Of a stretch of 62,988 nt of DNA, positions 1 through 62,988 are shown in pieces. Source of the DNA: Candidatus Aegiribacteria sp. (GTDB lineage: Bacteria; Fermentibacterota; Fermentibacteria; Fermentibacterales; JCC-6); contig JAGLOY010000049.1 in assembly GCA_023138735.1 (NCBI GenBank), positions 1-62,988 of the forward strand, given 5' to 3'. The translations under genes and the position numbers were made by a program. Each line of letters opens with the position of its first letter. The stretch's first letter is position 1. The notes beneath the pieces were generated by a model. That model saw only the letters and a program-made list of their open reading frames with translations. It was not told the DNA's origin and did no database searches.

Positions 1-1367
1 CAAGTATAGCCTACTTCTTTTCAGACTGCTCGATACTCAGGCCATGCAAAGACCCCGAAGGAACCTTTGATCCAAACATAGGCGGAGGAAGAATTCAGCT
101 TATCAATGCTGATGATCAGGTGGAGTGGGATTTTCTCTTCTCGGATTCAACACATCAGCAGCACCATGATATTGAACCTCTTCCCAACGGCAACATTCTT
201 CTAGTAGCCTGGGAGAGAAAAACCATGGCTGAAGCAATAGAAGCAGGAAGACAGACCATAGAGAGTGAGATATGGCCGGTGATGATAGCTGAGATTGAGC
301 CCTTCGGATCCTCGGGAGGAAACATTGTGTGGGAGTGGCATCTCTGGGATCATCTCATACAGGAAGTCGATCCCGCCCTTCCTGGATACGGTGTGATTTC
401 AGATCATCCGGAACTGATCGACATTAACTTCGGTGAAGTTGGCGGAGGTTCAGGTGCAGGAGACTGGATCCATGTGAATGCAATAGACTTCAATCCCTAT
501 CTGGATCAGATAGTATTCAGCTCAAGGCCCTTCAACGAATTTTACATCATTGATCACAGCACCTCAACCGCAGAAGCCTCGGGAAGCACTGGAGGAAATT
601 CCGGTATGGGTGGTGACATACTCTACCGATGGGGCAACCCACAGGTGTATGGAAGAGGAGAGTTGTCTGATCAGTATTTCTCAGTTGTTCATGGAGCAAA
701 CTGGATAGATGATGGACTTCCCGGTGAAGGGAATATTCTCGCATTCAACAACGGAGACCGGCCGGGCTCAGTTAATGACTACTCTACAGTAGTTGAGATT
801 GAACCACCTCTTAATGCGAGCGGTACATACGATATCTCCCCGAATGAACCATTTGGTCCCACAGAACCCTGTTGGACTTGCGGTGACCCGGGAGATTTCT
901 ACGGAGGGCCAACCCAGTGCGGAGCTTACAGAATGCCCGGTGGAAATACAGTCATAACCCTGACAGGGGAGAACTATATATTTGAGGTGGATTTACTTGG
1001 TGATAAAGTATGGGAGTATACAGGATCTCTGAGTAATGTCGCTAGAGCCAGTAGATATACTGAGACCTCCGGTATATCCACTGATATCTTGGGCGCGGCA
1101 ACCATCTCAGTTCATCCAAATCCTGCATCTTTACAATGCACAATAGAGTGTTCTCTACCGGATAGCAGACCGGTCACAATAACTGTCTCTGATCTTATGG
1201 GTCGTCTTATTCAAAGGGTCCATGAAGGAATTCTTCCCGAAGGACAGCATTCTTTTGAATGGAGCACAGCTGATTACGGCAGAATTTCAGTGCCTCCCGG
1301 TCTATACTTGATTCACCTGGAGGCGGAAGGTTTCAATGCATCGGAAACTGTGACAATCCTTGAGTAG
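1..1367 (+). CDS. Arylsulfotransferase-like secreted protein with C-terminal T9SS-type sorting domain (5' truncated)
   Basis: The reading frame is open from base 3 without a stop, so the gene begins before the window; the GTG at 120 is only an internal codon. The segment with HHDIEP, LPNGN and LLVAWE, followed by DWIHVNAID and later SSRPFNEF, matches the propeller-blade motifs of the arylsulfotransferase (ASST) family, which transfers sulfate between aryl groups in the cell envelope. The His of the DW-x-H-x-N motif is present. The last ~85 residues (HPNPAS, then VSDLMGRLI, PPGLYLIHLE) form a Por/T9SS type A-like sorting domain, so the protein is probably exported to the cell surface. Sulfotransfer activity is inferred from family resemblance; a non-enzymatic propeller with the same repeats is possible. 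Confidence 0.75.
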   Translation, partial: SIAYFFSDCSILRPCKDPEGTFDPNIGGGRIQLINADDQVEWDFLFSDSTHQQHHDIEPLPNGNILLVAWERKTMAEAIEAGRQTIESEIWPVMIAEIEPFGSSGGNIVWEWHLWDHLIQEVDPALPGYGVISDHPELIDINFGEVGGGSGAGDWIHVNAIDFNPYLDQIVFSSRPFNEFYIIDHSTSTAEASGSTGGNSGMGGDILYRWGNPQVYGRGELSDQYFSVVHGANWIDDGLPGEGNILAFNNGDRPGSVNDYSTVVEIEPPLNASGTYDISPNEPFGPTEPCWTCGDPGDFYGGPTQCGAYRMPGGNTVITLTGENYIFEVDLLGDKVWEYTGSLSNVARASRYTETSGISTDILGAATISVHPNPASLQCTIECSLPDSRPVTITVSDLMGRLIQRVHEGILPEGQHSFEWSTADYGRISVPPGLYLIHLEAEGFNASETVTILE

Positions 1368-1444
1368 CGGTCGGTAAGGATGCAGTCTTAAAGCCATTCT
1401 CTCTGCATAGCAATGCAAACAGTCCGGACTCGGTTTACTACTCT

Positions 1445-1459
1445 GAAGCATCATGCTTC
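1445..1459 (+). terminator. Weak hairpin downstream of the arylsulfotransferase-like gene
   Basis: A 5-bp stem GAAGC/GCTTC with a 5-nt loop is followed by TTATT. It lies in the 193-bp gap between the first gene and the sbcD-like gene. The rest of that gap holds nothing I can identify apart from a 10-nt palindrome at 1421-1430. Confidence 0.25.
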
Positions 1460-1560
1460 TTATTACTGCTTGATCCTGTTATTATTCAAATCAGCTTCAT
1501 CTGATTCAAACTCAGGAGGGTTTCAGTTTTGATAATTCAGACTCGGCAGGTTCAGTCGAA

Positions 1561-2610
1561 GTGAATGTTGCAATAACGGCGGATGTTCATCTGCCTGCCG
1601 GCGATAACCACCCTGAACGATACAATGCCCTTGTAAACATCCTCGACAGCCTTGTGAAGCAGGAAATCAATACACTGATAATAGCCGGGGATCTCTTCGA
1701 TAAGGATTGCAGCAATTACTCGCGGTTTGAGGAGATCTGCAGACAATACCCGCAGATAGATATTCACATAATCCCCGGTAATCACGATCCGGATATATCA
1801 CGGAGTGTTATCGTTGGCGAGAATATCAGAGTATACAATTCACCTGCGCTACAAGAAATTAATGGTCTGGGTTTCGTTTTCATACCCTATTCAGCGACTT
1901 CCGGAATGGGAGAATGTATTGGGGAGATCAGACCTGAGAAACGCTGGGTTCTTGTCGGTCATGGTGATTACTTCGGCGGGCTGAAACAGCGTAATCCCTA
2001 TGAAAAAGGCACCTACATGCCCCTGTACAGGAAGGATATCGAGGAGTTTTCACCCTGGAGAGTTTTCCTGGGACATATTCACAAGCCCATGAATATAGAT
2101 AATCTCTACTACCCCGGTTCGCCCTGTGGAATTGACATCAACGAAACCGGAAGAAGGCGATACCTTCTATTCAACACCGCTACCGGACATATCTCCACAG
2201 AAATCGTACGAACGGATGTAATTTATCTGCAGGAGAAATTCCTGGTAATCCCGGATGAGAATGAAGTGGCAAGACTTCGAAATGACGCTGAGGGAAGAAT
2301 AGCAGCCTGGGGTTTGAACCAGGAGGATAGAAGAAGAGCCAGAATCCGGATCAAAGCCACCGGATACACCAGTGACAGAGAAGTAATTATGGGATGTCTG
2401 AAAGATGTGTTTGCAGGATTCAGCTTTGTTAAGGATGAGGAACCTGATATCTCCTCACTGCATGTTGCAAAGGATAATCGCAGAAACGCTATTGCCCGGA
2501 GGGTTCTGGAGCTGATCGAGGAAATGGAGTGGGAATTCGGTGGAAATGAGCCTGAAAGGGGAAAAGTCATCGAAATAGCCCTGTCGGTTATATACGGAGG
2601 GGACAGCTGA
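1561..2610 (+). CDS. SbcD/Mre11-like metallophosphoesterase (DNA repair exonuclease subunit)
   Basis: The calcineurin-type phosphoesterase motifs are all visible: D8-x-H10, GDLFD near 43-47, GNHD at 73-76, GHGD near 140 and GHIHKP near 175. These residues bind the two metal ions in Mre11/SbcD/YhaO nucleases, which act with a Rad50/SbcC-type ATPase on DNA ends. The next gene, 2 nt downstream, is that ATPase, so the two form one transcription and functional unit. I kept the GTG start at 1561, where the sequence reads VNVAITADVH as expected for the family N-terminus. The strong AGGAGGG at 1514-1520 is too far for it and sits before an 11-codon TTG ORF (1529-1564) that ends over the GTG, so translation may be coupled. 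The C-terminal ~120 residues are a family-typical capping region. Confidence 0.88.
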   Translation: MNVAITADVHLPAGDNHPERYNALVNILDSLVKQEINTLIIAGDLFDKDCSNYSRFEEICRQYPQIDIHIIPGNHDPDISRSVIVGENIRVYNSPALQEINGLGFVFIPYSATSGMGECIGEIRPEKRWVLVGHGDYFGGLKQRNPYEKGTYMPLYRKDIEEFSPWRVFLGHIHKPMNIDNLYYPGSPCGIDINETGRRRYLLFNTATGHISTEIVRTDVIYLQEKFLVIPDENEVARLRNDAEGRIAAWGLNQEDRRRARIRIKATGYTSDREVIMGCLKDVFAGFSFVKDEEPDISSLHVAKDNRRNAIARRVLELIEEMEWEFGGNEPERGKVIEIALSVIYGGDS

Positions 2611-2612
2611 TA

Positions 2613-4739
2613 ATGGGTATCCGTATCGATAGAATATCCATTGATCGCGGGGGTCCTCTGAAGGATGATTTTACACTGGAACCTCAAGATCTGAATCTCA
2701 TCTACGGTCTCAACGAAACCGGTAAAACCTATATCGTTGAAGCCATGATCAATCTTCTCTTCAAGACCGGGAATAATACCCCCTGGATATTGAAAAGAAC
2801 CAAATCACAGGAGCCTACAGTCAGAGAATGGAAGCCCGGGGGAAAGATTCTGATCTCTGGCCTGGGGGATAAAACTACAGTCTTCACCTCCGGGAGCAGC
2901 AAACTTGAGGATTTCAGGAATTCCGGAAGTCATCTCCCTGAAGAACTGTCCCGGTTGATGGTTGTCCGGGCAGGAGATACAAGACTCTCCTCCACTGGGG
3001 ATGGAGCCGGTGACAATATTCTCAGAACCTACCTCTCCGGGAAGGGTGTTCTGGACGAGATAGAGAAAGGCATACCGAAAACCGTCAGAAAAGCCACTAT
3101 GGAAAATGGCACAATAGATATGAATTGTGCAGGATACCAGGAAAAACGATTAACGGCACAGAAGGATAGAAAAGAGCTGGAAGCCCTTCAGCTTGAAGTT
3201 AATGAAAATGCCTCACTCTGTGCTGTCAATTCCCTTGAGAGTTCCAGAAAAGAGATTGATGTGCAGCTCAGTGAGCTCGAAGATGCAAAAAAGCACAGAG
3301 CTTTCATGCTTCAAGAAGAACTGAGGAAACTCAAGCTCGATTTGGAAGACCTTTCTTCCGAGCAGGATCTACTGGGGCTGGGAACTGACATCAGTCTTCA
3401 CAGAGCTGAATGCAGGAATCTGGCCAATATCGAGGAAGAACTCAGTATTGCTGCCGAGGAAGAGGACAGCTACATCTGGTTAGATAAGGCAAGAGAGGAG
3501 TACCTTTCCCATAGCGAAACTCCCGGAAATAGATCTCTGATCAATAAGGTCAGTCTTGCACTGCTTTTCTTTTTCATTCTGCTGACCGCAGCGGCCGGGT
3601 TTTTCAGCAGACCTCTTATGATAATTGCTGCCGCAGGAGCGCTGATTTGCCTGATCGTCCGTATCAGGAATAAGCCCGAACCGGTCTCCTCATCAGACGA
3701 ACTGCGCCGGAGGAAGTTGGAGGAGGAGTTCAGCAGAAGGTTCGGGCGGGAGTTGACGGACTCCGCAACACTGCAGATTGAGTACAAGAAGATGGAAGCG
3801 GCGCATATTCAATCTGAGAGCCGCAGGAAAAGCAGAATAGAACTCAAGCGGCGTGTTGAAGCAAAGAAAGCAAGTATTCTGACCAGGCTTCATTCCATTA
3901 CCGGGGAGGATGTCCCGCAACGCAGCTGGGATTCAGGAATGGAAGGGATCAGAAATAACAGGAAAGAAATCCAGAATACTATCAATACCATCAAGATAGC
4001 TCTCTCTTCACTCAACATTCATGAAGATTCCTATCTGCCTGATCCTTCTTCCGTGGAATGGAATAAGAGTCGATATCTGAAACTCAAGGATGAGCTTGAG
4101 GACGTATCGAAGAACCTTGACAGGGAAAAGCACAGTATCGATAACCTGAAGATGGAAATTAAAGAGGCCACAGGAAGCAAAGCAAGGGATATCAAGGAGC
4201 TCCTGACAGCCATGGAGGATACGATAGAAGCCGCCCGGTACAGGTACAGAGATAATACTGCGCGCATTCTGGCCGAGAAGTCTGTTTACAGGGCTGTATG
4301 TGAATTCCGCTCACAGGAGAACGAAAGGCTGGACGAAGCCCTTGGTTCCGATGAAGTCGCTGCTCCGCTTCTGAAGATCACCGGACGCTACAATGGATTG
4401 AGAATGGACAGCAATGGATATCTTCACCTCTCAACTTCTGAAGGAGAGGAATTCCCTCTGTCACAATTGAGTACAGGTGCCGCCGAGCAGGTATATATTA
4501 CTCTGAGAACAGGATTCGCTGAACTCACAATGGGAGAAACAGCCTTTCTTATTTTCGATGATGCGTTCCAGCATTCCGACTGGGAGCGCAGGGAAAACCT
4601 CGTCAACCATGTTATCGGACTGGTGAACAGCGGCTGGCAGGTCTTTTACTTCACTATGGATGATCATCTGAGGAAACTGTTCGACAAATCAGGTGGGGAT
4701 CTGGGACAAGCCGGATACAAATCTATCAGTCTGAACTAG
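2613..4739 (+). CDS. SbcC/Rad50/YhaN-like AAA ATPase with membrane hairpin
   Basis: This 708-residue protein has a Walker A (G32-x-N-E-T-G-K-T39), long heptad-rich coiled coils on both sides of the middle, an ABC-type signature LSTGAAEQ near 619 and a Walker B LIFDDA near 646. That is the layout of Rad50/SbcC-type ATPases that partner with the upstream metallophosphoesterase. Where Rad50 carries a zinc hook, this protein has two adjacent hydrophobic helices (about residues 311-350: LALLFFFILL and MIIAAAGALI), as in the YhaN group. It is therefore probably membrane-anchored and handles DNA ends near the membrane. Residue-level activity is inferred. It directly follows the sbcD-like gene and precedes a small exported protein by 16 nt. 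Confidence 0.85.
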   Translation: MGIRIDRISIDRGGPLKDDFTLEPQDLNLIYGLNETGKTYIVEAMINLLFKTGNNTPWILKRTKSQEPTVREWKPGGKILISGLGDKTTVFTSGSSKLEDFRNSGSHLPEELSRLMVVRAGDTRLSSTGDGAGDNILRTYLSGKGVLDEIEKGIPKTVRKATMENGTIDMNCAGYQEKRLTAQKDRKELEALQLEVNENASLCAVNSLESSRKEIDVQLSELEDAKKHRAFMLQEELRKLKLDLEDLSSEQDLLGLGTDISLHRAECRNLANIEEELSIAAEEEDSYIWLDKAREEYLSHSETPGNRSLINKVSLALLFFFILLTAAAGFFSRPLMIIAAAGALICLIVRIRNKPEPVSSSDELRRRKLEEEFSRRFGRELTDSATLQIEYKKMEAAHIQSESRRKSRIELKRRVEAKKASILTRLHSITGEDVPQRSWDSGMEGIRNNRKEIQNTINTIKIALSSLNIHEDSYLPDPSSVEWNKSRYLKLKDELEDVSKNLDREKHSIDNLKMEIKEATGSKARDIKELLTAMEDTIEAARYRYRDNTARILAEKSVYRAVCEFRSQENERLDEALGSDEVAAPLLKITGRYNGLRMDSNGYLHLSTSEGEEFPLSQLSTGAAEQVYITLRTGFAELTMGETAFLIFDDAFQHSDWERRENLVNHVIGLVNSGWQVFYFTMDDHLRKLFDKSGGDLGQAGYKSISLN

Positions 4740-4755
4740 CTGAGAGGGAAGAAAC

Positions 4756-5187
4756 ATGAAAACTGTAATACCGATAATATTATTTGCGATTGTTCTTAAA
4801 GCCTTTGGTGCAGTTCAGGAGGGCTCCCTCTATCCCGAGGATGCACTCCTTATCAGCGACACAGTTCAGGAATACCTCAACGGTGAAATGATAGTGAATT
4901 TAGTCGGGGCTGATTCATCACTTGTGCTCTTCATAGCGCTTGGCGGGGAATGGACCGGAGATCAGGAGCAGTGGACGGAGCTTATGATCATATCTTCGTA
5001 TGCCGCATATCTTGATCTGCAGCGCAGCTGGAGTATCATGGATATAGCCGTTTCTTTCGGCAGCAGCTGGTGCAGACTACCGATGGATGAAATATTGGAA
5101 ATCACCGATGAAGAACTCGGTGAATCAGAACTCCTTGAGAAGTTCCAGGCTATAACCGAAATTTACACCATGAATGATGGGGACTGA
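4756..5187 (+). CDS. Exported hypothetical protein, 143 aa
   Basis: I do not recognise the family. The N-terminus (MKTVIPIILFAIVLKAFGA) is a signal peptide with a likely cleavage after AFGA. The mature part is acidic, has a few aromatic residues and a single Cys, and no motif that would indicate catalysis. A good ribosome site (GAGAGGGAAG) lies before the ATG. It starts 16 nt after the SbcC-like gene, so it may be co-transcribed with it. The stop codon TGA sits inside the terminator hairpin shared with the convergent gene. Confidence 0.7.
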   Translation: MKTVIPIILFAIVLKAFGAVQEGSLYPEDALLISDTVQEYLNGEMIVNLVGADSSLVLFIALGGEWTGDQEQWTELMIISSYAAYLDLQRSWSIMDIAVSFGSSWCRLPMDEILEITDEELGESELLEKFQAITEIYTMNDGD

Positions 5188-5218
5188 GGTAATCAGAATG
5201 GTCAATTACCTCCGTCCC
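5180..5218. terminator. Bidirectional hairpin between convergent genes
   Basis: GGGAC-t-GAGGTAAT (5180-5193) pairs with ATTACCTC-c-GTCCC (5205-5218): 13 base pairs with a single 1x1 mismatch and an 11-nt loop. It overlaps the stop codon of the plus-strand gene and lies 7 nt past the end of the minus-strand gene. A T-rich tail follows only weakly. Confidence 0.6.
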
Positions 5219-5224
5219 TTCAAA

Positions 5225-5761
5225 TCAGTCGTGTTCTGTTAAGAACTGCACGGGAACTGCCGGTGTAGCTTTAATTTCCTCAATCATTTCGAGAGCATCT
5301 TCCGTAGGATTGAAGAATTCAACCATTAAGTCGGTTACATCCACAAACTGAACCGTTTCGTCTTTGTAGATGATATCCCAGGAATTCACGATGATATCAA
5401 CTCCGGCTTCCTCTGCGACTCCCGGGAGCTCACTCCAGATCATTGAGATGATCTCATCAATGTCACCCGTACTGAAAACCTGTTCATGCGCTTGCTGCTG
5501 CATCTGGGGTCCCAGTGTGCCTAGCTCTTCTGCAAGAACCGAGTCACCCTCCTGGAGAGCTGTTTCATAGTCAGCTTTCTGTTGATTCATTTTGGTCATG
5601 AATTCTTCGGATTGATAGTAGGCAAAAGCAATGCAGCGCGAGTCGAATATTCCAATAACCGGTCCTGTATCACCCGAGCCCTGTGCCGCTGCTGAGACCG
5701 TAAGTACGCCCAGAAGCAGCATAGTTATCGCTGCAGCAGAATATCCTTTTCCTCTGATCAT
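5225..5761 (-). CDS. Exported hypothetical protein, OmpH/Skp-like in outline
   Basis: A signal peptide (MIRGKGYSAAAITMLLLGVLTVSAAAQ) is followed by a segment reading PVIGIFDSRCIAFAYYQSEEF and a charged, Gln-rich helix. OmpH/Skp periplasmic chaperones have this order: a short beta strand with 'vDs' followed by a long helix. The protein also ends in a second alpha/beta segment that Skp lacks, so the match is only suggestive. An excellent Shine-Dalgarno (GGAGGGGG) precedes the ATG. It lies 26 nt downstream of the DUF1028 gene and is probably in the same transcript. Confidence 0.6.
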   Translation of the reverse strand: MIRGKGYSAAAITMLLLGVLTVSAAAQGSGDTGPVIGIFDSRCIAFAYYQSEEFMTKMNQQKADYETALQEGDSVLAEELGTLGPQMQQQAHEQVFSTGDIDEIISMIWSELPGVAEEAGVDIIVNSWDIIYKDETVQFVDVTDLMVEFFNPTEDALEMIEEIKATPAVPVQFLTEHD

Positions 5762-5787
5762 CCTAATCCCCCTCCCATTCTCTTCGT

Positions 5788-6831
5788 TTATTCTTCCATA
5801 CTCTCCAGGAATTTAATGAACTGTTCATTGTAGAAAACGTTCTCAGGATCCAGTTCCAGAGCCTTCCGCTCCCACTCCACAGCCATCTCATATTCTCCCA
5901 GAGCGTAATACGATTCAGCGAGAGTGTCCATGATATTAGCATCTTCAGGCTCCATCTCGATGGCCATTACGGCTATCTCAACGGCTTTCTCGGGATGGAG
6001 CTGTCTGATCGCAAGTTCCCAGGCAAGACCGTTCAGGGACTGGGCATCTACATCATCTGATGCAAGATAGTCGTCCATAATAAGAAGTGCGTATTCGGTC
6101 TCGGGGGAGCCTGCGTCAATGTAGACAGGAAAAACGAACCACATGCACCACTTGGAGTATATCCTCTGCAGATCACCAAGCGGATCCTCTGAATCGACAA
6201 CTCTGATATCAATAAGAAGGTTGGTCGACCCCTGGTATCCACCATTCTCCCTGTAAATGACCATTGCTGCTGACTGCCTGCCCCTGCTGTCACCTCCGGC
6301 TGCATCACCAGCCAGAAGTGCTGCGAGGAGCCTGTCTCCAAGGGAACCATCCTCCGAAAGGTAAGCCCTCTGCATTTCCTCGATCACCTCGGGACCTGTA
6401 AGTATGTTTCCCTGAATTGCATAGCCCGGACCCGTTATGCTGCCTGCCCAGTCCATTGTTTCGATGCCTGTGAATGAAGCTGAATTACCTTCCTCATCCA
6501 CAATTCCAAGCTGCCTTACTTCCCTTTCCGGGTCGCTTTCCAGAAGGTTCTCGAGGGTTTCTTTCGCCGTTGCGCCAGTTCTGAGGATTTCAAGTCCTTC
6601 CGGCCCGAACATGGCATTTGTCTGAGCCTGAGTGGCTACTGCTCCGGTCCCCGGTTCTCCCCACGGGACGATGTACCCCACATCAAGAACTTTCGATGCC
6701 ACGGCTACTCCGAATTCACCCGTCAGTGTATCCATCGCAACTATGGAAAAGGTTGAAGTATAGATCTCTCCCGGACTGCCCGTTGAGCTTCCAGGAATGA
6801 GAAGTACTGCTGAAAGTACAATTAGATGCAT
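5788..6831 (-). CDS. DUF1028 family protein with C-terminal TPR repeats, exported
   Basis: After a hydrophobic N-terminus the protein reads TSTFSIVAMD, GEFGVAVASK, VPWGEPGTGAVATQAQ, then WAGSITGPGYAIQGN. This is the full conserved core of DUF1028, a family with an Ntn-hydrolase-like fold and unknown substrate. The last ~100 residues are two or three TPR units (AESYYALGEYEMAVEWERKA). I chose the ATG at 6831 because GGAG stands 8 nt before it. The ATG at 6849 has no ribosome site and lies at the edge of the palindromic repeat. Export and hydrolase activity are inferred; DUF1028 members have been linked to amidohydrolase-like roles but remain uncharacterised. Confidence 0.85.
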   Translation of the reverse strand: MHLIVLSAVLLIPGSSTGSPGEIYTSTFSIVAMDTLTGEFGVAVASKVLDVGYIVPWGEPGTGAVATQAQTNAMFGPEGLEILRTGATAKETLENLLESDPEREVRQLGIVDEEGNSASFTGIETMDWAGSITGPGYAIQGNILTGPEVIEEMQRAYLSEDGSLGDRLLAALLAGDAAGGDSRGRQSAAMVIYRENGGYQGSTNLLIDIRVVDSEDPLGDLQRIYSKWCMWFVFPVYIDAGSPETEYALLIMDDYLASDDVDAQSLNGLAWELAIRQLHPEKAVEIAVMAIEMEPEDANIMDTLAESYYALGEYEMAVEWERKALELDPENVFYNEQFIKFLESMEE

Positions 6832-6849
6832 AACAACATCTCCATTCAT

Positions 6850-6960
6850 TAAATAGGGACGGAGCCCTTTTATTTAAATTTGGCAAATAATATGTATATA
6901 TGACGATATATATAGTCATATTATTTCGCATTCCAAGATAAAAAGCCTCCGTCCCTATTT
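6850..6960. repeat. 111-bp palindromic repeat element (REP/MITE-like)
   Basis: The two ends are inverted copies of AAATAGGGACGGAG plus a T-rich stretch (6850-6873 and 6938-6960). The centre contains a second inverted repeat (AAATAATATG ... CATATTATTT, about 6884-6927). The whole intergenic space is therefore one long imperfect hairpin. A half-copy lies at 32516-32555, which makes this a dispersed element rather than a local terminator. The sequence resembles short REP elements mobilised by RAYT-type transposases; no transposase gene is in the window. It may also end transcription of the ABC operon. Confidence 0.7.
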
Positions 6961-8023
6961 ATTCGACCAGTTTTCTCTGCATTCTTCTGCTCATCGGAAC
7001 AACTGCAATACCTAGAAGAATACCTATTACAAGCGCGATTATCAGTTTGAAATATACATCAGAAAAATCGGCACCTTTAAGTGTTATACTGTAAAGAGGG
7101 TCGATGAACCAGTAAGTAGGGAAGATCTTTGCTATCCACTGGGGCAGGCCGGTGAAAAGATAAAACAGAATCGGACCTGCAAGGAGTATGTTGAGGCTTT
7201 TCACGAGTGTATAAAGGGTTTTTGCGTTACCTGCAACTGTACCATAAATAAGCCCGATCGCATTACAGACCACTGCTCCTGCAACAATCGTTGCAAGCAG
7301 CGCCAGTGGCTGACCGGAAAGGGCTCCGTTGAGTGCAAGTGTGATCAAGCACATGGTAACTGTCATCGTAAAACCAAGCAGAGCCTTGGAGAAGAGAATA
7401 TCGGATACAGTCACAGGAGTTACCAGAAGGGCTTTCATGGTTCCATGTTCCTTTTCTTCAACAAGCAGGAATGCGGGAACGAAAATCCCCGTAATGATAA
7501 GAACGAAGAGGACTATTGCCGGTATCAGTTTCCGTGCCAGCGGTATTGTCTCCTCCTCGTCTCCTGTCCGGAGGATAACCTCTATTGGAGCCTCTCGGTT
7601 CTCTATTTCCCGGAGCACGTCCAGCACAAGCAGGCTGATAACAATACGATTCGAAGTTAGGCTTCCGCCTGAGAAAAAGTACTCCAGTTCAGGTTTCTGA
7701 CCATTCCTTACCGCCTGGTCAAAACCCCTTTCAATGATCAGTCCAAGGTCAGCATTGTTGTTTTCTATATACTCTTCCAGCTCTGTGGCGCTCCCGGCAT
7801 GGGAAAGTCTGATACCTTCTACTCTTTCAAGGGCCGATACAATATCGGATTCCCCTGAATCGTAAATACATATCCGTGGTTCAGGGTTAAACAGAGCGAC
7901 GAAAACAACCTGCAGCAGGAAAGTTATCACAAAGGGCATTATTAGAACCCAGAGGATGACCGGAGATCGGAATCCAAGTCTTAGATCACCTGAAATAAGG
8001 CTCCAGACACGCCGGATACTCAC
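6959..8023 (-). CDS. ABC-2 type transporter permease
   Basis: This is the second permease of the exporter: one N-terminal membrane helix (residues ~20-45), a ~130-residue extracytoplasmic domain, then five or six helices from about 165 on. The EEKEHGTMKALLVTPVT segment is the coupling-helix motif typical of ABC-2/NatB/YhaP permeases. Its ATG overlaps the TGA of the upstream permease by 4 nt, so all three genes of the unit are translationally coupled. The stop codon lies at the edge of the palindromic repeat. The substrate is unknown; drug, ion or lipid-like export are all possible. Confidence 0.85.
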   Translation of the reverse strand: MSIRRVWSLISGDLRLGFRSPVILWVLIMPFVITFLLQVVFVALFNPEPRICIYDSGESDIVSALERVEGIRLSHAGSATELEEYIENNNADLGLIIERGFDQAVRNGQKPELEYFFSGGSLTSNRIVISLLVLDVLREIENREAPIEVILRTGDEEETIPLARKLIPAIVLFVLIITGIFVPAFLLVEEKEHGTMKALLVTPVTVSDILFSKALLGFTMTVTMCLITLALNGALSGQPLALLATIVAGAVVCNAIGLIYGTVAGNAKTLYTLVKSLNILLAGPILFYLFTGLPQWIAKIFPTYWFIDPLYSITLKGADFSDVYFKLIIALVIGILLGIAVVPMSRRMQRKLVE

Positions 8024-9153
8024 AATGATTCCACCTTTCGCCGCAGAAGAAAGAAGGCGGATCCGAGAAGGATGATATCCCAGAGAATAGTTGCCATGAT
8101 GTGGGGCGCTGCGAAACGCAGGCCTCTGCCCTCGCCAAGTACGCCTGATATTGCCTCAACCAGGCCGTATGATGGGAGCAGCCTGATAATGATCGATGGT
8201 CTGCCCGGGAACATGATTGAGAGAGCGGGAATCATAAGAGGGATGATGAATATCGTTCCGAAGAAGAGGGTGCCCATAAAATCCCTGCCGCTGGTTCCAG
8301 AGAGCATACCTACGGCAGAAGCCATACCTGCTCCTAGCAGGATAAGAACTGTTACAAGCAACCAATCGAAGACGAAGCCCCCGGTGGCCAGAAGAAAAAG
8401 AAAGGCCTGACTTACTGCGAGAATCGTGCCGGTAACGCACTTAGCCGCAAGAAAATCTCCAGTTCGTGCAGGAGTAACCAGTAATGCAGTCGCAGTTCTA
8501 TGCTCGATCTCCACGGAAACCAGCCCTGCCAGTGCAAGGGCTTCGATAAGAAGTATCAGTATGACCAGTATCGGCCTCATTCTGTCGCGGAAGGGAACCT
8601 GCCTGCCCGCCATGTTTTCACCGAGAATTCTTGCCTGCAGGTAGGGTAGCGCGACCGGCAGTGTGCTCAGGGGATCCCTTCCCGCGTATGAAGCCCCAAC
8701 CGCATATGCTATTTCCCGGACACCGCTTGCGAGAGCACGACGCATCTCCCTGGGAACTGATTCTGATACATATACTGAAACGCTGCCTCCGGAGCCCGAT
8801 AGAAGGGATTCAGTGAAATCCACAGGAATGGCAATGCCAATTGATACTTCCCCCGAACCCCGCAGGACAGTATCCGAGAGAGAATCCTCATCAGCAAAAC
8901 CGATTATCTCAAGCCCCTCGAATTCACCTGCATGACGGTCGATCAGCATCGAAAAGGAATCTGCAATGTTTGATGGATAAACGCCCAGTGTAATAGTCTC
9001 GCTCACATTGTCGGGAAGAATAACGAAAAGCGCAATCATGAAAATCAGTGATATTGGTGTGAGAATCATCCAGAGCCGGTCTCGGGAAAACTCCCTGAGA
9101 TCCTTGAGAACTATGGCCGCTATGATTGCCAGCCTTGTTGACACTCTTCTCAC
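8020..9153 (-). CDS. ABC-2 type transporter permease
   Basis: This is a paralogue of the downstream permease with the same layout: one membrane helix near 25-45, a large external domain, then five helices from ~190. The motif VEIEHRTATALLVTPART is the cytoplasmic coupling region. Together with its neighbour it forms the heterodimeric membrane channel served by the ATPase at 9150-10001. Start and stop codons overlap both neighbours by 4 nt. Confidence 0.85.
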   Translation of the reverse strand: MRRVSTRLAIIAAIVLKDLREFSRDRLWMILTPISLIFMIALFVILPDNVSETITLGVYPSNIADSFSMLIDRHAGEFEGLEIIGFADEDSLSDTVLRGSGEVSIGIAIPVDFTESLLSGSGGSVSVYVSESVPREMRRALASGVREIAYAVGASYAGRDPLSTLPVALPYLQARILGENMAGRQVPFRDRMRPILVILILLIEALALAGLVSVEIEHRTATALLVTPARTGDFLAAKCVTGTILAVSQAFLFLLATGGFVFDWLLVTVLILLGAGMASAVGMLSGTSGRDFMGTLFFGTIFIIPLMIPALSIMFPGRPSIIIRLLPSYGLVEAISGVLGEGRGLRFAAPHIMATILWDIILLGSAFFLLRRKVESL

Positions 9154-10001
9154 ACGTCCAGTCCCCTGCCTGTGATCTCTATGAAAATGTCCTCAAGAGT
9201 TGCCTCTTCCGTATGTATAGTCATGACATTACCTGAGTTAATCAGTTCTTTAATTCTATCTCCTGCATCCGCCGCTGCAAGCTCTATACGAACATTGCTG
9301 CCGTTTCCGAGGCGGACCTTCACTGATCTTTTCCCATATTTCATTTTAAGATTGTCGGGGGTGTCCACCGCGAACAGTTTACCCTCATTCAGGAATGCAA
9401 TTCTGTCCGAAAGCTCATCAGCCTCCCACATGTCATGTGTCGTTAGGAGGACAGCGGCTCCCCTCTCTGCCTGTTGTTTGATGACATTTCGAAGGGTTCT
9501 GCTGGATACCGGGTCAAGACCATCAGTAGGCTCGTCCAGGAAAAGTACATCCGGACTGTTAATGATTGCCCTGGCCATCATGAGCCTCTGGCGCATGCCC
9601 TTTGAATACTTGCTTACTCTGTCGTCAGCCCTTTGAGCAAGGTCCACTTTGCGGAGAAGTGTATCGGTGTCATAATTCTTCAGACCGAAGAGACTTGAAA
9701 AGAATTTGAGGTTTTCCCTCCCGGTCATGTTCAGGTAAAGATTCTTCTCCTCAAAGCAGACTCCTATCCTGGCCTGCACTTCAGGATCATCAACGGTCAT
9801 TTCATTGCCCAGTATATGAATTGAGCCTGTATCCGGAGTGAGTAGACCGGTAAGCATTTTTATAGTTGTTGATTTTCCTGCGCCATTAGGACCAAGAAAG
9901 CCCAGTATTTCACCAGGCTTCAGATCAAAGCTGATACCCCTGACCGCCTTCAGATCACCGTAGGAGTAACTCAGGTCTGTAGCGAGCAGTGACTGGTTCA
10001 T
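9150..10001 (-). CDS. ABC transporter ATP-binding protein (NatA/CcmA-like)
   Basis: It has a complete nucleotide-binding domain: Walker A GPNGAGKST at residues 37-45, a Q-loop region, signature YSKGMRQRL near 133, Walker B VLFLDEPTDGLD near 157 and an H-loop (LTTHDMWEA). The C-terminal ~70-residue extension with LEDIFIEITGR is characteristic of NatA/CcmA-type exporters paired with ABC-2 permeases. It is the first gene of the three-gene operon, with 4-nt overlaps, so it energises the two downstream permeases. Confidence 0.92.
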   Translation of the reverse strand: MNQSLLATDLSYSYGDLKAVRGISFDLKPGEILGFLGPNGAGKSTTIKMLTGLLTPDTGSIHILGNEMTVDDPEVQARIGVCFEEKNLYLNMTGRENLKFFSSLFGLKNYDTDTLLRKVDLAQRADDRVSKYSKGMRQRLMMARAIINSPDVLFLDEPTDGLDPVSSRTLRNVIKQQAERGAAVLLTTHDMWEADELSDRIAFLNEGKLFAVDTPDNLKMKYGKRSVKVRLGNGSNVRIELAAADAGDRIKELINSGNVMTIHTEEATLEDIFIEITGRGLDV

Positions 10002-10064
10002 ACTATCCTCTTCACCTGGTTTACAGCAACTGTGAATTCAGTAAATGCGGCTATTCGAGAAGGA

Positions 10065-10469
10065 TCAGCAGCCTCCGCATTTGAGTATAAAGATGATAAT
10101 CACCGCGAAGCCTCCGATAGCCAGCAGCCAGAAAAATCCCGTTATCGAACCACAGCAGCCGCATCCCGTACTCTGAAGAGACTGAGGGATGAGATTTTCA
10201 CCCTCCTCTACTGAGTATTCCTCTACAACATCCAACCCTTCCGGGCGGTTCTTGCGTCCGGGATCGTGTGGCGGTTTGACGAAGTGTTCCTTCTTTTCTT
10301 CAGCTCTGTAAGTTTTCCCAGACTTGGTTTTTGAAGCGTTCTTTGCGCGTTTTTTGGTGAAGAAGGAAGTTCCCATTCCGGATGATCTTGATTTTCCTGC
10401 CGACGACTTTGCTGAAAAGGAACTGCTTCTTGATTTCCGTGCCGAGCCTGATCTCCGCATTTTCTTCAA
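10065..10469 (-). CDS. Small basic membrane protein, Ser/Lys/Arg-rich with C-terminal helix
   Basis: I do not recognise the family. The first ~55 residues are almost entirely Ser, Lys, Arg and Gly, suggesting a disordered nucleic-acid or lipid-binding tail. This is followed by an acidic linker, then CGCCG and one membrane helix (about residues 112-130) ending in KCGGC. I use the TTG start because GGAGGT lies 7 nt before it; the next ATG would be 16 nt away. The Cys pairs flanking the single helix (CGCC and CGGC) are the oddest feature. The gene lies 63 nt past the ABC ATPase start, which it precedes on the minus strand. Confidence 0.55.
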   Translation of the reverse strand: MKKMRRSGSARKSRSSSFSAKSSAGKSRSSGMGTSFFTKKRAKNASKTKSGKTYRAEEKKEHFVKPPHDPGRKNRPEGLDVVEEYSVEEGENLIPQSLQSTGCGCCGSITGFFWLLAIGGFAVIIIFILKCGGC

Positions 10470-10586
10470 TTTCTACCTCCATTGCATGTATCTCGAGTAA
10501 ACATATTCGAATCCAGTTTACAGACAAGAAGCGTTTACGTTGGATGAAACCGGGGAGTGTTCGATAAGAATCACAAATGAGAAATA

Positions 10587-10614
10587 GCTGCCCTGACATT
10601 ACAGCCAGGGCAGC
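10587..10614 (-). terminator. Terminator of the OB-fold lipoprotein gene
   Basis: GCTGCCCTG pairs perfectly with CAGGGCAGC (9 bp, 10-nt loop). Read on the minus strand the hairpin lies about 50 nt past the stop codon at 10663 and is followed by TATTTCTCATTT. Confidence 0.6.
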
Positions 10615-10662
10615 GTACTTTAAGAGATTATCCGGCACAGACCGGAATATATCGATACTATA

Positions 10663-11520
10663 TTATCGGTTGACCAGCTGGCAGTTCACAAGGCCGACCA
10701 TGCTGAAGGATTCCCCTTCAACTGTTCCACGTATCTGCGTTCCCTCGCGGTTGGCAACCATTAATGAATCTGTTCCCTCAGGAATTTCTTCCAGCATCTC
10801 GCAGGCTACGTACTTCGAATAGGTATCGTTCGGATCGCTCAGGTCCACCCTTACAGTCACTCCGTAGGAAGTGGTCGATGTTGTGGTAGAATGGTAGTTA
10901 CCGTCTACTATGATCTCCCTGCCTGACCAGACATTGAACATATCGAAGAACTCACCGGCAAGTATAGGAGTATCTCCATCGTAGACGTATGGGCTGGTAA
11001 CTATCCCGGACTGCGCTGGGGGTGCATCTTCAATAATAACGCCATCGACAAGCTGGATGTCACCGGTCCAATAATACTCAATCGTACCTGATACAGTGAC
11101 AAGCTGATCACTTCTGACAGTAATTCCCGGGTAATCGGTAAAGGAAATAGTAGCAAGAGCTTCTCTGTCACCAGGCTCTGCCACAAGCTCAAGCTCGTCT
11201 TCGACTATCATGGTGTCGATATAGGGAATACGGGGATAACCTTCAAGAGTAACTTTCTTTCCGTCCCAGACGAAATATGATTCGAAAAGTGCCACCACAC
11301 TGACCGGTGTATCGGCAGTGATTTGCGAAGGATCAAGTGTGCCTTCGGGGTAAAGAGGCGGCGGAGCGGTCTCAATAGGCGTTTCCTCGACAGCGGTATC
11401 CTGACCTTCAGTAACTGCCTGGGAGTCCGTCTCGTCAGGCTGTGAAGCAGTATCTTCGCCTCCTCCGCAGGCCAGGAGAAGAAGCCCTGCTATCAGAAAT
11501 ATTGCAGCAATCTTTTTCAT
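10663..11520 (-). CDS. Lipoprotein with duplicated OB-fold (tRNA_anti-like) domains
   Basis: The N-terminus MKKIAAIFLIAGLLLLAC ends in a lipobox, so Cys18 should be lipidated. An acidic, Thr/Pro-rich linker follows to about residue 70. Two similar halves come next: VALFESYFVWDGKKVTLEGY near 75-95 and GEFFDMFNVWSGREIIVDGN near 190-210, each leading into beta strands of the form V-x-V-x-G-T and L-x-D-G. This is the outline of the tRNA_anti-like OB-fold found in exported proteins. The internal duplication is visible in the sequence; ligand and role are unknown. The gene is monocistronic as far as can be seen, with its own terminator. Confidence 0.75.
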   Translation of the reverse strand: MKKIAAIFLIAGLLLLACGGGEDTASQPDETDSQAVTEGQDTAVEETPIETAPPPLYPEGTLDPSQITADTPVSVVALFESYFVWDGKKVTLEGYPRIPYIDTMIVEDELELVAEPGDREALATISFTDYPGITVRSDQLVTVSGTIEYYWTGDIQLVDGVIIEDAPPAQSGIVTSPYVYDGDTPILAGEFFDMFNVWSGREIIVDGNYHSTTTSTTSYGVTVRVDLSDPNDTYSKYVACEMLEEIPEGTDSLMVANREGTQIRGTVEGESFSMVGLVNCQLVNR

Positions 11521-11604
11521 GTTTCCTCCATTTGAGAATGACTGATCTGAACAACGCTAAACTACAGATACCGCAAATATGAAGTCAACCGGACAGCGAC
11601 AGTA

Positions 11605-12960
11605 TCAGCTGCCAGGTTTCTTCCTCCGCCTTATTATCATGAAAACGTTGCCTATATTGACCTTCGTGTATTGATTGAAACGGCGTACAAGCACATCCAT
11701 GGATGTTGAGTCCGGCTCGTGAACCCATGAAAGGGGGATCTCAGCCGTAAACCGGGCAATTGCCGTGATAAGAAACAGCACCTGTTCAGGGTAGATATAC
11801 CTGCCCAGCATTGTAAAACCATCGGGCATGAAAACTCCAGAAGCAAGCATAGTCAGCATCATCGCGGTGCAGGACAGTGCGTTGAAAACTCCCGAGTACA
11901 TCTGTCTGCACTTATCCGGAGCAATCGCAAGGACCATGTTCGCTGTAACTATTCCCAGGCAAGACCACATGATACCTGACAGGAATGCTTCAATGTAGAT
12001 GAACCAGTAGCTGTTCGGAGTCAGGAAGATCCAGATAAGGGGATTCAGTGTTCCTAGAAGCAGTGCAAGTCTCATTGCCGGTTTGCTGCCGTGCCTGTCA
12101 ATGAACCTTCCCCAGGGTCGAATGGCGACCTGAGCTCCCACTGTAGCGACGGTTCCGTAGAGCAGTATCTGAACAACGCTCATATGGAGTCTCTGCATCA
12201 TGAAGGGCTGCCAGAAGGGTGCGCCTATCCCGACTGCAAGCATCCACCAGATACCGAAAATCGCGAGATTACGGAAATTCTTGTCTTTAAATGGTGTAAC
12301 GAGCATTATCCTGAATGATTCCGATTCGATAACCTTGGGCTTCTCCGGCTGTTTCCTGAGAATCAGCATTCCTGCAAGGCCGATAACCCCGGCCGCAGAG
12401 AATACTCCCAGGAAAGCCCATGGAAGTGCGGAGGAATCACGAAAGAGGTCAACTGCTGCACCGAAAACGAATGAGGCGAGCACCCCGGCTATCATCAGAA
12501 TCTGGTTACGCTGCGCGAAGAAACGGCCCCTCATTTTCCTCGGAACCATATCCGCTATCCAGCCCATCCACATGTTCGCGCTGACGGCCAGAAGGGCGGA
12601 GTAGAGCATGTATACACACAGGACCATCGGCAGTGCTGTACCCGCTGCAAATAGCAGAGGTATTATCCCAAGAAGCGGTGCAATAGCTCTTCCGGCAGAC
12701 GTAAGGGATAATATTACAGGTTTCCTTTGTGTCCGCCTTTTTGTAATCGCAACACCAAGGGGTTGAAGAGCCTGTGCAAACTGACCAATGGCTGATAGAA
12801 TTCCGAAATGGACCGGGGATGCTCCCAGCATAACCGCGAGTTTGGTTATGAATACTGAACCGGCTCCCGCCAGGCTTGTAAATACCTGTGAGAAAATACC
12901 TTCCTGGGTCGATATCCGGAAGGTATCACGCAGCTTTGATCTACTTCTGCTGTTTTTCAT
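11605..12960 (-). CDS. MFS transporter
   Basis: This 451-residue protein has about twelve hydrophobic segments. It starts with LAVMLGASPVHFGILSAIGQFAQ and has the loop 2-3 basic motif (KRRTQRKP) and a second at RPWGRFIDRHGSKPA between helices 8 and 9, both typical of Major Facilitator Superfamily carriers. A large cytoplasmic break follows helix 6 (RKQPEKPKVIESES). The substrate cannot be inferred; drug or sugar efflux are common for this branch. It is 84 nt upstream of the lipoprotein gene on the same strand and divergent from the gene at 13098. Confidence 0.88.
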   Translation of the reverse strand: MKNSRSRSKLRDTFRISTQEGIFSQVFTSLAGAGSVFITKLAVMLGASPVHFGILSAIGQFAQALQPLGVAITKRRTQRKPVILSLTSAGRAIAPLLGIIPLLFAAGTALPMVLCVYMLYSALLAVSANMWMGWIADMVPRKMRGRFFAQRNQILMIAGVLASFVFGAAVDLFRDSSALPWAFLGVFSAAGVIGLAGMLILRKQPEKPKVIESESFRIMLVTPFKDKNFRNLAIFGIWWMLAVGIGAPFWQPFMMQRLHMSVVQILLYGTVATVGAQVAIRPWGRFIDRHGSKPAMRLALLLGTLNPLIWIFLTPNSYWFIYIEAFLSGIMWSCLGIVTANMVLAIAPDKCRQMYSGVFNALSCTAMMLTMLASGVFMPDGFTMLGRYIYPEQVLFLITAIARFTAEIPLSWVHEPDSTSMDVLVRRFNQYTKVNIGNVFMIIRRRKKPGS

Positions 12961-13097
12961 CGGAGGAACATAGCTTTGAAAGGGGAATAAACCATAACTG
13001 CAATTTGTAGCTATGAATGATTGACTTGACAGGCTCTCCCTGGCATCTTCTCGTTGGAATTTAATTCAGGTTATCCTGAAGATCAGAAGGAGCAAGT

Positions 13098-13715
13098 ATG
13101 TGGTATATAGTGGCAGCAGTTGCATTGATTGCTACATCGGGTGTTTACGGTTTCAGCAGATTGAGAAATGATGGTGCTGCGAAATCTTACCTTGTAGACA
13201 GAATGTTCGACAGAATCACACTGAAATCGCTTTCAATGGATCAGATCAACATCCTCCTGGCAAGGCTTGAGATTGAGGAACCTCCGGAACCTGTAAGGGG
13301 TGCTATGTGCTACGAAGCGATGGCATACCCGCTTGTAGCGGAGTATATCTGTCCTGTATGCGGTGAAAAAACCATCTACAACAATTCCCAGACCGGTTTC
13401 ATAGAATGGGAGCTTCAGGGGTGCAGGAGAATGGTGGAATCCATAAACGAGTACACGGAATTTGACATTTCCATTGATGAAACCCTCTTCTGCGATTTCT
13501 GTTCTGAATCCTCTGATGAAGAACCAACGCTTCTCCTCAGGGTAGCCTCAACCGATACCACTGAAATAGTGAACATTGTATCCATTCACGATCTCAGAAT
13601 TCTGGAATCGTTTCTTCAGGGCACTCTTTACTACACTACTTCCAATGACGGCCAGCAGCCTCTTCTGGATTACTCCGAGAGAATAAGGGAACTACTTGGG
13701 GCTTCCTTCAATTAA
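13098..13715 (+). CDS. Membrane-anchored protein with two CxxC pairs, function unknown
   Basis: One N-terminal membrane helix (MWYIVAAVALIATSGVYGF) is followed by a soluble domain. It contains CPVCGEK at about residues 91-97 and CDFC near 137, which together could form one four-Cys zinc ribbon, and a further Cys near 115. I know no family with this pattern. AGAAGGAG lies 6 nt before the ATG. The stop codon overlaps the start of a 38-codon Cys-rich ORF (TAATG), so the pair may be co-translated. Confidence 0.7.
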   Translation: MWYIVAAVALIATSGVYGFSRLRNDGAAKSYLVDRMFDRITLKSLSMDQINILLARLEIEEPPEPVRGAMCYEAMAYPLVAEYICPVCGEKTIYNNSQTGFIEWELQGCRRMVESINEYTEFDISIDETLFCDFCSESSDEEPTLLLRVASTDTTEIVNIVSIHDLRILESFLQGTLYYTTSNDGQQPLLDYSERIRELLGASFN

Positions 13716-13831
13716 TGAGAATCAGATCGGAGTCCTTTCTCTCGTCTGAATGCAGCGACTGTAACCTGAAACTTGATTGCGACGGCGGGTGCAGAGAGGC
13801 AGCTCATATAACGGGAGGGAGAGTGGATTGA
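13715..13831 (+). CDS. 38-codon Cys-rich ORF resembling a SPASM cluster tail
   Basis: The ATG overlaps the stop codon of the preceding gene (TAATG), which favours coupled translation. The peptide contains CSDC then CDGGCREAAH, i.e. C-x2-C-x6-C-x3-C. Radical SAM enzymes with SPASM/anSME-type auxiliary clusters end in a similar C-x2-C-x5-C-GGCR motif. Nothing upstream in the frame encodes the rest of such an enzyme. It may be a small metal-binding protein or the remnant of a lost radical SAM gene. The remaining ~130 bp before the next gene show nothing further. Confidence 0.4.
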   Translation: MRIRSESFLSSECSDCNLKLDCDGGCREAAHITGGRVD

Positions 13832-13959
13832 GTACTACAACAGTGCAGCTGAAGGTATATCTCTCTCGGAATGATTCCTTGACGATATTACTGTTCTTCA
13901 TGTATTCTATTGTCTGAGGGTATTCACAGAGTACTATATCTCTGAACAGGGGGGATGCT

Positions 13960-14379
13960 ATGAAGATGAAGTGGTTTATCATTATCGTCGTTCTTACCGG
14001 AGTCATTGCGTTCTGGGGCTGCGGTGGTTCCAATGCCACCGGTCCATCACCATGGACAACAGAGCTGGAGGGTACCTGGGTTCTGGTTGATTCCACCGAG
14101 GTGCTTACTTTCACGTTCTCAGACACCAACTGGACCATTCTGGTTGACTCGTTCACATTGAACGGAACCGTTACTCTGAATACTACAGTAACACCGAAGC
14201 ATATAGATCTGCTGTGCACCGGCAGTACCGATACTTCATTTATCGGCACAACCTCCCTTGGAATTTATGCGCTTAACTCGGTGGCTACTGCATGTACACT
14301 GGCAATGAATGAATTTGGTGACACTTCTCCCAGACCCATAGTTTTCGGTATCGACTATATGATTATTCTCAAGCAGTAG
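13960..14379 (+). CDS. Small lipoprotein, lipocalin-like layout
   Basis: The signal sequence MKMKWFIIIVVLTGVIAFWGC ends in a lipobox-like Gly-Cys, so the protein is probably lipidated at Cys21. The mature part begins GGSNATGPSPW and then alternates beta strands of the type GTWVLVDSTEVLTFTF and NWTILVDSFTLNGTVTLN, as in small lipocalin-like lipoproteins (DUF4923/lipocalin_5 type). This is a fold impression only. GGGGGG stands 9 nt before the ATG. A strong terminator follows. Confidence 0.7.
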   Translation: MKMKWFIIIVVLTGVIAFWGCGGSNATGPSPWTTELEGTWVLVDSTEVLTFTFSDTNWTILVDSFTLNGTVTLNTTVTPKHIDLLCTGSTDTSFIGTTSLGIYALNSVATACTLAMNEFGDTSPRPIVFGIDYMIILKQ

Positions 14380-14395
14380 GATTTTTCGAAATTTT

Positions 14396-14423
14396 GAAGG
14401 GCGGAATCGAAGTTCCGCCCTTC
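14396..14423. terminator. Hairpin terminator between convergent genes
   Basis: GAAGGGCGGAA pairs perfectly with TTCCGCCCTTC (11 bp, 6-nt loop). It lies 17 nt past the lipoprotein stop and 17 nt past the stop of the minus-strand C25 peptidase, so it can serve both. Confidence 0.8.
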
Positions 14424-14439
14424 ATTCAGTCAACAGGGA

Positions 14440-16854
14440 TTATTTACATACAACAAGCCTGTTTGTTGTAATCGAACCTGTCGGGTCGATTGATCGGATC
14501 ATATAAATACCCTGAGGTACTTCCTGCGTATTCCAGATAAGGGAGTGGGAGCCGGCTTCAAGTTCTCCCGAATGTATGATATCAACAGCTCTTCCAGCGG
14601 TATCATAGATTGTCATCTCAAACAACCCTCCACTTGAGAGTGTGACCGGGAAGGTAACAATGCCGCTAGTTGGATTTGGATGAGGTAATCCTACAAGGGA
14701 TGCCAAAGTTCCCTCTGGATTATCCCCGATTCCAACACCGTTAATAACACCCTGCTCGGGAAGTGCGTTATGCGTGGTCACCATCCAGCATATATTGCTT
14801 AAACCTCCTACGGGATCGAAAGTAAGTGTAACACTGCCTGCAGCGTCGGTGACGCCGCTTACCCAGAGACTGTCGTGCGAAATGCATACAAGAGCGTTCT
14901 CCACAAGACCTTCTGTATCGCTTACCGAGAAAATAGCCTGTGTGGAACCTGCAGGCAGGTTTGTAGGAGCCGTAACGTCAATGCTGTGGGGAACATCGGT
15001 TCTCATGTCCATTGTCGGGTCACCGAACCAGTGGAAAAGATCCCATTCGGTTTCTGCTCTGTTGGTTGGATACGGGCAGAATGGTGCGGATGTTTCCATT
15101 TCAATTTTAGCGCACATGAGTGCCTGACCGGTAAGGTAGTTACCTGTGGGATCAGTGTACAGTGCAGGTGGGCTGGTGTATTCATCGTTGAAGGATTTGT
15201 AAAGACCGTAACAGATGTAATCGTTCCAATAGCTGTAACTGACCTCGGTTGCAGCCAGAACACCGACTGCTCCGCCTTCCATTCTGAACAGGTTTTCCGC
15301 AAAACAGTCAAGGCTGAATTTACCCGTAAGGCAGTTGACGCTCATTACCATTGGAGTTTCTTCACCGTTTGTCAGGCTTGAAAGGTGGGATATAGTGAAA
15401 TACGGATCTCCCCATCCGCTAACGCTGCCATGGTCTCTGTGCTGAACCAGGAAAACTCCATCATTTATGCTTGCAAGAATACCTGCTGCATCGCCATCCC
15501 AGGTGATATCAGCGGGTATCATCTGGCCGGCGCTTGGGAGGTCATTTCTGTAATAATAGGGAGGTGAAGCGGAAGTGTTTTTAGTGTATTCTCTCTGAAC
15601 CGTCTTACCGTAGATATTCATATAGGTGTCACGGACTGTTTCGCAGGTGAAGCAGAACCAGCGTTCAGCTACTGTACTTGAGCCGCTTGTTGCCTGGAAA
15701 TATCCAGCACACAGAACATTCCCCCAGAAATCAACATCCATTAGGGGATCGAACTGCCATTTAAGGATTTTTTCTTCTACAATGGGGTAGTGGCTCGTGG
15801 GTGTCACGAATCTGCTGTGGAAGATATCCGCCTGGTAATCACTGGATCCATCCATGCAGACATACCTGTTGTCACTGTACATGCCCGGGGCGCTGAAGCT
15901 TGTAAGGTCATCCTGATCCCCAACGAAAAGTATGAAACTTGGAGGAATGACCCAGTTGTCGTAGGCGTCCTGTATGTAGTCCTTGATCTCTGTCTGGCTC
16001 CAGCTGCCAGCTGCAACTATTGCGGTAAGGTAACCCTGATCCATTTTCGCCTCGATGAAAGTATCCATCATGGTATCGACAAAATCATCACCGGCTATTA
16101 TCAGCAGATCCGCCTCTGTGATAGCCCTTGCCTGTCTGATGTTGTAGGCTTTAACGGGTTCACTGCTTTCCGCATTTACCGTTCGCTCGGGTTCACCCAG
16201 GATCTCGGAATTGATAAGGGTTCTGTAGGTGTTGGAGAAGAACCTGCTCTGAAGTCTCGGATCGATACTGACGCTTCCGCCAAGATCCACGGTTACGCGG
16301 AGCCTGGGGGTAACGGTAAGATCGCCTGTTTCGGCATCCCAGTGGAAGGGAATCACTGTGAACCTGCCGATATTCACATCGCGAATGGTTCCGGAATTTT
16401 CGAACACAGCTTGCGAAGCAGGATACGATCCATGACTGTAGGCTTCCGGCAGGTATGTAAAGGGAACCGGATCGTATGAGCTTTCAATCGGGATCGGTTG
16501 CATGGGTGAGGGAGTAATATTCCCGATAACGACGGGTGTTTCGAGTGCCTCCACGCTTATGGAGACATTTGGATAATCGGGTATTGCAGCCATGAAGGAT
16601 GCCTTTGGAAGCATTGGTGCTCCCTCCGCATCAGCGTACGGAGTAAGGGAGGGTACACTGATGGCATTGAATATCATTCCATTCTCGGAAAAAGAGTTGT
16701 TCTGAAACCCGGGAAGGATGATATCTACAACAAAACCGGAGGCGGTACACTCCACCACTTCCAGGTTGGCATGATTCAGATCGGAAGTGCCGAAATCGAC
16801 CCATTCCGCCGCAGCTATACTGAACAGCACAAGCAAAACAGTGATTGTTTTCAA
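14440..16854 (-). CDS. Gingipain-like C25 cysteine peptidase with T9SS-type sorting domain
   Basis: An 804-residue secreted protein with signal peptide MKTITVLLVLFSIAAA, an N-terminal propeptide-like beta domain (to ~230), then the catalytic domain beginning ADLLIIAGDDF. The catalytic His is in QHRDHG (H475) and the catalytic Cys in MSVNC (C508), 33 residues apart as in C25 peptidases. An Ig-like domain (~640-720) follows, and a C-terminal sorting domain (HPNPTSG ... YDTAGRAV ... GIYMIRS) fills the last 80 residues. It is expected to be surface-attached or released and to degrade proteins. It is one of two C25 paralogues in the window. Its promoter lies in 16855-17060, shared divergently with the homocysteine operon. 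Confidence 0.9.
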   Translation of the reverse strand: MKTITVLLVLFSIAAAEWVDFGTSDLNHANLEVVECTASGFVVDIILPGFQNNSFSENGMIFNAISVPSLTPYADAEGAPMLPKASFMAAIPDYPNVSISVEALETPVVIGNITPSPMQPIPIESSYDPVPFTYLPEAYSHGSYPASQAVFENSGTIRDVNIGRFTVIPFHWDAETGDLTVTPRLRVTVDLGGSVSIDPRLQSRFFSNTYRTLINSEILGEPERTVNAESSEPVKAYNIRQARAITEADLLIIAGDDFVDTMMDTFIEAKMDQGYLTAIVAAGSWSQTEIKDYIQDAYDNWVIPPSFILFVGDQDDLTSFSAPGMYSDNRYVCMDGSSDYQADIFHSRFVTPTSHYPIVEEKILKWQFDPLMDVDFWGNVLCAGYFQATSGSSTVAERWFCFTCETVRDTYMNIYGKTVQREYTKNTSASPPYYYRNDLPSAGQMIPADITWDGDAAGILASINDGVFLVQHRDHGSVSGWGDPYFTISHLSSLTNGEETPMVMSVNCLTGKFSLDCFAENLFRMEGGAVGVLAATEVSYSYWNDYICYGLYKSFNDEYTSPPALYTDPTGNYLTGQALMCAKIEMETSAPFCPYPTNRAETEWDLFHWFGDPTMDMRTDVPHSIDVTAPTNLPAGSTQAIFSVSDTEGLVENALVCISHDSLWVSGVTDAAGSVTLTFDPVGGLSNICWMVTTHNALPEQGVINGVGIGDNPEGTLASLVGLPHPNPTSGIVTFPVTLSSGGLFEMTIYDTAGRAVDIIHSGELEAGSHSLIWNTQEVPQGIYMIRSIDPTGSITTNRLVVCK

Positions 16855-17066
16855 AGTATACCTCTGCTTTCTGGTGAATGATTTGATTCAGGTGATTATA
16901 CTTACGCATTATTAACAAGTAAAGTAATTCGAATACTGACAGATAGTTAAGTTGCATTTACATGAAATTCATAATGGCATAGGCATATAAAAACACTCGT
17001 ATTATCCTTACGTATAGCAACGCATAAGCAATCCTGCAGTTCCCGGAGTTCAGCGGACAGGTACCG

Positions 17067-17095
17067 TTGACGGATGTAAACCTCTCAAGAATATT
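17067..17095 (+). promoter_or_regulatory. Putative promoter of the homocysteine operon leader
   Basis: TTGACG (17067-17072) is followed after 17 nt by AATATT (17090-17095). Transcription would begin near 17102, just before the leader-peptide ribosome site at 17108. The -10 match is modest. The wider gap 16855-17281 holds this promoter, the leader peptide and the attenuator; 16855-17060 shows only AT-rich promoter-like sequence for the divergent peptidase gene. Confidence 0.35.
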
Positions 17096-17119
17096 CCCGG
17101 TTGAAATGAGGAGATGATA

Positions 17120-17188
17120 ATGATGATAATTCCTGCGAAAGCCTGCCGTATGATAATGCCCGAGCCCCGCCTGGGAGCTGCAGGGTAA
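17120..17188 (+). CDS. Methionine-rich leader peptide of the homocysteine operon (22 aa)
   Basis: GAGGAG (17108-17113) stands 6 nt before ATG ATG. The peptide begins MMIIPAKACRMIMP and ends AAG-stop at 17186-17188. Four of its 22 codons are Met and one is Cys. The pair Met-Ile-Met (17150-17158) lies five nucleotides before the first strand of the downstream hairpin set, the position of control codons in classical trp/his/leu leaders. The stop codon lies 1 nt past the second pairing strand (17173-17185), so a terminating ribosome would mask that strand. Its position, codon content and downstream terminator suggest a regulatory leader rather than a functional peptide. Confidence 0.7.
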   Translation: MMIIPAKACRMIMPEPRLGAAG

Positions 17189-17242
17189 ACACTTCTCCTT
17201 AACCTTCGATCTTTCCCTCAGAGCCCTTTGCGGGGCTTTTTT
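17161..17242 (+). promoter_or_regulatory. Transcription attenuator (1:2, 2:3, 3:4 hairpins) of the homocysteine operon
   Basis: Three mutually exclusive pairings are visible. Hairpin 1:2 is AGCCCC (17163-17168) with GGG-a-GCT (17173-17179). Antiterminator 2:3 is GGGAGCTGCAGGG (17173-17185) with CCCTCAGAGCCC (17215-17226), ten canonical pairs around a tandem G-A mismatch and one bulge. Terminator 3:4 is AGAGCCC (17220-17226) with GGGGCTTT (17233-17239), followed by a T run to 17242. A long-range pairing AGCCCCGC/GCGGGGCT (17163-17170 with 17230-17237) is also possible. Stalling at the Met codons would block strand 1 and free 2:3 (read-through); completion of the peptide would cover strand 2 and allow 3:4 (termination). 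Confidence 0.7.
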
Positions 17243-17281
17243 GTTTCAGAAATTATTGGCGAAACAGAAACTACGGAGGTT

Positions 17282-18028
17282 ATGGTGTATACCCATAGAT
17301 TTTACAGAGCCTGGGTTTCAGAGAGGAAACTCTTCAGGTTCAGAGTACTGCTTCATGAAAGTGATATCGAAATTGCTGTCGAATCCGATCTTACCCACAG
17401 AGCATGTGAGGCGTTGTCCGGAGCCAGAAAAGATATAGAAGGCTACATAAAACTTCATCCATGTTTTTTAATGGCAATGGATCCTGTTGAGTACGACACA
17501 ACCGCTCCTGCAATCGTGAAAAGAATGATGAATGCCGCAGCAATCTGGAATGTAGGTCCTATGGCTGCAGTTGCGGGTGTCATTGCAGATGCTGTTGGTG
17601 AAAGATTGTCTGATCATTCCAAATCAGTGATTGTGGAGAATGGAGGAGACCTGTTCATCCGGAGCGGGAACAAGGTGAATTGCGCCCTTTATGCCGGTAA
17701 GGAATCCCCTTTTGCGGATAAGACAGGCTTCTCTGTTGATGCCCCGCAGGGTCTTGGCATTTGCACATCCTCAAGAACAATTGGACACTCCTACTCTCGT
17801 GGCAGGGCCAACGCTGTAACGGTAATTGCCGAAGACAGCACCACCGCCGATGCAGCGGCTACCGCAATCGCAAACAGGATACATTCAGCTGAGGATGTTC
17901 ATGACCAGCTTGCACAGCTGGATAGTGACAGCGGACTGGTCGGAGTCGTAGCATGCTGCGGTGACCGACTGGCTTCGTGGGGCGTAAGGCTTTTCAGGAC
18001 CGATCTTCAAGGAGGAAGCGTAACATGA
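17282..18028 (+). CDS. COG2122/UPF0280 protein, sulfide-based homocysteine synthesis
   Basis: The sequence (FYRAWVSERKLFRFRV, IEIAVESDLT, VEYDTTAPAIVKRMMNAA, GPMAAVAGVIADAVGE, VIVENGGDLFIRS) is characteristic of UPF0280/COG2122, an ApbE-superfamily group. In Methanosarcina acetivorans a COG2122 protein was linked genetically to making homocysteine from aspartate semialdehyde and sulfide, together with DUF39 and NIL-ferredoxin proteins; exactly those two follow here. The TTG at 17228 lies inside the terminator, so I place the start at the ATG 17282 (GGAGG just upstream); GTG 17285 has better spacing. The stop overlaps the next start (ATGA). Confidence 0.85.
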   Translation: MVYTHRFYRAWVSERKLFRFRVLLHESDIEIAVESDLTHRACEALSGARKDIEGYIKLHPCFLMAMDPVEYDTTAPAIVKRMMNAAAIWNVGPMAAVAGVIADAVGERLSDHSKSVIVENGGDLFIRSGNKVNCALYAGKESPFADKTGFSVDAPQGLGICTSSRTIGHSYSRGRANAVTVIAEDSTTADAAATAIANRIHSAEDVHDQLAQLDSDSGLVGVVACCGDRLASWGVRLFRTDLQGGSVT

Positions 18029-18462
18029 TTAACAAAAGCATAATGTTGAGATTCCCTCGGGAATGCGTTGGGAAACCGGTAATATCGAATCTTGTCAGGA
18101 TGCACGGTATAGAGGTCAACATACTCCGCGCGAGGATACATCCAACCGAGGAGGGGCGCATGCTTGCGCAATTGAAAGGATCAGATAATCAGATTGCCGC
18201 GAGCATTGAATACCTCTCATCCTCTGGAATCGAGGTACACCTTCCAGAGAACAGCTTCATCTGGCAGGAGAAGAAGTGCGTTCACTGTGGAGCATGTGCC
18301 GGTATATGTCCATCTGGAGCTTTCACGTTCAGCAGTGCTACGTTCGAAGTGGAGTTCTGCATATCGAAGTGCATTCTGTGCGAACTTTGCATTGAAGCCT
18401 GCTATTACAATGCGATTCAGTCTGTTGAGGATTACATTGAAACGAGTGGGGTGAAGAGATGA
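18025..18462 (+). CDS. NIL domain-2x[4Fe-4S] ferredoxin (homocysteine synthesis)
   Basis: Residues 1-75 form a NIL domain (IMLRFPRECVGKPVISNLVR, EEGRMLAQLKG), a ligand-binding fold also found next to MetN. Residues 85-126 hold two ferredoxin clusters: C85-x2-C-x2-C-x3-C95-P and C116-x2-C-x2-C-x3-C126, with an extra Cys at 112. The archaeal counterpart (MA1822 type) is required with DUF39 for sulfur transfer or reduction in homocysteine formation. GGAGGA lies 8 nt before the ATG, and the gene overlaps both neighbours by 4 nt. The product is therefore the likely electron or persulfide carrier of this three-protein system. Confidence 0.88.
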   Translation: MINKSIMLRFPRECVGKPVISNLVRMHGIEVNILRARIHPTEEGRMLAQLKGSDNQIAASIEYLSSSGIEVHLPENSFIWQEKKCVHCGACAGICPSGAFTFSSATFEVEFCISKCILCELCIEACYYNAIQSVEDYIETSGVKR

Positions 18463-19595
18463 AACGTACATGGGAAGAAATAAATGATAAAATAGACAGA
18501 GGAAATATTGTTGTTATAACCGCTGAGGAGATGACTGAGCTCTCGGAAAGAGAAGGAGTTAAGGAAGCGTGCCGACAGGTCGATGTTGTTACAACCGGAA
18601 CCTTCAGTCCCATGTGCTCCAGCGGTCTTCTCATCAATACTGGACATCATGCACCCAGAATCAACTACAAAAGGGCATGGCTGAACGGAGTCCCGGCCTA
18701 CGCTGGTATAGCAGCTGTCGACCTTTACCTTGGCGCCACAGCCCAGAGGGAAAACGGCGGTACTCCAAGTGCATATGGAGGAGGTCATGTCATTGAAGAT
18801 CTTGTTTCCGGCAGGCAGATTCAGCTTCAGGCGGAAGGACACGGTACCGACTGCTATCCGGGCAGAAGCGCAGAAGGCAGCTACACCATTGATGATCTTG
18901 AAAACGCGATTCTCCTGAACCCCCGAAACTGCTACCAGAACTACAACGTTGCGGTGAATGCTTCCTCCCCAGGGACGATCCACACATACATGGGACCACT
19001 CCTCCCTGATATGCGCAATGCAGCCTACAGCAGCGCCGGGCAGCTATCGCCCCTGCTTAACGATCCGGAATACAGAACCATCGGTATTGGTTCACGTGTC
19101 TTCCTTGGAGGCGGAATCGGCTACGTGACTTTCATGGGAACACAGCACAACCCTGATACAGAGAGGACTCCCGGTGGTGTCCCGAACTGCGGTGCCGGTA
19201 CATTAGCCCTTTGCGGCGACCTTCGCCATATGTCACCTGAATACCTCCGTGGCGTCTGTATTAAGGGTTACGGGGTTTCTCTCGCTGTTGGAGTAGGTAT
19301 CGCTATTCCCATCCTTGATGAGGAAATGGCATTCTATACCGGTGTGTCTGACGCTGACATTCCCGCCCCGGTTATTGATTACTCCTCGGATTATCCCGGA
19401 ATGTCGGGAGATATCCTGGGAAGAACCAACTATAAGGAGCTTCGCTCCGGGGAGATAAAGGTTATGGGGAAACAAGTTAGAACGATCTCGCTTTCAAGTT
19501 ACAGTAAAGCACGAAAAATAGCAGTCGAGCTGAAAAACCGCATAAGGAACGGTTCATTCAGGCTTACCGTGCCGGTGGCACCTCTGATGGAATAG
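18459..19595 (+). CDS. DUF39 homocysteine biosynthesis protein
   Basis: The protein begins TWEEINDKIDRGNIVVITAEEM and contains VVTTGTFSPMCSSGLLIN, the conserved Cys-bearing N-terminal motif of DUF39, and GGGIGYVTFMGTQHNP near 218-233. In methanogens DUF39 is the enzyme that converts aspartate semialdehyde plus reduced sulfur to homocysteine. At 378 residues it lacks the C-terminal CBS pair of the Methanosarcina protein and corresponds to the shorter bacterial form. Co-expression with the NIL-ferredoxin is implied by the 4-nt overlap. The predicted product feeds methionine synthesis, which fits the methionine attenuator upstream. Conserved Cys residues near 50 are candidates for a persulfide. 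Confidence 0.87.
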   Translation: MKRTWEEINDKIDRGNIVVITAEEMTELSEREGVKEACRQVDVVTTGTFSPMCSSGLLINTGHHAPRINYKRAWLNGVPAYAGIAAVDLYLGATAQRENGGTPSAYGGGHVIEDLVSGRQIQLQAEGHGTDCYPGRSAEGSYTIDDLENAILLNPRNCYQNYNVAVNASSPGTIHTYMGPLLPDMRNAAYSSAGQLSPLLNDPEYRTIGIGSRVFLGGGIGYVTFMGTQHNPDTERTPGGVPNCGAGTLALCGDLRHMSPEYLRGVCIKGYGVSLAVGVGIAIPILDEEMAFYTGVSDADIPAPVIDYSSDYPGMSGDILGRTNYKELRSGEIKVMGKQVRTISLSSYSKARKIAVELKNRIRNGSFRLTVPVAPLME

Positions 19596-19657
19596 TACCT
19601 GTGTCAATTTGGTATTATCTTAACACATGATTGACTTTCACAGAATCGGGAGATGAC

Positions 19658-21223
19658 ATGAAAACTCTGCTGACCTTTGTAATAGTGCTGTCAATGCTGG
19701 CAGCTGCCTGCGGAAGCGGTGTAGCGACCCCAGGTAACGTAATAAGAAGCTCCCTGCCGGAGAAAACACATACACTTACCGATGCCTGGCCGATGGCCAG
19801 CAGCGCTCTTTTCGCCCAGGGTCGTCCGGTTCAGCCGGATACCTATACCGCTATGCATGATGTATCCGGTAGCGGCATAATAGTTATTGATGTTAGAAGC
19901 CATGATTTCGACCCTGTGGCCGTGGTAATCGACGGAGATGGAAATCCTGTTGCGTTCAGCTGCACCTGGAAAGGGTCCAGTGTAAGGATCGTACTTGATG
20001 GCGCCCCGACCGGGGGAAAACTCCTGATCTTCTCACCTGAAGATACCAGGGGTCTTTACGACGTCATTATTGAAGAAGGAATTCCCGAGGATCTCGAAAC
20101 CTTCATCGCAGCAACTGATTTTTCCGACGGAGCAATAACTGGCTGGATCGAAGCGGACAGCTACAATGCCTACCTTGACAACATCCTGAGAGAAGCACTT
20201 GAAAACGATGTCTACATATACAACTACTCCCAGGCGAAACTCTTTCCTTTTACGATAGAGAACGAAGAACTGGTTTCAATAACACTTGAATCCGATGAAT
20301 TTGACCCCTATCTGGTTCTATTGACAGTTGAGGATGGAACTTACAATTTCGTGGAGTACAACGATGATTACAGCGGCTCTTACTCCAGAATAGTAAGAGA
20401 ACTGGATACTGGAAACTACATAGCACTTGTCATGCCTTACGGAGCTGGAAGTAACGGCAGATTTACTCTTGCGATGGAAGTTATCGATGCGGAAGCACTG
20501 GAAAAAGTTGAGATCACAGCTCCATTGATGGATGTGGACTACACCACTGAAATAGCCCCTGACAGAAATTTCGCAATCGCCTGGTGGCCGGATATGACTG
20601 ACAACTGGGAAGTGCCCGGCTTTCTCACTCCTTTTACTCCTGTGGCATCCTTTACATTCATGGTAGAAACTACTTCGGTTTATGAATTGTACGCTTCGGG
20701 TAACATTGATGTTTGCCTTACTCTCCTTAAGAGCGATGCGCAGGGCAATATACAGTATATCGCATCAAACGATGATTACCCGGATCTCGGCTCTGATTCA
20801 AAGGTTATCAACCCGCTCCTTCCCGGTGATTACATTGCCCTTATATCACCCTACAGTGGTTCGAGTGAAGATGAGGTGACATTCTCATGGTCCGAAGACG
20901 AAGAGGGCATAAATACCCTCAGTGTCGGCAGATCGATCGAAGCCTACGTACCCTACGAAACCGAAAGCCTCATCTACAGGCTCAATCTTCAGGCGGGTAG
21001 AAGTTACTCTATATCCGTTGGAAGTGACGAACTTGATACTGTTATGACACTGATCCTGCCTGACGGAGAGAACCTGTACGACGATGACGGCGGGGATGAT
21101 ACCAACTCCCTTCTATCCTTTACCGTAAATGAAGGTCAGTCCGGAGACAGTTTCCTCATCGCCGGGAAGTACTCCTCGGGAGAAGGCACCTTTACAATCC
21201 TGCTCGAAGAAACCTCAAGATAG
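19658..21223 (+). CDS. Lipoprotein with tandem PPC-type domains
   Basis: The signal MKTLLTFVIVLSMLAAAC ends in a lipobox. The mature protein contains several copies of the bacterial pre-peptidase C-terminal (PPC) fold: SITLESDEFDPYLVLLTVEDG with DDYSGSYSRI and TGNYIALVMPYG, again SNDDYPDLGSDS with PGDYIALISPY, and a last one LQAGRSYSISVGSDELDTVMTLILPDG. PPC domains are beta-sandwiches usually attached to secreted peptidases; here no catalytic domain is present, so binding or shielding at the outer membrane is a guess. I use the ATG at 19658 instead of the one at 19631 because the signal peptide begins there and GGGAGA precedes it. Confidence 0.8.
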   Translation: MKTLLTFVIVLSMLAAACGSGVATPGNVIRSSLPEKTHTLTDAWPMASSALFAQGRPVQPDTYTAMHDVSGSGIIVIDVRSHDFDPVAVVIDGDGNPVAFSCTWKGSSVRIVLDGAPTGGKLLIFSPEDTRGLYDVIIEEGIPEDLETFIAATDFSDGAITGWIEADSYNAYLDNILREALENDVYIYNYSQAKLFPFTIENEELVSITLESDEFDPYLVLLTVEDGTYNFVEYNDDYSGSYSRIVRELDTGNYIALVMPYGAGSNGRFTLAMEVIDAEALEKVEITAPLMDVDYTTEIAPDRNFAIAWWPDMTDNWEVPGFLTPFTPVASFTFMVETTSVYELYASGNIDVCLTLLKSDAQGNIQYIASNDDYPDLGSDSKVINPLLPGDYIALISPYSGSSEDEVTFSWSEDEEGINTLSVGRSIEAYVPYETESLIYRLNLQAGRSYSISVGSDELDTVMTLILPDGENLYDDDGGDDTNSLLSFTVNEGQSGDSFLIAGKYSSGEGTFTILLEETSR

Positions 21224-21236
21224 AGAAGGTTTAAAT

Positions 21237-21260
21237 GGGGCTGTCAGTTCTGGCAGCCCC
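21237..21260 (+). terminator. Terminator after the PPC lipoprotein
   Basis: GGGGCTG (21237-21243) pairs with CAGCCCC (21254-21260), 7 bp with a 10-nt loop that can pair further, followed by TGATCTTATT. Confidence 0.65.
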
Positions 21261-21307
21261 TGATCTTATTAACATATTTGAATTCGGATGAGAGTGCAGA
21301 ATAGCAA

Positions 21308-21420
21308 CTGCCTGGTCTTACAATAATGCATTCTCGAGAGATTGACCTGAATTGAATCTTGATGATGCATACTTTAGTAGTATTATACGATTCAATTAAA
21401 TTATTATTGCAACCAGGCAG
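21308..21420 (+). promoter_or_regulatory. Long nested stem in the leader of the radical SAM operon, occluding the RBS
   Basis: CTGCCTGGT (21308-21316) pairs with ACCAGGCAG (21412-21420); CAATAAT (21321-21327) with ATTATTG (21403-21409); and further in AATTGAATC (21350-21358) with GATTCAATT (21389-21397). That is 25 perfect pairs in three nested helices ending 5 nt before the ATG at 21426. The ribosome site AGGAA begins inside the 3' strand. The fold could control translation of the downstream operon, or could be a palindromic DNA element of about the same size as the repeat at 6850-6960. Confidence 0.55.
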
Positions 21421-21425
21421 GAAGC

Positions 21426-23405
21426 ATGAAGTCACATCGAGCTATATCCATCAATAATAGTTTAGTGCACGGTATATGCAACTATTCCTGCAGGCTGTGC
21501 GGTATAAATAAAGCCAGCTATGACGGTCCGAGGGAGTTTCAGTCCTTTATTGTTACGGAAAGTCTTATTCAGCGGATATATGAATCAGCTGAATCCGGAA
21601 TAAATGTGCGCTATCTTGCCAACTCAGGCGATGGTGAGCCAACACTTCATCCTGAGTTCAATGACAGAATATCGATGTTCGGTGCTATGCTCAGGAAATG
21701 GAATATATCCGCAGTTCCACCCCCGGAAGTTTCCGTTGTGACAAACGGTTCAAGACTGCATATGCCCGGGATAATGGAAGCATTTCTTGAAAACGATATC
21801 TCACTGATTATCTCTTTGCCCACTGTGGTACCTGAATCGTATGGAACGATCATGACGGGTGACAGCATCCGGGGACATGCTATACTGTCGAAGATACTGC
21901 CGGTTATTGAAAAAGCGATGGAGTACAGAGCGAATGGACAGTTGTCCAAACTATGCTTTCATATCTCTCCACCGGAAACAAAGATCATTAGGCATGATTT
22001 TCCGGATACAATTGACTTTCTGACCTGCCTTGCCCGCAGCAGGGCACTTGAAGAGATAGAGCTGGTGTTGTTTCCCGCGACCAGCAACCGTTCAGGCTTG
22101 ATCAGGAGTAACGTTGTCAGGGTTGATATGTACAAAGATCTGTTCAGGAAGTACAATGGACATACTGTTAACGGCGTGAACATTCGGATGAAGCTTGTTG
22201 TGAAGCGCTTCTTTTCAAATGTATTCGAGATAGCGGATCTTATAAGGAGCTTCAAATTTCCCTGTCTCTGGAACGCGAACTTCTTTATTGCCGCTGATGG
22301 ATGTTCGATCTGCTGTAATGATCAGTCCGCGAGGAACCCTCTTGGTAATATCCTTTCTGAGTCACTTGATACGTTAATGCAGTACAAGGAACTGTATATG
22401 CCTGGTAAGATGTGCGCAGGCTGCAATCAATCTCCTCAACGACTCAGGGGATCCGCTGAAGCGGTTCTATTCTCCATCATCGTGAGAATTCGTATGGGTT
22501 TATCCGAAATCCGGAATCGATATCCAGTGTCAAATATCAGCACAATGGAACAAACAGAATATCTTCCTCCTGAAAAAGAGATTATCGAGGAGAATGATAA
22601 TCGGGTTGAAGAAGCTGAACAAAGAGGTGAAGATACAATTGATACAATTTCGGATTCCTCGCTTCCGGACAGCATAGATGAGATGAAGGAAGCCTTCAGA
22701 CTGATATACGATTCCTATCTGGCATCCGGCTATCAAAAAAAGGATCCCTCTTCGATGAGAATAAGCTTCTCCAACCTGCTTCCGACCAGTTCTCTGATAA
22801 CTGTCAAGAAAAACGGTGAAGTCTGTGGCACTTTGACGATTATACTGGAGTCTGACAGCAGACTACCGATCAATGAACTTTTCAACCATGAGATTAATAA
22901 AATACGAAGAAAGGATTCCCTGATATGCGAATTATCCGGTCTGGCTGTGGATGAATCATTAAGGATTGATCAGAGCAGAACAGTCCTCCTGTCTCTTTTC
23001 AGAAAGGCATTCATTCTGGGTCATGATTTTATGGGCTGCACTGATTTCTGCATGATGATCAATCCGCATCACTGTGACTATTACCAGAAGGAATTCAATT
23101 TTGAGAAGATTGGGCAGATCAGGCATTACGATAAAGTGAACGGAGCACCAGCTGTTCCATTGAGGCTGAATCTGGCTAAGGGTGCTGAATTGTTCAAGAT
23201 AAGCAATCCCCGTCTATATCAATATTTCTTTATCAGCGATCGCCAGATGATTAAGGAACTGTCTTATCATGAATTGTCGGAACATAGAAAACTATATAAC
23301 GTAAAGTACATTAATAGTCTTATCAGAAGTAAAGAGGATCTCCTGACAGATCTGACAGAAAAAGAGATCAGGATTCTCTATGGATATTACCCGGAACTGA
23401 GATAA
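21426..23405 (+). CDS. Radical SAM enzyme fused to a FeeM-like GNAT acyltransferase
   Basis: Residues ~1-345 are a radical SAM domain: cluster motif C18-x3-C22-x2-C25, a glycine-rich GDGEPTLHPEF stretch, and a SPASM-like tail with CSICC, GNILSESLDTLMQYK and CAGCNQ near 290-330. After an acidic linker (~370-415), residues ~415-620 read DEMKEAFRLIYDSYLASGY, VKKNGEVCGTLTIILES, LICELSGLAVDES, INPHHCDYYQKEFNFEKIG and NGAPAVPLRLNL. This is the pattern of FeeM-type N-acyl amino acid synthases in the GNAT superfamily. I know of no described enzyme with this fusion. It heads a four-gene unit (gap 8 nt to the next gene). A plausible job is to modify an amino acid or peptide radically and then acylate it. 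Confidence 0.75.
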   Translation: MKSHRAISINNSLVHGICNYSCRLCGINKASYDGPREFQSFIVTESLIQRIYESAESGINVRYLANSGDGEPTLHPEFNDRISMFGAMLRKWNISAVPPPEVSVVTNGSRLHMPGIMEAFLENDISLIISLPTVVPESYGTIMTGDSIRGHAILSKILPVIEKAMEYRANGQLSKLCFHISPPETKIIRHDFPDTIDFLTCLARSRALEEIELVLFPATSNRSGLIRSNVVRVDMYKDLFRKYNGHTVNGVNIRMKLVVKRFFSNVFEIADLIRSFKFPCLWNANFFIAADGCSICCNDQSARNPLGNILSESLDTLMQYKELYMPGKMCAGCNQSPQRLRGSAEAVLFSIIVRIRMGLSEIRNRYPVSNISTMEQTEYLPPEKEIIEENDNRVEEAEQRGEDTIDTISDSSLPDSIDEMKEAFRLIYDSYLASGYQKKDPSSMRISFSNLLPTSSLITVKKNGEVCGTLTIILESDSRLPINELFNHEINKIRRKDSLICELSGLAVDESLRIDQSRTVLLSLFRKAFILGHDFMGCTDFCMMINPHHCDYYQKEFNFEKIGQIRHYDKVNGAPAVPLRLNLAKGAELFKISNPRLYQYFFISDRQMIKELSYHELSEHRKLYNVKYINSLIRSKEDLLTDLTEKEIRILYGYYPELR

Positions 23406-23413
23406 GAGGAACT

Positions 23414-24904
23414 ATGAAGATACTTCTGATCTCGTCCAACAGAGAACGGCATCCATGGCCGATTCCACCTGTTGGAGCATGTTACGTTGCTTCAAATCTT
23501 GAGCATTCGGGCTTTGATGTTCAAGTACTGGATATACTGTTTTCTGATAATCCCTCTTTCGAGATTAGAGAAAAGATTCGTCAATTCATGCCTGATCTCG
23601 TAGGAGTATCGATCAGAAATATTGACAATGTGGACCGGCAGTCCCCCTGTTTTTACCTGACAGATGTTAAAGAAGATGTGATCGACCCCATAAGAAGAAT
23701 GACATCTGCCCCGCTTGTGATTGGGGGTGCCGCTGTGAGTATCATGCCGGAGAGGATCATGAATTTCCTTGCTGCGGATTATGCAGTATGCGGTGAGGGA
23801 GAGGAAACTCTGCCGCAGTTAGCCCGGTACCTGGAGTTGAATTCCGACGTGTCATCGATAGCCGGTCTTTTCTATCGAAATGAAGGCAGAGTAACGGGTA
23901 ATCCTGTTAAAAGGATTGAAGACCTGGATGGGCTGATACTGCCGCGGATTTACAGGTGGATTGACTGGAAAAAATATCACCTCAACTACTCCCCTTATCC
24001 TGTTCAGAGCAAGCGTGGCTGCGAGCAGAAATGCAGCTATTGCGTTTACAACAGAATAGAAGGAAATCGCTATAGATTGAGAGACCCCGAAAGAATAGTT
24101 GATGAAATTGAGGATATTGTTAAGAATTGCAAATCACAGGTAATTGAATTTACGGATTCAACATTCAACCTTCCCCTTGAGCACGCATTGGATATATGCA
24201 GAGAGATCATCAGAAGGAGAATCAAAGTAGCCTTCAATACGATGGGTATTAATCCTGGTTCCGTGACTGAAGAGCTTGTTGCATTGATGAAGGAAGCTAA
24301 TTTCATTGAAGTTTCATGCACTCCCGAATCCGGCTCCGAGAGAATGCTGAAGGCTTTAGGGAAGAATTTCGCACTGGCACATGTTGAACGTGCTGCCAAA
24401 TTTCTCAGTAAAGCCGGCATGCCTGTTGTCTGGTACTTCCTTTTTGGAGGACCGGGAGAGGATGAGAGCACAATAAGGGAAACCTTCGAGTTTATCGAAC
24501 AGAATATCGTAAAACAAGATCTGGTTTTCATAACAACCGGCATAAGGATACTTCCGGGTTCGCCAGTTTACACCTATTCACAGGAAATCGGCCAGCTCCC
24601 CGGTGGTACGGATATATTGAGACCCGTCTGGTTCCAACCGGAAGGGATCACCATGGAAACTATGTTGTACATGATCAACAGGGAAGTCATAACTCATAGT
24701 AACTATATTAACCTTCAGGACAATACGGATGAATCTGCATTGGCAATGATTCTCAAAAGGGTATATTCATTTCTGGGACTGCAGAAACCAATATGGAGTA
24801 ATGTCATGCGAAGGGATATTATTTACAGACTAACTGGTTACAACAGGTATAGACTTTGGAAACTGGAAAAAGAGTATAGAGACTGTTCATCGTTAGGACA
24901 ATAA
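23414..24904 (+). CDS. B12-binding-type radical SAM enzyme
   Basis: The N-terminal ~150 residues have the Rossmann-like layout of the cobalamin-binding domain (MKILLISSNRERHPWPIPPVGACYVASNLE, PDLVGVSIRN, PLVIGGAAVSIMPE, GEGEETLPQLARYL). The radical SAM cluster motif is C203-x3-C207-x2-C210, in SKRGCEQKCSYC. EFTDSTFNL, VSCTPESGSERMLKALGK and FGGPGEDESTIRETF are standard downstream motifs of the BchE/RiPP-methyltransferase class. The canonical D-x-H-x-x-G cobalamin motif is not obvious, so B12 may be lost. It lies 8 nt after the radical SAM-FeeM gene and 1 nt before the FIST gene. Substrate unknown. Confidence 0.85.
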   Translation: MKILLISSNRERHPWPIPPVGACYVASNLEHSGFDVQVLDILFSDNPSFEIREKIRQFMPDLVGVSIRNIDNVDRQSPCFYLTDVKEDVIDPIRRMTSAPLVIGGAAVSIMPERIMNFLAADYAVCGEGEETLPQLARYLELNSDVSSIAGLFYRNEGRVTGNPVKRIEDLDGLILPRIYRWIDWKKYHLNYSPYPVQSKRGCEQKCSYCVYNRIEGNRYRLRDPERIVDEIEDIVKNCKSQVIEFTDSTFNLPLEHALDICREIIRRRIKVAFNTMGINPGSVTEELVALMKEANFIEVSCTPESGSERMLKALGKNFALAHVERAAKFLSKAGMPVVWYFLFGGPGEDESTIRETFEFIEQNIVKQDLVFITTGIRILPGSPVYTYSQEIGQLPGGTDILRPVWFQPEGITMETMLYMINREVITHSNYINLQDNTDESALAMILKRVYSFLGLQKPIWSNVMRRDIIYRLTGYNRYRLWKLEKEYRDCSSLGQ

Positions 24905-24905
24905 A

Positions 24906-26111
24906 ATGGTACATATAGGTAAAAGTCAGAATACTGAATCAGAGAAGGCTGGCCGCGAAGCTGCCGGCGAGGCAAAGAACCAGATAACCGATAATGATTC
25001 AATATCCTGGGTGCTGGCATTCTGTGGTGGTCGATATGAACCGGAAAAAGTTCTGAAGGGAATAAGGTCTGAGCTCGGCAATATTGATATCTACGGTGGT
25101 TCTTCGGCTGGAATAATAACGAACAGCTCACTGGGATACACCGGTTATGAATGCGGCCTAGCGATATTTACCGCTCCATTCCCTGTACCGGAAGCGGTAA
25201 TGATCGACAATATGGAGGCAGGCGAGTATGAGGCCGGCAGAAATCTTGGGCATGAACTTGCGAAAGTAACTGTTGAAGGTAACACCGTACTCGTTTTTTA
25301 CGATAATGTCAGATCATCTCCGCCACCTGTCCTGTATACCGGTAGCCAGTTAGTAGATGGCATATATGACGGACTTGCCGGGAAGAACCTTCATATTATC
25401 GGTGCAGGTATGGTTGGCGATTTTACATTCTCACCGAGTTTCCTCTTCAATGGCAGCAGGACAACGAAGCATTCTGCAATTGCAATCGTTCTTCCCGATA
25501 CCTTAACTTCTCATACTGCTATTATGCACGGGTGTACCCCGGTTAGTTCATTTCTGGAGATTACAAAGATAAACGGTCCCGTACTCTACGAACTCGATGG
25601 TCGACCGGCGACAGATGTCTTCAGTGAGATGCTTGGCACAGAACCTGCAGATCTCAGCAATTCAAAAATCCCATTTCTGGTCGCCCTCGGCAGGAAGTAC
25701 GGTGATCTATACGCCAAATTTGATGAACGGTCCTATGTAACCCGTCTCGTTATAAATGCAAATCCCGAGGAAGGATCTGTTACACTCTTTGAAGCGGATT
25801 TTCAGCTGGGAACGAAGGTCCAGATAATGTCCCGGGATAATCGGATGATGGTGGAATCGGTAGAGAAAAGAACTGCTGAACTGCTCGAAACTATTGAAGG
25901 AAAACCGGAATTCGCTCTGTATATTGACTGTGCCGGAAGAGCTTCCGGTTTCAGCGGTTCTGAAGTTGAGGAAGCTGGTATAGTCAGGAAGCTGATTGGA
26001 AGCAGCATGCCTTTATTGGGCTTTTATTCAGGGGTCGAAATAGCCCCGCTGATGGGTCACAGCCGTCCGCTGGACTGGACGGGTGTACTTACAGTATTCT
26101 CAAGTGGATAA
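24906..26111 (+). CDS. FIST domain protein (FIST N and C), sensory module
   Basis: Residues ~30-240 are a FIST_N domain (WVLAFCGGRYEPEKVLKGIR, DIYGGSSAGIITNSSLGYTGYECGLAIF, NLHIIGAGMVGDF) and ~240-400 a FIST_C domain (LGRKYGDLYAKFDERSYVTRL, FALYIDCAGRASGF, LLGFYSGVEIAPLMG). FIST is proposed to bind small ligands such as amino acids and usually sits in, or next to, signal-transduction proteins. It ends 4 nt before a hybrid histidine kinase, so the two probably make a split sensor-kinase. The gene starts 1 nt after the stop of the B12-type radical SAM gene (TAA-a-ATG). Confidence 0.88.
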   Translation: MVHIGKSQNTESEKAGREAAGEAKNQITDNDSISWVLAFCGGRYEPEKVLKGIRSELGNIDIYGGSSAGIITNSSLGYTGYECGLAIFTAPFPVPEAVMIDNMEAGEYEAGRNLGHELAKVTVEGNTVLVFYDNVRSSPPPVLYTGSQLVDGIYDGLAGKNLHIIGAGMVGDFTFSPSFLFNGSRTTKHSAIAIVLPDTLTSHTAIMHGCTPVSSFLEITKINGPVLYELDGRPATDVFSEMLGTEPADLSNSKIPFLVALGRKYGDLYAKFDERSYVTRLVINANPEEGSVTLFEADFQLGTKVQIMSRDNRMMVESVEKRTAELLETIEGKPEFALYIDCAGRASGFSGSEVEEAGIVRKLIGSSMPLLGFYSGVEIAPLMGHSRPLDWTGVLTVFSSG

Positions 26112-26115
26112 GACC

Positions 26116-28197
26116 ATGGCTGATACTCAGGCTGAAAGAGATTTTTATCGTCATCAATGTGACGAAATGGGAAAACTGATCCTGCGCTTACAGCAGGAAT
26201 TGACACAAGTTCACAATGATGCAAGGCGTTCACACGCAACTACTGCACTCATATTGAAGACATACGAATTGATTAATCATAATGTCTCTATTGAGGATAT
26301 CGGAAAACGTTTCCTTCAGGTAATTCTTGGCACAATGTGGGCTGATCGAGCCATGGTTCTTACATATGATAAGGATACCTGCAGTTTCACATCGCAACAT
26401 CATCTAGGCCTGGAGCCCAATTCCACGCCGGTGCTGACAATCGAAAACGCAGTACCTGAGTTCCTGTTTGTAAACTCTAATACAGAATCAACTCCTTTGA
26501 CAGCAGCTTTCCGGGAAGCAATTGAATCACAGCACTTCATTTGGCTTTTCAACCGGTACGAGGGAATTGCTCTGCTAATAGGCAATGAGATGGAGGATCG
26601 AATATTCAGATTTCCCTTTGAGGATAAGGATCGTGATGTTGTTGAAAGCTCCCTTAGTGTTTTTATTGATATTGTCAGGCGAAAAGAAGCCGAGAAAGCA
26701 CTACTGAAGTCAGAGAGAAGGTATCGTAATCTTGTTCAATCTTCACCCGAATCCATTCTAGTCTGCTGCGACGGTCGAATTGCCTTTGCTAATAATTCAG
26801 GGTTGAAACTACTTGGCGCTGATAGCCTGGAAGAAGTTATCGGTCGTCCGTCGATGGAGTTTATTCATCCTGAAGATCAGGCAAGAATCAGGGAAATGAT
26901 CAGGGATACCCTTGACAAGCATCATGAAACTGCCCTTCTGGAAGCCAGGTTCCAGAGAATCGATAACTCCAGTATCGATACAGAAATTGTCGCAATCCCG
27001 TTCGTTTACCAGGATAGACCTGCTGTTCAGATAGTTGCAATCGATATTTCCGAACGAAAGAAGATGGAGAAGGAACTGATAAAAGTTCAGAAAATTGAAT
27101 CACTTGGCATCCTTGCCGGTGGAATAGCTCATGATTTCAATAACATTCTTACAGGCATTCTGGGTAACATCGAGCTGGCCATCGCCTATTCCAATCAGGA
27201 CAGTGAAGAATTCGAATTTCTTGATAACGCCCATAATGCATCGAACAGGGCTAAAGAACTGACGCAGAAACTCCTGACTTTCTCGAAGGGTGGAGTTCCG
27301 CTGACTAAATCTACAAGGCTGTCTGAAATTATAGCCGATTCCGTTAATTTCGTTCTCAGCGGTTCAAGTATCGTGTGTGACTACCTGCTGCCTGCTGATC
27401 TTTGGCCTGTCGACATCGATGTGGTACAGTTCAGACAGGTAATCGAGAATCTTACAATAAACGCGAATCAGGCAATGCCGAATGGGGGTGTTTTCTCGAT
27501 AGAGGCAGAGAACGTTGATGAACAGGGCATTAAGTCGCTTCCTCTCAGTAAGAAGAGGTATGTGAAGCTTATAATTACAGACCAGGGAGTAGGAATATCC
27601 AGAAAAGACCTCCAGAACATATTCGACCCGTATTTCACAACAAAAGACGGGGGGAGCGGTTTAGGCCTGGCCACCACGTTTTCGATAATCAAGAAGCATG
27701 AAGGTTTGATTACTGTAGAGTCTGAAATTGGCAAAGGCACGAAGTTCATTATTTACATTCCCGCTTCCGAAACAGAACCTTCTAAGGAAAAGGAAATTGA
27801 CGAAGAACCCGAAACAGGCCAGGGAAGAATTCTGATCATGGATGATGACGAGGCTGTAAGAATGGTTACCGTCCATATGCTGGCCAGGCTTGGATTCAGT
27901 ACGGTCACCGCAAATGATGGAGGTTCAGCCATCGCGCTCTATAAGACCGCGATGGAATCGGGAGAACCCTTTGATGGTGTCATTATTGATCTGACAATAC
28001 GCGGAGGTATGGGAGGACAGGAAACTGTACGCAAACTGCTTGAAATAGATCCTGCTGTAAAGGCGTTGGTTTCAAGCGGATACTCCAATAATCCAGTAAT
28101 GTCCAATTATCGTGATTACGGTTTCTGCGGGATTATAAAGAAACCGTTCAATATCCATGAACTGAGCGAGTGCATGCTGAGTATCGTATGCGATTGA
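26116..28197 (+). CDS. GAF-PAS hybrid histidine kinase with C-terminal receiver
   Basis: A short coiled coil (1-45) precedes a GAF-like domain (~50-190), a PAS domain (~205-320), a HisKA with H339 in GGIAHDFNN, a HATPase (N-box INANQAM, DQGVGIS, TTKDGGSGLGLA) and a receiver whose phospho-acceptor is D625 in VIIDLTI, with Lys in IKKPF. The receiver is fused to the kinase, so output must go through an unlinked partner. The start at 26116 gives a 4-nt gap to the FIST gene; the earlier ATG at 26083 would overlap it. There is no membrane helix, so it senses in the cytoplasm, probably the FIST-bound ligand. Confidence 0.9.
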   Translation: MADTQAERDFYRHQCDEMGKLILRLQQELTQVHNDARRSHATTALILKTYELINHNVSIEDIGKRFLQVILGTMWADRAMVLTYDKDTCSFTSQHHLGLEPNSTPVLTIENAVPEFLFVNSNTESTPLTAAFREAIESQHFIWLFNRYEGIALLIGNEMEDRIFRFPFEDKDRDVVESSLSVFIDIVRRKEAEKALLKSERRYRNLVQSSPESILVCCDGRIAFANNSGLKLLGADSLEEVIGRPSMEFIHPEDQARIREMIRDTLDKHHETALLEARFQRIDNSSIDTEIVAIPFVYQDRPAVQIVAIDISERKKMEKELIKVQKIESLGILAGGIAHDFNNILTGILGNIELAIAYSNQDSEEFEFLDNAHNASNRAKELTQKLLTFSKGGVPLTKSTRLSEIIADSVNFVLSGSSIVCDYLLPADLWPVDIDVVQFRQVIENLTINANQAMPNGGVFSIEAENVDEQGIKSLPLSKKRYVKLIITDQGVGISRKDLQNIFDPYFTTKDGGSGLGLATTFSIIKKHEGLITVESEIGKGTKFIIYIPASETEPSKEKEIDEEPETGQGRILIMDDDEAVRMVTVHMLARLGFSTVTANDGGSAIALYKTAMESGEPFDGVIIDLTIRGGMGGQETVRKLLEIDPAVKALVSSGYSNNPVMSNYRDYGFCGIIKKPFNIHELSECMLSIVCD

Positions 28198-28301
28198 AAC
28201 CCGGTTCTGAGTAATTCTTGGCCTCGATGTTCCCGTTACTATTACTGCAGTCTGGCTGCAACCGATTAGACTTTATTCTCGGGCAAGATGAAAGGTGTAA
28301 G

Positions 28302-28811
28302 ATGCAGAACGTCAATATCAGCAGAAACCTCTCAATAGTTCTTTCACTGATTTCCTCCTTTGCCACGGCTGATGCCATTGGTCCGCCTGATATCCATACA
28401 CAGACCCTTTACGACTACGCGTATGACTCAATTGATTCCAATGATGAGAGTAAGCTGCGGGTAGACAGTTACCTTGATTCACTGGAGAGTGAACTGGAAT
28501 GCCTCGCAATAGAAGTGCAGAACTCGCTTGTCAACATTGAGGGAATGCCTGAAGTTTTCAGGGAGAGTCATGAGACCTTCCTGCAATCCGTCGATCTCTG
28601 GGCATCCTTCGCAGAAGAAGTTCAGTGGTACGATCTTGCATCCGGGGAGCCATACTTCGGCAGTGGTATGGGGTACACCTTCATGCATATCTCCGCGTCA
28701 CTGATATGGGAGAAGATACTCGAGTACAGGCAGGTCCTGGAGTCAGTTCACGAGTACGGAGCGTGTGAATTTCGTTATTACCAGGACAGCAGGGGCATAG
28801 GGGGTTCGTAA
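28302..28811 (+). CDS. Exported hypothetical protein, LprI-like in outline
   Basis: I start at the ATG 28302, which gives a clean signal peptide (SLISSFATADA) and AAAGGTG upstream; an ATG at 28218 would add residues without signal character. The mature part is helical (LDSLESELECLAIEVQNSLVNIE) and has a WASFAEEVQWYDLASGEPYFGSGMG segment followed by an arginine-bearing helix. DUF1311/LprI-type exported proteins share this outline, but the disulfide Cys are missing. I would not assign a function. It lies just after the kinase and may belong to its transcript. Confidence 0.5.
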   Translation: MQNVNISRNLSIVLSLISSFATADAIGPPDIHTQTLYDYAYDSIDSNDESKLRVDSYLDSLESELECLAIEVQNSLVNIEGMPEVFRESHETFLQSVDLWASFAEEVQWYDLASGEPYFGSGMGYTFMHISASLIWEKILEYRQVLESVHEYGACEFRYYQDSRGIGGS

Positions 28812-28827
28812 CGCTGTTCTTTTCAGG

Positions 28828-30066
28828 TTACTGTTTTTCCGGGAGCATGGATCTCATGTTGACTGTGGAAGGGATAACAGGATAGTCAATAACAACCCTG
28901 TACGTCCTGAACTTTGAAGGGTCCCACTGCAGTTTGTTGAATACATCGTCAATCATGTCGGTGTACCACTGAATGTATGGTGTATATGTAGCCTTTATCC
29001 CCATTCCGAGTCTATGAATGGAAATATTCATGGGGAGAGAGCTGTGGGGATTTCGGAATTCCGCCGGCATTGACCAGTCGTATCCTGTAAACTCACCGAA
29101 TATGAACAGCTCAGGATCAAGAGGGCCAAGGAGGTCTACATGGACTATCTGGTCAAATACAAGCCTTTCCACGGGCGTTCTCGCTCTGACAATAACCTCC
29201 CTGTATCTGTCTTCTCTGGTTCTGTAGCTTTTAAAGACATTCCTGGAAATCTGAGCAGTAATGCATGTTATTGACTCAGTATTGCCGATGGGAGCTTCCT
29301 CAAGTTCATGCACAGTGCGCCCTTCGCGTTTACGGGAACTGATGACATTTGGAAGTGGTTTCGAGCAGAAGCTGTAGTAAAAAGGAACACCCATAGGGTT
29401 GTTCTGATCAGGTTTTCTTTCCTCAATTGGTTCGACCTTTATCAGACTTTTCGGGACATTTTCGTCATCTGTGAAGTAAGCCCATTCAAGCAGCCAGGGG
29501 ACATGCGGTCTGTTCCTCCTGAAATCGATAAAGCCTCTGATACTTGCTATATCATGGTACTCTCCATCAGCCGAGGGGGAGAAAATCCATGTGCACAGCT
29601 GTGTGCCTGCCTGCGCCCCGAGAAGGTGGCTGTAAGCGGTAAAGGCTGCCTTCTGCTGAGACAGATATGCCTTGGAACGGCCCTTGTCAGAACAGGAGAG
29701 CAGCATCAGGTCGAATTCTTTCCTGCTGTCCGCATGCTTTTCCACCAGCAGGTCGAATTGCTCGCAGGCTTCCTTTGCTTTTTGAAGTAGTTTTTTGGGT
29801 GTTCCCTGTTTTCTGCAGCTTTTCATGAAACTCGTACATGCAGCCTTTCCCGGTACGAACTGAGCCGCAATGAAAGGATCAACCTCACAGGCGACGTTGT
29901 AGATTTTCCAACCGAGTTTTTTATCTATCTTTAGTTTTTTGTAAACATCCTTGGGGTTATCAAGAGATATATCCAGCGAATAAAGAATATCGCCAAGCGC
30001 GTTTTTCATGAGGGTTATAACGGGATTTATATCCTCACCGAAGCAGAAATCACTGTTGTTTTTCAT
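28828..30066 (-). CDS. Cytoplasmic protein of unknown family, 412 aa
   Basis: No signal peptide or membrane segment is visible. The N-terminal third is helical and rich in Lys (DVYKKLKIDKKLGWKIYNVACEVDPF, FVPGKAACTSFMKSCRK), a layout seen in some HTH-type or adaptor proteins. The rest alternates strands and loops with many aromatic residues and ends in TPYIQWYTDMIDDVF. I do not recognise it. It stands alone: the plus-strand gene at 28302 converges on it and the next gene diverges from it. A possible promoter lies in the 200-bp gap before 30272. Confidence 0.65.
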   Translation of the reverse strand: MKNNSDFCFGEDINPVITLMKNALGDILYSLDISLDNPKDVYKKLKIDKKLGWKIYNVACEVDPFIAAQFVPGKAACTSFMKSCRKQGTPKKLLQKAKEACEQFDLLVEKHADSRKEFDLMLLSCSDKGRSKAYLSQQKAAFTAYSHLLGAQAGTQLCTWIFSPSADGEYHDIASIRGFIDFRRNRPHVPWLLEWAYFTDDENVPKSLIKVEPIEERKPDQNNPMGVPFYYSFCSKPLPNVISSRKREGRTVHELEEAPIGNTESITCITAQISRNVFKSYRTREDRYREVIVRARTPVERLVFDQIVHVDLLGPLDPELFIFGEFTGYDWSMPAEFRNPHSSLPMNISIHRLGMGIKATYTPYIQWYTDMIDDVFNKLQWDPSKFRTYRVVIDYPVIPSTVNMRSMLPEKQ

Positions 30067-30271
30067 TATAAGTTTCCTCCATCAGGATAGAACTTCGAAT
30101 ATGCCTAAAATGAGAAGCATTATCAAGGTGAGGAATATTTCCGGATACTGTATGAAAAACGGTTCTTGACACGTTTCCAGAAACGCGATATCTTTGTTTT
30201 CAATTCTTTACCCTATTAACTTGCTGAGGTATTTTGATTTGCTGTTCTTTACTTTTGTGTAAGGGGGGATC

Positions 30272-31321
30272 ATGAAACTGATGCTTTTACTGTTGCTATC
30301 CATGGCTGCAGTATTGTCGGCACAACAGATCGTGCGTTCGTTTGACGCACCTGACAGCGGTATATCCGGGCTTGCGTACCATGACAATACGCTGTACGCT
30401 GTCGGATCAATATCAAGCACCGTCTATGAACTTGATGAAATGTCAGGTTCGGTAAACAATTCCTGGACAGTCTCTACTTTAGGTACTGAAATTCCAACAG
30501 GTATAGGCTACGCCGGAAACCTTCTGTACATAGGTGCAGATGACGGTACCGGTGGTGGCGGTCATGTTTACAAGTACACAACATCCGGGACCTATCAGGG
30601 CTCTGCGGATATTCTTTGTTGAAGCAGCCCTCTCTGGTCGGTGACCGGAGTTGGCGGAAACGGTTCAAACGCTTACTTTGCTGGTAATAAAACCAGTACA
30701 TCGGGTCCGGAAATGATAGCTAGATGCTATCCATTGCCTCTTGCCGATGCCACCATATCCTTCGCGACTTATATCAACCAGATCAACAGTGTTAACATTT
30801 ACGATATCGCATACGATGGTGACGCAAATGGTGACGCTGAAATATGGGCGGCGACCGATGCAACCGATTCACCGGTGAAGTGCTACGCTTCTACCGGATA
30901 TGCCACTATGGCATTTTCAAGCAGTCTTATTTCGGCTGCCAGAGGTATCGCATTTTACAGTGAAGGTGCTCTGGATTACGTATGGGTAAGTAATCCCGAT
31001 GATGGTAAGATTTACCTGGTTAGTTTTACTCCTACAGGAATTGAAGGCGGATCGCACACTTCGCCCAACGAAATTATGCTTTCAACCAGTATGAATCCGT
31101 TCCATGAGTCGGTAACAATATCTGCAACTGGTATTTCAGAAAACGCGATTGTTGAGATTTACGATGTTACCGGAAGATCCATACTGCGAAGCCCCTTCAA
31201 TGGAACCTTCAATTGGAGCGGTAACGGTTCAGACGGAGTATGCCTTCCCGGAGGATATTACTGTATAAGGGTGCTTGATTCCGATGGCAATGCGGCAACA
31301 TTGAGTATAGTTAAGCTCTGA
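30272..31321 (+). CDS. Secreted beta-propeller selenoprotein (Cys-Sec) with T9SS-type sorting domain
   Basis: A signal peptide (MKLMLLLLLSMAAVLSA) starts a 349-residue protein interrupted once, at codon 117, by TGA (30620-30622), with a Cys codon directly before it (DILC-U-SSPLW). The protein reads through in the same frame: propeller-like blades before and after (LAYHDNTLYAVGS, YDIAYDGDANGDAEIWAATD), then a sorting domain (IMLSTSMNPFHESV, IYDVTGRSIL, PGGYYCIRVLD). A SECIS-like hairpin begins 9 nt after the TGA. Two related propellers in the window (34585, 62156) have Cys-Cys or a single Cys in the comparable place. I therefore read TGA as selenocysteine. TGA is an ordinary stop elsewhere in the window. 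Confidence 0.8.
30632..30650 (+). promoter_or_regulatory. Bacterial SECIS-like hairpin, gene 1
   Basis: CTCTGGTC (30632-30639) pairs with GACCGGAG (30643-30650): 8 bp including one G-U, closing a three-base loop GGT (30640-30642). The loop starts 17 nt after the in-frame TGA. The E. coli fdhF element has a GGUC loop 18 nt after its UGA, so size, distance and loop all fit SelB recognition. Confidence 0.7.
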
Positions 31322-31347
31322 GATTAACCCTTTTCCTCGGAGCTTTA

Positions 31348-31373
31348 GCCCCGGATTCCCAGCAATCCGGGGC
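31348..31373 (+). terminator. Hairpin after the Cys-Sec propeller gene
   Basis: GCCCCGGATT pairs perfectly with AATCCGGGGC (10 bp, 6-nt loop). No T tail follows, so it may act as a 3' stabiliser or a weak terminator. Confidence 0.55.
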
Positions 31374-31433
31374 ACCCCGATGCTGTCTAAGTGTTTTGAG
31401 AAATTTGAATAATGCATGATGCACTGTACAAAA

Positions 31434-31452
31434 ACATAGTAATCTACTATGT
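31434..31452 (+). promoter_or_regulatory. Perfect 8-bp inverted repeat before the Sec thioredoxin-like gene
   Basis: ACATAGTA and TACTATGT flank a 3-nt centre ATC. The repeat ends 20 nt before the ATG and about 8 nt before the ribosome site AAGGAGA. It could be an operator or a 5' UTR hairpin. Confidence 0.4.
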
Positions 31453-31472
31453 ATATATTGAAAGGAGATAAT

Positions 31473-32471
31473 ATGAAAATCTTAGTACTTCTTCTAATGG
31501 TTTTCGCAGCGTTGTCCTTCTCCGCAGAGAGGGTTGTTCTCTGGGAGTACTTCACCCAGACTGGTTGAGGCACATGTGCAAGCAACTGGTCAGCTGCTAA
31601 GACTGCTCTAAATCCATTCGTAGCTTCAGGGGACGTTGCGCCCCTGTACTTGTTCTACAACGGCCCCGCGTCAAATTCATTCTGCTCAGGAAGATTCAGT
31701 TTTTATGGGGTAGGCAGTACTCCAACGGTAAAAATTGATGGTTTGGCTGCAAGTGCCACTCCGTCATCGTACGCCACTGCGTTCAACAACAGGCTTGCGA
31801 TACCAGCTTATATCGATTTCGACATCGAGTACGTCGGTGATGCATCAGGAGGTACGGCTTTCATCAGTATCACTGCTGAGCAGGAGCCTTCTCAATCCTA
31901 CGGCATCAAAGTCTGGTCAGTGATCCTTGAGGATCACGAAATAGCTGGCTCGAGCTGGGGTTATTACGACGGGATGGAGATGATGTGGATTCCGGTAGCG
32001 TATCCACTGGGTGCCCAGGGACGGGTTCTGAACTTCACAGGACCATATCCACAGACTCTGAGCGTAGCTGGTACCTATACGCTGAATCCAGCTAGCCATC
32101 CGTTCAATAACCTGAATGTGGCTACATACGTACAGTATTCATCGGGAACAAGAGAAGTTCTCAATGCAAACTTCATGGACCTTCCAGATACCCCCACGGG
32201 TATAGTCAGTGATGAGACCGGATTCGCACCGGCAAATGCACTGCTTACCGTTGGTCCAAATCCGAGCTATGGAAGCCTTTCAATTAACTGTCTGCTTCCT
32301 TCTGAGGAAACGGGAACAGTTCAGGTATTTGACATAGCAGGAAGAGTAATTGAGAGTTTTCCCGCCGATGGAACTACAAGTACTTTCATTGAGGAAAGCG
32401 GAATCTACTTCGTACAACTTATCACCAGCGGCGGCGAGATGATCAAACGCCAGCTGACAGTAATCCGCTAA
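31473..32471 (+). CDS. Secreted Omp28/thioredoxin-like selenoprotein (UxxC) with T9SS-type sorting domain
   Basis: The ATG at 31473 follows AAGGAGA and opens a signal peptide (MKILVLLLMVFAALSFSA). Residue 32 is encoded by TGA (31566-31568) in the context YFTQTG-U-GTCASNWSAA. In Omp28-like and other thioredoxin-fold proteins this place holds the redox C-x-x-C, so Sec replaces the first, nucleophilic Cys (U-x-x-C). The cis-Pro motif GSTPTVKIDG follows about 60 residues later. The frame then runs to a T9SS-type sorting domain (VGPNPSYGSL, VFDIAGRVI, GIYFVQLI) and a normal stop. A SECIS-like hairpin follows the TGA. The protein is expected to be a surface or extracellular redox enzyme (reductase or peroxidase-type); substrate unknown. 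Confidence 0.82.
31581..31598 (+). promoter_or_regulatory. Bacterial SECIS-like hairpin, gene 2
   Basis: AGCA-a-CT (31581-31587) pairs with AG-c-TGCT (31592-31598), six pairs with one A-C mismatch, closing the loop GGTC (31588-31591). The loop begins 19 nt after the TGA and is identical to the GGUC loop of E. coli fdhF. Confidence 0.68.
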
Positions 32472-32486
32472 CGGTCCTTTATCGGT

Positions 32487-32512
32487 ATGGGGCGGCCGTC
32501 CGGCCGCCCCAT
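32487..32512 (+). terminator. Strong terminator after the Sec thioredoxin-like gene
   Basis: ATGGGGCGGCCG and CGGCCGCCCCAT are perfect complements (12 bp around TC, in practice an 11-bp or 10-bp stem), followed by TTTAAT. Confidence 0.85.
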
Positions 32513-32515
32513 TTT

Positions 32516-32555
32516 AATAGGGACGGAGGCTTTTTATTGTTGAACCGCAAATAAA
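32516..32555 (+). repeat. Half copy of the palindromic repeat found at 6850-6960
   Basis: The first 22 bases (AATAGGGACGGAGG, then CTTTTTAT) match the right arm of the 6850-6960 element (read on the minus strand) exactly. The following ~18 share TTG, AA, GC and AATAA at the same spacing. The other arm is absent. It sits between the terminator and the end of the nifU-like gene. Confidence 0.6.
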
Positions 32556-32595
32556 TGGTGCTAGAAATAATCGAATCTGTTTCCCTGGCTGTTCC

Positions 32596-33216
32596 TCAAG
32601 ATTGAATACTTACCTTAATCCCGAAATGCTTATCCAGGTAAAATGAAAGCCGTTCCCTTGCGTCATCGGAGCACTTGCCGCAGGAAGTACCCACCTTTGT
32701 CATCTCCTGAAGCTGATAGTAATTGCGAGCTCCCTCAAGTACTGCATGTTCTATCTCTTCCTCGGAGATATTGAGACACTCGCATACTATCCTCGATTCG
32801 GTATTGTGAACCTTATCTTCCATACCATGTCCGCGGTAGTAGTTATTTATTGCTTCCTGCAGAGCTTTATCACCAAGCACAGAGCAGTGAACCTTGTTAT
32901 CCGGAAGCCCGCCCAGTTCGTTCATTATATCCACGTTTGAGATATTGAACACATCTTCGAGGGTCATACCTTTTATCATTTCAGATAGAACCGATGTGCT
33001 CGCTATGGCGCTTGCGCATCCGAAGGTTTTCCATCTGCAGTCGGTGATTGTTAGAGAATCAGGATTTATCTTCAAATAGAAGATCATCTCATCACCGCAC
33101 TTTATATTGCCGGTCTTACCCTCGGCATCGTATTCAAAATCCTCATCGTCGAACATTATGTTCCTGGGATTCATGAAGTGATCTTTGACCTTATCGGTGT
33201 AAAGCCAGGAGCTCAT
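32596..33216 (-). CDS. IscU/NifU-type Fe-S scaffold with BFD-like [2Fe-2S] domain
   Basis: Residues 1-125 are the IscU fold with its three cluster ligands C40 (IKCGDE), C67 (FGCASAIAS) and C111 (HCSVLG). Residues ~145-190 form a BFD-like [2Fe-2S] domain with CEC ... GTSCGKC, as in the central part of NifU. The C-terminal Nfu domain of full NifU is missing. The ATG overlaps the stop of the cysteine desulfurase gene upstream (ATGA), so the sulfur donor and scaffold are made together. It supplies Fe-S clusters, for example for the several radical SAM enzymes of the window. Confidence 0.9.
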   Translation of the reverse strand: MSSWLYTDKVKDHFMNPRNIMFDDEDFEYDAEGKTGNIKCGDEMIFYLKINPDSLTITDCRWKTFGCASAIASTSVLSEMIKGMTLEDVFNISNVDIMNELGGLPDNKVHCSVLGDKALQEAINNYYRGHGMEDKVHNTESRIVCECLNISEEEIEHAVLEGARNYYQLQEMTKVGTSCGKCSDDARERLSFYLDKHFGIKVSIQS

Positions 33217-34394
33217 CGCTCACCTCCATAAACGGTCGACATTCTGCGCAGCTTATTTACAATTCCAGGGAGAATGTCCAGGACGTAATCAATCTCTTCG
33301 CGGGTTGTTGATCTTCCCATACTTATTCGCAGGGAGCCGTGTGTGAATTCAACAGGAAGATGCATCTCAAGGAGGACATGCGATGGGTCGAGGGATCCTG
33401 ATGCGCATGCAGAACCGGTTGAAACTTCCACTCCTTCATAATCAAGGTAAAGGAGAAGCGCCTCCCCCTCAACCCCTTCAAAGGAAACATTGAGAGTGGA
33501 ATGAAGGCAGCACGCAGGATCACTGTTGAAATGGATGTTCTCGATCCGGCTATCTATACCCTCCCTCAGTATTCTGTTTAGTACACCAAGACGTTCGGAC
33601 TCGGCTTCCATCTCGATGGCACGGAGTTCAACCGCCCTTCCAAGGCCTACAATACCGAGTGTGTTCTCGGTACCTGCCCGCCGCCCCATCTCCTGGTGGC
33701 CGCCCCTTATCAGTGGACAGAAGGGAGTCCCCTTCTTTACGTACAGAGCTCCTACACCCTTAGGGCCATATATTTTATGTGCTGAGATCGTTAGGAAATC
33801 AACATCAAGCTTCTTGACATCCACGGGCAGTTTACCAACCGCCTGCACAGCATCGGTATGGAACATGGCCCCTGATTTATGGGCTATTTCCAGGGCTCGT
33901 TCAACATCCTGAATCGATCCTGTTTCGTTATTCACCATCATAATTGACACAAGCGATGTACTCTCGGTTACCGCCTGTTCAAGGTCATCCATTCTTACAA
34001 TACCCCTCTTGTCTACACCTATGCGCTTTACCCGGGTTCCTCTATTCTCAAGACACTTTGATGTCTCAAGGATGCAGGGGTGCTCTATGGTCGATATTAC
34101 GAGGTCGCTTTCAGCCGGCGCATGCAGACTGCAACGGGCTCCGCTGCAGCTTACAAGTGAAAGCACAGTATTGTTTGCCTCCGAACCGCTTCCAACGAAC
34201 ATGATCTCTTCCGGATCAGCGTTAATAAGCTCGGCGACCTTCTCTCTGGCCGTCTCTATAAGAATCCTGGCAATTCTTCCATCCTCATGAAGACTGGACG
34301 GGTTCCCAAAGATGTCGATTGAATCGATAATTGCTTTCTTTACCTCAGGATGGATAGGTGTTGTAGCGTTGTGATCTAAGTATATCCTTTGCAT
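33213..34394 (-). CDS. Cysteine desulfurase (NifS/IscS class)
   Basis: A class V PLP aminotransferase: it begins IYLDHNATTPIHPEV, has GSEANN for cofactor binding, HTDAVQAVGK, the PLP-lysine in TISAHKIYGPKG and the catalytic Cys loop SACASG near 330. It takes sulfur from cysteine as a persulfide and passes it to the downstream scaffold. Enzymes of this class can also release selenium from selenocysteine for SelD. This may matter because two selenoproteins lie immediately next to it; that link is inference. GGGAG precedes the ATG. Confidence 0.92.
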   Translation of the reverse strand: MQRIYLDHNATTPIHPEVKKAIIDSIDIFGNPSSLHEDGRIARILIETAREKVAELINADPEEIMFVGSGSEANNTVLSLVSCSGARCSLHAPAESDLVISTIEHPCILETSKCLENRGTRVKRIGVDKRGIVRMDDLEQAVTESTSLVSIMMVNNETGSIQDVERALEIAHKSGAMFHTDAVQAVGKLPVDVKKLDVDFLTISAHKIYGPKGVGALYVKKGTPFCPLIRGGHQEMGRRAGTENTLGIVGLGRAVELRAIEMEAESERLGVLNRILREGIDSRIENIHFNSDPACCLHSTLNVSFEGVEGEALLLYLDYEGVEVSTGSACASGSLDPSHVLLEMHLPVEFTHGSLRISMGRSTTREEIDYVLDILPGIVNKLRRMSTVYGGER

Positions 34395-34584
34395 TGTAAC
34401 TCCCTGTATTGAAAACCGGATTCCGGTAATATGCTGTTTCTATATCTACATTATGTTCCAGCTTCATCCGAAATGCAACCGTATTATGAGAGGATCAGAA
34501 GATTTGACGAGCATCGGACTTTACCTGAAGATAAGCAGATATTAAATTCATTCAGATTGTATTCTATTATGAAAGGGGTCTGAT

Positions 34585-35445
34585 ATGAAAATCACGCTTG
34601 TACTTGTATTGATTACAGGCGCATGCCTTGCGCTCGATCCGGATGCTGGACCTTTATCACAAAGAACCTGTGATCCCGTTGAACCGGAAACCGATGACTG
34701 GATTATAAGTATTACAAGTATGAATGATGTCAGTTTGGCCTGGGGCACCGAATTAAGGGGCTGCGACTTTTTTGAGGGAGAGCTGTTCGTGACTGATTAC
34801 ACCCTGGATTCCATCTTCGCTGTGAATCCGAATACAGGCGGTAAAACATTCGGTATGCCATGTCCACCTGAAATCCCGCAGGTGCTAGGTATCTGCTGTT
34901 ACTCGATTCCCGCAGAAAGCTTCATCTATATAAACGACTGGGACACTGACACTGAAATCTACGTATACAGCACTGTGTCAGGCTGGTCATATGCATTTAA
35001 CAATCCCGCTGCTGAACCAAGGGGAATGGATTTTGACCCGTCCCTCAATATCTGGGAGATCGATGCCGCCAGTCATGATCTGTACGTACTCGATATCGGC
35101 GGAGCAGTGTCCGAGAGCTGGACGCTTTCAGAGCTCCCATCAGGTTACGCCTGCGGCTGCAGTGTTTTTCCATTTGGATCGGATCTCGGTGTAATCATCG
35201 GAGGCTATGAATACCCCGACTTCTACTTCTACTCCTTCGATGGCAGTACGCTTGAATACCTGGGCGCGGCTCCAGTTCCACAGGCAGCCAGCAGCAGCTA
35301 CGGTATTTCATGGAGTGATCTTACCCAGAGTTTCTACTGGATATACAAAGATGCGGGTCTGAGTTTCCGCCTCTGCGAATTCACGGTAGAGTTCGAGGTA
35401 ACCCTTGATCAGACTACCTGGGGCGCTGTAAAAGCCGGATTCTAG
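34585..35445 (+). CDS. Secreted propeller-like protein with vicinal Cys pair
   Basis: Signal peptide MKITLVLVLITGACLA is followed by repeated strands of the type GCDFFEGELFVTDYTLDSIFAV, GICCYSIPAESFIYINDWDTD and GMDFDPSLNIWEIDA, i.e. about five or six blades. A Cys-Cys pair stands where the selenoprotein at 30272 has Cys-Sec, and the C-terminal residues TTWGAVKAGF recur at the end of the protein at 62156. No sorting domain is present. Function unknown; the vicinal Cys may form a redox disulfide. A terminator follows. The ribosome site is AAGGGG. Confidence 0.75.
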   Translation: MKITLVLVLITGACLALDPDAGPLSQRTCDPVEPETDDWIISITSMNDVSLAWGTELRGCDFFEGELFVTDYTLDSIFAVNPNTGGKTFGMPCPPEIPQVLGICCYSIPAESFIYINDWDTDTEIYVYSTVSGWSYAFNNPAAEPRGMDFDPSLNIWEIDAASHDLYVLDIGGAVSESWTLSELPSGYACGCSVFPFGSDLGVIIGGYEYPDFYFYSFDGSTLEYLGAAPVPQAASSSYGISWSDLTQSFYWIYKDAGLSFRLCEFTVEFEVTLDQTTWGAVKAGF

Positions 35446-35465
35446 ATCAAGTTGACTTCATTGGT

Positions 35466-35493
35466 GAGGGGACACTTTGAACAGTGTCCCCTC
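35466..35493 (+). terminator. Terminator after the Cys-Cys propeller gene
   Basis: GAGGGGACAC and GTGTCCCCTC pair perfectly (10 bp, 8-nt loop), followed by GTTCATG. The remaining gap to 35645 has no other recognisable element. Confidence 0.7.
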
Positions 35494-35644
35494 GTTCATG
35501 ATAATCCTCGAATGCGGACTTCGCAAATCCTGAAATAACAAGAACATCAGTTGGGGATATCTCAGAAATGTGTATGAATTTTTGACAACATTCGAAATGG
35601 ATATATACTTATATGTATCAATTTTAAGGAAAGGCGGCTTTGTA

Positions 35645-36796
35645 ATGAAGTGTTTACCTTATACGATATCGATTGCTGCAATCTTCTTTATTTCGCAATC
35701 ATCTGCGCTGGATGATACGGCAACACTGGGAGAATTGTCTTCAGATCTCTTTGAATCCTATGAGAGTCAACCGGGATTTCTTGTTCAGGATGCGGCATCA
35801 CTCTACATGGATGGTGATTATGAAAAAGCTGCCGAGTACTATATTCTTGCCCTTGGGGCGGACCTGGATGACAATCCTATAACCCTTTTCAACCTTGCAT
35901 GCTGCTACGGACTGCTTGATGAGCCCGAACTTGCCGGGAAAGCCCTGCTGGAATCTGCCCTTGCGGGGTTCGACAGACCCGAGCTGATAGAGACTGACAC
36001 TGATTTTTCATCTGTGCTGGATAATGATGTATTCAATGAATATGTGATTGAGGCCATGATTGTCATTGAAGAAGCCAGGGAGCGCAGGAGCATTGCAGTA
36101 CTCGGTGGAAGGCTGTATCTGGAATTTCCTTCAATGCAGACGGTAAGAATGCATGTGCCCGATAACTATGATCCGAATGAACAGTACGACCTCATCCTGG
36201 CTCTTCACGGCTACGGAGGAGACGTTGCAGAGTTCTCCTCAAGAAGGACAGCATTCGATGAGGGTAATTTCATCTTTGCCTCCCTGCAGGCACCCTATGC
36301 TTTCGAACAGAACGGAAGGACGGTATTCAGCTGGACAGTTCATGGTTCGGGTGAGTGGGATGGGGAGGATATGCCTCCAGAACAGCAGCAGGAGATGTTC
36401 AGCAGTTCGATTGAATTGTCATCGGACATGATCCTGGCATGCCTGGATATGATTAAGAGTCAGTACAGGATTGGCAGCATTTACCTGCTCGGATTCAGCC
36501 AGGGCGGCATCATGGCATATTGGACAGGTTTGCAGAATCCGTCGCTCTTTTCCGGTATTGCCACTTACAGCGGAGTTATCGATGAAGAACTCTTCACTCA
36601 GGGAATCATTGAATCCGCAACAGTCCTTCCAATATTCATCGGAAGAGGCACGCAGGAAGATGACAGGGCGATTAATGCGAAGGATCTTCTTACTGATGCC
36701 GGATACGATGTCACATTCTTCGAATACGATGGCGGACATTTTTTTCCAGATGAGGGTCTTCGGGCTGTTGAGGGTTGGATACGGGAGATTCAATGA
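35645..36796 (+). CDS. Exported TPR-alpha/beta hydrolase (phospholipase/carboxylesterase-like)
   Basis: A signal peptide (TISIAAIFFISQSSA) precedes a TPR-like region (GDYEKAAEYYILALGAD, NPITLFNLACCYGLL) to about residue 130 and an alpha/beta-hydrolase domain. The oxyanion segment LALHGYGG, the nucleophile S285 in LLGFSQGG, an acidic residue after FIGRGTQ and the His in YDGGHFF complete the triad of the phospholipase/carboxylesterase family. I use the ATG at 35645, since the upstream extension lacks signal character. It ends with ATGA over the next gene. Substrate: probably a short ester, exported side of the membrane. Confidence 0.8.
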   Translation: MKCLPYTISIAAIFFISQSSALDDTATLGELSSDLFESYESQPGFLVQDAASLYMDGDYEKAAEYYILALGADLDDNPITLFNLACCYGLLDEPELAGKALLESALAGFDRPELIETDTDFSSVLDNDVFNEYVIEAMIVIEEARERRSIAVLGGRLYLEFPSMQTVRMHVPDNYDPNEQYDLILALHGYGGDVAEFSSRRTAFDEGNFIFASLQAPYAFEQNGRTVFSWTVHGSGEWDGEDMPPEQQQEMFSSSIELSSDMILACLDMIKSQYRIGSIYLLGFSQGGIMAYWTGLQNPSLFSGIATYSGVIDEELFTQGIIESATVLPIFIGRGTQEDDRAINAKDLLTDAGYDVTFFEYDGGHFFPDEGLRAVEGWIREIQ

Positions 36797-37512
36797 GCGA
36801 TTTTATTGAAGCATGGCAACATAAATTATACGGCAGCCTCAGAGCATACTGCGGTAAGGATGTTGCGGAAAGGATAATGAAGGGATACGAAAACATCACC
36901 GGTGAAACCGATACTGAGGAAGCAATCATGTGGACTGCCGAAACTATCCGGAAAATAGAAGATGAATGTACTCCGGAAATGCTCCATGGTATTATGACAG
37001 CATGTTCCTGCCCTTACCCCAGAACCAGACTGCAGAAACTTAGAAAGATATACGTTGAGACCGGAGATATTGACATAGTGATTGAAGCACTTCAGCAGCA
37101 GCTGGTGGATTCACTGAGAAACGGGATGCTCTTCGAGGATATCATCGTCGACCGTATTGTAGAATTGCGATGGGGAGTTGCCGGGGTAAGGGATGGCAAC
37201 CGAATAACAATCACAAAGATACCCAAGAGCGGCAATCTCAGAGAGTACATGAACGAAAGCGATCCGCAGAAGAAAAGGGAACTCTACTGCCACTGCCCGA
37301 GGGTAAGACAGGCGGTGCAGCTGGGAATTGAACTGCCCTCCAGCCATTGCCTCTGCGGGGCGGGTTATTATCTGCAGATATGGGAGACAATTCTTGAGCG
37401 GAAAGTCAGGGTAGAGGTTCTGGAATCTGTCTGTGCAGGTGGTGATAGATGTTCGTTTGCCGTTTATCTTCCCGATAGCTGTGTCAGTCCAGCCCGAGCA
37501 GACCTCTCCTGA
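36793..37512 (+). CDS. V4R-like Cys-rich protein (DUF6144-type)
   Basis: The ATG overlaps the esterase stop by 4 nt. The protein is cytoplasmic, helical in its first half (DFIEAWQHKLYGSLRAYCGKDVAERIM), and its second half contains HCPRVRQAV, HCLCGAGYYLQIWETILE and LESVCAGGDRCSFAVYLP. The pattern CLCGAGYY-x-xxWE and GGDRC-x-F is that of the V4R/DUF6144 group, small-molecule-binding domains related to hydrocarbon- and bacteriochlorophyll-linked regulators. Cys residues at 72-74, 168-170, 188-190 and later could bind metal. The last 29 nt overlap the 3' end of the opposite-strand gene. Function unassigned. Confidence 0.65.
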   Translation: MSDFIEAWQHKLYGSLRAYCGKDVAERIMKGYENITGETDTEEAIMWTAETIRKIEDECTPEMLHGIMTACSCPYPRTRLQKLRKIYVETGDIDIVIEALQQQLVDSLRNGMLFEDIIVDRIVELRWGVAGVRDGNRITITKIPKSGNLREYMNESDPQKKRELYCHCPRVRQAVQLGIELPSSHCLCGAGYYLQIWETILERKVRVEVLESVCAGGDRCSFAVYLPDSCVSPARADLS

Positions 37513-38053
37513 GTCCTCCGTTAGGCGGGTCATCCCCCAGCCATATTGAGAAGAATACAGCTGCGAAATCACTTCCTTCAATAGTGCCCATGGGAGTACC
37601 TTTCAGCGAAACCTCGAGACCGGTGCCGGGAATGTAGGTGAACATCATCTGCTCACCATCCTTCATCTCAGACATCCATGAATTCAGAGATACGATCCTA
37701 CTCTCGTAGACGCTTACATTGTCTCCGCCGTTCTTCATGAATCCCTCCGCCCAGGCTCCTGCTATATCTCCGCCGCTGACATTCCGGACAAAATGCAGGA
37801 TGAGGCGTTTTGTCTGATCCGACTCACAGATGGCATACCCATCGCTTCCGGTGTGCTCCAGATAAAGCGCTGCAACGTAAACGTCCACATTAAAAATAGT
37901 AGCTTCCCGTTTTCCAAGGCCATTCAGAATCAGATCAACTCCGTTCACTGTTATCGCATCCGGAAACTCAATATCGTTCATTTCCATCGCAAATGACGAC
38001 ATGGCGGTCAACAGCATCAAAGATAGCAGAGTAATTATCATTCTAAGTTTCAT
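37484..38053 (-). CDS. Exported chalcone-isomerase-like protein
   Basis: A signal peptide (MIITLLSLMLLTAMSSFA) leads to a domain beginning FPDAITVNGVDLILNGLGKREATIFNVDVYVAALYLE. This is the start of the chalcone isomerase-like domain of bacterial exported proteins, which lack the plant active site and probably bind fatty-acid-like ligands. Typical GTPMGTIEGSDFAAVFFSIWLGD follows at the C-terminus. The 3' end overlaps the convergent V4R-like gene by 29 bp. It lies 34 nt downstream of the hybrid kinase at 38088 on the same strand, so both may be co-transcribed. Confidence 0.85.
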   Translation of the reverse strand: MKLRMIITLLSLMLLTAMSSFAMEMNDIEFPDAITVNGVDLILNGLGKREATIFNVDVYVAALYLEHTGSDGYAICESDQTKRLILHFVRNVSGGDIAGAWAEGFMKNGGDNVSVYESRIVSLNSWMSEMKDGEQMMFTYIPGTGLEVSLKGTPMGTIEGSDFAAVFFSIWLGDDPPNGGLRRGLLGLD

Positions 38054-38087
38054 GAATCCTCCTTGAATGAAGAGCTTTCAGAGATAA

Positions 38088-40007
38088 TTATTTAATTTCG
38101 GCAAACAGCTCATTGATGGCGCTTAGAAGCTGTGCCATTGAATATGGTTTGGATAGGAACCTGGACCTTTCGGGGCGTTTGCTTGTGTCTTCCTGGTTCT
38201 GTACTTCTTTGCTTCCGCTGCAGAAAATCAGCGGTATATCCGGTCGTATCTCGCGAATTCTGTCGGCTGCTTCGTAACCGCCGAGGACCGGCATTATCAC
38301 ATCAAGTATGACAAGATCAACACTGTCTGGTGAATCGTTTAGCAGAATGACAGCATCTTCTCCGTTCACTGCTGTGATAACTTCATGACCCGCATCTGAT
38401 AGAACATCACTGACCAGATTTCTTACACTCTCATCGTCCTCTGTGATAACAATGGTTCTGGACGTTTCCAGAGTAATTTCGTGTTCTGGAAGCAGTTCCT
38501 CGATTATAGCTTCCTTTTTAACAAGAGGGAGATAAATCTGGAATATTGAACCATTCTCCGGTTTGCTTTTAGCAGTGATTATCCCATCATGCTGCGATAC
38601 AATTCCATAAACAGTCGATAATCCCAGCCCTGTACCAGCCGTGATTCCCTTTGTGCTGAAAAAAGGCTCAAATATTCTGCTTAGTGTTCCTTTGTCCATG
38701 CCGCAGCCAGTATCCGATATGGATAACATTGCGTAATAGCCCTGATCATTTGAGGAATTGGCTTTACAGAATTCGCGGTCAAGAAAAGCCCGCTTGGTCT
38801 TTACCAGGATCTTACCACCATCAGGCATTGCATCTCTGGCATTCAGAAAAATGTTCAGAAGTATCTGTCCAATCATTTCCTGGTCACCGTTGATGTAGAT
38901 TGTTTCGCTGGATGCCAGGAATTCAAGCTCGATATCCTCACCTATGACCCTTTGCAGTAAAGATATGTGTTCGGTTATGATTTCGTTCAGATCCAGCACT
39001 CTGGTTACGACCTGCTGGTTGCGGCTGAACGTGAGAAGCTGGCTGACAAGAGAGTTTGCCCTCTCTCCTGCCTGTTCCACCTGCTGCAGCATTTCCTTAA
39101 CAGGGTTACCTTCTTCAAGTGATGTCTGAGCTAATTCCGTGTAACCGTTGATAACCTGTAGAATATTGTTGAAATCATGTGCGACGCCTCCAGCCAGCTG
39201 TCCTACGGCCTCCATCTTCTGAGCATTACGCAATTGCCCCTCAAGAGCATGTCTGTTGGAAAGATCCCTCAGAATAGCCAAATGAGCCTGCTCACCTTCA
39301 AACTGTATTGTCGAGACACTGATCTCTGCCGGAATGATATCGCCATCCTTCCTCAGGATCTCGATATCGTACAATGAGGGAGAGTTTTTCCCTGCTATTC
39401 TGTCATTCATATATTCCAGCATCACCGGTTTGAAATCAGTTGATATGAAATCCAGAATGTTCGATCCGTAGAACTCCTCTTCCAAATAGCCGGTTACCCT
39501 CTTGGCTGTGTCATTGACGAAGATGATTATTCCATCTTTGTAAACTATTATTGAATCATTGCTGTTCTCAATGACGGATCTGTACAGGTCCTTGTTCCTT
39601 TCAATTGCATCAGTGCTTTCAGCGGATTCATCGATCAAATGACCTGAAACCAGAATACACATGACTATTCCGTCTTCGTCCTTAACAACCCTGTTGCACA
39701 AGGAAACCCGTTTCTCTATTTCCCCGCTGCAGAGCACCAGATAGTCCTGATTGAAAACGGGTGTCTCGGGGTTGTTCAGACCGGATCGGAATTTATCGAA
39801 AGCATGTTCTCTGGATTCGTCGGAAATAAAATCCTCAAACCAGTTCTTGCTGGTTATTTCCTCGGTAGGACTGCCAAGAATTTCGCTGCCGCGGCTGTTT
39901 ACAAGGATAATTGTACCCGTGCGGCTGATGAACAGAGTAAGTTCATCTGAATCCAGCAGAACGTTGTCAATGGACATGTATGAAAGTACTGAACCGGAAT
40001 CATTCAT
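38088..40007 (-). CDS. PAS-PAS hybrid histidine kinase with C-terminal receiver
   Basis: Two PAS domains (~15-130 and ~145-255, with VENSNDSIIVYKDG and NDTAKRVTGY) precede a HisKA with phosphate-accepting His at 277 (GGVAHDFNN), a HATPase (NIFLNARDAMP, SDTGCGMD, GTGLGLSTVYG) and a receiver starting IVITEDDES with acceptor Asp in LVILDVIMP and Lys in FLSKPY. It has no membrane segment. The ATG at 40007 is preferred; a TTG two codons earlier opens the longer frame. It belongs to the same kinase type as the genes at 26116 and 45558. Confidence 0.9.
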   Translation of the reverse strand: MNDSGSVLSYMSIDNVLLDSDELTLFISRTGTIILVNSRGSEILGSPTEEITSKNWFEDFISDESREHAFDKFRSGLNNPETPVFNQDYLVLCSGEIEKRVSLCNRVVKDEDGIVMCILVSGHLIDESAESTDAIERNKDLYRSVIENSNDSIIVYKDGIIIFVNDTAKRVTGYLEEEFYGSNILDFISTDFKPVMLEYMNDRIAGKNSPSLYDIEILRKDGDIIPAEISVSTIQFEGEQAHLAILRDLSNRHALEGQLRNAQKMEAVGQLAGGVAHDFNNILQVINGYTELAQTSLEEGNPVKEMLQQVEQAGERANSLVSQLLTFSRNQQVVTRVLDLNEIITEHISLLQRVIGEDIELEFLASSETIYINGDQEMIGQILLNIFLNARDAMPDGGKILVKTKRAFLDREFCKANSSNDQGYYAMLSISDTGCGMDKGTLSRIFEPFFSTKGITAGTGLGLSTVYGIVSQHDGIITAKSKPENGSIFQIYLPLVKKEAIIEELLPEHEITLETSRTIVITEDDESVRNLVSDVLSDAGHEVITAVNGEDAVILLNDSPDSVDLVILDVIMPVLGGYEAADRIREIRPDIPLIFCSGSKEVQNQEDTSKRPERSRFLSKPYSMAQLLSAINELFAEIK

Positions 40008-40239
40008 AAGCAATATCCCATTTGGCTTAAATGTTTATGCCTGCATTATTATCTTACATTCAACTGCAAATAGCAATACATACACCATCATTACATGACC
40101 ATTCCGCTAAAAATACGGCGCAATCTGAATTAATATGTTATTGCCCAAGTACATTATAAGCAATATAATTACCTTGGAGCTATTTATCACATCTGATACC
40201 GATCTCACATCAATTGAACCTTATCTGGAAGGAAACAGT

Positions 40240-42642
40240 ATGAACAGAGTATTTTGCATTCTCTTTGCTGCCGCTGCGCTTGCAGCCGGGGGTGAATTTA
40301 CTGTAACTGTGCCCTTCGATCAGACGGCATTATCACTGTCAGTAGAAGGGATATACACAGCGGTTACCGCTGAGGGTCTTCCCTATATCAGCACCAATGG
40401 TGCCCCCTGTCTTCCGATAATGCCGGTTAGAGTTGCAATGCCCACAGGATGTATCGCCACTCGCATAGAAGTAGTTAGTGCTGATTACAGAGCCGTAAGA
40501 GGTGGTTACGATGTAATGCCGGCAAATGAACCGGTTCCGCTTTCAGTGGAAAAGGTTTACTGTCAGGCGTTACCTGATGAAGATATCTACAGCAGGAGCA
40601 GCTATTTTCCAGTGACCATGGCTGCATTGCACAGTTCGAGTGTTTACTGGGGAATACCGGTAGCTTATCTGAATGTTTTCCCAGTCAGGTGGAATCCTGC
40701 AAGCAGGACCCTCCAGGTGCTTTCCGAGATGACAATTCTTGTTCAATATGAGATGGATCCTTCTGTCAGGCTCATCACTCGGCGAACCCTTGCCAGCGAA
40801 GAGAAGGCAATGAGTATTCTTGATAGACTGGTAGTCAATCCTTCCGGCATCTCGCCCTCGGGAGCTTCTCTGGTTCTGGAGAAAGATCTTGTCTATGGGC
40901 AGTATGTAATAATCACTCACCCCGATTTTGAAACACAGGCACAGGAACTGGCAGATTGGAAGACCGCAAAAGGTGTGCCTGCATGCGTATATACTACTGA
41001 TTGGGTGGAATCACAGTACTCCTGCGCTGACCTTCAGCAGGAGATGCGTGCATTCCTGACAGACTGCCGTGATGAAGGTACCGATTATGTCCTTATTTTC
41101 GGTGACGATGATAAAGTAGAATGCAGAGACGCAGAGCTGGTGGGAAGCTCAGGCTATACGGAAATCGCACCTGCTGACCTGTATTTTGTCGACATCAACG
41201 ATACAGCACCTGGTGCGGATCAATGGGACCGCAATTTCAATGGTATTTATGGTGAGGTTCCATATCCATACCAGTATCCCCAGCCACCCGGTTACGACCT
41301 GGTCGATTACCATCCTGATCTCTGGGTGGGAAGAGCGAGCGTCAGTTCAGCCTCTGAAGCCGATATCTTTGTTGATAAGGTATTCATTTACGAGGGGATT
41401 CAGACGGTAGATTATTTTGAAACTGCACCGCGGGAACTAAGAGTGGGTTACACAACAGGTATCCTCTGGAGTTCACCCTACATTCCCGGAAGCGCAAGCG
41501 CCGAATCCATCTCTGTATTCATTCCCTCAACCGATTGGGAAATCGAACCATGCTTCGAATCTACAGGCAACAACAGCTACCAGATAACAATTGATATGAT
41601 CGATGCCGGGCCTCATCACGTGTACCATGCGAGCCACGGTTCGGAAACCTCGATGTGGACTTCAGCTTACAGCAATTACACAACTGCACATATAATGGCA
41701 CAGACCAACATACAAAATGGGAATCTACCCGCCATCTGGCAGTCTATCTCCTGCCTCATCGGGCACCTGGACGGAGTGGAGTGCTGCGGAGATGCCTGGC
41801 TTGCTTCACCCAACGGAGGCGGATTCGGATGCTTCAACAGTCGCTTCGGCTGGGGTAATTTCGCTGGCCCCTGCACTGGCCCCAGTGAAATGCTCTGCAT
41901 AAGGTTCTATCAGGATCACTGGCAGAACGACATTTACAACCTCGGCATAGCACACGGTACCAGTATGGATTACTACGTACCCCCCTGCAGCACTTACATG
42001 GACTGGTGTCTGAAGGAGTACAACCTATTCGGAGATCCTGAACTTCCCATGTGGACAGAGGTTGCCGCAGATATGTCTGTTGATCACCCCTCATCTATAA
42101 ACGGAACCTCCCTGGTCAGTGTCACCGTAACAGATGGGCGGGCCCCGCTGGAGAATGCAAGGGTCTGTATCCAGAAGGGAGACTGGCAGATTGGTGAAGT
42201 CTACGAGGTTGCCACAACCAATGCTTCAGGTCAGGCTGATATATATGTGCAACCCACCAGTACAGGAACGATGAATATCACTGTCTGGGGCAGGAATTAC
42301 TACACCTATCAGGGCACAATTGATGTATTGAGTGTCGGAATAGGAGAATCAGAATCGCCTCTGTTCCCGGACAGGTTCAGTGGAGTGTATCCAAACCCTG
42401 CCACCGGATCCACAGTTATAAGTTACAGTATAGGAAGCATATCGAATGTATCTATTGAAGTATTCGATCTAAGTGGCCGCAAAATTGTAACCCTCCTGAA
42501 CAGTGAGATTCAGAGTGGTGAACACAGTCTTGTCTGGAACCTTACCGATGGTAATGATCGAGCGGTTCCAGCAGGTGTTTATCATATCAGGCTATCCACA
42601 CCTGATTACACCGCTGCTGAATCGATGATGGTTCTGAGATAA
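40240..42642 (+). CDS. Gingipain-like C25 cysteine peptidase with T9SS-type sorting domain
   Basis: From the ATG at 40240 (AAGGAAAC upstream) the protein has 800 residues. A signal peptide (VFCILFAAAALAA) starts it, followed by a propeptide-like N-terminal domain (to ~215) and the catalytic domain (QYVIITHPDFETQAQEL). The catalytic residues are H466 in ASHGSE and C505 in SISCLIG. An Ig-like domain (~655-715) and a sorting domain (YPNPATGS, VFDLSGRKI, PAGVYHIRLS) complete it. It has the same architecture as the peptidase at 14440 but low apparent identity, so the two are paralogues with probably different specificities. A strong terminator follows. Confidence 0.9.
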   Translation: MNRVFCILFAAAALAAGGEFTVTVPFDQTALSLSVEGIYTAVTAEGLPYISTNGAPCLPIMPVRVAMPTGCIATRIEVVSADYRAVRGGYDVMPANEPVPLSVEKVYCQALPDEDIYSRSSYFPVTMAALHSSSVYWGIPVAYLNVFPVRWNPASRTLQVLSEMTILVQYEMDPSVRLITRRTLASEEKAMSILDRLVVNPSGISPSGASLVLEKDLVYGQYVIITHPDFETQAQELADWKTAKGVPACVYTTDWVESQYSCADLQQEMRAFLTDCRDEGTDYVLIFGDDDKVECRDAELVGSSGYTEIAPADLYFVDINDTAPGADQWDRNFNGIYGEVPYPYQYPQPPGYDLVDYHPDLWVGRASVSSASEADIFVDKVFIYEGIQTVDYFETAPRELRVGYTTGILWSSPYIPGSASAESISVFIPSTDWEIEPCFESTGNNSYQITIDMIDAGPHHVYHASHGSETSMWTSAYSNYTTAHIMAQTNIQNGNLPAIWQSISCLIGHLDGVECCGDAWLASPNGGGFGCFNSRFGWGNFAGPCTGPSEMLCIRFYQDHWQNDIYNLGIAHGTSMDYYVPPCSTYMDWCLKEYNLFGDPELPMWTEVAADMSVDHPSSINGTSLVSVTVTDGRAPLENARVCIQKGDWQIGEVYEVATTNASGQADIYVQPTSTGTMNITVWGRNYYTYQGTIDVLSVGIGESESPLFPDRFSGVYPNPATGSTVISYSIGSISNVSIEVFDLSGRKIVTLLNSEIQSGEHSLVWNLTDGNDRAVPAGVYHIRLSTPDYTAAESMMVLR

Positions 42643-42667
42643 GCTGATACAGCTTGAAGAATTTAAG

Positions 42668-42693
42668 GGGAGGCTGCATGCCTCCCTTTTTTT
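42668..42693 (+). terminator. Rho-independent terminator after the second C25 peptidase
   Basis: GGGAGGC (42668-42674) pairs with GCCTCCC (42680-42686), 5-nt loop, followed directly by seven T. The classic stem plus U run lies against the stop codon of the convergent gene. Confidence 0.9.
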
Positions 42694-43505
42694 CAATCAG
42701 CCAGAAGCTTTTCCCTGACCCACTGAAGCTGAGCTATTCCGAAACCGTAATCATCCGCAAGTTCGGGATACTCTTCGATTCCCTCTTCAAAGGCGCTTAT
42801 TGCTCTTTCGTATTGATCATCATCATCGCCGCACATTTCCATTGCCAGCCCGAGGTAACCGTGCGCGAGGATAAGTTCAAAACCAGCCTCTGGAGTCAGT
42901 CCGAGAGGTCGGCCCTGATCAATGGTGTATTGCTGTGCATGATTCAGAGATGAAACAAGATTGTATATTGCTTCCCTTGGTCTGTCGAGGGAAAGCTGAT
43001 GCATTCCCGCTGCCCAGAATGCAAGAAACAGCGAATACTCTCCTTTGTCCAGTTCGTATCGCCAGATTACACACTGCAGTGCTGCTGATAAGCCCCGCTC
43101 ATAATGTCTTTCATGTCTTGCAAGAGTGTCTCCGGGCCAGCATTCGGCAAGATCTGCGGAAAGGTTGTAGGACATCACGTTTGCCAGATCCAGCAGCGCT
43201 TCAGTGGCAAGAGAGTTCGGCGCATTGTTTGCCTGCCCCATTGCTTCCTGGATACCCGCTTCTGCGACCGATACAATGTCATCCAGGTTCTGCCCTTCCA
43301 ACACTCTGAAAACCATTACCTCACGGGCAAGCTGGTAAAGCTGAAGTCTCTGGGGGGGATCGAATTCATCGATATACTCTATCAGTGCATCCGGACCGCT
43401 ACTGGTAATTTTCGTGTAAAGTGAATCGGTAACATCTACGGGAATGATCACATCTCCGTAAACGGATGTAAATGCTAGAAATATCATTACTGTTAAGAAT
43501 CTCAT
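42693..43505 (-). CDS. Exported TPR-like helical protein
   Basis: Starting at the ATG 43505 the protein has a short signal peptide (FLTVMIFLAFTSVYG) and then helical hairpins: LATEALLDLANVMSYNLSADLAEC, EYSLFLAFWAAGMHQLSLDRPREAIYNLVSSL and ILAHGYLGLAMEMCGDDDDQYERAISAFEEGIEEYP. The last two follow the TPR pattern. I do not recognise a specific family. The upstream ATG at 43556 gives a less likely N-terminus. It converges on the C25 peptidase gene. Confidence 0.7.
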   Translation of the reverse strand: MRFLTVMIFLAFTSVYGDVIIPVDVTDSLYTKITSSGPDALIEYIDEFDPPQRLQLYQLAREVMVFRVLEGQNLDDIVSVAEAGIQEAMGQANNAPNSLATEALLDLANVMSYNLSADLAECWPGDTLARHERHYERGLSAALQCVIWRYELDKGEYSLFLAFWAAGMHQLSLDRPREAIYNLVSSLNHAQQYTIDQGRPLGLTPEAGFELILAHGYLGLAMEMCGDDDDQYERAISAFEEGIEEYPELADDYGFGIAQLQWVREKLLAD

Positions 43506-43589
43506 TTGTACCAACCTTCTTCCAGTCTGAATTATACATTTCTCATAAGGAAGCATGTATTGCCTGCCGAACGCTGACTGTTAACCTGT

Positions 43590-44471
43590 TTATAGACTGA
43601 CCAGGGCAACGCCTGCAACTGCAACAAGAGCCCCGGCGATTTCAAGGGTTCTGACTTTCTTGCCAAGCAGGAAGACTTCGGGCAGAATAATGAAAACAGG
43701 AACCATAGCCATAATTGTTGATGCTATACCTACTTCAATCAGCTTTACTGCAACAAGTGACAGGGATACTCCCAGAAATGGACCGAAAAAAGAACCAAGC
43801 GCAAGAAATTTCATCGCTTTTCTGTCGCGAACAGCCAGTTTTATTCTACCGGTGAGACCTGCGAGAGGTACTATCAGGATGAAAACGGCCAATGCAGCGA
43901 TGATTCTGATCTGGGTCGCCGCAAAAGCATTGTAATTCCCCATACCGTATTTACTAAGTACAAGCCCGAAGGCTTGAGCAGCAGTACCGCCAAGTGCCAG
44001 CAGGATTCCAATAACGGAATGCGCCAGCTTTATCCTTCTACTGCCTTTGATAAGGATGACCATGCATATTCCCGTCACCGTCACCGTAATACCAAGCCAG
44101 TGTTTCAGAGAGAGAGTTTCATTAAGTACCATCAGGCCTGTTACCGCGGTAATGGGCGGAACTAGTGCAAAGATCACCATTGAGATTCTACTTCCGATAA
44201 GAATGAATGCTCTGAAAAGGCAGAGGTCTCCGATGACGAAACCCACAATGCCGGAAATGCCAAGCCAGAGCCATTCGAAACCGCCAGCGTCAGTTGGAAA
44301 GATTCTTCCCCTTGTAATAAGGGAATATGCCGACAGGAAAACCAGTCCTGCGAACAGACGGAGTATATTGACAGGAAGAGAACCTACCCGTTTTGCCGAG
44401 GTCTCGAAAGACATGACTGTAACCGTCCAGCACATGGCGGTTGCAAGAGCTGCCAGCTCACCGGCTCCCAT
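43590..44471 (-). CDS. EamA/DMT-family transporter
   Basis: 293 residues with ten hydrophobic segments in two similar halves: ALATAMCWTVTVMSFETSAKR opens the first and IGILLALGGTAAQAFGLVLSKYG the second, as in EamA (drug/metabolite transporter) carriers. The start motif is GAGELAAL. Substrates of this family include amino acids and metabolites; nothing here narrows it. It is 84 nt from the next gene downstream (42693-43505) on the same strand. The 199-bp gap on its 5' side shows no clear element. Confidence 0.85.
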   Translation of the reverse strand: MGAGELAALATAMCWTVTVMSFETSAKRVGSLPVNILRLFAGLVFLSAYSLITRGRIFPTDAGGFEWLWLGISGIVGFVIGDLCLFRAFILIGSRISMVIFALVPPITAVTGLMVLNETLSLKHWLGITVTVTGICMVILIKGSRRIKLAHSVIGILLALGGTAAQAFGLVLSKYGMGNYNAFAATQIRIIAALAVFILIVPLAGLTGRIKLAVRDRKAMKFLALGSFFGPFLGVSLSLVAVKLIEVGIASTIMAMVPVFIILPEVFLLGKKVRTLEIAGALVAVAGVALVSL

Positions 44472-44670
44472 TTAGGACCGCTCCCTTCACTCAGAATGAA
44501 CTTGGAAACGTATTATAAACGATTTGACCTTGCTGTCTGTAAGGCACTGTAAATTCAAGTCTGACTTATCTGAAGAAAGGGGCTCCGCCGGCAGCAAGAG
44601 TTCTGAATGTATTGCATTGCTCAATATCGGAAACCTTTACAGATTGATTAGACTCTGAGGTTTATCTCCA

Positions 44671-45513
44671 TTACTGTTCGCCTGGGGGAATGAACTCGTT
44701 CCCATTCCAGCGGTACACTTCGAAGTATCTTTCGGTTTCAGTGTAATCCTCGATACCCTCATCCCATTCCTCCGCCGAAGTCAGCACCGTCACTTCATCA
44801 GACACACCATTTGAGTCGGATGGAATAATGAAAGTTTGATTGAAATGGTAAATGCCTGCTTCAAACTGTGAATCAGCTTCAGGTCCCTTTATGAAATCAC
44901 TGGACGTCCAGCCTAAGAGAACATCCCTGTTCAAATATCCGCATGCCTCGTAAATGAAGGAAAGCTCGATCAGGTTCCTCATTCCGGTTAGACCTTCTCT
45001 GCTCAGTTCAGTGCCCCTTATGCAATAGCTGTAGGGACCCTCTCCGAAACCATTGCCCGTTGCCGGGAATTCCAGCTCCGCTGCGATGTCTCCAGAGATG
45101 ACTATCCTGGCGGAAGCAGTGAACCTGTAATCTTCCTGAACGTACCCGGTTATGTTGAACAGAAACAGGGTATCCGTGCCAAGTTCGAGGCTGGACATTG
45201 CCAGATACAGTCCAGGCATGTAACCGGAGTATTTGATCTCATTCAATGTACATGCGACATTGTACCAGTACGAACGCATGCCTTCTACTGGAATATCCTC
45301 TCCGGTGGATCCCGAGACACGAATATCAGTTCCCATCGGAATGAGGGCCGTGACTGGCGAAGCGAGATCGGGAGCATCGTACATCACTGCATCCTCTGAA
45401 AACACTAACGTCCTGTTGTCTGAAAAATCTCCATACCAGTAATCTCCAGAAACACTTGAAGGCTGAATCAGAAGTATTGCCAGTACTGACGTAATTGAGA
45501 TTACTAGTTTCAT
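44671..45513 (-). CDS. Exported protein with SH3-like N-terminal domain
   Basis: A signal peptide (ISITSVLAILLIQPSSVSG) is followed by SEDAVMYDAPDLASPVTALIPMGTDI ... WYNVACTLN ... GYMPGLYL, the outline of a bacterial SH3 domain (SH3b), often cell-wall or peptide binding. The remainder (120-280) has alternating strands and no motif I know. It is 44 nt downstream of nothing on this strand except the kinase at 45558, from which it is separated by a 44-nt gap, so the two could share a transcript. Confidence 0.65.
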   Translation of the reverse strand: MKLVISITSVLAILLIQPSSVSGDYWYGDFSDNRTLVFSEDAVMYDAPDLASPVTALIPMGTDIRVSGSTGEDIPVEGMRSYWYNVACTLNEIKYSGYMPGLYLAMSSLELGTDTLFLFNITGYVQEDYRFTASARIVISGDIAAELEFPATGNGFGEGPYSYCIRGTELSREGLTGMRNLIELSFIYEACGYLNRDVLLGWTSSDFIKGPEADSQFEAGIYHFNQTFIIPSDSNGVSDEVTVLTSAEEWDEGIEDYTETERYFEVYRWNGNEFIPPGEQ

Positions 45514-45557
45514 ATCATCTCCCCGATAAGGATGTTCATAATTAGAAAGAGTGGAGT

Positions 45558-47996
45558 TTATTCATCAAAGATTTCTCGGAGCAGGTCTGAAAGCTGGCTG
45601 ATTGAATATGGTTTCATCATGACTCCTGCGAAGCCATACATGGAGAAATCAGACATAACCGGTGCGTTAGAATACCCGCTGGATACGATTGCTGTTACAT
45701 CCGGATCCAGCTTCTGCAGTTCTTTCATGGTTTCCATTCCGCCCATGCCGTTAGGGATTGTAAGATCCAGAATTACTGCGCCATAGGGTTCTGAAGTACT
45801 CAAGGCTGCCTGGTACTTATCAATGGCTTCGCTTCCGTCCACCGCGCTGCCGACTTCGTACCCAAGCCTGCTGAGCATGGTCATGACTGTTTCTCTTACA
45901 AGTTTCTGATCATCCATTACAAGTATTTTTCCCCCTGAAAGCTTATCCGGTCCGGGTTCATGAGTATCGGAGGTATCAGAAAGAATTCCGGCTGGAAGAT
46001 AGATTGTAAATGTGCTGCCTTCATTTACTTCACTCTCAACCTTAATCTGTCCACTGTGTTTTCTGATGACCGAATATGAGGTTGCAAGGCCGAGGCCCGT
46101 TCCGTTCTGCTTTGTGGTGAAAAAAGGATCGAATATTCTGTTGAGATGATTTTTTTCAATCCCGTAACCGTCATCTTGTATTGTGATCTTCACGTACTGG
46201 CCTTTGGGTATTGCCACAGGATTGTTCGCGGGTATGAGGATATTCTCTGCGCCGATGCTGATACGTCCTCCATCCGGCATGGCCTGCTGTGCATTAATAA
46301 CAATATTGCTTATGACCTGCCCGATCTGTTCTCCGTCAACGATGATATGTTTAAGATCATCTGCGATGGAGTACTCGGCTGTTACGTTGGAGCCGCTCAA
46401 CGCAAAATCGGTTGAGTCTCTGATAATCCGGAGAATCGATACTTGTGACTTGACCGGATCGCCTCCCATGGAAAATGTGAGAAGCTGCCTTGGGAGATTG
46501 GATGCCTTGCTGGCCGCATGTTCGGAGCTTGTCAGTATTTCGTACAGATCAGTGCCCGGTTCAACCATTGTTCTTGCGAGAGAGATGTTTCCCATGATGG
46601 CTGTCAGAAAATTGTTAAAATCGTGGGCGATACCTCCAGCAAGAAGACCCAGAGATTCGAGCTTTTCAATCTTTGTCTGCTCCTCTTCCAGTTTCTTCAG
46701 AACTGTGATATCTCTTGCAATTCCAAGGATTGCATCCTCACCGCTGTATGTGAAACTGCGAACGGAAAACTCGATATGCCTGAGCTCACCATCCCCTCTT
46801 ACAAGCCTGATTGTGAATACGTTTGGAATATCTGAGAAGCCTTCTTTTATTATTCCGTTACCGTTGATCATACCTCTGTCATCCGGATGAAGGAGTTCTG
46901 AGAACTTCATACTCAGAAGTTCATCCCGGCTGTACTGCATAAGATCACATAACCGATCATTGACAAATAGAAAACAGCTGCTTCCGTAGATGTAAATACC
47001 ATCATGACTCTGCTCCACAAGAGTGCGGTACTTCGCTTCGCTCTCCTCCAGCTCGGCCGTCCGTTCTCTTACTATCTCCTCAAGGTGAAAGCGGTGTGTT
47101 GCGAGTTCGTCTTCAACCTGTTTACGCCCGGTGATATCCCGAACCGTAGCTTGAAGAAGCGTTTTTCCCTTGAGTTTAATCCTGCTGAGAAGAACAGTTG
47201 CCGGGAAATCTTCTCCATTGAGTCGCTTGTGAGTCCATTCAAAGTAATTGGATCCGTTCTCCACAGCTCTCTCGATCATTGCTTTTGCCTTCAGGCCTGA
47301 TACTTGTCCATCAGGCTGGTACTCAGGTGAAAGAAGCCAGGGCTGTTTCGAAGTGAAATCGGCTTCATTTTTGCACCCGAACATTCTTATAGTGGCGGGA
47401 TTTCCCGCAGTAAAAGACCAGTCCGGAGGTTCAAGGGTCATGATGGCATCGCGTGATGTTTCATACAGGGATCTGTACTTTTCCTCATCCAACCTCTGTT
47501 TTTTTTCAGCCCTCTTCTGTTCCGTAATATCAAAGAAACTAAGGAGCAGGAGTCGATCAGAATTGCTTTTCTGATGAACATCGGTCGCGTTCAGCGACAT
47601 CGTTCGTTCACCAATGTTGATCAGTTTCAGATTGACCTCGTACCCGTCGAAATCCCTGTGAATTGAAAGCAGCTCTTCAAGAAGGTCTCGAAGTCCTTTC
47701 AGATCAAGAAATTTGCTGCCGATATCGTAAACGGAAACATCCTTGATACTTGAGGATTCAATTCTGAACATCTCAGAGAAGCTTTTATTAGCAAATACAC
47801 ATTTTAGGTCGGAATTAAGTATGAGAATCGGCTCTGTGATAGCTGCGACCATACTCTTGAAAAAATCGATGCATTCTTCGGCATTCAATCCTTCAATGGG
47901 ACAGATACCACACTGTTCATCAGTATTAGTCAACTGTTCTTTTAGGTTTGACAGTTCCTGAAGAAGTTCATCCCTTGATTTATCAGATTGCGCCAT
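45558..47996 (-). CDS. Multi-PAS hybrid histidine kinase with C-terminal receiver
   Basis: After a short N-terminal coiled coil come three PAS domains (~45-160, ~185-295, ~325-440; for example ILNSDLKCVFANKSFSEMF and EQSHDGIYIYGSS), a HisKA with GGIAHDFNNFL, a HATPase (NIVINAQQAMPDGG, DDGYGIE, GTGLGLATSYS) and a receiver (ILVMDDQKLV, ILDLTIPNG, MMKPYS). The receiver is closely similar to that of the FIST-linked kinase at 26116 (ILDLTI / IIDLTI, SGYSNAPVMS / SGYSNNPVMS), so these two are recent paralogues. The ATG at 47996 (MAQSDKSRDEL) is chosen; the longer frame from 48041 lacks a ribosome site. Confidence 0.88.
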   Translation of the reverse strand: MAQSDKSRDELLQELSNLKEQLTNTDEQCGICPIEGLNAEECIDFFKSMVAAITEPILILNSDLKCVFANKSFSEMFRIESSSIKDVSVYDIGSKFLDLKGLRDLLEELLSIHRDFDGYEVNLKLINIGERTMSLNATDVHQKSNSDRLLLLSFFDITEQKRAEKKQRLDEEKYRSLYETSRDAIMTLEPPDWSFTAGNPATIRMFGCKNEADFTSKQPWLLSPEYQPDGQVSGLKAKAMIERAVENGSNYFEWTHKRLNGEDFPATVLLSRIKLKGKTLLQATVRDITGRKQVEDELATHRFHLEEIVRERTAELEESEAKYRTLVEQSHDGIYIYGSSCFLFVNDRLCDLMQYSRDELLSMKFSELLHPDDRGMINGNGIIKEGFSDIPNVFTIRLVRGDGELRHIEFSVRSFTYSGEDAILGIARDITVLKKLEEEQTKIEKLESLGLLAGGIAHDFNNFLTAIMGNISLARTMVEPGTDLYEILTSSEHAASKASNLPRQLLTFSMGGDPVKSQVSILRIIRDSTDFALSGSNVTAEYSIADDLKHIIVDGEQIGQVISNIVINAQQAMPDGGRISIGAENILIPANNPVAIPKGQYVKITIQDDGYGIEKNHLNRIFDPFFTTKQNGTGLGLATSYSVIRKHSGQIKVESEVNEGSTFTIYLPAGILSDTSDTHEPGPDKLSGGKILVMDDQKLVRETVMTMLSRLGYEVGSAVDGSEAIDKYQAALSTSEPYGAVILDLTIPNGMGGMETMKELQKLDPDVTAIVSSGYSNAPVMSDFSMYGFAGVMMKPYSISQLSDLLREIFDE

Positions 47997-48187
47997 ACTC
48001 AAATACCCCTGTTGATGGAATAATTTTGATGCGACTATCATATACTATCTACACATATACAAAGGCAAGCCCCGATTTCACCATAGATCCCGCGCCCGTA
48101 GCATGAATGCTGTTTGTATCGTATTTTATAATCCGGATGTTAAGAGTGGAAGCCACAGAATGATAATAAAACGGGGTGAATTTATTT

Positions 48188-48643
48188 ATGAATAAAATAA
48201 TATACAGGCCTATAGGAACGATACACACACCATACAATGATATGGCTCCATTTCAGGCAAAGGAAGACGATGCGGAGGGTCCCTTCGTTCTGGAACTCCT
48301 CCCGGAATATGAAACAGCACTTAAAGATCTTGAGTGTTTCAGATACGTTATTATTCTTTTCCATATGGACAGGGCTCGCGGGTACAACGGCTCAAATATT
48401 GCTCACCCGCCTTCCCTCAATGGCAGAAGTGTCGGCCTGTTTGCCAGCAGATCTCCCAACCGGCCTAATCCAATCGGACTTGATGTCGCGAGGCTTCTTA
48501 GAATTGAGGGAAGCAAAGTCTTTACATCCGGACTGAGCGTACTCGATGGAACACCTCTGATAGATATAAAACCGTATACAAAGACGGATTCAAAACCTGA
48601 TACGGGACATGGATGGAATACGGGGGACTGCTGTCAGATATAG
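48188..48643 (+). CDS. trmO: TrmO-type tRNA methyltransferase (UPF0066)
   Basis: The sequence starts IIYRPIGTIHTPY and contains FRYVIILFHMDRARGYN, then SVGLFASRSPNRPNPIGLDVARLL and GTPLIDIKPYT, the core motifs of the TrmO/YaeB family. TrmO methylates t6A at position 37 of tRNA-Thr(GGU) using S-adenosylmethionine. The usual longer C-terminal domain is short here (152 residues), as in many archaeal and bacterial relatives. I use the ATG at 48188; a GTG four codons earlier is also possible. Confidence 0.85.
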   Translation: MNKIIYRPIGTIHTPYNDMAPFQAKEDDAEGPFVLELLPEYETALKDLECFRYVIILFHMDRARGYNGSNIAHPPSLNGRSVGLFASRSPNRPNPIGLDVARLLRIEGSKVFTSGLSVLDGTPLIDIKPYTKTDSKPDTGHGWNTGDCCQI

Positions 48644-48682
48644 CCGGGATCAATAAGTCGTCTCATCTTTCCCCCAAATGGT

Positions 48683-48737
48683 ATCGTCAACCTATGCAGT
48701 AATTATGGTTGACAATAATTATCCTACCGTACATACT
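48683..48737 (+). promoter_or_regulatory. BirA operator overlapping the biotin promoter
   Basis: ATCGTCAACC (48683-48692) and GGTTGACAAT (48707-48716) are an inverted repeat with 9 of 10 matching bases and a 14-nt spacer. Known BirA sites have this form (a 9-base arm ending in ACC, 14-16 nt, then GGT and the mirror arm). The right arm contains TTGACA (48709-48714), and CATACT stands 17 nt later (48732-48737), a -35/-10 pair. BirA bound here would cover the promoter of its own operon. Confidence 0.75.
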
Positions 48738-48805
48738 CACCTCAATATTGAATATTCTGCACAAGGTTAAATATTGTAATACCACTCTGATATGGAGAGT
48801 ACACC

Positions 48806-49795
48806 ATGAGCAGCAAGAGTACCAGAATTCTGGAAATCCTCCGAAAAAGCAGGGACTACATTTCAGGTGAGGAGATTTCGGTAGAACTTGGTGTATCCCG
48901 CTCAGCTGTATGGAAAAGCATCGGGAAACTGCGCGGCAAAGGTTATATTATCGATGCAGTTTCGAACCGCGGGTACCGGCTCTCTGAGGGTATCGACCTG
49001 CCGATAAGTGATGAAATTCATCGGTATCTTGAAACCGAATACTTCGGCAGAGAAATTGTTTACATGGACTCTGTGGATTCAACCAACAATCTGGCTATGA
49101 CACTTGCTGCCCGGGGGGCTGCTCACGGTACAGTTGTTACCGCAGATCAGCAGACAAATGGCAGGGGCAGAATGGGAAGAAAATGGATCTCACCCTCCGG
49201 CAGCAATCTCTATCTCTCCATCATTCTCAGGCCCGAGGTTTCTCCGGCTGAGGCATCGCAGATCCCGGTTCTGTCAGTTATTGCATCTATCAGAGCTCTT
49301 GAGCGTATGGTGCCAGACCTGCCCATCGGGATCAAGTGGCCCAACGATATCTACTGCCGCGGCAGAAAGATCAGCGGTACTCTGTGCGAAATGAAGGCTG
49401 AAATTGACAGGGTGAATCACGTTGTCGTGGGTACCGGAATCGATGTTAACATGAAGCCCTCCGATAGTATCCGGGATATTGCAACTTCACTGTTTATGGA
49501 GACCGGCATCGAACACTCAAGGGTGAGACTTGCGGCGTTTCTCCTTGAAGAGTTCGAAAATGTATACAACAGGTGGTTGATTGAAGGAAATCTGGAATTC
49601 ATAATCGATGAGTGGGACAGGCATTCTCTGCTGAAGGATAAGCAGGTCGACGTAAGAACAGTAAACAGGATTGTCAGCGGAAAAGTCATGGGGATTTCGC
49701 AAAATGGAGCTTTGAAGCTTGAACTTTCCGATGGTTCAGAGCGTTTAGTGTACGCGGGGGATGCCACTCTGCATGGAGCTTCTCCGGTCAGCTGA
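48806..49795 (+). CDS. birA: Bifunctional biotin-protein ligase / biotin operon repressor
   Basis: Residues 1-65 are a winged helix-turn-helix (RILEILRKSRDYISGEEIS, LGVSRSAVWKSIGKLR). From ~90 the ligase domain follows: VDSTNNLAM, the biotinyl-AMP loop GRGRMGRKW near 116-124, and IKWPNDIY with KISGTLCE. A C-terminal SH3-like domain closes the protein. The ligase attaches biotin to carboxylase carrier proteins, and with the DNA-binding domain it should repress this operon through the palindrome at 48683. It is the first gene of seven. The end overlaps bioB by 35 nt. Confidence 0.94.
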   Translation: MSSKSTRILEILRKSRDYISGEEISVELGVSRSAVWKSIGKLRGKGYIIDAVSNRGYRLSEGIDLPISDEIHRYLETEYFGREIVYMDSVDSTNNLAMTLAARGAAHGTVVTADQQTNGRGRMGRKWISPSGSNLYLSIILRPEVSPAEASQIPVLSVIASIRALERMVPDLPIGIKWPNDIYCRGRKISGTLCEMKAEIDRVNHVVVGTGIDVNMKPSDSIRDIATSLFMETGIEHSRVRLAAFLLEEFENVYNRWLIEGNLEFIIDEWDRHSLLKDKQVDVRTVNRIVSGKVMGISQNGALKLELSDGSERLVYAGDATLHGASPVS

Positions 49796-50747
49796 ACTGG
49801 ATGATGAGTATATGCAGGTAGTCACCCCCCTCGGAGCTCTGGAGATCCTTCTTACCCCCGAGGACCGGATTCAACCTTTACTCTCTTTCAGTGAGGGCAT
49901 GAGAGCAGCCAGAGGATTTTCCGGCGCGATTTCACTCTGCTGTATAATAAATGCAAAATCGGGAGACTGTACCGAAGACTGCTCCTTCTGCGCCCAGTCA
50001 TCCGCTAGTTCAGCCTCTCACAGATCCTACCCGATGATGAGTGGTTCCCGGATACTAACCGAACGGAAAAAAGCCGTCGAGTGCGGCGCGGGGCATTTTT
50101 CAATTGTGACCAGCGGCGGTTCCCCAACCGATATGGAACTGACCAATATCTGCGAAACAATATCGAGGGGGGAAGATGAAAAACCCCTTTGGTGTGCTTC
50201 CCTTGGGATTCTTTCCCTGCGGCAGCAAATGATGCTGAAGGATGCCGGCCTTCGTCGGTATCACCATAACCTCGAAACGGAAAGAACGTTCTTCCCCGAG
50301 ATCTGTACAACTCATACATGGCAGGACAGGGCCGACACTGTCCGTATGGCTAAAGTTGCCGGGCTGGAGGTCTGTTCAGGAGGGATTATAGGCCTTGGTG
50401 AGAGCCTCGGGCAGAGGGTTGCTATGGCTTTCCAGCTCCGGGACCTTGAGGTTGATTCGATTGCGCTGAATTTCCTGATTCCGCTGGAGGGTACAGGAAT
50501 CACTCCCGGCAGAGAACACATATCACCGGTGGATATGCTGAAAACAGTTATCATGTTCGGAATGGTCTGCCCTGATTCTGAACTGCGCCTCTGTGCAGGC
50601 AGGGGAATGCTTGGTAAATATGAGATAGAGATGTTCAGAGCCGGAGTTACGGGGATAATGAACGGTGATCTTCTCACAACCACCGGATCACGGTTGCAGG
50701 ATGACCTCGATCTGCTGAAAGCTGCGGGAAGAGTCCTGGCAAAATGA
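49761..50747 (+). CDS. bioB: Biotin synthase
   Basis: A radical SAM enzyme with C70-x3-C74-x2-C77 (GDCTEDCSFCAQSS) and the BioB-specific YRYHHNLET-like segment (RRYHHNLETERTFF), plus CSGGIIGLGES and NFLIPLEGTG. It inserts sulfur into dethiobiotin. With 328 residues it has the usual length. The ATG at 49761 overlaps birA; ATG codons at 49773 and 49812 are alternatives. It overlaps bioF by 4 nt. Confidence 0.95.
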   Translation: MPLCMELLRSAELDDEYMQVVTPLGALEILLTPEDRIQPLLSFSEGMRAARGFSGAISLCCIINAKSGDCTEDCSFCAQSSASSASHRSYPMMSGSRILTERKKAVECGAGHFSIVTSGGSPTDMELTNICETISRGEDEKPLWCASLGILSLRQQMMLKDAGLRRYHHNLETERTFFPEICTTHTWQDRADTVRMAKVAGLEVCSGGIIGLGESLGQRVAMAFQLRDLEVDSIALNFLIPLEGTGITPGREHISPVDMLKTVIMFGMVCPDSELRLCAGRGMLGKYEIEMFRAGVTGIMNGDLLTTTGSRLQDDLDLLKAAGRVLAK

Positions 50748-51862
50748 GAACCTATGAACCGGATCTGGCAAGAATCGACGTGGATGGCCTTACAAGGAGG
50801 CTTCATGTTAGAAAACCGGATATGCTGGAATTCTCATCCAACGATTATCTGGACCTGGCAGGCCATCCCCTGCTGAAAGAGGCATCCGTGAGGGCGATAG
50901 AGCTATACGGCTCGAGTGTCGCTGCATCCAGGCTGATGTCTGGTAATATCAGTCTGCATGAAGAGCTGGAAAAGCGTCTTGCACGGTTAACTGGTATGGA
51001 ATCAGCCCTGCTTTTCGGAAGCGGGTATCTGGCGAATATTGGGCTTCTAAGCTCGATTACTTCAAGAGATGACCTTGTGTTTTCGGACAGATTGAATCAT
51101 GCCAGCCTTGTCGATGGAGCGCTGCTGAGCAGAGCCGGTGTACTCCGGTACCGGCATTGCGATACAGATCATCTGGAGTACTTCCTCGCAAACAGAACCA
51201 GCAGGGGAGATCGTTTCATAGTAACCGATTCCCTGTTCAGCATGGATGGTGATATCGCTCCGCTCCGGAAGCTGGAGGAATTGTCTCTGCGCTACAATTG
51301 TAATCTCATAGTTGATGAATCCCATGCAATAGGGGTATTCGGGAACGGGGGAGGGATATGCAGGGAATCTGGAATAAAACCACACACTCTAATCGGTACT
51401 CTAAGCAAAGCTCTCGGAAGCTACGGCGGGTTTGCTGCAGGTAGTGCGGATCTTATCGAGTATCTGATTAACAGAGCAAGAACATTCATCTATTCTACAG
51501 GACTGCCTCCGGCTGCTCCCGCAGCTGCCTTGAAAGCCCTGGATATTATCGAATCGCAGCCTGAATGCGGGAGGAAACTGCTGAGTATGGCATCCGATTT
51601 CAGAGGGATGATCGAACCCACCGGTTATTCTACAGCACCATCCGAATCACAGATAGTGCCTGTTCGGGTTGGAGAGAACCGTGATGCGGTTGCTTTCTCG
51701 GAATACTTCAATAGGAACGGTATTTCGGCTGTAGCCATCAGGCCTCCCACCGTACCTGCCGGAACGGCACGGATAAGATTTTCAGTCACGCTCAGGCATT
51801 CCCGGAAGGATCTCAGTTATGCTGCCGGGAAACTTGATTTTAGTAACAGTGGTGTTCAGTGA
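50744..51862 (+). CDS. bioF: 8-amino-7-oxononanoate synthase
   Basis: A PLP-dependent alpha-oxoamine synthase: FSSNDYLDLAGHP, SSVAASRLMSGN, SALLFGSGYLAN, DRLNHASLVDGA, then DESHAIGVFG and the PLP lysine in GTLSKALGSYGG. It condenses pimeloyl-ACP with alanine. The length of 372 fits BioF. It overlaps bioB and the next gene by 4 nt, so the whole operon is coupled. Confidence 0.94.
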   Translation: MRTYEPDLARIDVDGLTRRLHVRKPDMLEFSSNDYLDLAGHPLLKEASVRAIELYGSSVAASRLMSGNISLHEELEKRLARLTGMESALLFGSGYLANIGLLSSITSRDDLVFSDRLNHASLVDGALLSRAGVLRYRHCDTDHLEYFLANRTSRGDRFIVTDSLFSMDGDIAPLRKLEELSLRYNCNLIVDESHAIGVFGNGGGICRESGIKPHTLIGTLSKALGSYGGFAAGSADLIEYLINRARTFIYSTGLPPAAPAAALKALDIIESQPECGRKLLSMASDFRGMIEPTGYSTAPSESQIVPVRVGENRDAVAFSEYFNRNGISAVAIRPPTVPAGTARIRFSVTLRHSRKDLSYAAGKLDFSNSGVQ

Positions 51863-52551
51863 AACTCTATCTTGTATCAGGCTGGGCAACGAGATGCACT
51901 GTCTGGAAAGCTGTCATGGAGATTCTAACTGATAAACTGGATATTGAGCTGGTTGAATGGTGGAAAGCTATCGATGGTGATCTGGACAGGAGAATGGCTG
52001 CTAACCCTGAAAGGTGCATTGTGGCTGGATGGTCAATGGGAGGACAGATAGCCCTCCAGGCAGCCGCCCGTAATCCCGATATTATTGCAGGATTGTTCCT
52101 TGCGTCATCCATGACCTGCCTTGTGGAGGGGGGGAGGAGACCGGGGGTTTCAGGGGAAACACCGCAGAAGATAAAAGCAATGCTTAAGCGGAACAGAAAA
52201 GTATATCTGAGAGCCTTTTTCACGCAGTGTCTGTACCCTGTTACAGATCCCCGGATCAGCGGGAACCTGCTGGAGGAATCCGATTCCATTACCATGAGTG
52301 CTCTGCTGTCTGGACTGGATTACATGGTTGACACGGAGGCCTGGCTTACTTTTGAAGGTCCGCTGATGATGGTTCATGGCAGGGATGATAATGTAATCCC
52401 TCCCGAATGCAGCGAATACATAAGGAGGAATACCGCTGAACATTCGCGAGCGGTGTACATTGAGAAGACGGGACATCTCCTCCCTGTTGTAAAACCAGAA
52501 ACAGTGGGGGATCTGCTGAATGAATTCAGTGAGTACTGCATTACCAGATAA
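51859..52551 (+). CDS. Pimeloyl-ACP methyl ester esterase-like alpha/beta hydrolase (BioH/BioG type)
   Basis: The sequence opens MKLYLVSGWATRCTVW and has the nucleophile in VAGWSMGGQIAL, an Asp in VHGRDDNVIP and the His in EKTGHLLPV, a complete hydrolase triad. Located between bioF and bioC it should free pimeloyl-ACP from its methyl ester, the role of BioH or its replacements BioG/BioK. The 230-residue size and N-terminal SGWAT fit BioG or BioH; I cannot decide which. The bioC start codon lies inside its last 32 nt. Confidence 0.85.
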   Translation: MKLYLVSGWATRCTVWKAVMEILTDKLDIELVEWWKAIDGDLDRRMAANPERCIVAGWSMGGQIALQAAARNPDIIAGLFLASSMTCLVEGGRRPGVSGETPQKIKAMLKRNRKVYLRAFFTQCLYPVTDPRISGNLLEESDSITMSALLSGLDYMVDTEAWLTFEGPLMMVHGRDDNVIPPECSEYIRRNTAEHSRAVYIEKTGHLLPVVKPETVGDLLNEFSEYCITR

Positions 52552-53326
52552 GGCAATCGTTGAATACAGTTTCTCGAAAGCAGCCACTCTGTATGACCGG
52601 TATGCGGATCATCACAGGATAATTGCTGAAAGACTCATGGATTTCATTCTCCCGGAAATTTCTGCAGGATCTATCCTTGAAATCGGTTGCGGTACGGGAA
52701 TTCTCACTGAAAGACTGCTGGACCGTTTTCCTGCTTCACATGTAACAGCGCTGGACATTTCTCCGAATATGGTAGAGCGCTGCAGATCTAAACTGAATCA
52801 TCCCGGACGCCTGTCGTATCTTGTAACCGATGCCGAGGAGTACTGCCGAAGCGGAAATAGTTACAATCTTGTAGTATCCAGCTGCTCGCTTCAGTGGATT
52901 CATGATAGAGAACGCTTTATTAAGAACATATGTGCGATGCTTCCGGTCGGTGGGAGGTGTCTTGTGGCTATCCCCGTGATGGGAATGCTGTATGAGCTTG
53001 TTGAAAGCTGTATCCGCGGAGCCCGCACGATGATGCGGCAGCTGGATCTGAATTCCGGTGAAGAATGGAAAGCCCGCTTTAAGAACAGCGAAATGGATAT
53101 TCTGTCAAGTTCGGTTGAAAGTGTTTCCTGCATATACGATCATCCGCTTGAAGTACTCAAGGCGATAAGAGGAATCGGAGCCGGGATCGATCAGGGTCCG
53201 GTCTCTCTGAAACCCGGAGATATGAAGAAGATGACAAAGTATTACAGCAGACATTTTGAAGTGGACGACTTCGGAAAAGTCTCCTCTACCTATAGAATTC
53301 TGTACCTTCTCGGAAGGAAGATGTAA
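52520..53326 (+). CDS. bioC: Malonyl-ACP O-methyltransferase
   Basis: A SAM-dependent class I methyltransferase with FSKAATLYDRYADHHRI near the N-terminus, the cofactor motif ILEIGCGTGILTE and SSCSLQWIHDRE, the hallmarks of BioC. It methylates malonyl-ACP so that the fatty-acid machinery can build pimelate. The start at 52520 overlaps the preceding hydrolase gene and has GGGGG upstream. The stop is 2 nt from bioD. Confidence 0.92.
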   Translation: MNSVSTALPDKAIVEYSFSKAATLYDRYADHHRIIAERLMDFILPEISAGSILEIGCGTGILTERLLDRFPASHVTALDISPNMVERCRSKLNHPGRLSYLVTDAEEYCRSGNSYNLVVSSCSLQWIHDRERFIKNICAMLPVGGRCLVAIPVMGMLYELVESCIRGARTMMRQLDLNSGEEWKARFKNSEMDILSSSVESVSCIYDHPLEVLKAIRGIGAGIDQGPVSLKPGDMKKMTKYYSRHFEVDDFGKVSSTYRILYLLGRKM

Positions 53327-53328
53327 TC

Positions 53329-54042
53329 GTGCGAGGGGTGTTCGTAACCGGTACTGGAACCGGTGTAGGTAAGACACTGATTGCCGCAGGGCTTCTGAAA
53401 GCGTTAAGAGATAGCGGTGTCTCTGCTCTTCCGGTCAAACCTGTTCAGACGGGATGTCTGGAGATCGATGGCGGACTCTCGGCGCCTGATCTTGAATTCT
53501 GCCTGAAAGTCGCTGGTGTTGCACCCGACGAGTCTCTCATCCGTCTGATGTGTCCATTCCGATACAGCCCCGCGTGTTCACCTCATCTAGCCGGAAAGAT
53601 GACAGGTGTTTATCCTGATGTAGGAACTGTCGCCCGAAAGATGGATCGATTATCCGGCAGCTGTGATTTCCTGGTCGCCGAGGGTGCCGGAGGGATTCTG
53701 GTGCCGCTTAATGACAGCGAAAAAATGATTGATCTAATGGTTGAACTTGGCTGGCCGGTAGTTCTTGCGGCCAGAGGTGACCTGGGTACAATCAATCATT
53801 CCCTTCTATCGCTTGCGGTTCTGCGGAATGCCGGATTGCGGGTTGCAGCGGTAGTTGTAAACCACCTTACAGAGGAAATTTCACTGGTTACAATTGATAA
53901 TCCTCTGGCTATAGCTCAGCATAGTGGATCAGTCCGGATCGTGGAGATACCTTATATGCAAAATCCGGAAGAACTGGCAGGTAATCCATGTTTTATGGAA
54001 AGAATGTCGGAGTTGTGCCGGAGCATCATGGAGCAATCATGA
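53329..54042 (+). CDS. bioD: Dethiobiotin synthetase
   Basis: The P-loop GTGTGVGKT (residues 8-16) and KPVQTG, FRYSPACSPHLAG and VAEGAGGILVP are those of BioD, which forms the ureido ring of dethiobiotin from DAPA, CO2 and ATP. A GTG start is used. The stop overlaps the bioA ATG (ATGA). Confidence 0.94.
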   Translation: MRGVFVTGTGTGVGKTLIAAGLLKALRDSGVSALPVKPVQTGCLEIDGGLSAPDLEFCLKVAGVAPDESLIRLMCPFRYSPACSPHLAGKMTGVYPDVGTVARKMDRLSGSCDFLVAEGAGGILVPLNDSEKMIDLMVELGWPVVLAARGDLGTINHSLLSLAVLRNAGLRVAAVVVNHLTEEISLVTIDNPLAIAQHSGSVRIVEIPYMQNPEELAGNPCFMERMSELCRSIMEQS

Positions 54043-55367
54043 ACAGAACAGATATCCTTCGGAGAAAGGATATCAACCATTTCTGGCATCCATATACGGA
54101 TATCAATTCTTTTGAACGGAGAGAGTTCCCTGTCATTGAACATGCCGAAGGTGTGTACCTGGAGGATACCGCGGGGAACAGGCTACTTGACGGGATCAGT
54201 TCCTGGTGGTGCATGAATCTGGGACACAGCCATCCTGATATTGTCGATGCAATCAGAAAGCAGTCAGGCAGACTTCAGAACTCGATTACCGCCGGCATGT
54301 CACATACTGAGGTAATCAGACTTTCGGAAAAGATAGCCGATATCGCACCAGGGAATCTATCAAGAGTTTACTATGCCTCGGACGGGGCTTGTTCGGTGGA
54401 AGCGGCTATGAGGATATCATTGCAGTACTGGTGGAACCTCGACCGGCCGGAGAAGAGGAGAATGATATCTCTGTCCGGCGGGTACCACGGCGATACTCTC
54501 GGTTGCGCGGGGCTTGGCTACATTAGCGGGTTTCATAAACCGGTGGAGCATGTGTTGAACAGATCAATAACAGCTGATTCACCACATTGTTTTCACTGCA
54601 TATACAGTTGCAATCCTGAGGACTGCGGCATGGAGTGCTTCGCTTCGATGGAGAAGGCGGTTATTGAGAACTGCGGTGCAGCAGCTGCGGTGATAGTGGA
54701 ACCTGTATGTCAGGGCGCGGCCGGTATGAGGATTTATCCTCCCTTGTATCTTTCACGATTAAAAAAACTGTGTGATGAAAACGAAGTGCTTCTCATCCTG
54801 GATGAAATCGCGGTAGGATTCGGCCGTACCGGTAGAATGTTCGCCTCCGAGCTTGCAGAAATAGTGCCGGACATGATGTGCATCGGAAAGGGGCTTACCG
54901 GAGGATCGCTTCCGATGAGCGCCGTAGTTGCATCCGAAGAGGTTTACGATGCGTTCAGAAGTGATTCACAGATAGACAGAACCTTTTACCACGGACACAC
55001 ATTCTGCGGTAATCCTATTGCTGCCGCCGCCGCATGCGCCGCAATTGATGTATATGAGAGGGATAATGTTCTTGGAAATGTCGAGATCCTGGCGAAAATG
55101 CTCTTAGAAGCGTTTGGTAAGTACAGGGATATTCCAGGAATTCACGGATCCACAGCTCTCGGCTGTATGAGCGCACTGGAGATAAGCGAGGAGAGCGGCG
55201 GTGCGTCAACCGCTCTTGAGATTGCCGATACTGCTCGCAGAAAAGGGCTATTCATCCGTCCGCTGGGTCCGGTGCTTTATCTGTGGCCTCCACTTGTTAC
55301 AGCGAATAATGAAATGGCGAAAATGCTGCAGATCTTCGAAGACTCCCTCATTGAAAACCTGTCATAA
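54039..55367 (+). CDS. bioA: Adenosylmethionine-8-amino-7-oxononanoate aminotransferase
   Basis: A class III PLP aminotransferase with FWHPYTD near the start, LLDGISSWWCMNLGHSHP, YYASDGACSVEAAM, LSGGYHGDTLG, LILDEIAVGFGRTG and the PLP lysine in IGKGLTGGSLPMSAV. It converts 8-amino-7-oxononanoate to DAPA. The ATG at 54039 overlaps the bioD stop; the frame upstream of it is not translated as bioA. This ends the operon, so all genes from pimelate starter to biotin attachment are together. Confidence 0.95.
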   Translation: MNRTDILRRKDINHFWHPYTDINSFERREFPVIEHAEGVYLEDTAGNRLLDGISSWWCMNLGHSHPDIVDAIRKQSGRLQNSITAGMSHTEVIRLSEKIADIAPGNLSRVYYASDGACSVEAAMRISLQYWWNLDRPEKRRMISLSGGYHGDTLGCAGLGYISGFHKPVEHVLNRSITADSPHCFHCIYSCNPEDCGMECFASMEKAVIENCGAAAAVIVEPVCQGAAGMRIYPPLYLSRLKKLCDENEVLLILDEIAVGFGRTGRMFASELAEIVPDMMCIGKGLTGGSLPMSAVVASEEVYDAFRSDSQIDRTFYHGHTFCGNPIAAAAACAAIDVYERDNVLGNVEILAKMLLEAFGKYRDIPGIHGSTALGCMSALEISEESGGASTALEIADTARRKGLFIRPLGPVLYLWPPLVTANNEMAKMLQIFEDSLIENLS

Positions 55368-55505
55368 ACAAATTATATCAGTATCCATCCATAATCCAGC
55401 TCAAACCGGTAAGAAAGGTAAGCCCGGCCTTGTTTTCTTTGGTTTTGAAGTAATATTCAGTTTACATCGTATCAGGAAGTATTACAAGCAAAAGGGGGGT
55501 TGAAT

Positions 55506-55943
55506 TTGAGCCTGATTATTATTGTCGCTCTTCTATCAGGTGTTGTTGCCGATGACTTTGAGGTTTCGCCAAATGTAGTCTACGATTCTTCAACTGTAGT
55601 CGGCATTTTCCTCGGTTACGAAATCGGTGATTACATTCATCCGGTCATTCGCGAAGATGACGGAGATGTAAGATCCTTCTGGTCGACTGATCCTCTTATG
55701 GATTATTTCCTGACCTGTCTCGTTGGCTCCAGGGTTATCCTTGAGATCGAAGAAGCCGATAGCTACATACCGGAAAGCGGTGGTATGATGCGTATCTTCC
55801 GTGTAATCGGAGTAAGCACAAACACCAGGTCCTTCTTCCAGTGGAGGGATTCTCTTGAAGCTGAGGGAGATCCTGAGGATCTTCTCGGAGATTACTACAT
55901 GGCGCCTTACGACTGCCTTCTGGAAGTTTCAGACAGGGAATAG
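55506..55943 (+). CDS. Exported hypothetical protein, ~145 aa
   Basis: A short signal sequence (LIIIVALLSGVVA) leads into a beta-rich mature part (VSPNVVYDSSTVVGIFLGYEIGDYIHPVI, RVILEIEEADSYIPESGGMMRIFRVIG). GGGGGG stands 6 nt before the TTG at 55506, which I prefer over the TTG at 55500 directly abutting it. No family is recognised. The 132-nt gap after bioA shows no clear terminator. Confidence 0.55.
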   Translation: MSLIIIVALLSGVVADDFEVSPNVVYDSSTVVGIFLGYEIGDYIHPVIREDDGDVRSFWSTDPLMDYFLTCLVGSRVILEIEEADSYIPESGGMMRIFRVIGVSTNTRSFFQWRDSLEAEGDPEDLLGDYYMAPYDCLLEVSDRE

Positions 55944-56054
55944 ATCAGTCGGTTATGTCCAGCTGTTCTTTTCGCTTATCAGAACGTTTCAGTGTGGAAG
56001 CCGGTTTCACCTGAACCTGTACTTGCCGGGGTGGTCAGAGTTAGAGAGAGGGGA

Positions 56055-57365
56055 TCAGGTCTGCTTATCAGGACTGCGTAGTACATCATCCCCGCTTATG
56101 GATTCTCTTCTTATTTCCTTGTCCTCGTACATGAGGGAATCGGCATTGCTGAGAAGCATCCCGATCTGAGTCTTATAACAAAGTACGGTGGAATAATATC
56201 CTATACTGAGGGACAGCGTGAAGGGAATGGGCCGGACCTCAATGGTTTCGTTAAGGCGTTTGTCTATCCTTGTTCTGATGGATTCCACGGTGAGACCTGG
56301 AGTATCAAGGAAAAGCACTACGAATTCATCCCCGCCCAGCCTGGCTATGATGTCTGAATCCCGGAAACAGCCCTTCAAAACTCTTGCTGTTATTACAAGA
56401 GCCCTGTCACCTTCCGAATGACCCAGCTTATCGTTTATCAGTTTAAGGTAATCAAGGTCAACGTAAAGAAGACCGATCTCCGGCTGTTTCCGAAGGGAAG
56501 AATCAAGCAGCTGCTTGCCCAGTGTCATAAACCCACGTCTATTGTACAGGCCTGTAAGGCTGTCGCGCAGAGAAAGTTCCGTAAGTCTTTTTTCAAGACG
56601 GACGCGCTTGGTGATATCGAGGAATGAAAGAATGTAGCACGGGTTATCGTCATCGGTATCCACGGCAATAGCTGTGGCATGTGCCATGAAAGTTGTGCTG
56701 TCCCTGCGCTGACATTCTATTTCGTCATCCCATTGACCTCTTTCTTCAATACACTCCATAAGGCTGTCAAAGTCACTCAAGTATGGAAGAAGATCCGAGA
56801 TGTCCAGATTCAGCATATCCGTTCTGCTGTACCTCCAGTAGTTCAGAGCTTCCACATTTGCGTAGTCTATCTTCCATGAATTGTTGGCTATTATCATAGC
56901 ACTGAGCGCACTGTCCAGCGCGCTGTTCTTCTTGATCATATCACTCTGGTGGCGTTTTCTCTGGGAGGTGTCCCTTAAAGTCAGAAGGATGACGCTTTCA
57001 TTATTGCTGCTCACGAGGCTTATGGTCGTATCCATTGATTTGAAAGAACCATCATAGCATTTCACTTTCTGATCAAGAAATACACCGTCAACAATCTCTG
57101 GGATGCCTTCCTGCAGTTGCAGATGACTGGATGTGCTCTCATCAGGGAGCATCTCTGTCAGTTTTTTGCCGATCAGGTTCGAGCGTTTGTAGCCAAGCAC
57201 AGCTTCAACCGCATCGCTTATCCTTTGAATTGTTCCTGAAACCGCGTCCACAACCACCAGAATATCAACCGCGTTCCGAAACACAAGCTCAAGGCTGTTA
57301 AGCTGACGCTGCAGCAAAGCGTTTTTCTTCTTAAGATCGGCAACAGAGTCAGATGTTGTTTCCAC
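56055..57365 (-). CDS. PAS-PAS diguanylate cyclase (GGDEF)
   Basis: A leading coiled coil is followed by two PAS domains (~25-135 and ~150-265: VEAVLGYKRSNLIGKKL and SDLLPYLSDFDSL). The GGDEF domain follows, with LRDSLTGLYNRRGF at ~272-285, DLDYLKLINDKLGH and the intact active-site motif GGDEF at 344-348. It should make cyclic di-GMP from two GTP. The RxxD inhibitory site is not obvious at the usual place. A GTG start with GGAGAG upstream is used. No EAL or membrane segment is present. Confidence 0.92.
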   Translation of the reverse strand: METTSDSVADLKKKNALLQRQLNSLELVFRNAVDILVVVDAVSGTIQRISDAVEAVLGYKRSNLIGKKLTEMLPDESTSSHLQLQEGIPEIVDGVFLDQKVKCYDGSFKSMDTTISLVSSNNESVILLTLRDTSQRKRHQSDMIKKNSALDSALSAMIIANNSWKIDYANVEALNYWRYSRTDMLNLDISDLLPYLSDFDSLMECIEERGQWDDEIECQRRDSTTFMAHATAIAVDTDDDNPCYILSFLDITKRVRLEKRLTELSLRDSLTGLYNRRGFMTLGKQLLDSSLRKQPEIGLLYVDLDYLKLINDKLGHSEGDRALVITARVLKGCFRDSDIIARLGGDEFVVLFLDTPGLTVESIRTRIDKRLNETIEVRPIPFTLSLSIGYYSTVLCYKTQIGMLLSNADSLMYEDKEIRRESISGDDVLRSPDKQT

Positions 57366-57495
57366 TTATATCTCTCCTGTATATGAACCATTAAAAGGTA
57401 CAATAATCAATTTCGCGCGAAAGGGGAGTAGTTTTGCTTTTCACCTCAGCTGCTGCGGATTGCAGTTCTGCACATGAATCCGGATAATCGTAGTA

Positions 57496-57523
57496 TTGAC
57501 AGAATCATTATGTGAGATATATC
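57496..57523 (+). promoter_or_regulatory. Putative promoter of the PH-like gene
   Basis: TTGACA (57496-57501) is followed after 16 nt by TATATC (57518-57523). It lies about 60 nt before the ATG at 57581. Confidence 0.4.
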
Positions 57524-57580
57524 GTGCTGCTGGCAACCGGGAATCAGTCCTCAACGAGGTTTTACAGAAAAGGGGATGAA

Positions 57581-57991
57581 ATGGGGAAAAAGCTCGAACT
57601 GTATCCGGGAGAGAATATACTTGTCGATGCTAAAAGGTCTACGCTGCAGGGGAAAAAGGTAAAATTCCCTGTTTATTCGCGGTGCGTTCTGACAGATCAG
57701 AGATTCGTATACTTCGATCTTGGCAAGATGGCCCCTTTGCATATGCAGCTGGGCATTCTGATCATGCTGCTGGTTAAGGGTAATCCTGTAAGCCTCCCTC
57801 TGGAAGGACTTAAGGTAAGCAGAGGCAAATATGCCAGGAACAAGAAGCTGCTTGAGCTGAAAGCCATAGATGGGTCAGTGGTGCTCCTCAGCGGGTTCGA
57901 AAAATCCCTGGAATGGTTCAGAGATTCTCTCCTGAGCAATGGTTTAGGCCTTAGCCAGACCGGCAGTGAGGAGTGGCAGGTTACAATCTAA
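57581..57991 (+). CDS. PH/GRAM-like small cytoplasmic protein
   Basis: From the ATG at 57581 (AAAGGGGATGAA upstream) the 136-residue protein reads LYPGENILVDAKRSTL, VYSRCVLTDQRFVYFD and PLEGLKVSRG, then VVLLSGFEKSLEWFRDSL. The order of strands with 'LTDQRfv' and a last amphipathic helix is the pattern of bacterial PH/GRAM-like domains. A hydrophobic segment (MQLGILIMLLV) near 60-70 may touch the membrane. The last 4 bases overlap the convergent MazG-like gene. Confidence 0.65.
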   Translation: MGKKLELYPGENILVDAKRSTLQGKKVKFPVYSRCVLTDQRFVYFDLGKMAPLHMQLGILIMLLVKGNPVSLPLEGLKVSRGKYARNKKLLELKAIDGSVVLLSGFEKSLEWFRDSLLSNGLGLSQTGSEEWQVTI

Positions 57992-58347
57992 TACAGTCTG
58001 TTTCCATTCTCTGGGGGATGCTTTTTCGCATTGCCCTTTGAAGTTTCGACGGGATATCTTCTTTTGTTGAGCTGAAGCTTTCTGTTGACGATCTGTTCTA
58101 TATCCAGTTTCAATTCATGGGCTAGAATAGTCAGGAATATTGCTATGTCTGCAATTTCTTCTCCGATTGAAATAATGGATTCGCTGTCGAAGTTCTTGGA
58201 TTCATCGCAGGTTTTCCAGAGGAAATTCTCAAGCAGTTCTGCGGACTCAATAGCAATAGCTTCCGCAAGGTTCTTAGGATCGTGAAACTGCTTCCAGTCC
58301 CTAAGGTCACGGAATTCGATGATCTTTTCTCTCAGCCTGTCAAGCAT
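57988..58347 (-). CDS. MazG-like/RS21-C6-type nucleotide pyrophosphohydrolase
   Basis: A 119-residue all-helical protein with IIEFRDLRDWKQFHDPKNLAEAIAIESAELLE and EEIADIAIFLTILAHELKLD. The E-x-x-E ... E-x-x-D pattern (ESAE and EEIAD) is the metal-binding set of the dimeric RS21-C6/dCTP pyrophosphatase group. It probably hydrolyses non-canonical or dCTP-type nucleotides. The gene converges on the PH-like gene with a 4-bp overlap and lies 22 nt downstream of the lipoprotein gene on its own strand. Confidence 0.88.
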   Translation of the reverse strand: MLDRLREKIIEFRDLRDWKQFHDPKNLAEAIAIESAELLENFLWKTCDESKNFDSESIISIGEEIADIAIFLTILAHELKLDIEQIVNRKLQLNKRRYPVETSKGNAKKHPPENGNRLY

Positions 58348-58369
58348 AATGCCCCCAAGTGGATAGGAT

Positions 58370-59104
58370 TTAATCTACTTCCTGAACATTCCGTTCAGTT
58401 ACAATCATTTCATCATTGACCAGTTCGGTAACTGTAGTTATCAGTGAATCGGGACCCTGGAATTCTGTTTGCTCACTTCTTACAAGTAACAGGTGACCCT
58501 CTTCAATAAAGTAGTATTCCGTTCCGTATATCCCCATTCCATCACGATGGAAACATTTGATCATCTTGCTCCCCTGATCAAATTCTGGTGAAACGAGGCT
58601 GCTTTCCTCGAATTCCATCGAGCGGAAGAACGTCCCGGTATCAGGATCGAACAGCCAGAAGTACCAGTAGGTATTCGGGCCTGCAGTCGGGAATTGCATC
58701 AGACGGAAATCGGTATATCCGTCGAAGTTCATATCCTCCGCGATAAGGTAATCCTGAAGCTCACTGTTTTCGTAGTAGTTCGATTCCAGCCCATCGAATA
58801 CGACGATACTGTCTCCGATCAGGGGTTCTGCAGTCAGGGTATGAGCCAGTCGGAATCCCGGAACCGCTTCTGGATGACCGACCCAGTACAGGGATATCTC
58901 GAATGGTTCCAGATCACTGCGGACAGATAGCGTGCACTGCGTCAACCCCGGACTGGCTGCCGACTCAATCCCCATTGAATCGATGGGAGCAGATTCATAT
59001 TCCACCTGATGATCATCACGTACTTCCGCATCAGGCTCTTCTCCGCAGCCTGAAAGGATTATCAGTATAAAAAGAATCACAAAAATCATACTTGAAGATG
59101 CCAT
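58370..59104 (-). CDS. Lipoprotein with VCBS/FG-GAP-like fragment
   Basis: The signal MIFVILFILIILSGC ends in a lipobox. The mature protein contains DYLIAEDMNFDGYTDFRLM, an FG-GAP/VCBS-like calcium motif (D-x-N-x-D-x-x-x-D), followed by a beta-strand region (YWYFWLFDPDTGTFF). This XAC2610-like layout occurs in many exported orphan proteins. The ATG at 59104 has AGGGG and AGGG upstream; the frame starting at 59128 lacks signal character. Function unknown. Confidence 0.7.
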   Translation of the reverse strand: MASSSMIFVILFILIILSGCGEEPDAEVRDDHQVEYESAPIDSMGIESAASPGLTQCTLSVRSDLEPFEISLYWVGHPEAVPGFRLAHTLTAEPLIGDSIVVFDGLESNYYENSELQDYLIAEDMNFDGYTDFRLMQFPTAGPNTYWYFWLFDPDTGTFFRSMEFEESSLVSPEFDQGSKMIKCFHRDGMGIYGTEYYFIEEGHLLLVRSEQTEFQGPDSLITTVTELVNDEMIVTERNVQEVD

Positions 59105-59144
59105 CCCTGACCCCTCTGCTCTATACAAGTTGCTTATTTCAGAT

Positions 59145-59277
59145 CATTACAATTTCATGCAATGTAAACCAGCAGTCTATCCGGGGCAAGTCCCCGCTAT
59201 TCACGGGCTTTACAGAGTTCACCCGGGCGAGCCGGGAAACCGTGACACTGTTTTCATGTAAGTGTAGTATTGTAATG
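59145..59277 (+). ncRNA. Multibranched leader RNA before the nitroreductase gene (riboswitch candidate)
   Basis: CATTACAAT (59145-59153) and ATTGTAATG (59269-59277) form a perfect 9-bp closing stem. Inside are a hairpin CGGGG/CCCCG (59182-59196, loop CAAGT), a helix TCACGG/CCGTGA (59201-59206 with 59240-59245) that encloses CCCGG/CCGGG (59222-59236, loop GCGAG), and a small CACT/AGTG hairpin (59246-59264). The RNA ends 11-12 nt before the ribosome site. GGGCAAGTCC and AGCCGGGAAACC recall the L5 loop and B12 box of cobalamin riboswitches, but the GGGAA and CCGCCACTG core is missing. Confidence 0.45.
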
Positions 59278-59305
59278 TTTAATAACCAGGGAGGTGAGTG
59301 GATCC

Positions 59306-60085
59306 ATGATTAGTAATCCAGTAATTGACGCCATGATGAACAGGAGATCGATCAGGAAATACCGGGAGGAACAGCCTTCGGACGAAGTAATAGAAACCAT
59401 TGTCCGAGCCGGTCAACAGGCTCCATTTGCCATGCAGATGGGCAGCGTTCTCCTTTCTCGGGAGATAGAGCAGAATGTGTTCAGGGCTCCGCTTCTTTTC
59501 ACCATATGTGTCGATGTATACAGGATGGAAAGGGTAATGGAGATGCGGGGCTGGAAGAGAAAGGCTTCGGACATTTTTACGCTGCTGTTCGGGATACAGG
59601 ATGCCGCCTATATGGCGGAGAACATGGTAATAGCCGCGGAAAGCCTTGAGCTTGGAAGCTGCTATATAGGAGCTGCCCCGTTCATGTCGAAGAAGATAAG
59701 GGAGCTGTACGAACTGCCGGACAGGATTCTTCCGCTGGTGATGCTCACGATGGGGTATCCCTCTGAAGAACCCCCGGTCAGACCCAGGTATCCCATAGAC
59801 TTTCACCTTTTTGAGGGAAAGTACACCCATTTCAGCGATGACGCAGTGTCTGAAGCCGCGGAAGAAATGGATTCAGGGTACCTCAGACAGAACTACTACA
59901 GGGAAGCCAACTTCATGATACCGCTGACGGAAGGAACTGAAGAAACATTCGATTTTGACAATTACTCCTGGACGGAGCACATTTCACGTAAACTGGGACT
60001 CTGGGGCGGCGATCCGGATGAACTCCTGAGGAATCTGGAACTGTGCGGGTTCGATATTGAAAGAACAGCTGGCTCTGAGGGTTAA
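59306..60085 (+). CDS. Nitroreductase family flavoprotein
   Basis: MNRRSIRKYREEQPSDEVIETIVRAGQQAPFA is the FMN-binding start of the nitroreductase family. GIQDAAYMAENMVIAAESLELGSCYIG and LPLVMLTMGYPSEEPPVRPR follow, as in NfsA/FRP-like NAD(P)H:flavin or nitro-group reductases of ~250 residues. It lacks the BluB-specific residues, so a DMB synthase is unlikely. I use the ATG at 59306 (GGAGG upstream); a GTG at 59294 abuts the ribosome site. The leader RNA at 59145 suggests metabolite control. Confidence 0.87.
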   Translation: MISNPVIDAMMNRRSIRKYREEQPSDEVIETIVRAGQQAPFAMQMGSVLLSREIEQNVFRAPLLFTICVDVYRMERVMEMRGWKRKASDIFTLLFGIQDAAYMAENMVIAAESLELGSCYIGAAPFMSKKIRELYELPDRILPLVMLTMGYPSEEPPVRPRYPIDFHLFEGKYTHFSDDAVSEAAEEMDSGYLRQNYYREANFMIPLTEGTEETFDFDNYSWTEHISRKLGLWGGDPDELLRNLELCGFDIERTAGSEG

Positions 60086-60161
60086 GTACCCTGTTCGGAA
60101 TTCCGGGATTGACGCTACTCTGGAGTGTAAATATCGTGCATGAGATTACAAACGGAAGTAT

Positions 60162-62045
60162 ATGATATTTATGATCGGACTCCACTCCATGCCTGATGAT
60201 AAGTTAAACTGCGCAAGCAGCTCCGATAACACAGCTGTGATTCACGGAATTGCAGCTATGAATGCAGCTCTTCTGCTTGCGATGCTGTCGGTTTTTCCAG
60301 GGTTATTCGACTCGACTCTTACATCCCGACTCGCGGTATACCCGGTATGCGCTCTGCTTGTCCTGTTCGCGGGAAGAAAACACATCCCTGTCCCGGCGGC
60401 GATCACTGCAGCACTGCTTACTATTCTGCCTCTTATCGGACTGCTTATGGCCTCCATCCCCATCCAGGGAATACTCCCGGCCGTGAAGTGGATCTCCTTC
60501 GGTCTGATGATTGCCGGAGCGGCCGGTTTTGCAAGGTCGATCGGTTCTCGGTCGATCTGGATTTCACTGATGACTGCATCGGTAATAACCGCAGTTATCG
60601 AAATACTTGTCCGAGGTGATAGTATCTGGGGAAACACCAACAGACCTGGAGCCCTCCTGGCTGTCGGGTTCGTAACAGCGGTAACAGGTGCGGGATTCAG
60701 AAAAGCCTGGATAAGAATTCCAGCAGCGGTACTTACAGGTACTGCGCTCGTTCTGACAAACTTCGTTCTTGCATGGATTGCTGTGATTCTGGCACTGCTC
60801 TGGTTCTCCTTGAACCTGCGGAAGAAGCTTCATCCCGGAATCTTCATTGGAGTTCTACTAGCAGGGCAGATCGTAGTAACGGCAGCTCCCGATATCACAC
60901 GAAGTATTGCTCCTTCTCTCGAAATCAGATGCCGCACATGGCAGGCGGGAACCGGTCAGTTAATGCGGAACTTACCGATGGGAACCGGTACCGGCCAGTC
61001 AAGGCTGACCCTTATGCAGGATGCCGGTGAAAAGGTACAGATACTTGCCGGAGATCCTGAGAAAAGGATAGACCACCTTCATTCCGATATCCTTACGCCT
61101 GTTGTTGAATGGGGGCTTGGCGGTTTACTTCTTATCTGTCTTGCCGGATGGCTGATCCTGCGGAAGAAACACTTTACAAACATCGAGGGTGCTCTTCTTT
61201 TCTGCATTTTGCCTTTCATGGCCGCTGATCTGCCGCTGGCAACCCCTCTTGGAGCTCTTCCTGTCGCCCTGTGCTTAGGCGTTATTCTCAGCAGACCTTC
61301 TGAAGACAGAACGATCCGTATTCCTTTGCCCGTACTGCTTGTTCTGCTGGCTGCCGCTCTTTTCTGGAGCGTGATAATCATCAAGGGCTACAGCCTCCTT
61401 GAACGTGGTAGAGTGCTTGGTCTATCCGGCAACGGATCAGCCGGCAGTGCTGCTGAGACACTCGAGAGGGCATCTTCATTGATCCCGTTCGAAGAGAGAA
61501 CCTGGTTATTTCTTGCCCAGGCCTATCTTGATGACGGAAATATACTTGCAGCCGGGAATGCTGCCGGAAAGTTCAACAGCATATATCCTTCATACTGGAA
61601 AGGATGGACGCTTCAGGCACTGACGGAAACAGCATCCGGGAGAACCCAGGATGCAGCCGACTCGTACTTGAATGCTCTCATGGTTGCTCCTGTAACTCTT
61701 CCTGAACGTAGTATTCTTGCATTGAACGCTGCAGCATTTCCTCCCGCTGATGTTAAGAGCCTGGTCATGATAGGAAAAGCCATCTGCGAGTTTGCATACC
61801 CGACGGCAGAGGAAACAGCGGAAATGGCTGTTTCCGTGGCTGGCAGGCTGGTGACTATCGCGGAGGTGCTGCCTGAATCTGAGAGAGCTCTTGCCAGAAG
61901 AATGCTTCTCATAGCCAGGGGAACCCTTCTCAGCATACAGGGCAGTGGAGGAATTAACGCTTCTGAGCTGGAGGCCGTACTGTCTCGTATCCGCGATCTG
62001 GCTTACGTTATCGATTCGGACTGGCCCAATAGTGATCTGCAGTAA
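60162..62045 (+). CDS. O-antigen ligase-like polytopic protein with C-terminal TPR region
   Basis: About eleven hydrophobic segments in the first 400 residues (ALLLAMLSVFPGLF, ILPLIGLLMASI, VLTNFVLAWIAVILALLWFSL, ...) contain the Wzy_C-type pattern: RTWQAGTGQLMRNLPMGTGTG, then HLHSDILTPVVEWGLGGLLL. The C-terminal 200 residues are cytoplasmic or periplasmic TPR-like helices (WLFLAQAYLDDGNILAAGNAAGKF). Such proteins ligate or polymerise O-antigen or other surface glycans; the ligation role is inferred from the pattern only. The first ATG at 60162 is kept; one at 60171 is possible. Confidence 0.75.
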   Translation: MIFMIGLHSMPDDKLNCASSSDNTAVIHGIAAMNAALLLAMLSVFPGLFDSTLTSRLAVYPVCALLVLFAGRKHIPVPAAITAALLTILPLIGLLMASIPIQGILPAVKWISFGLMIAGAAGFARSIGSRSIWISLMTASVITAVIEILVRGDSIWGNTNRPGALLAVGFVTAVTGAGFRKAWIRIPAAVLTGTALVLTNFVLAWIAVILALLWFSLNLRKKLHPGIFIGVLLAGQIVVTAAPDITRSIAPSLEIRCRTWQAGTGQLMRNLPMGTGTGQSRLTLMQDAGEKVQILAGDPEKRIDHLHSDILTPVVEWGLGGLLLICLAGWLILRKKHFTNIEGALLFCILPFMAADLPLATPLGALPVALCLGVILSRPSEDRTIRIPLPVLLVLLAAALFWSVIIIKGYSLLERGRVLGLSGNGSAGSAAETLERASSLIPFEERTWLFLAQAYLDDGNILAAGNAAGKFNSIYPSYWKGWTLQALTETASGRTQDAADSYLNALMVAPVTLPERSILALNAAAFPPADVKSLVMIGKAICEFAYPTAEETAEMAVSVAGRLVTIAEVLPESERALARRMLLIARGTLLSIQGSGGINASELEAVLSRIRDLAYVIDSDWPNSDLQ

Positions 62046-62155
62046 CCGTTGGTTGAATGATCATTCTGCAGCGGTTCACAGGACGAGTATTGACATCCAG
62101 TTTTTATGTAGTAAATATATAAATTGAAAACAACAGTTAAACGAAAGGGGAAAAC

Positions 62156-62988
62156 ATGCGTTTTATGTTTATACTTATCTGTATAGTGGGTGTTGCTTTT
62201 GCATCCAATACAGATATCAGCCCGAATCCGGGTACACCTGGGGCTGCCGAAGCTGACCTCACTCAGCTTGACAACTTCAATGTCAATTCGCTCGGAGGCT
62301 GCGGCAGTGCTGTTGGTGTTGGCTTTGACGGCACCAACTTCTGGGTGACCGATGCTGGCGTCAACCTTGATATATTTATCATCAGTGGCGTCGCTCCTCA
62401 TACCCTGATCGCCCAGGTTGATCAGTTCGAGACTTCCGGCTGGGGTCTGCGTGACCTTTGCTGGGACGGTACCTACATGTACGGCAGTGAGGACAATAAG
62501 GTAGATTACTACGATGCTTCATACGCAATTGCCGGCTGGTACTTCAGCTATGCGTGCAGTCCTAACAGAGCCCAGGGTTATGACGGCACCTATTTCTACA
62601 CAGGCAGTTTCAGCGAAACTATCTACCAGATAACATGGGACGGAGTCTCCGGCAGCACCGCATCCTCAACATCATGGTCCACCGCAGTCGCCAACGGCGG
62701 TCTGTACGGATTAGCATGGGATGCCGGCGGCAACTGCATGTGGGCTTCAACAGCTTCTTCTGATGGCATGCTCTATCAGATCGATGCTTCAGGCGCTCTC
62801 CTTACCAGCTATGACCTCCTTCCTGAATCCGCAGTTTCAGGTGGATGCACAATGGCTGACTATAGCGTCGATGTCGATCAGCTCTGGGTTCTCTCCCAGG
62901 ATGATACTCCTGATAACATGGTCTATTGCTGGGAAACCACTGTTTCTCTGGAAAGAGACACCTGGGGATCCATCAAGACTGTATTCTA
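62156..62988 (+). CDS. Secreted propeller-like protein (runs off the window)
   Basis: The frame from ATG 62156 (AAAGGGG upstream) is open to the last base. A signal peptide (FMFILICIVGVAFA) is followed by repeats of the type GVGFDGTNFWVTDA, DLCWDGTYMYGS, GYDGTYFYTG and GLAWDAGGNCMWAS, a propeller fold. The last residues read DTWGSIKTVF and the final two bases are TA, so a stop probably begins at the border, as in the related protein at 34585 (TTWGAVKAGF). Codons are GC-ending and regular, suggesting high expression. TTGACA (62090-62095) may be part of its promoter. It has no in-frame TGA. Confidence 0.75.
   Translation, partial: MRFMFILICIVGVAFASNTDISPNPGTPGAAEADLTQLDNFNVNSLGGCGSAVGVGFDGTNFWVTDAGVNLDIFIISGVAPHTLIAQVDQFETSGWGLRDLCWDGTYMYGSEDNKVDYYDASYAIAGWYFSYACSPNRAQGYDGTYFYTGSFSETIYQITWDGVSGSTASSTSWSTAVANGGLYGLAWDAGGNCMWASTASSDGMLYQIDASGALLTSYDLLPESAVSGGCTMADYSVDVDQLWVLSQDDTPDNMVYCWETTVSLERDTWGSIKTVF

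Follow-up and report, generated by a model that had tools for sequence, protein, structure and literature searches.

A catalogue published in 2026 covers 119 families and subfamilies of prokaryotic selenoproteins and, in the excerpts available, lists NF045500 as the hypothetical protein GOS_C with a UxxC motif (PMC13188914). The NCBIfam name of this family (NF045500.1) is 'Omp28-related selenoprotein'. A paper of 2008 reported 74 sequences of GOS_C, with a Trx-like fold, and its accessible parts also include secreted proteases among the reported selenoproteins (PMC2398784). The outer-membrane selenoproteins named in the catalogue excerpts include a TonB-dependent receptor and an MtrB/PioB-type barrel (PMC13188914). 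The same excerpts give the rule for a bSECIS hairpin, which asks for a loop of 3–9 nt with a G in the first two positions, an upper stem of 4–16 bp, a distance of 16–37 nt after the TGA and an MFE of at most −7.5 kcal/mol (PMC13188914). HBP35 of Porphyromonas gingivalis, in the accessible parts of its description, is active as a thioredoxin, binds hemin and occurs at the cell surface in a modified form, and is also found in the cytoplasm (PMC2907840).

We analysed a stretch of 62,988 nucleotides from Candidatus Aegiribacteria sp. (Fermentibacterota), referred to as the window. A preliminary description, made from the letters of the window, had read the frame 31473–32471 as a secreted thioredoxin-fold protein with selenocysteine (Sec) at an internal TGA. 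The comparisons reported here lead us to hold, with high confidence, that this gene encodes a true selenoprotein, which is predicted to be exported by the type IX system (T9SS) and would act at the surface as a thiol/disulfide exchanger with a UxxC motif.

Results

The gene and its surroundings

The frame 31473–32471 has GGAG directly 5' of its ATG, and its single interruption is the TGA, around which the protein reads F-T-Q-T-G-U-G-T-C; it is otherwise open (Table 1). The preliminary description had seen in this frame a signal-peptide-like start, the motif TG-U-GTC, a T83-P84 loop and a sorting domain for T9SS, and translation and profile search found them as stated. The sorting domain scored 36.5 bits with TIGR04183 (cut-off 23) and 26 bits with PF18962, slightly below the cut-off of 27. 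The T9SS translocon component SprA has a homologue in the window's genome (426.2 bits with in-frame neighbours, cut-off 200), and was found in all five genomes searched and in none of 14 controls. Thus, on the criteria for T9SS type A cargo, the window protein has a sorting domain above the TIGR04183 cut-off and its genome has SprA, in agreement with the sorting route proposed earlier.

An independent gene beginning downstream, at TTG 31650, was considered and disfavoured, because the 27 codons from the TGA to this TTG are also under selection (dN/dS 0.17–0.29) and because such a gene would start past the UxxC motif. The terminator-like hairpin that follows the frame is absent from the list produced by a consensus terminator scan. 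Between the two candidate selenoprotein genes of Table 1 there is a strong inverted repeat (31348–31373) without a T run. Directly downstream of the frame 31473–32471, on the minus strand (32596–34394), are NifU/IscU-like and NifS/IscS-like genes, named by eye from their translations. Cys desulfurase is given among the possible selenium donors to SelD in the excerpts of the catalogue (PMC13188914).

Table 1. Positions in the window of the two candidate selenoprotein genes and their predicted features.
Feature	Position	Strand	Basis or remark
Beta-propeller protein gene with T9SS-like tail, second candidate selenoprotein	30272–31321	+	349 aa
TGA read as Sec, C-U motif (C116-U117), context ILC-U-SS	30620–30622	+	60/69 aligned homologues TGA
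bSECIS-like hairpin CTCTGGTC-GGT-GACCGGAG, perfect stem, loop 17 bases past TGA	30632–30650	+	fold, shuffles
Candidate Sec-containing thioredoxin/Omp28/HBP35-like protein gene	31473–32471	+	332 aa with TGA read through
Signal-peptide-like N terminus, residues 1–18	31473–31526	+	from translation; predicted helix 2–15
TGA read as Sec, first position of UxxC (U32-G-T-C35)	31566–31568	+	TGA/Cys column in homologues
bSECIS-like hairpin AGCAACT-GGTC-AGCTGCT, loop GGTC 31588–31591	31581–31598	+	A·C mismatch in window copy
S82-T83-P84, place of thioredoxin cis-Pro loop	31716–31724	+	translation, alignment; cis geometry putative
T9SS type A sorting domain, residues 261–325	32253–32447	+	TIGR04183, PF18962
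Terminator-like GC-rich hairpin, then TTTAATAG	32487–32512	+	fold of 32472–32520, −25.7 kcal/mol

The TGA/Cys column and selection

Homologues were searched in 40 genomes, comprising 30 from Fermentibacterota (G000–G029, where G000 is the window's own genome) and 10 others. Matches above 30 bits that spanned the TGA column, with near-identical stretches taken once, gave 62 rows, one of them gapped at the column. Alignment with Cys homologues had been proposed as a check, and it placed a Cys codon at the column in 24 of the 61 remaining homologues and TGA in the other 37. Cys was present at +3 from the column in every aligned copy. In a family alignment of 54 rows (the members of at least 300 residues out of the 62), residue 35 was an invariant Cys and P84 was nearly invariant. 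A second set consisted of 64 loci from named genomes, found by a pattern upstream of the column and overlapping the first set through many shared genomes. It contained 67 readable copies, and the column, assigned by eye, was TGA in 31, Cys in 35 and Gly in one, the Planctomycetota locus L245.

At least 19 of the 30 genomes from Fermentibacterota, and at least one of the 10 others (G036), contained homologues with one internal TGA. Measured against four relatives, dN/dS after the TGA of 31473–32471 was 0.19–0.21, and the codons beyond the TGA are therefore translated. TGA is also an ordinary stop in this DNA, where it ends 18 of the 45 window ORFs taken as genes.

In a tree of the 'quick' type, the TGA and Cys forms of Fermentibacterota fell into separate clades. 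Over 72 labelled rows, with own_C154 and G022_C41b not counted, there were four TGA/Cys changes, and the starred branches force two. Thus, the TGA and Cys forms of this phylum are mostly old paralogues, not recent swaps.

The hairpin after the TGA

The hairpin in the window begins at the 13th base past the TGA, and its GGTC loop is separated from the TGA by 19 bases, exactly as had been described. Spacing, loop and G fit the bSECIS rule. The energy does not: in our own scan, which was used rather than bSECISearch, this hairpin was the weakest among the 37 TGA forms, at −4.9 kcal/mol, whereas the limit of −7.5 kcal/mol was attained by 35 of the 37 TGA forms and two of the 24 Cys forms. Its mismatched A is base 31585. 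Folded alone it reached −2.7 to −3.7 kcal/mol (z 0.64), with 142 of 200 shuffles folding at least as well, and over the 51 bases from the TGA a different structure was favoured (−7.1 kcal/mol). Since the hairpin is mismatched and no better than shuffles, that one copy is weak evidence. The preliminary description had relied on it as a sign of Sec, and this argument stands for the relatives, in which the hairpin is conserved, but not for the copy in the window.

Across the TGA forms, the family stem has 7 bp and a 4-base GG loop 19 bases after the TGA. Six or seven stem pairs were in register in 33 of the 37 TGA forms, and in 36 when a shift of one base was allowed, whereas the 24 Cys forms had at most four of the seven pairs in register and at most five with shifts. 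Unguided folding recovered the same stem in TGA forms, and the stem is kept across peptides as different as SSWSAV, SSAGAV and GSAVTV. When 36 of the 37 TGA forms (all except L090) were recoded with synonymous codons, 3.70 ± 0.18 of the seven pairs remained, compared with 6.75 in the real sequences, a one-base shift being allowed in both.

Covariation was counted in 34 aligned TGA sequences, leaving out L090 and also L063 and L064, in which the hairpin is shifted by one base. Compared with shuffles, which do not preserve the relatedness of the sequences, paired cells made up 96.1% (86.2% in shuffles), double-change cells numbered 23 (6.2) and the covariation score of the stem was 0.364 (0.186). 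Further pair types were not above shuffles in these sequences (8 versus 9.0). Sliding the stem partner destroyed the pairing, leaving 17–66% paired. The energy scan discriminates poorly, because five of nine non-TGA homologues of the neighbouring propeller protein (see below) and two of the 24 Cys forms also reach −7.5 kcal/mol. We therefore relied on the synonymous-codon controls, the covariation count and the pairs in register. As far as comparison of sequences goes, the hairpin conserved in relatives is strong evidence for Sec.

Sec machinery in the window's genome

The window's genome contains selA (513.8 bits), selB (327.9 bits) and selD (317.9 bits), all above cut-off, with selA and selB together on contig C188 and selD on contig C162. 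The selD gene itself has a TGA, within GPCAG-U-AGK (L052 2761–2763, equivalent to G000:C162, minus strand). A hairpin with a GGC loop 22 bases past this TGA has an A·C mismatch, yet reaches −8.0 kcal/mol, and is taken as the SECIS of selD.

Searches of the window's assembly, one of which scored 150 of 313 candidates, gave no full-length tRNA-Sec, and none was found near selA/selB or near selD. The assembly is fragmented, with 192 contigs, and one of these (C163) ends inside a tRNA-Sec gene (L255 581–603), of which the last 19–23 bases are kept, depending on whether the 3' end of Rfam or of ARAGORN is used. This remnant is identical to four relatives, and the flanking DNA matches the DNA around a relative's tRNA-Sec. 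The missing complete gene is best explained by an assembly break. Thus, when selA, selB, selC and selD were sought as the preliminary description had suggested, three of the genes were present above cut-off and selC was present as a 3' remnant at a contig end, with no complete gene. Of the 24 Fermentibacterota genomes that were searched, 19 have a complete tRNA-SeC(TCA). The five in which it was not found are G000, G004, G006, G010 and G012, and of these G004 and G006 carry TGA forms.

Fold and family of the window protein

The AlphaFold2 model of the window protein had a pLDDT of 89. Its best PDB match was HBP35 (5y1a), over the whole length (E 8e-14, TM 0.58), and the family profile also matched HBP35, over residues 18–312 (E 5.4e-5). 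By profile and model, HBP35-like domains are thus present over the whole length of the window protein. The structural match had 15% identity. Its rmsd of 15.3 across 339 columns shows that the two proteins differ in how their domains are placed.

The name 'Omp28-like', used in the preliminary description, suits the family but not the window protein by itself. Pfam PF11551 (Omp28) was matched at E ≤ 1 by 38 of the 54 family members (best E 6.1e-12), and the window protein gave no match at this threshold. The NF045500 (GOS_C) model describes proteins which, like this family, are Omp28-related with a thioredoxin-like fold and UxxC, as far as the accessible sources describe them. It was matched at E ≤ 0.1 by 39 of the 54 members, and not by the window protein at E ≤ 1 (cut-off 200 bits). 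Of ten proteins scanned against NF045500, eight matched, none at 200 bits, the best being a Phycisphaerae protein with 122.9 bits.

TGA forms outside the phylum

Omp28-like proteins of the TGA form were also found in MAGs or genomes of Planctomycetota (L230, L231, L233, L243 and L249) and in MAGs of Acidobacteriota (L232 and L234). Hairpins follow the TGA in these forms and, judged by eye, most loops start with G. Some of them sit in far longer frames. A coupling between TGA form and tRNA-Sec outside Fermentibacterota was not evident, as tRNA-SeC was found in three of six genomes with a TGA form and in two of four with Cys or Gly. The closed chromosome CP070718.1, from Phycisphaerales, carries two TGA forms (L230 and L231); tRNA-Sec was not found among the 150 of its 600 candidates that were scored.

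A beta-propeller neighbour

The upstream frame 30272–31321 is also interrupted by one TGA only. In 69 aligned homologues this column was TGA in 60, mostly as C-U or C-x-x-U, and Ser in nine, which are also without the Cys. The 60 TGA copies came from at least 28 of the 30 Fermentibacterota genomes; among the matches listed, none was from G008 or G012. The hairpin after this TGA reached −17.2 kcal/mol with flanks (z −3.87), and none of 200 shuffles was as good. Across the propeller TGA forms the longest stem averaged 7.7 bp, compared with 4.3 bp in synonymous recodings (sd 0.17). A further propeller alignment took 58 of the 69 homologues. After the TGA of 30272–31321, dN/dS was 0.12–0.17. One homologue, L141 (G001:C7), has a second in-frame TGA 60 residues past the first.

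The model of the neighbour (pLDDT 88) has a beta-propeller fold. It shares this fold with PorZ (5m11, E 1.4e-11) and papaya glutaminyl cyclotransferase (2iwa, E 1.4e-8, TM 0.65 over the target), from both of which it is set apart by its putative C-U/C-x-x-U Sec motif. Its tail scored 21.5 bits with TIGR04183, slightly below the cut-off of 23, and the only matches of the propeller family in curated libraries were to sorting tails and, weakly, to general models of propellers or repeats.

Among the matches listed, propeller and thioredoxin-like genes stood side by side at four places in three genomes (G000, G016 and twice in G011). In the window's genome, the TGA form is present seven times for the propeller and three times for the thioredoxin-like protein (C137, C154 and C63), with intact stems in C154 and C63. 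Counting selD as well, the predicted selenoprotein genes number at least 11; for seven of these the prediction comes from TGA column and hairpin.

Discussion

The coding reading of 31473–32471, its Sec/Cys column, the family hairpin, the Sec genes, and the homology and predicted fold shared with HBP35 were established by comparison. At the level of sequence, four observations strongly support the Sec reading: TGA alternates with Cys at the column (37 and 24 homologues), the hairpin is conserved and covaries, the genome has Sec genes, and the codons past the TGA are under purifying selection (dN/dS near 0.2). We agree with the preliminary description that selenocysteine is the best reading. For the window protein we infer Sec insertion itself, a surface location and redox activity.

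The degraded hairpin in the window and the fragmentation of the assembly into 192 contigs might suggest a pseudogene, in which a nonsense mutation or sequencing error interrupts an ordinary Cys protein. This is very improbable, as a TGA form is present in at least 19 of 30 genomes from the phylum, every aligned copy has Cys at +3, and dN/dS after the TGA is about 0.2. We find it equally hard to credit that, through a changed code or a suppressor, UGA would specify Trp or Cys instead of Sec. A Cys-inserting tRNA would also fit columns in which TGA takes the place of Cys, but TGA ends 18 of the 45 window ORFs taken as genes, the hairpin goes with the TGA forms, and selA, selB and selD are present, with tRNA-SeC in relatives.

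A further reading accepts the Sec family as true and regards the window copy as a decaying paralogue, whose mismatch makes most ribosomes stop. The window copy does have the weakest hairpin of the 37, in a genome where the C154 and C63 TGA copies have intact stems; however, purifying selection acts on the window gene after the TGA, and the selD hairpin of the same genome reaches −8.0 kcal/mol with an A·C mismatch of its own. We consider decay unlikely. There is a somewhat better, if still minor, chance that the protein contains Sec and works as a folding catalyst in the periplasm or outer membrane, or as a heme- or metal-binding protein, instead of a surface redox exchanger. HBP35 binds hemin, has thioredoxin activity and is cytoplasmic as well as at the surface, according to the accessible parts of PMC2907840, whereas the T9SS sorting domain above the NCBIfam cut-off and the presence of SprA favour the surface.

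If the window protein is a surface selenoprotein, UGA 31566–31568 would be decoded as Sec by SelA, SelB, SelD and tRNA-Sec, aided by the downstream hairpin. The signal peptide would direct the product to export, and the C-terminal domain would then take it across the outer membrane by way of the type IX system. At the cell surface, it would carry out thiol/disulfide, or thiol/selenide, exchange with a UxxC centre in the manner of HBP35, Sec being the attacking residue. The propeller neighbour with its C-U motif may be its redox partner or substrate.

More broadly, we lean slightly towards an extracellular selenium redox system in Fermentibacterota. It would comprise UxxC thioredoxin-like selenoproteins and undescribed C-U/C-x-x-U propeller selenoproteins, in several copies each, many with T9SS sorting domains and some adjoining, and would expose Sec chemistry at the cell surface. 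Such a T9SS-sorted set, if true, would bring this chemistry to the outside of uncultured bacteria, with several of the genes in each genome. Gene callers unaware of Sec are expected to split these genes, and the exported redox proteins of the phylum are therefore probably misannotated. With its long conserved stem and TGA copies in no fewer than 28 of 30 genomes, the propeller family is well suited for testing a selenoprotein family whose fold was not found in the catalogue.

The preliminary description had supposed that a Sec-containing Omp28-like protein was undescribed. This broad claim of novelty fails, because NF045500, the 'Omp28-related selenoprotein' GOS_C, was already reported in 2008. 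In openly licensed literature, as far as its accessible parts extend, we found no earlier report of the narrower case, a T9SS-sorted selenoprotein, of a bacterial propeller selenoprotein family or of selenoproteins of Fermentibacter/Aegiribacteria, nor any paper that names Omp28 together with selenoproteins. In the excerpts available, neither a propeller family nor a T9SS cargo as such appears by name in Table 1 of the catalogue (PMC13188914). The beta-propeller family with Sec thus appears new, its fold not being found in the accessible part of the catalogue, and the T9SS-sorted, HBP35-like selenoprotein branch of Fermentibacterota looks new as well. Like HBP35, the window protein has a thioredoxin-like motif and a conserved C-terminal domain; unlike HBP35, which has two active-site Cys in the accessible parts of its description (PMC2907840), it would have Sec in the first of these positions.
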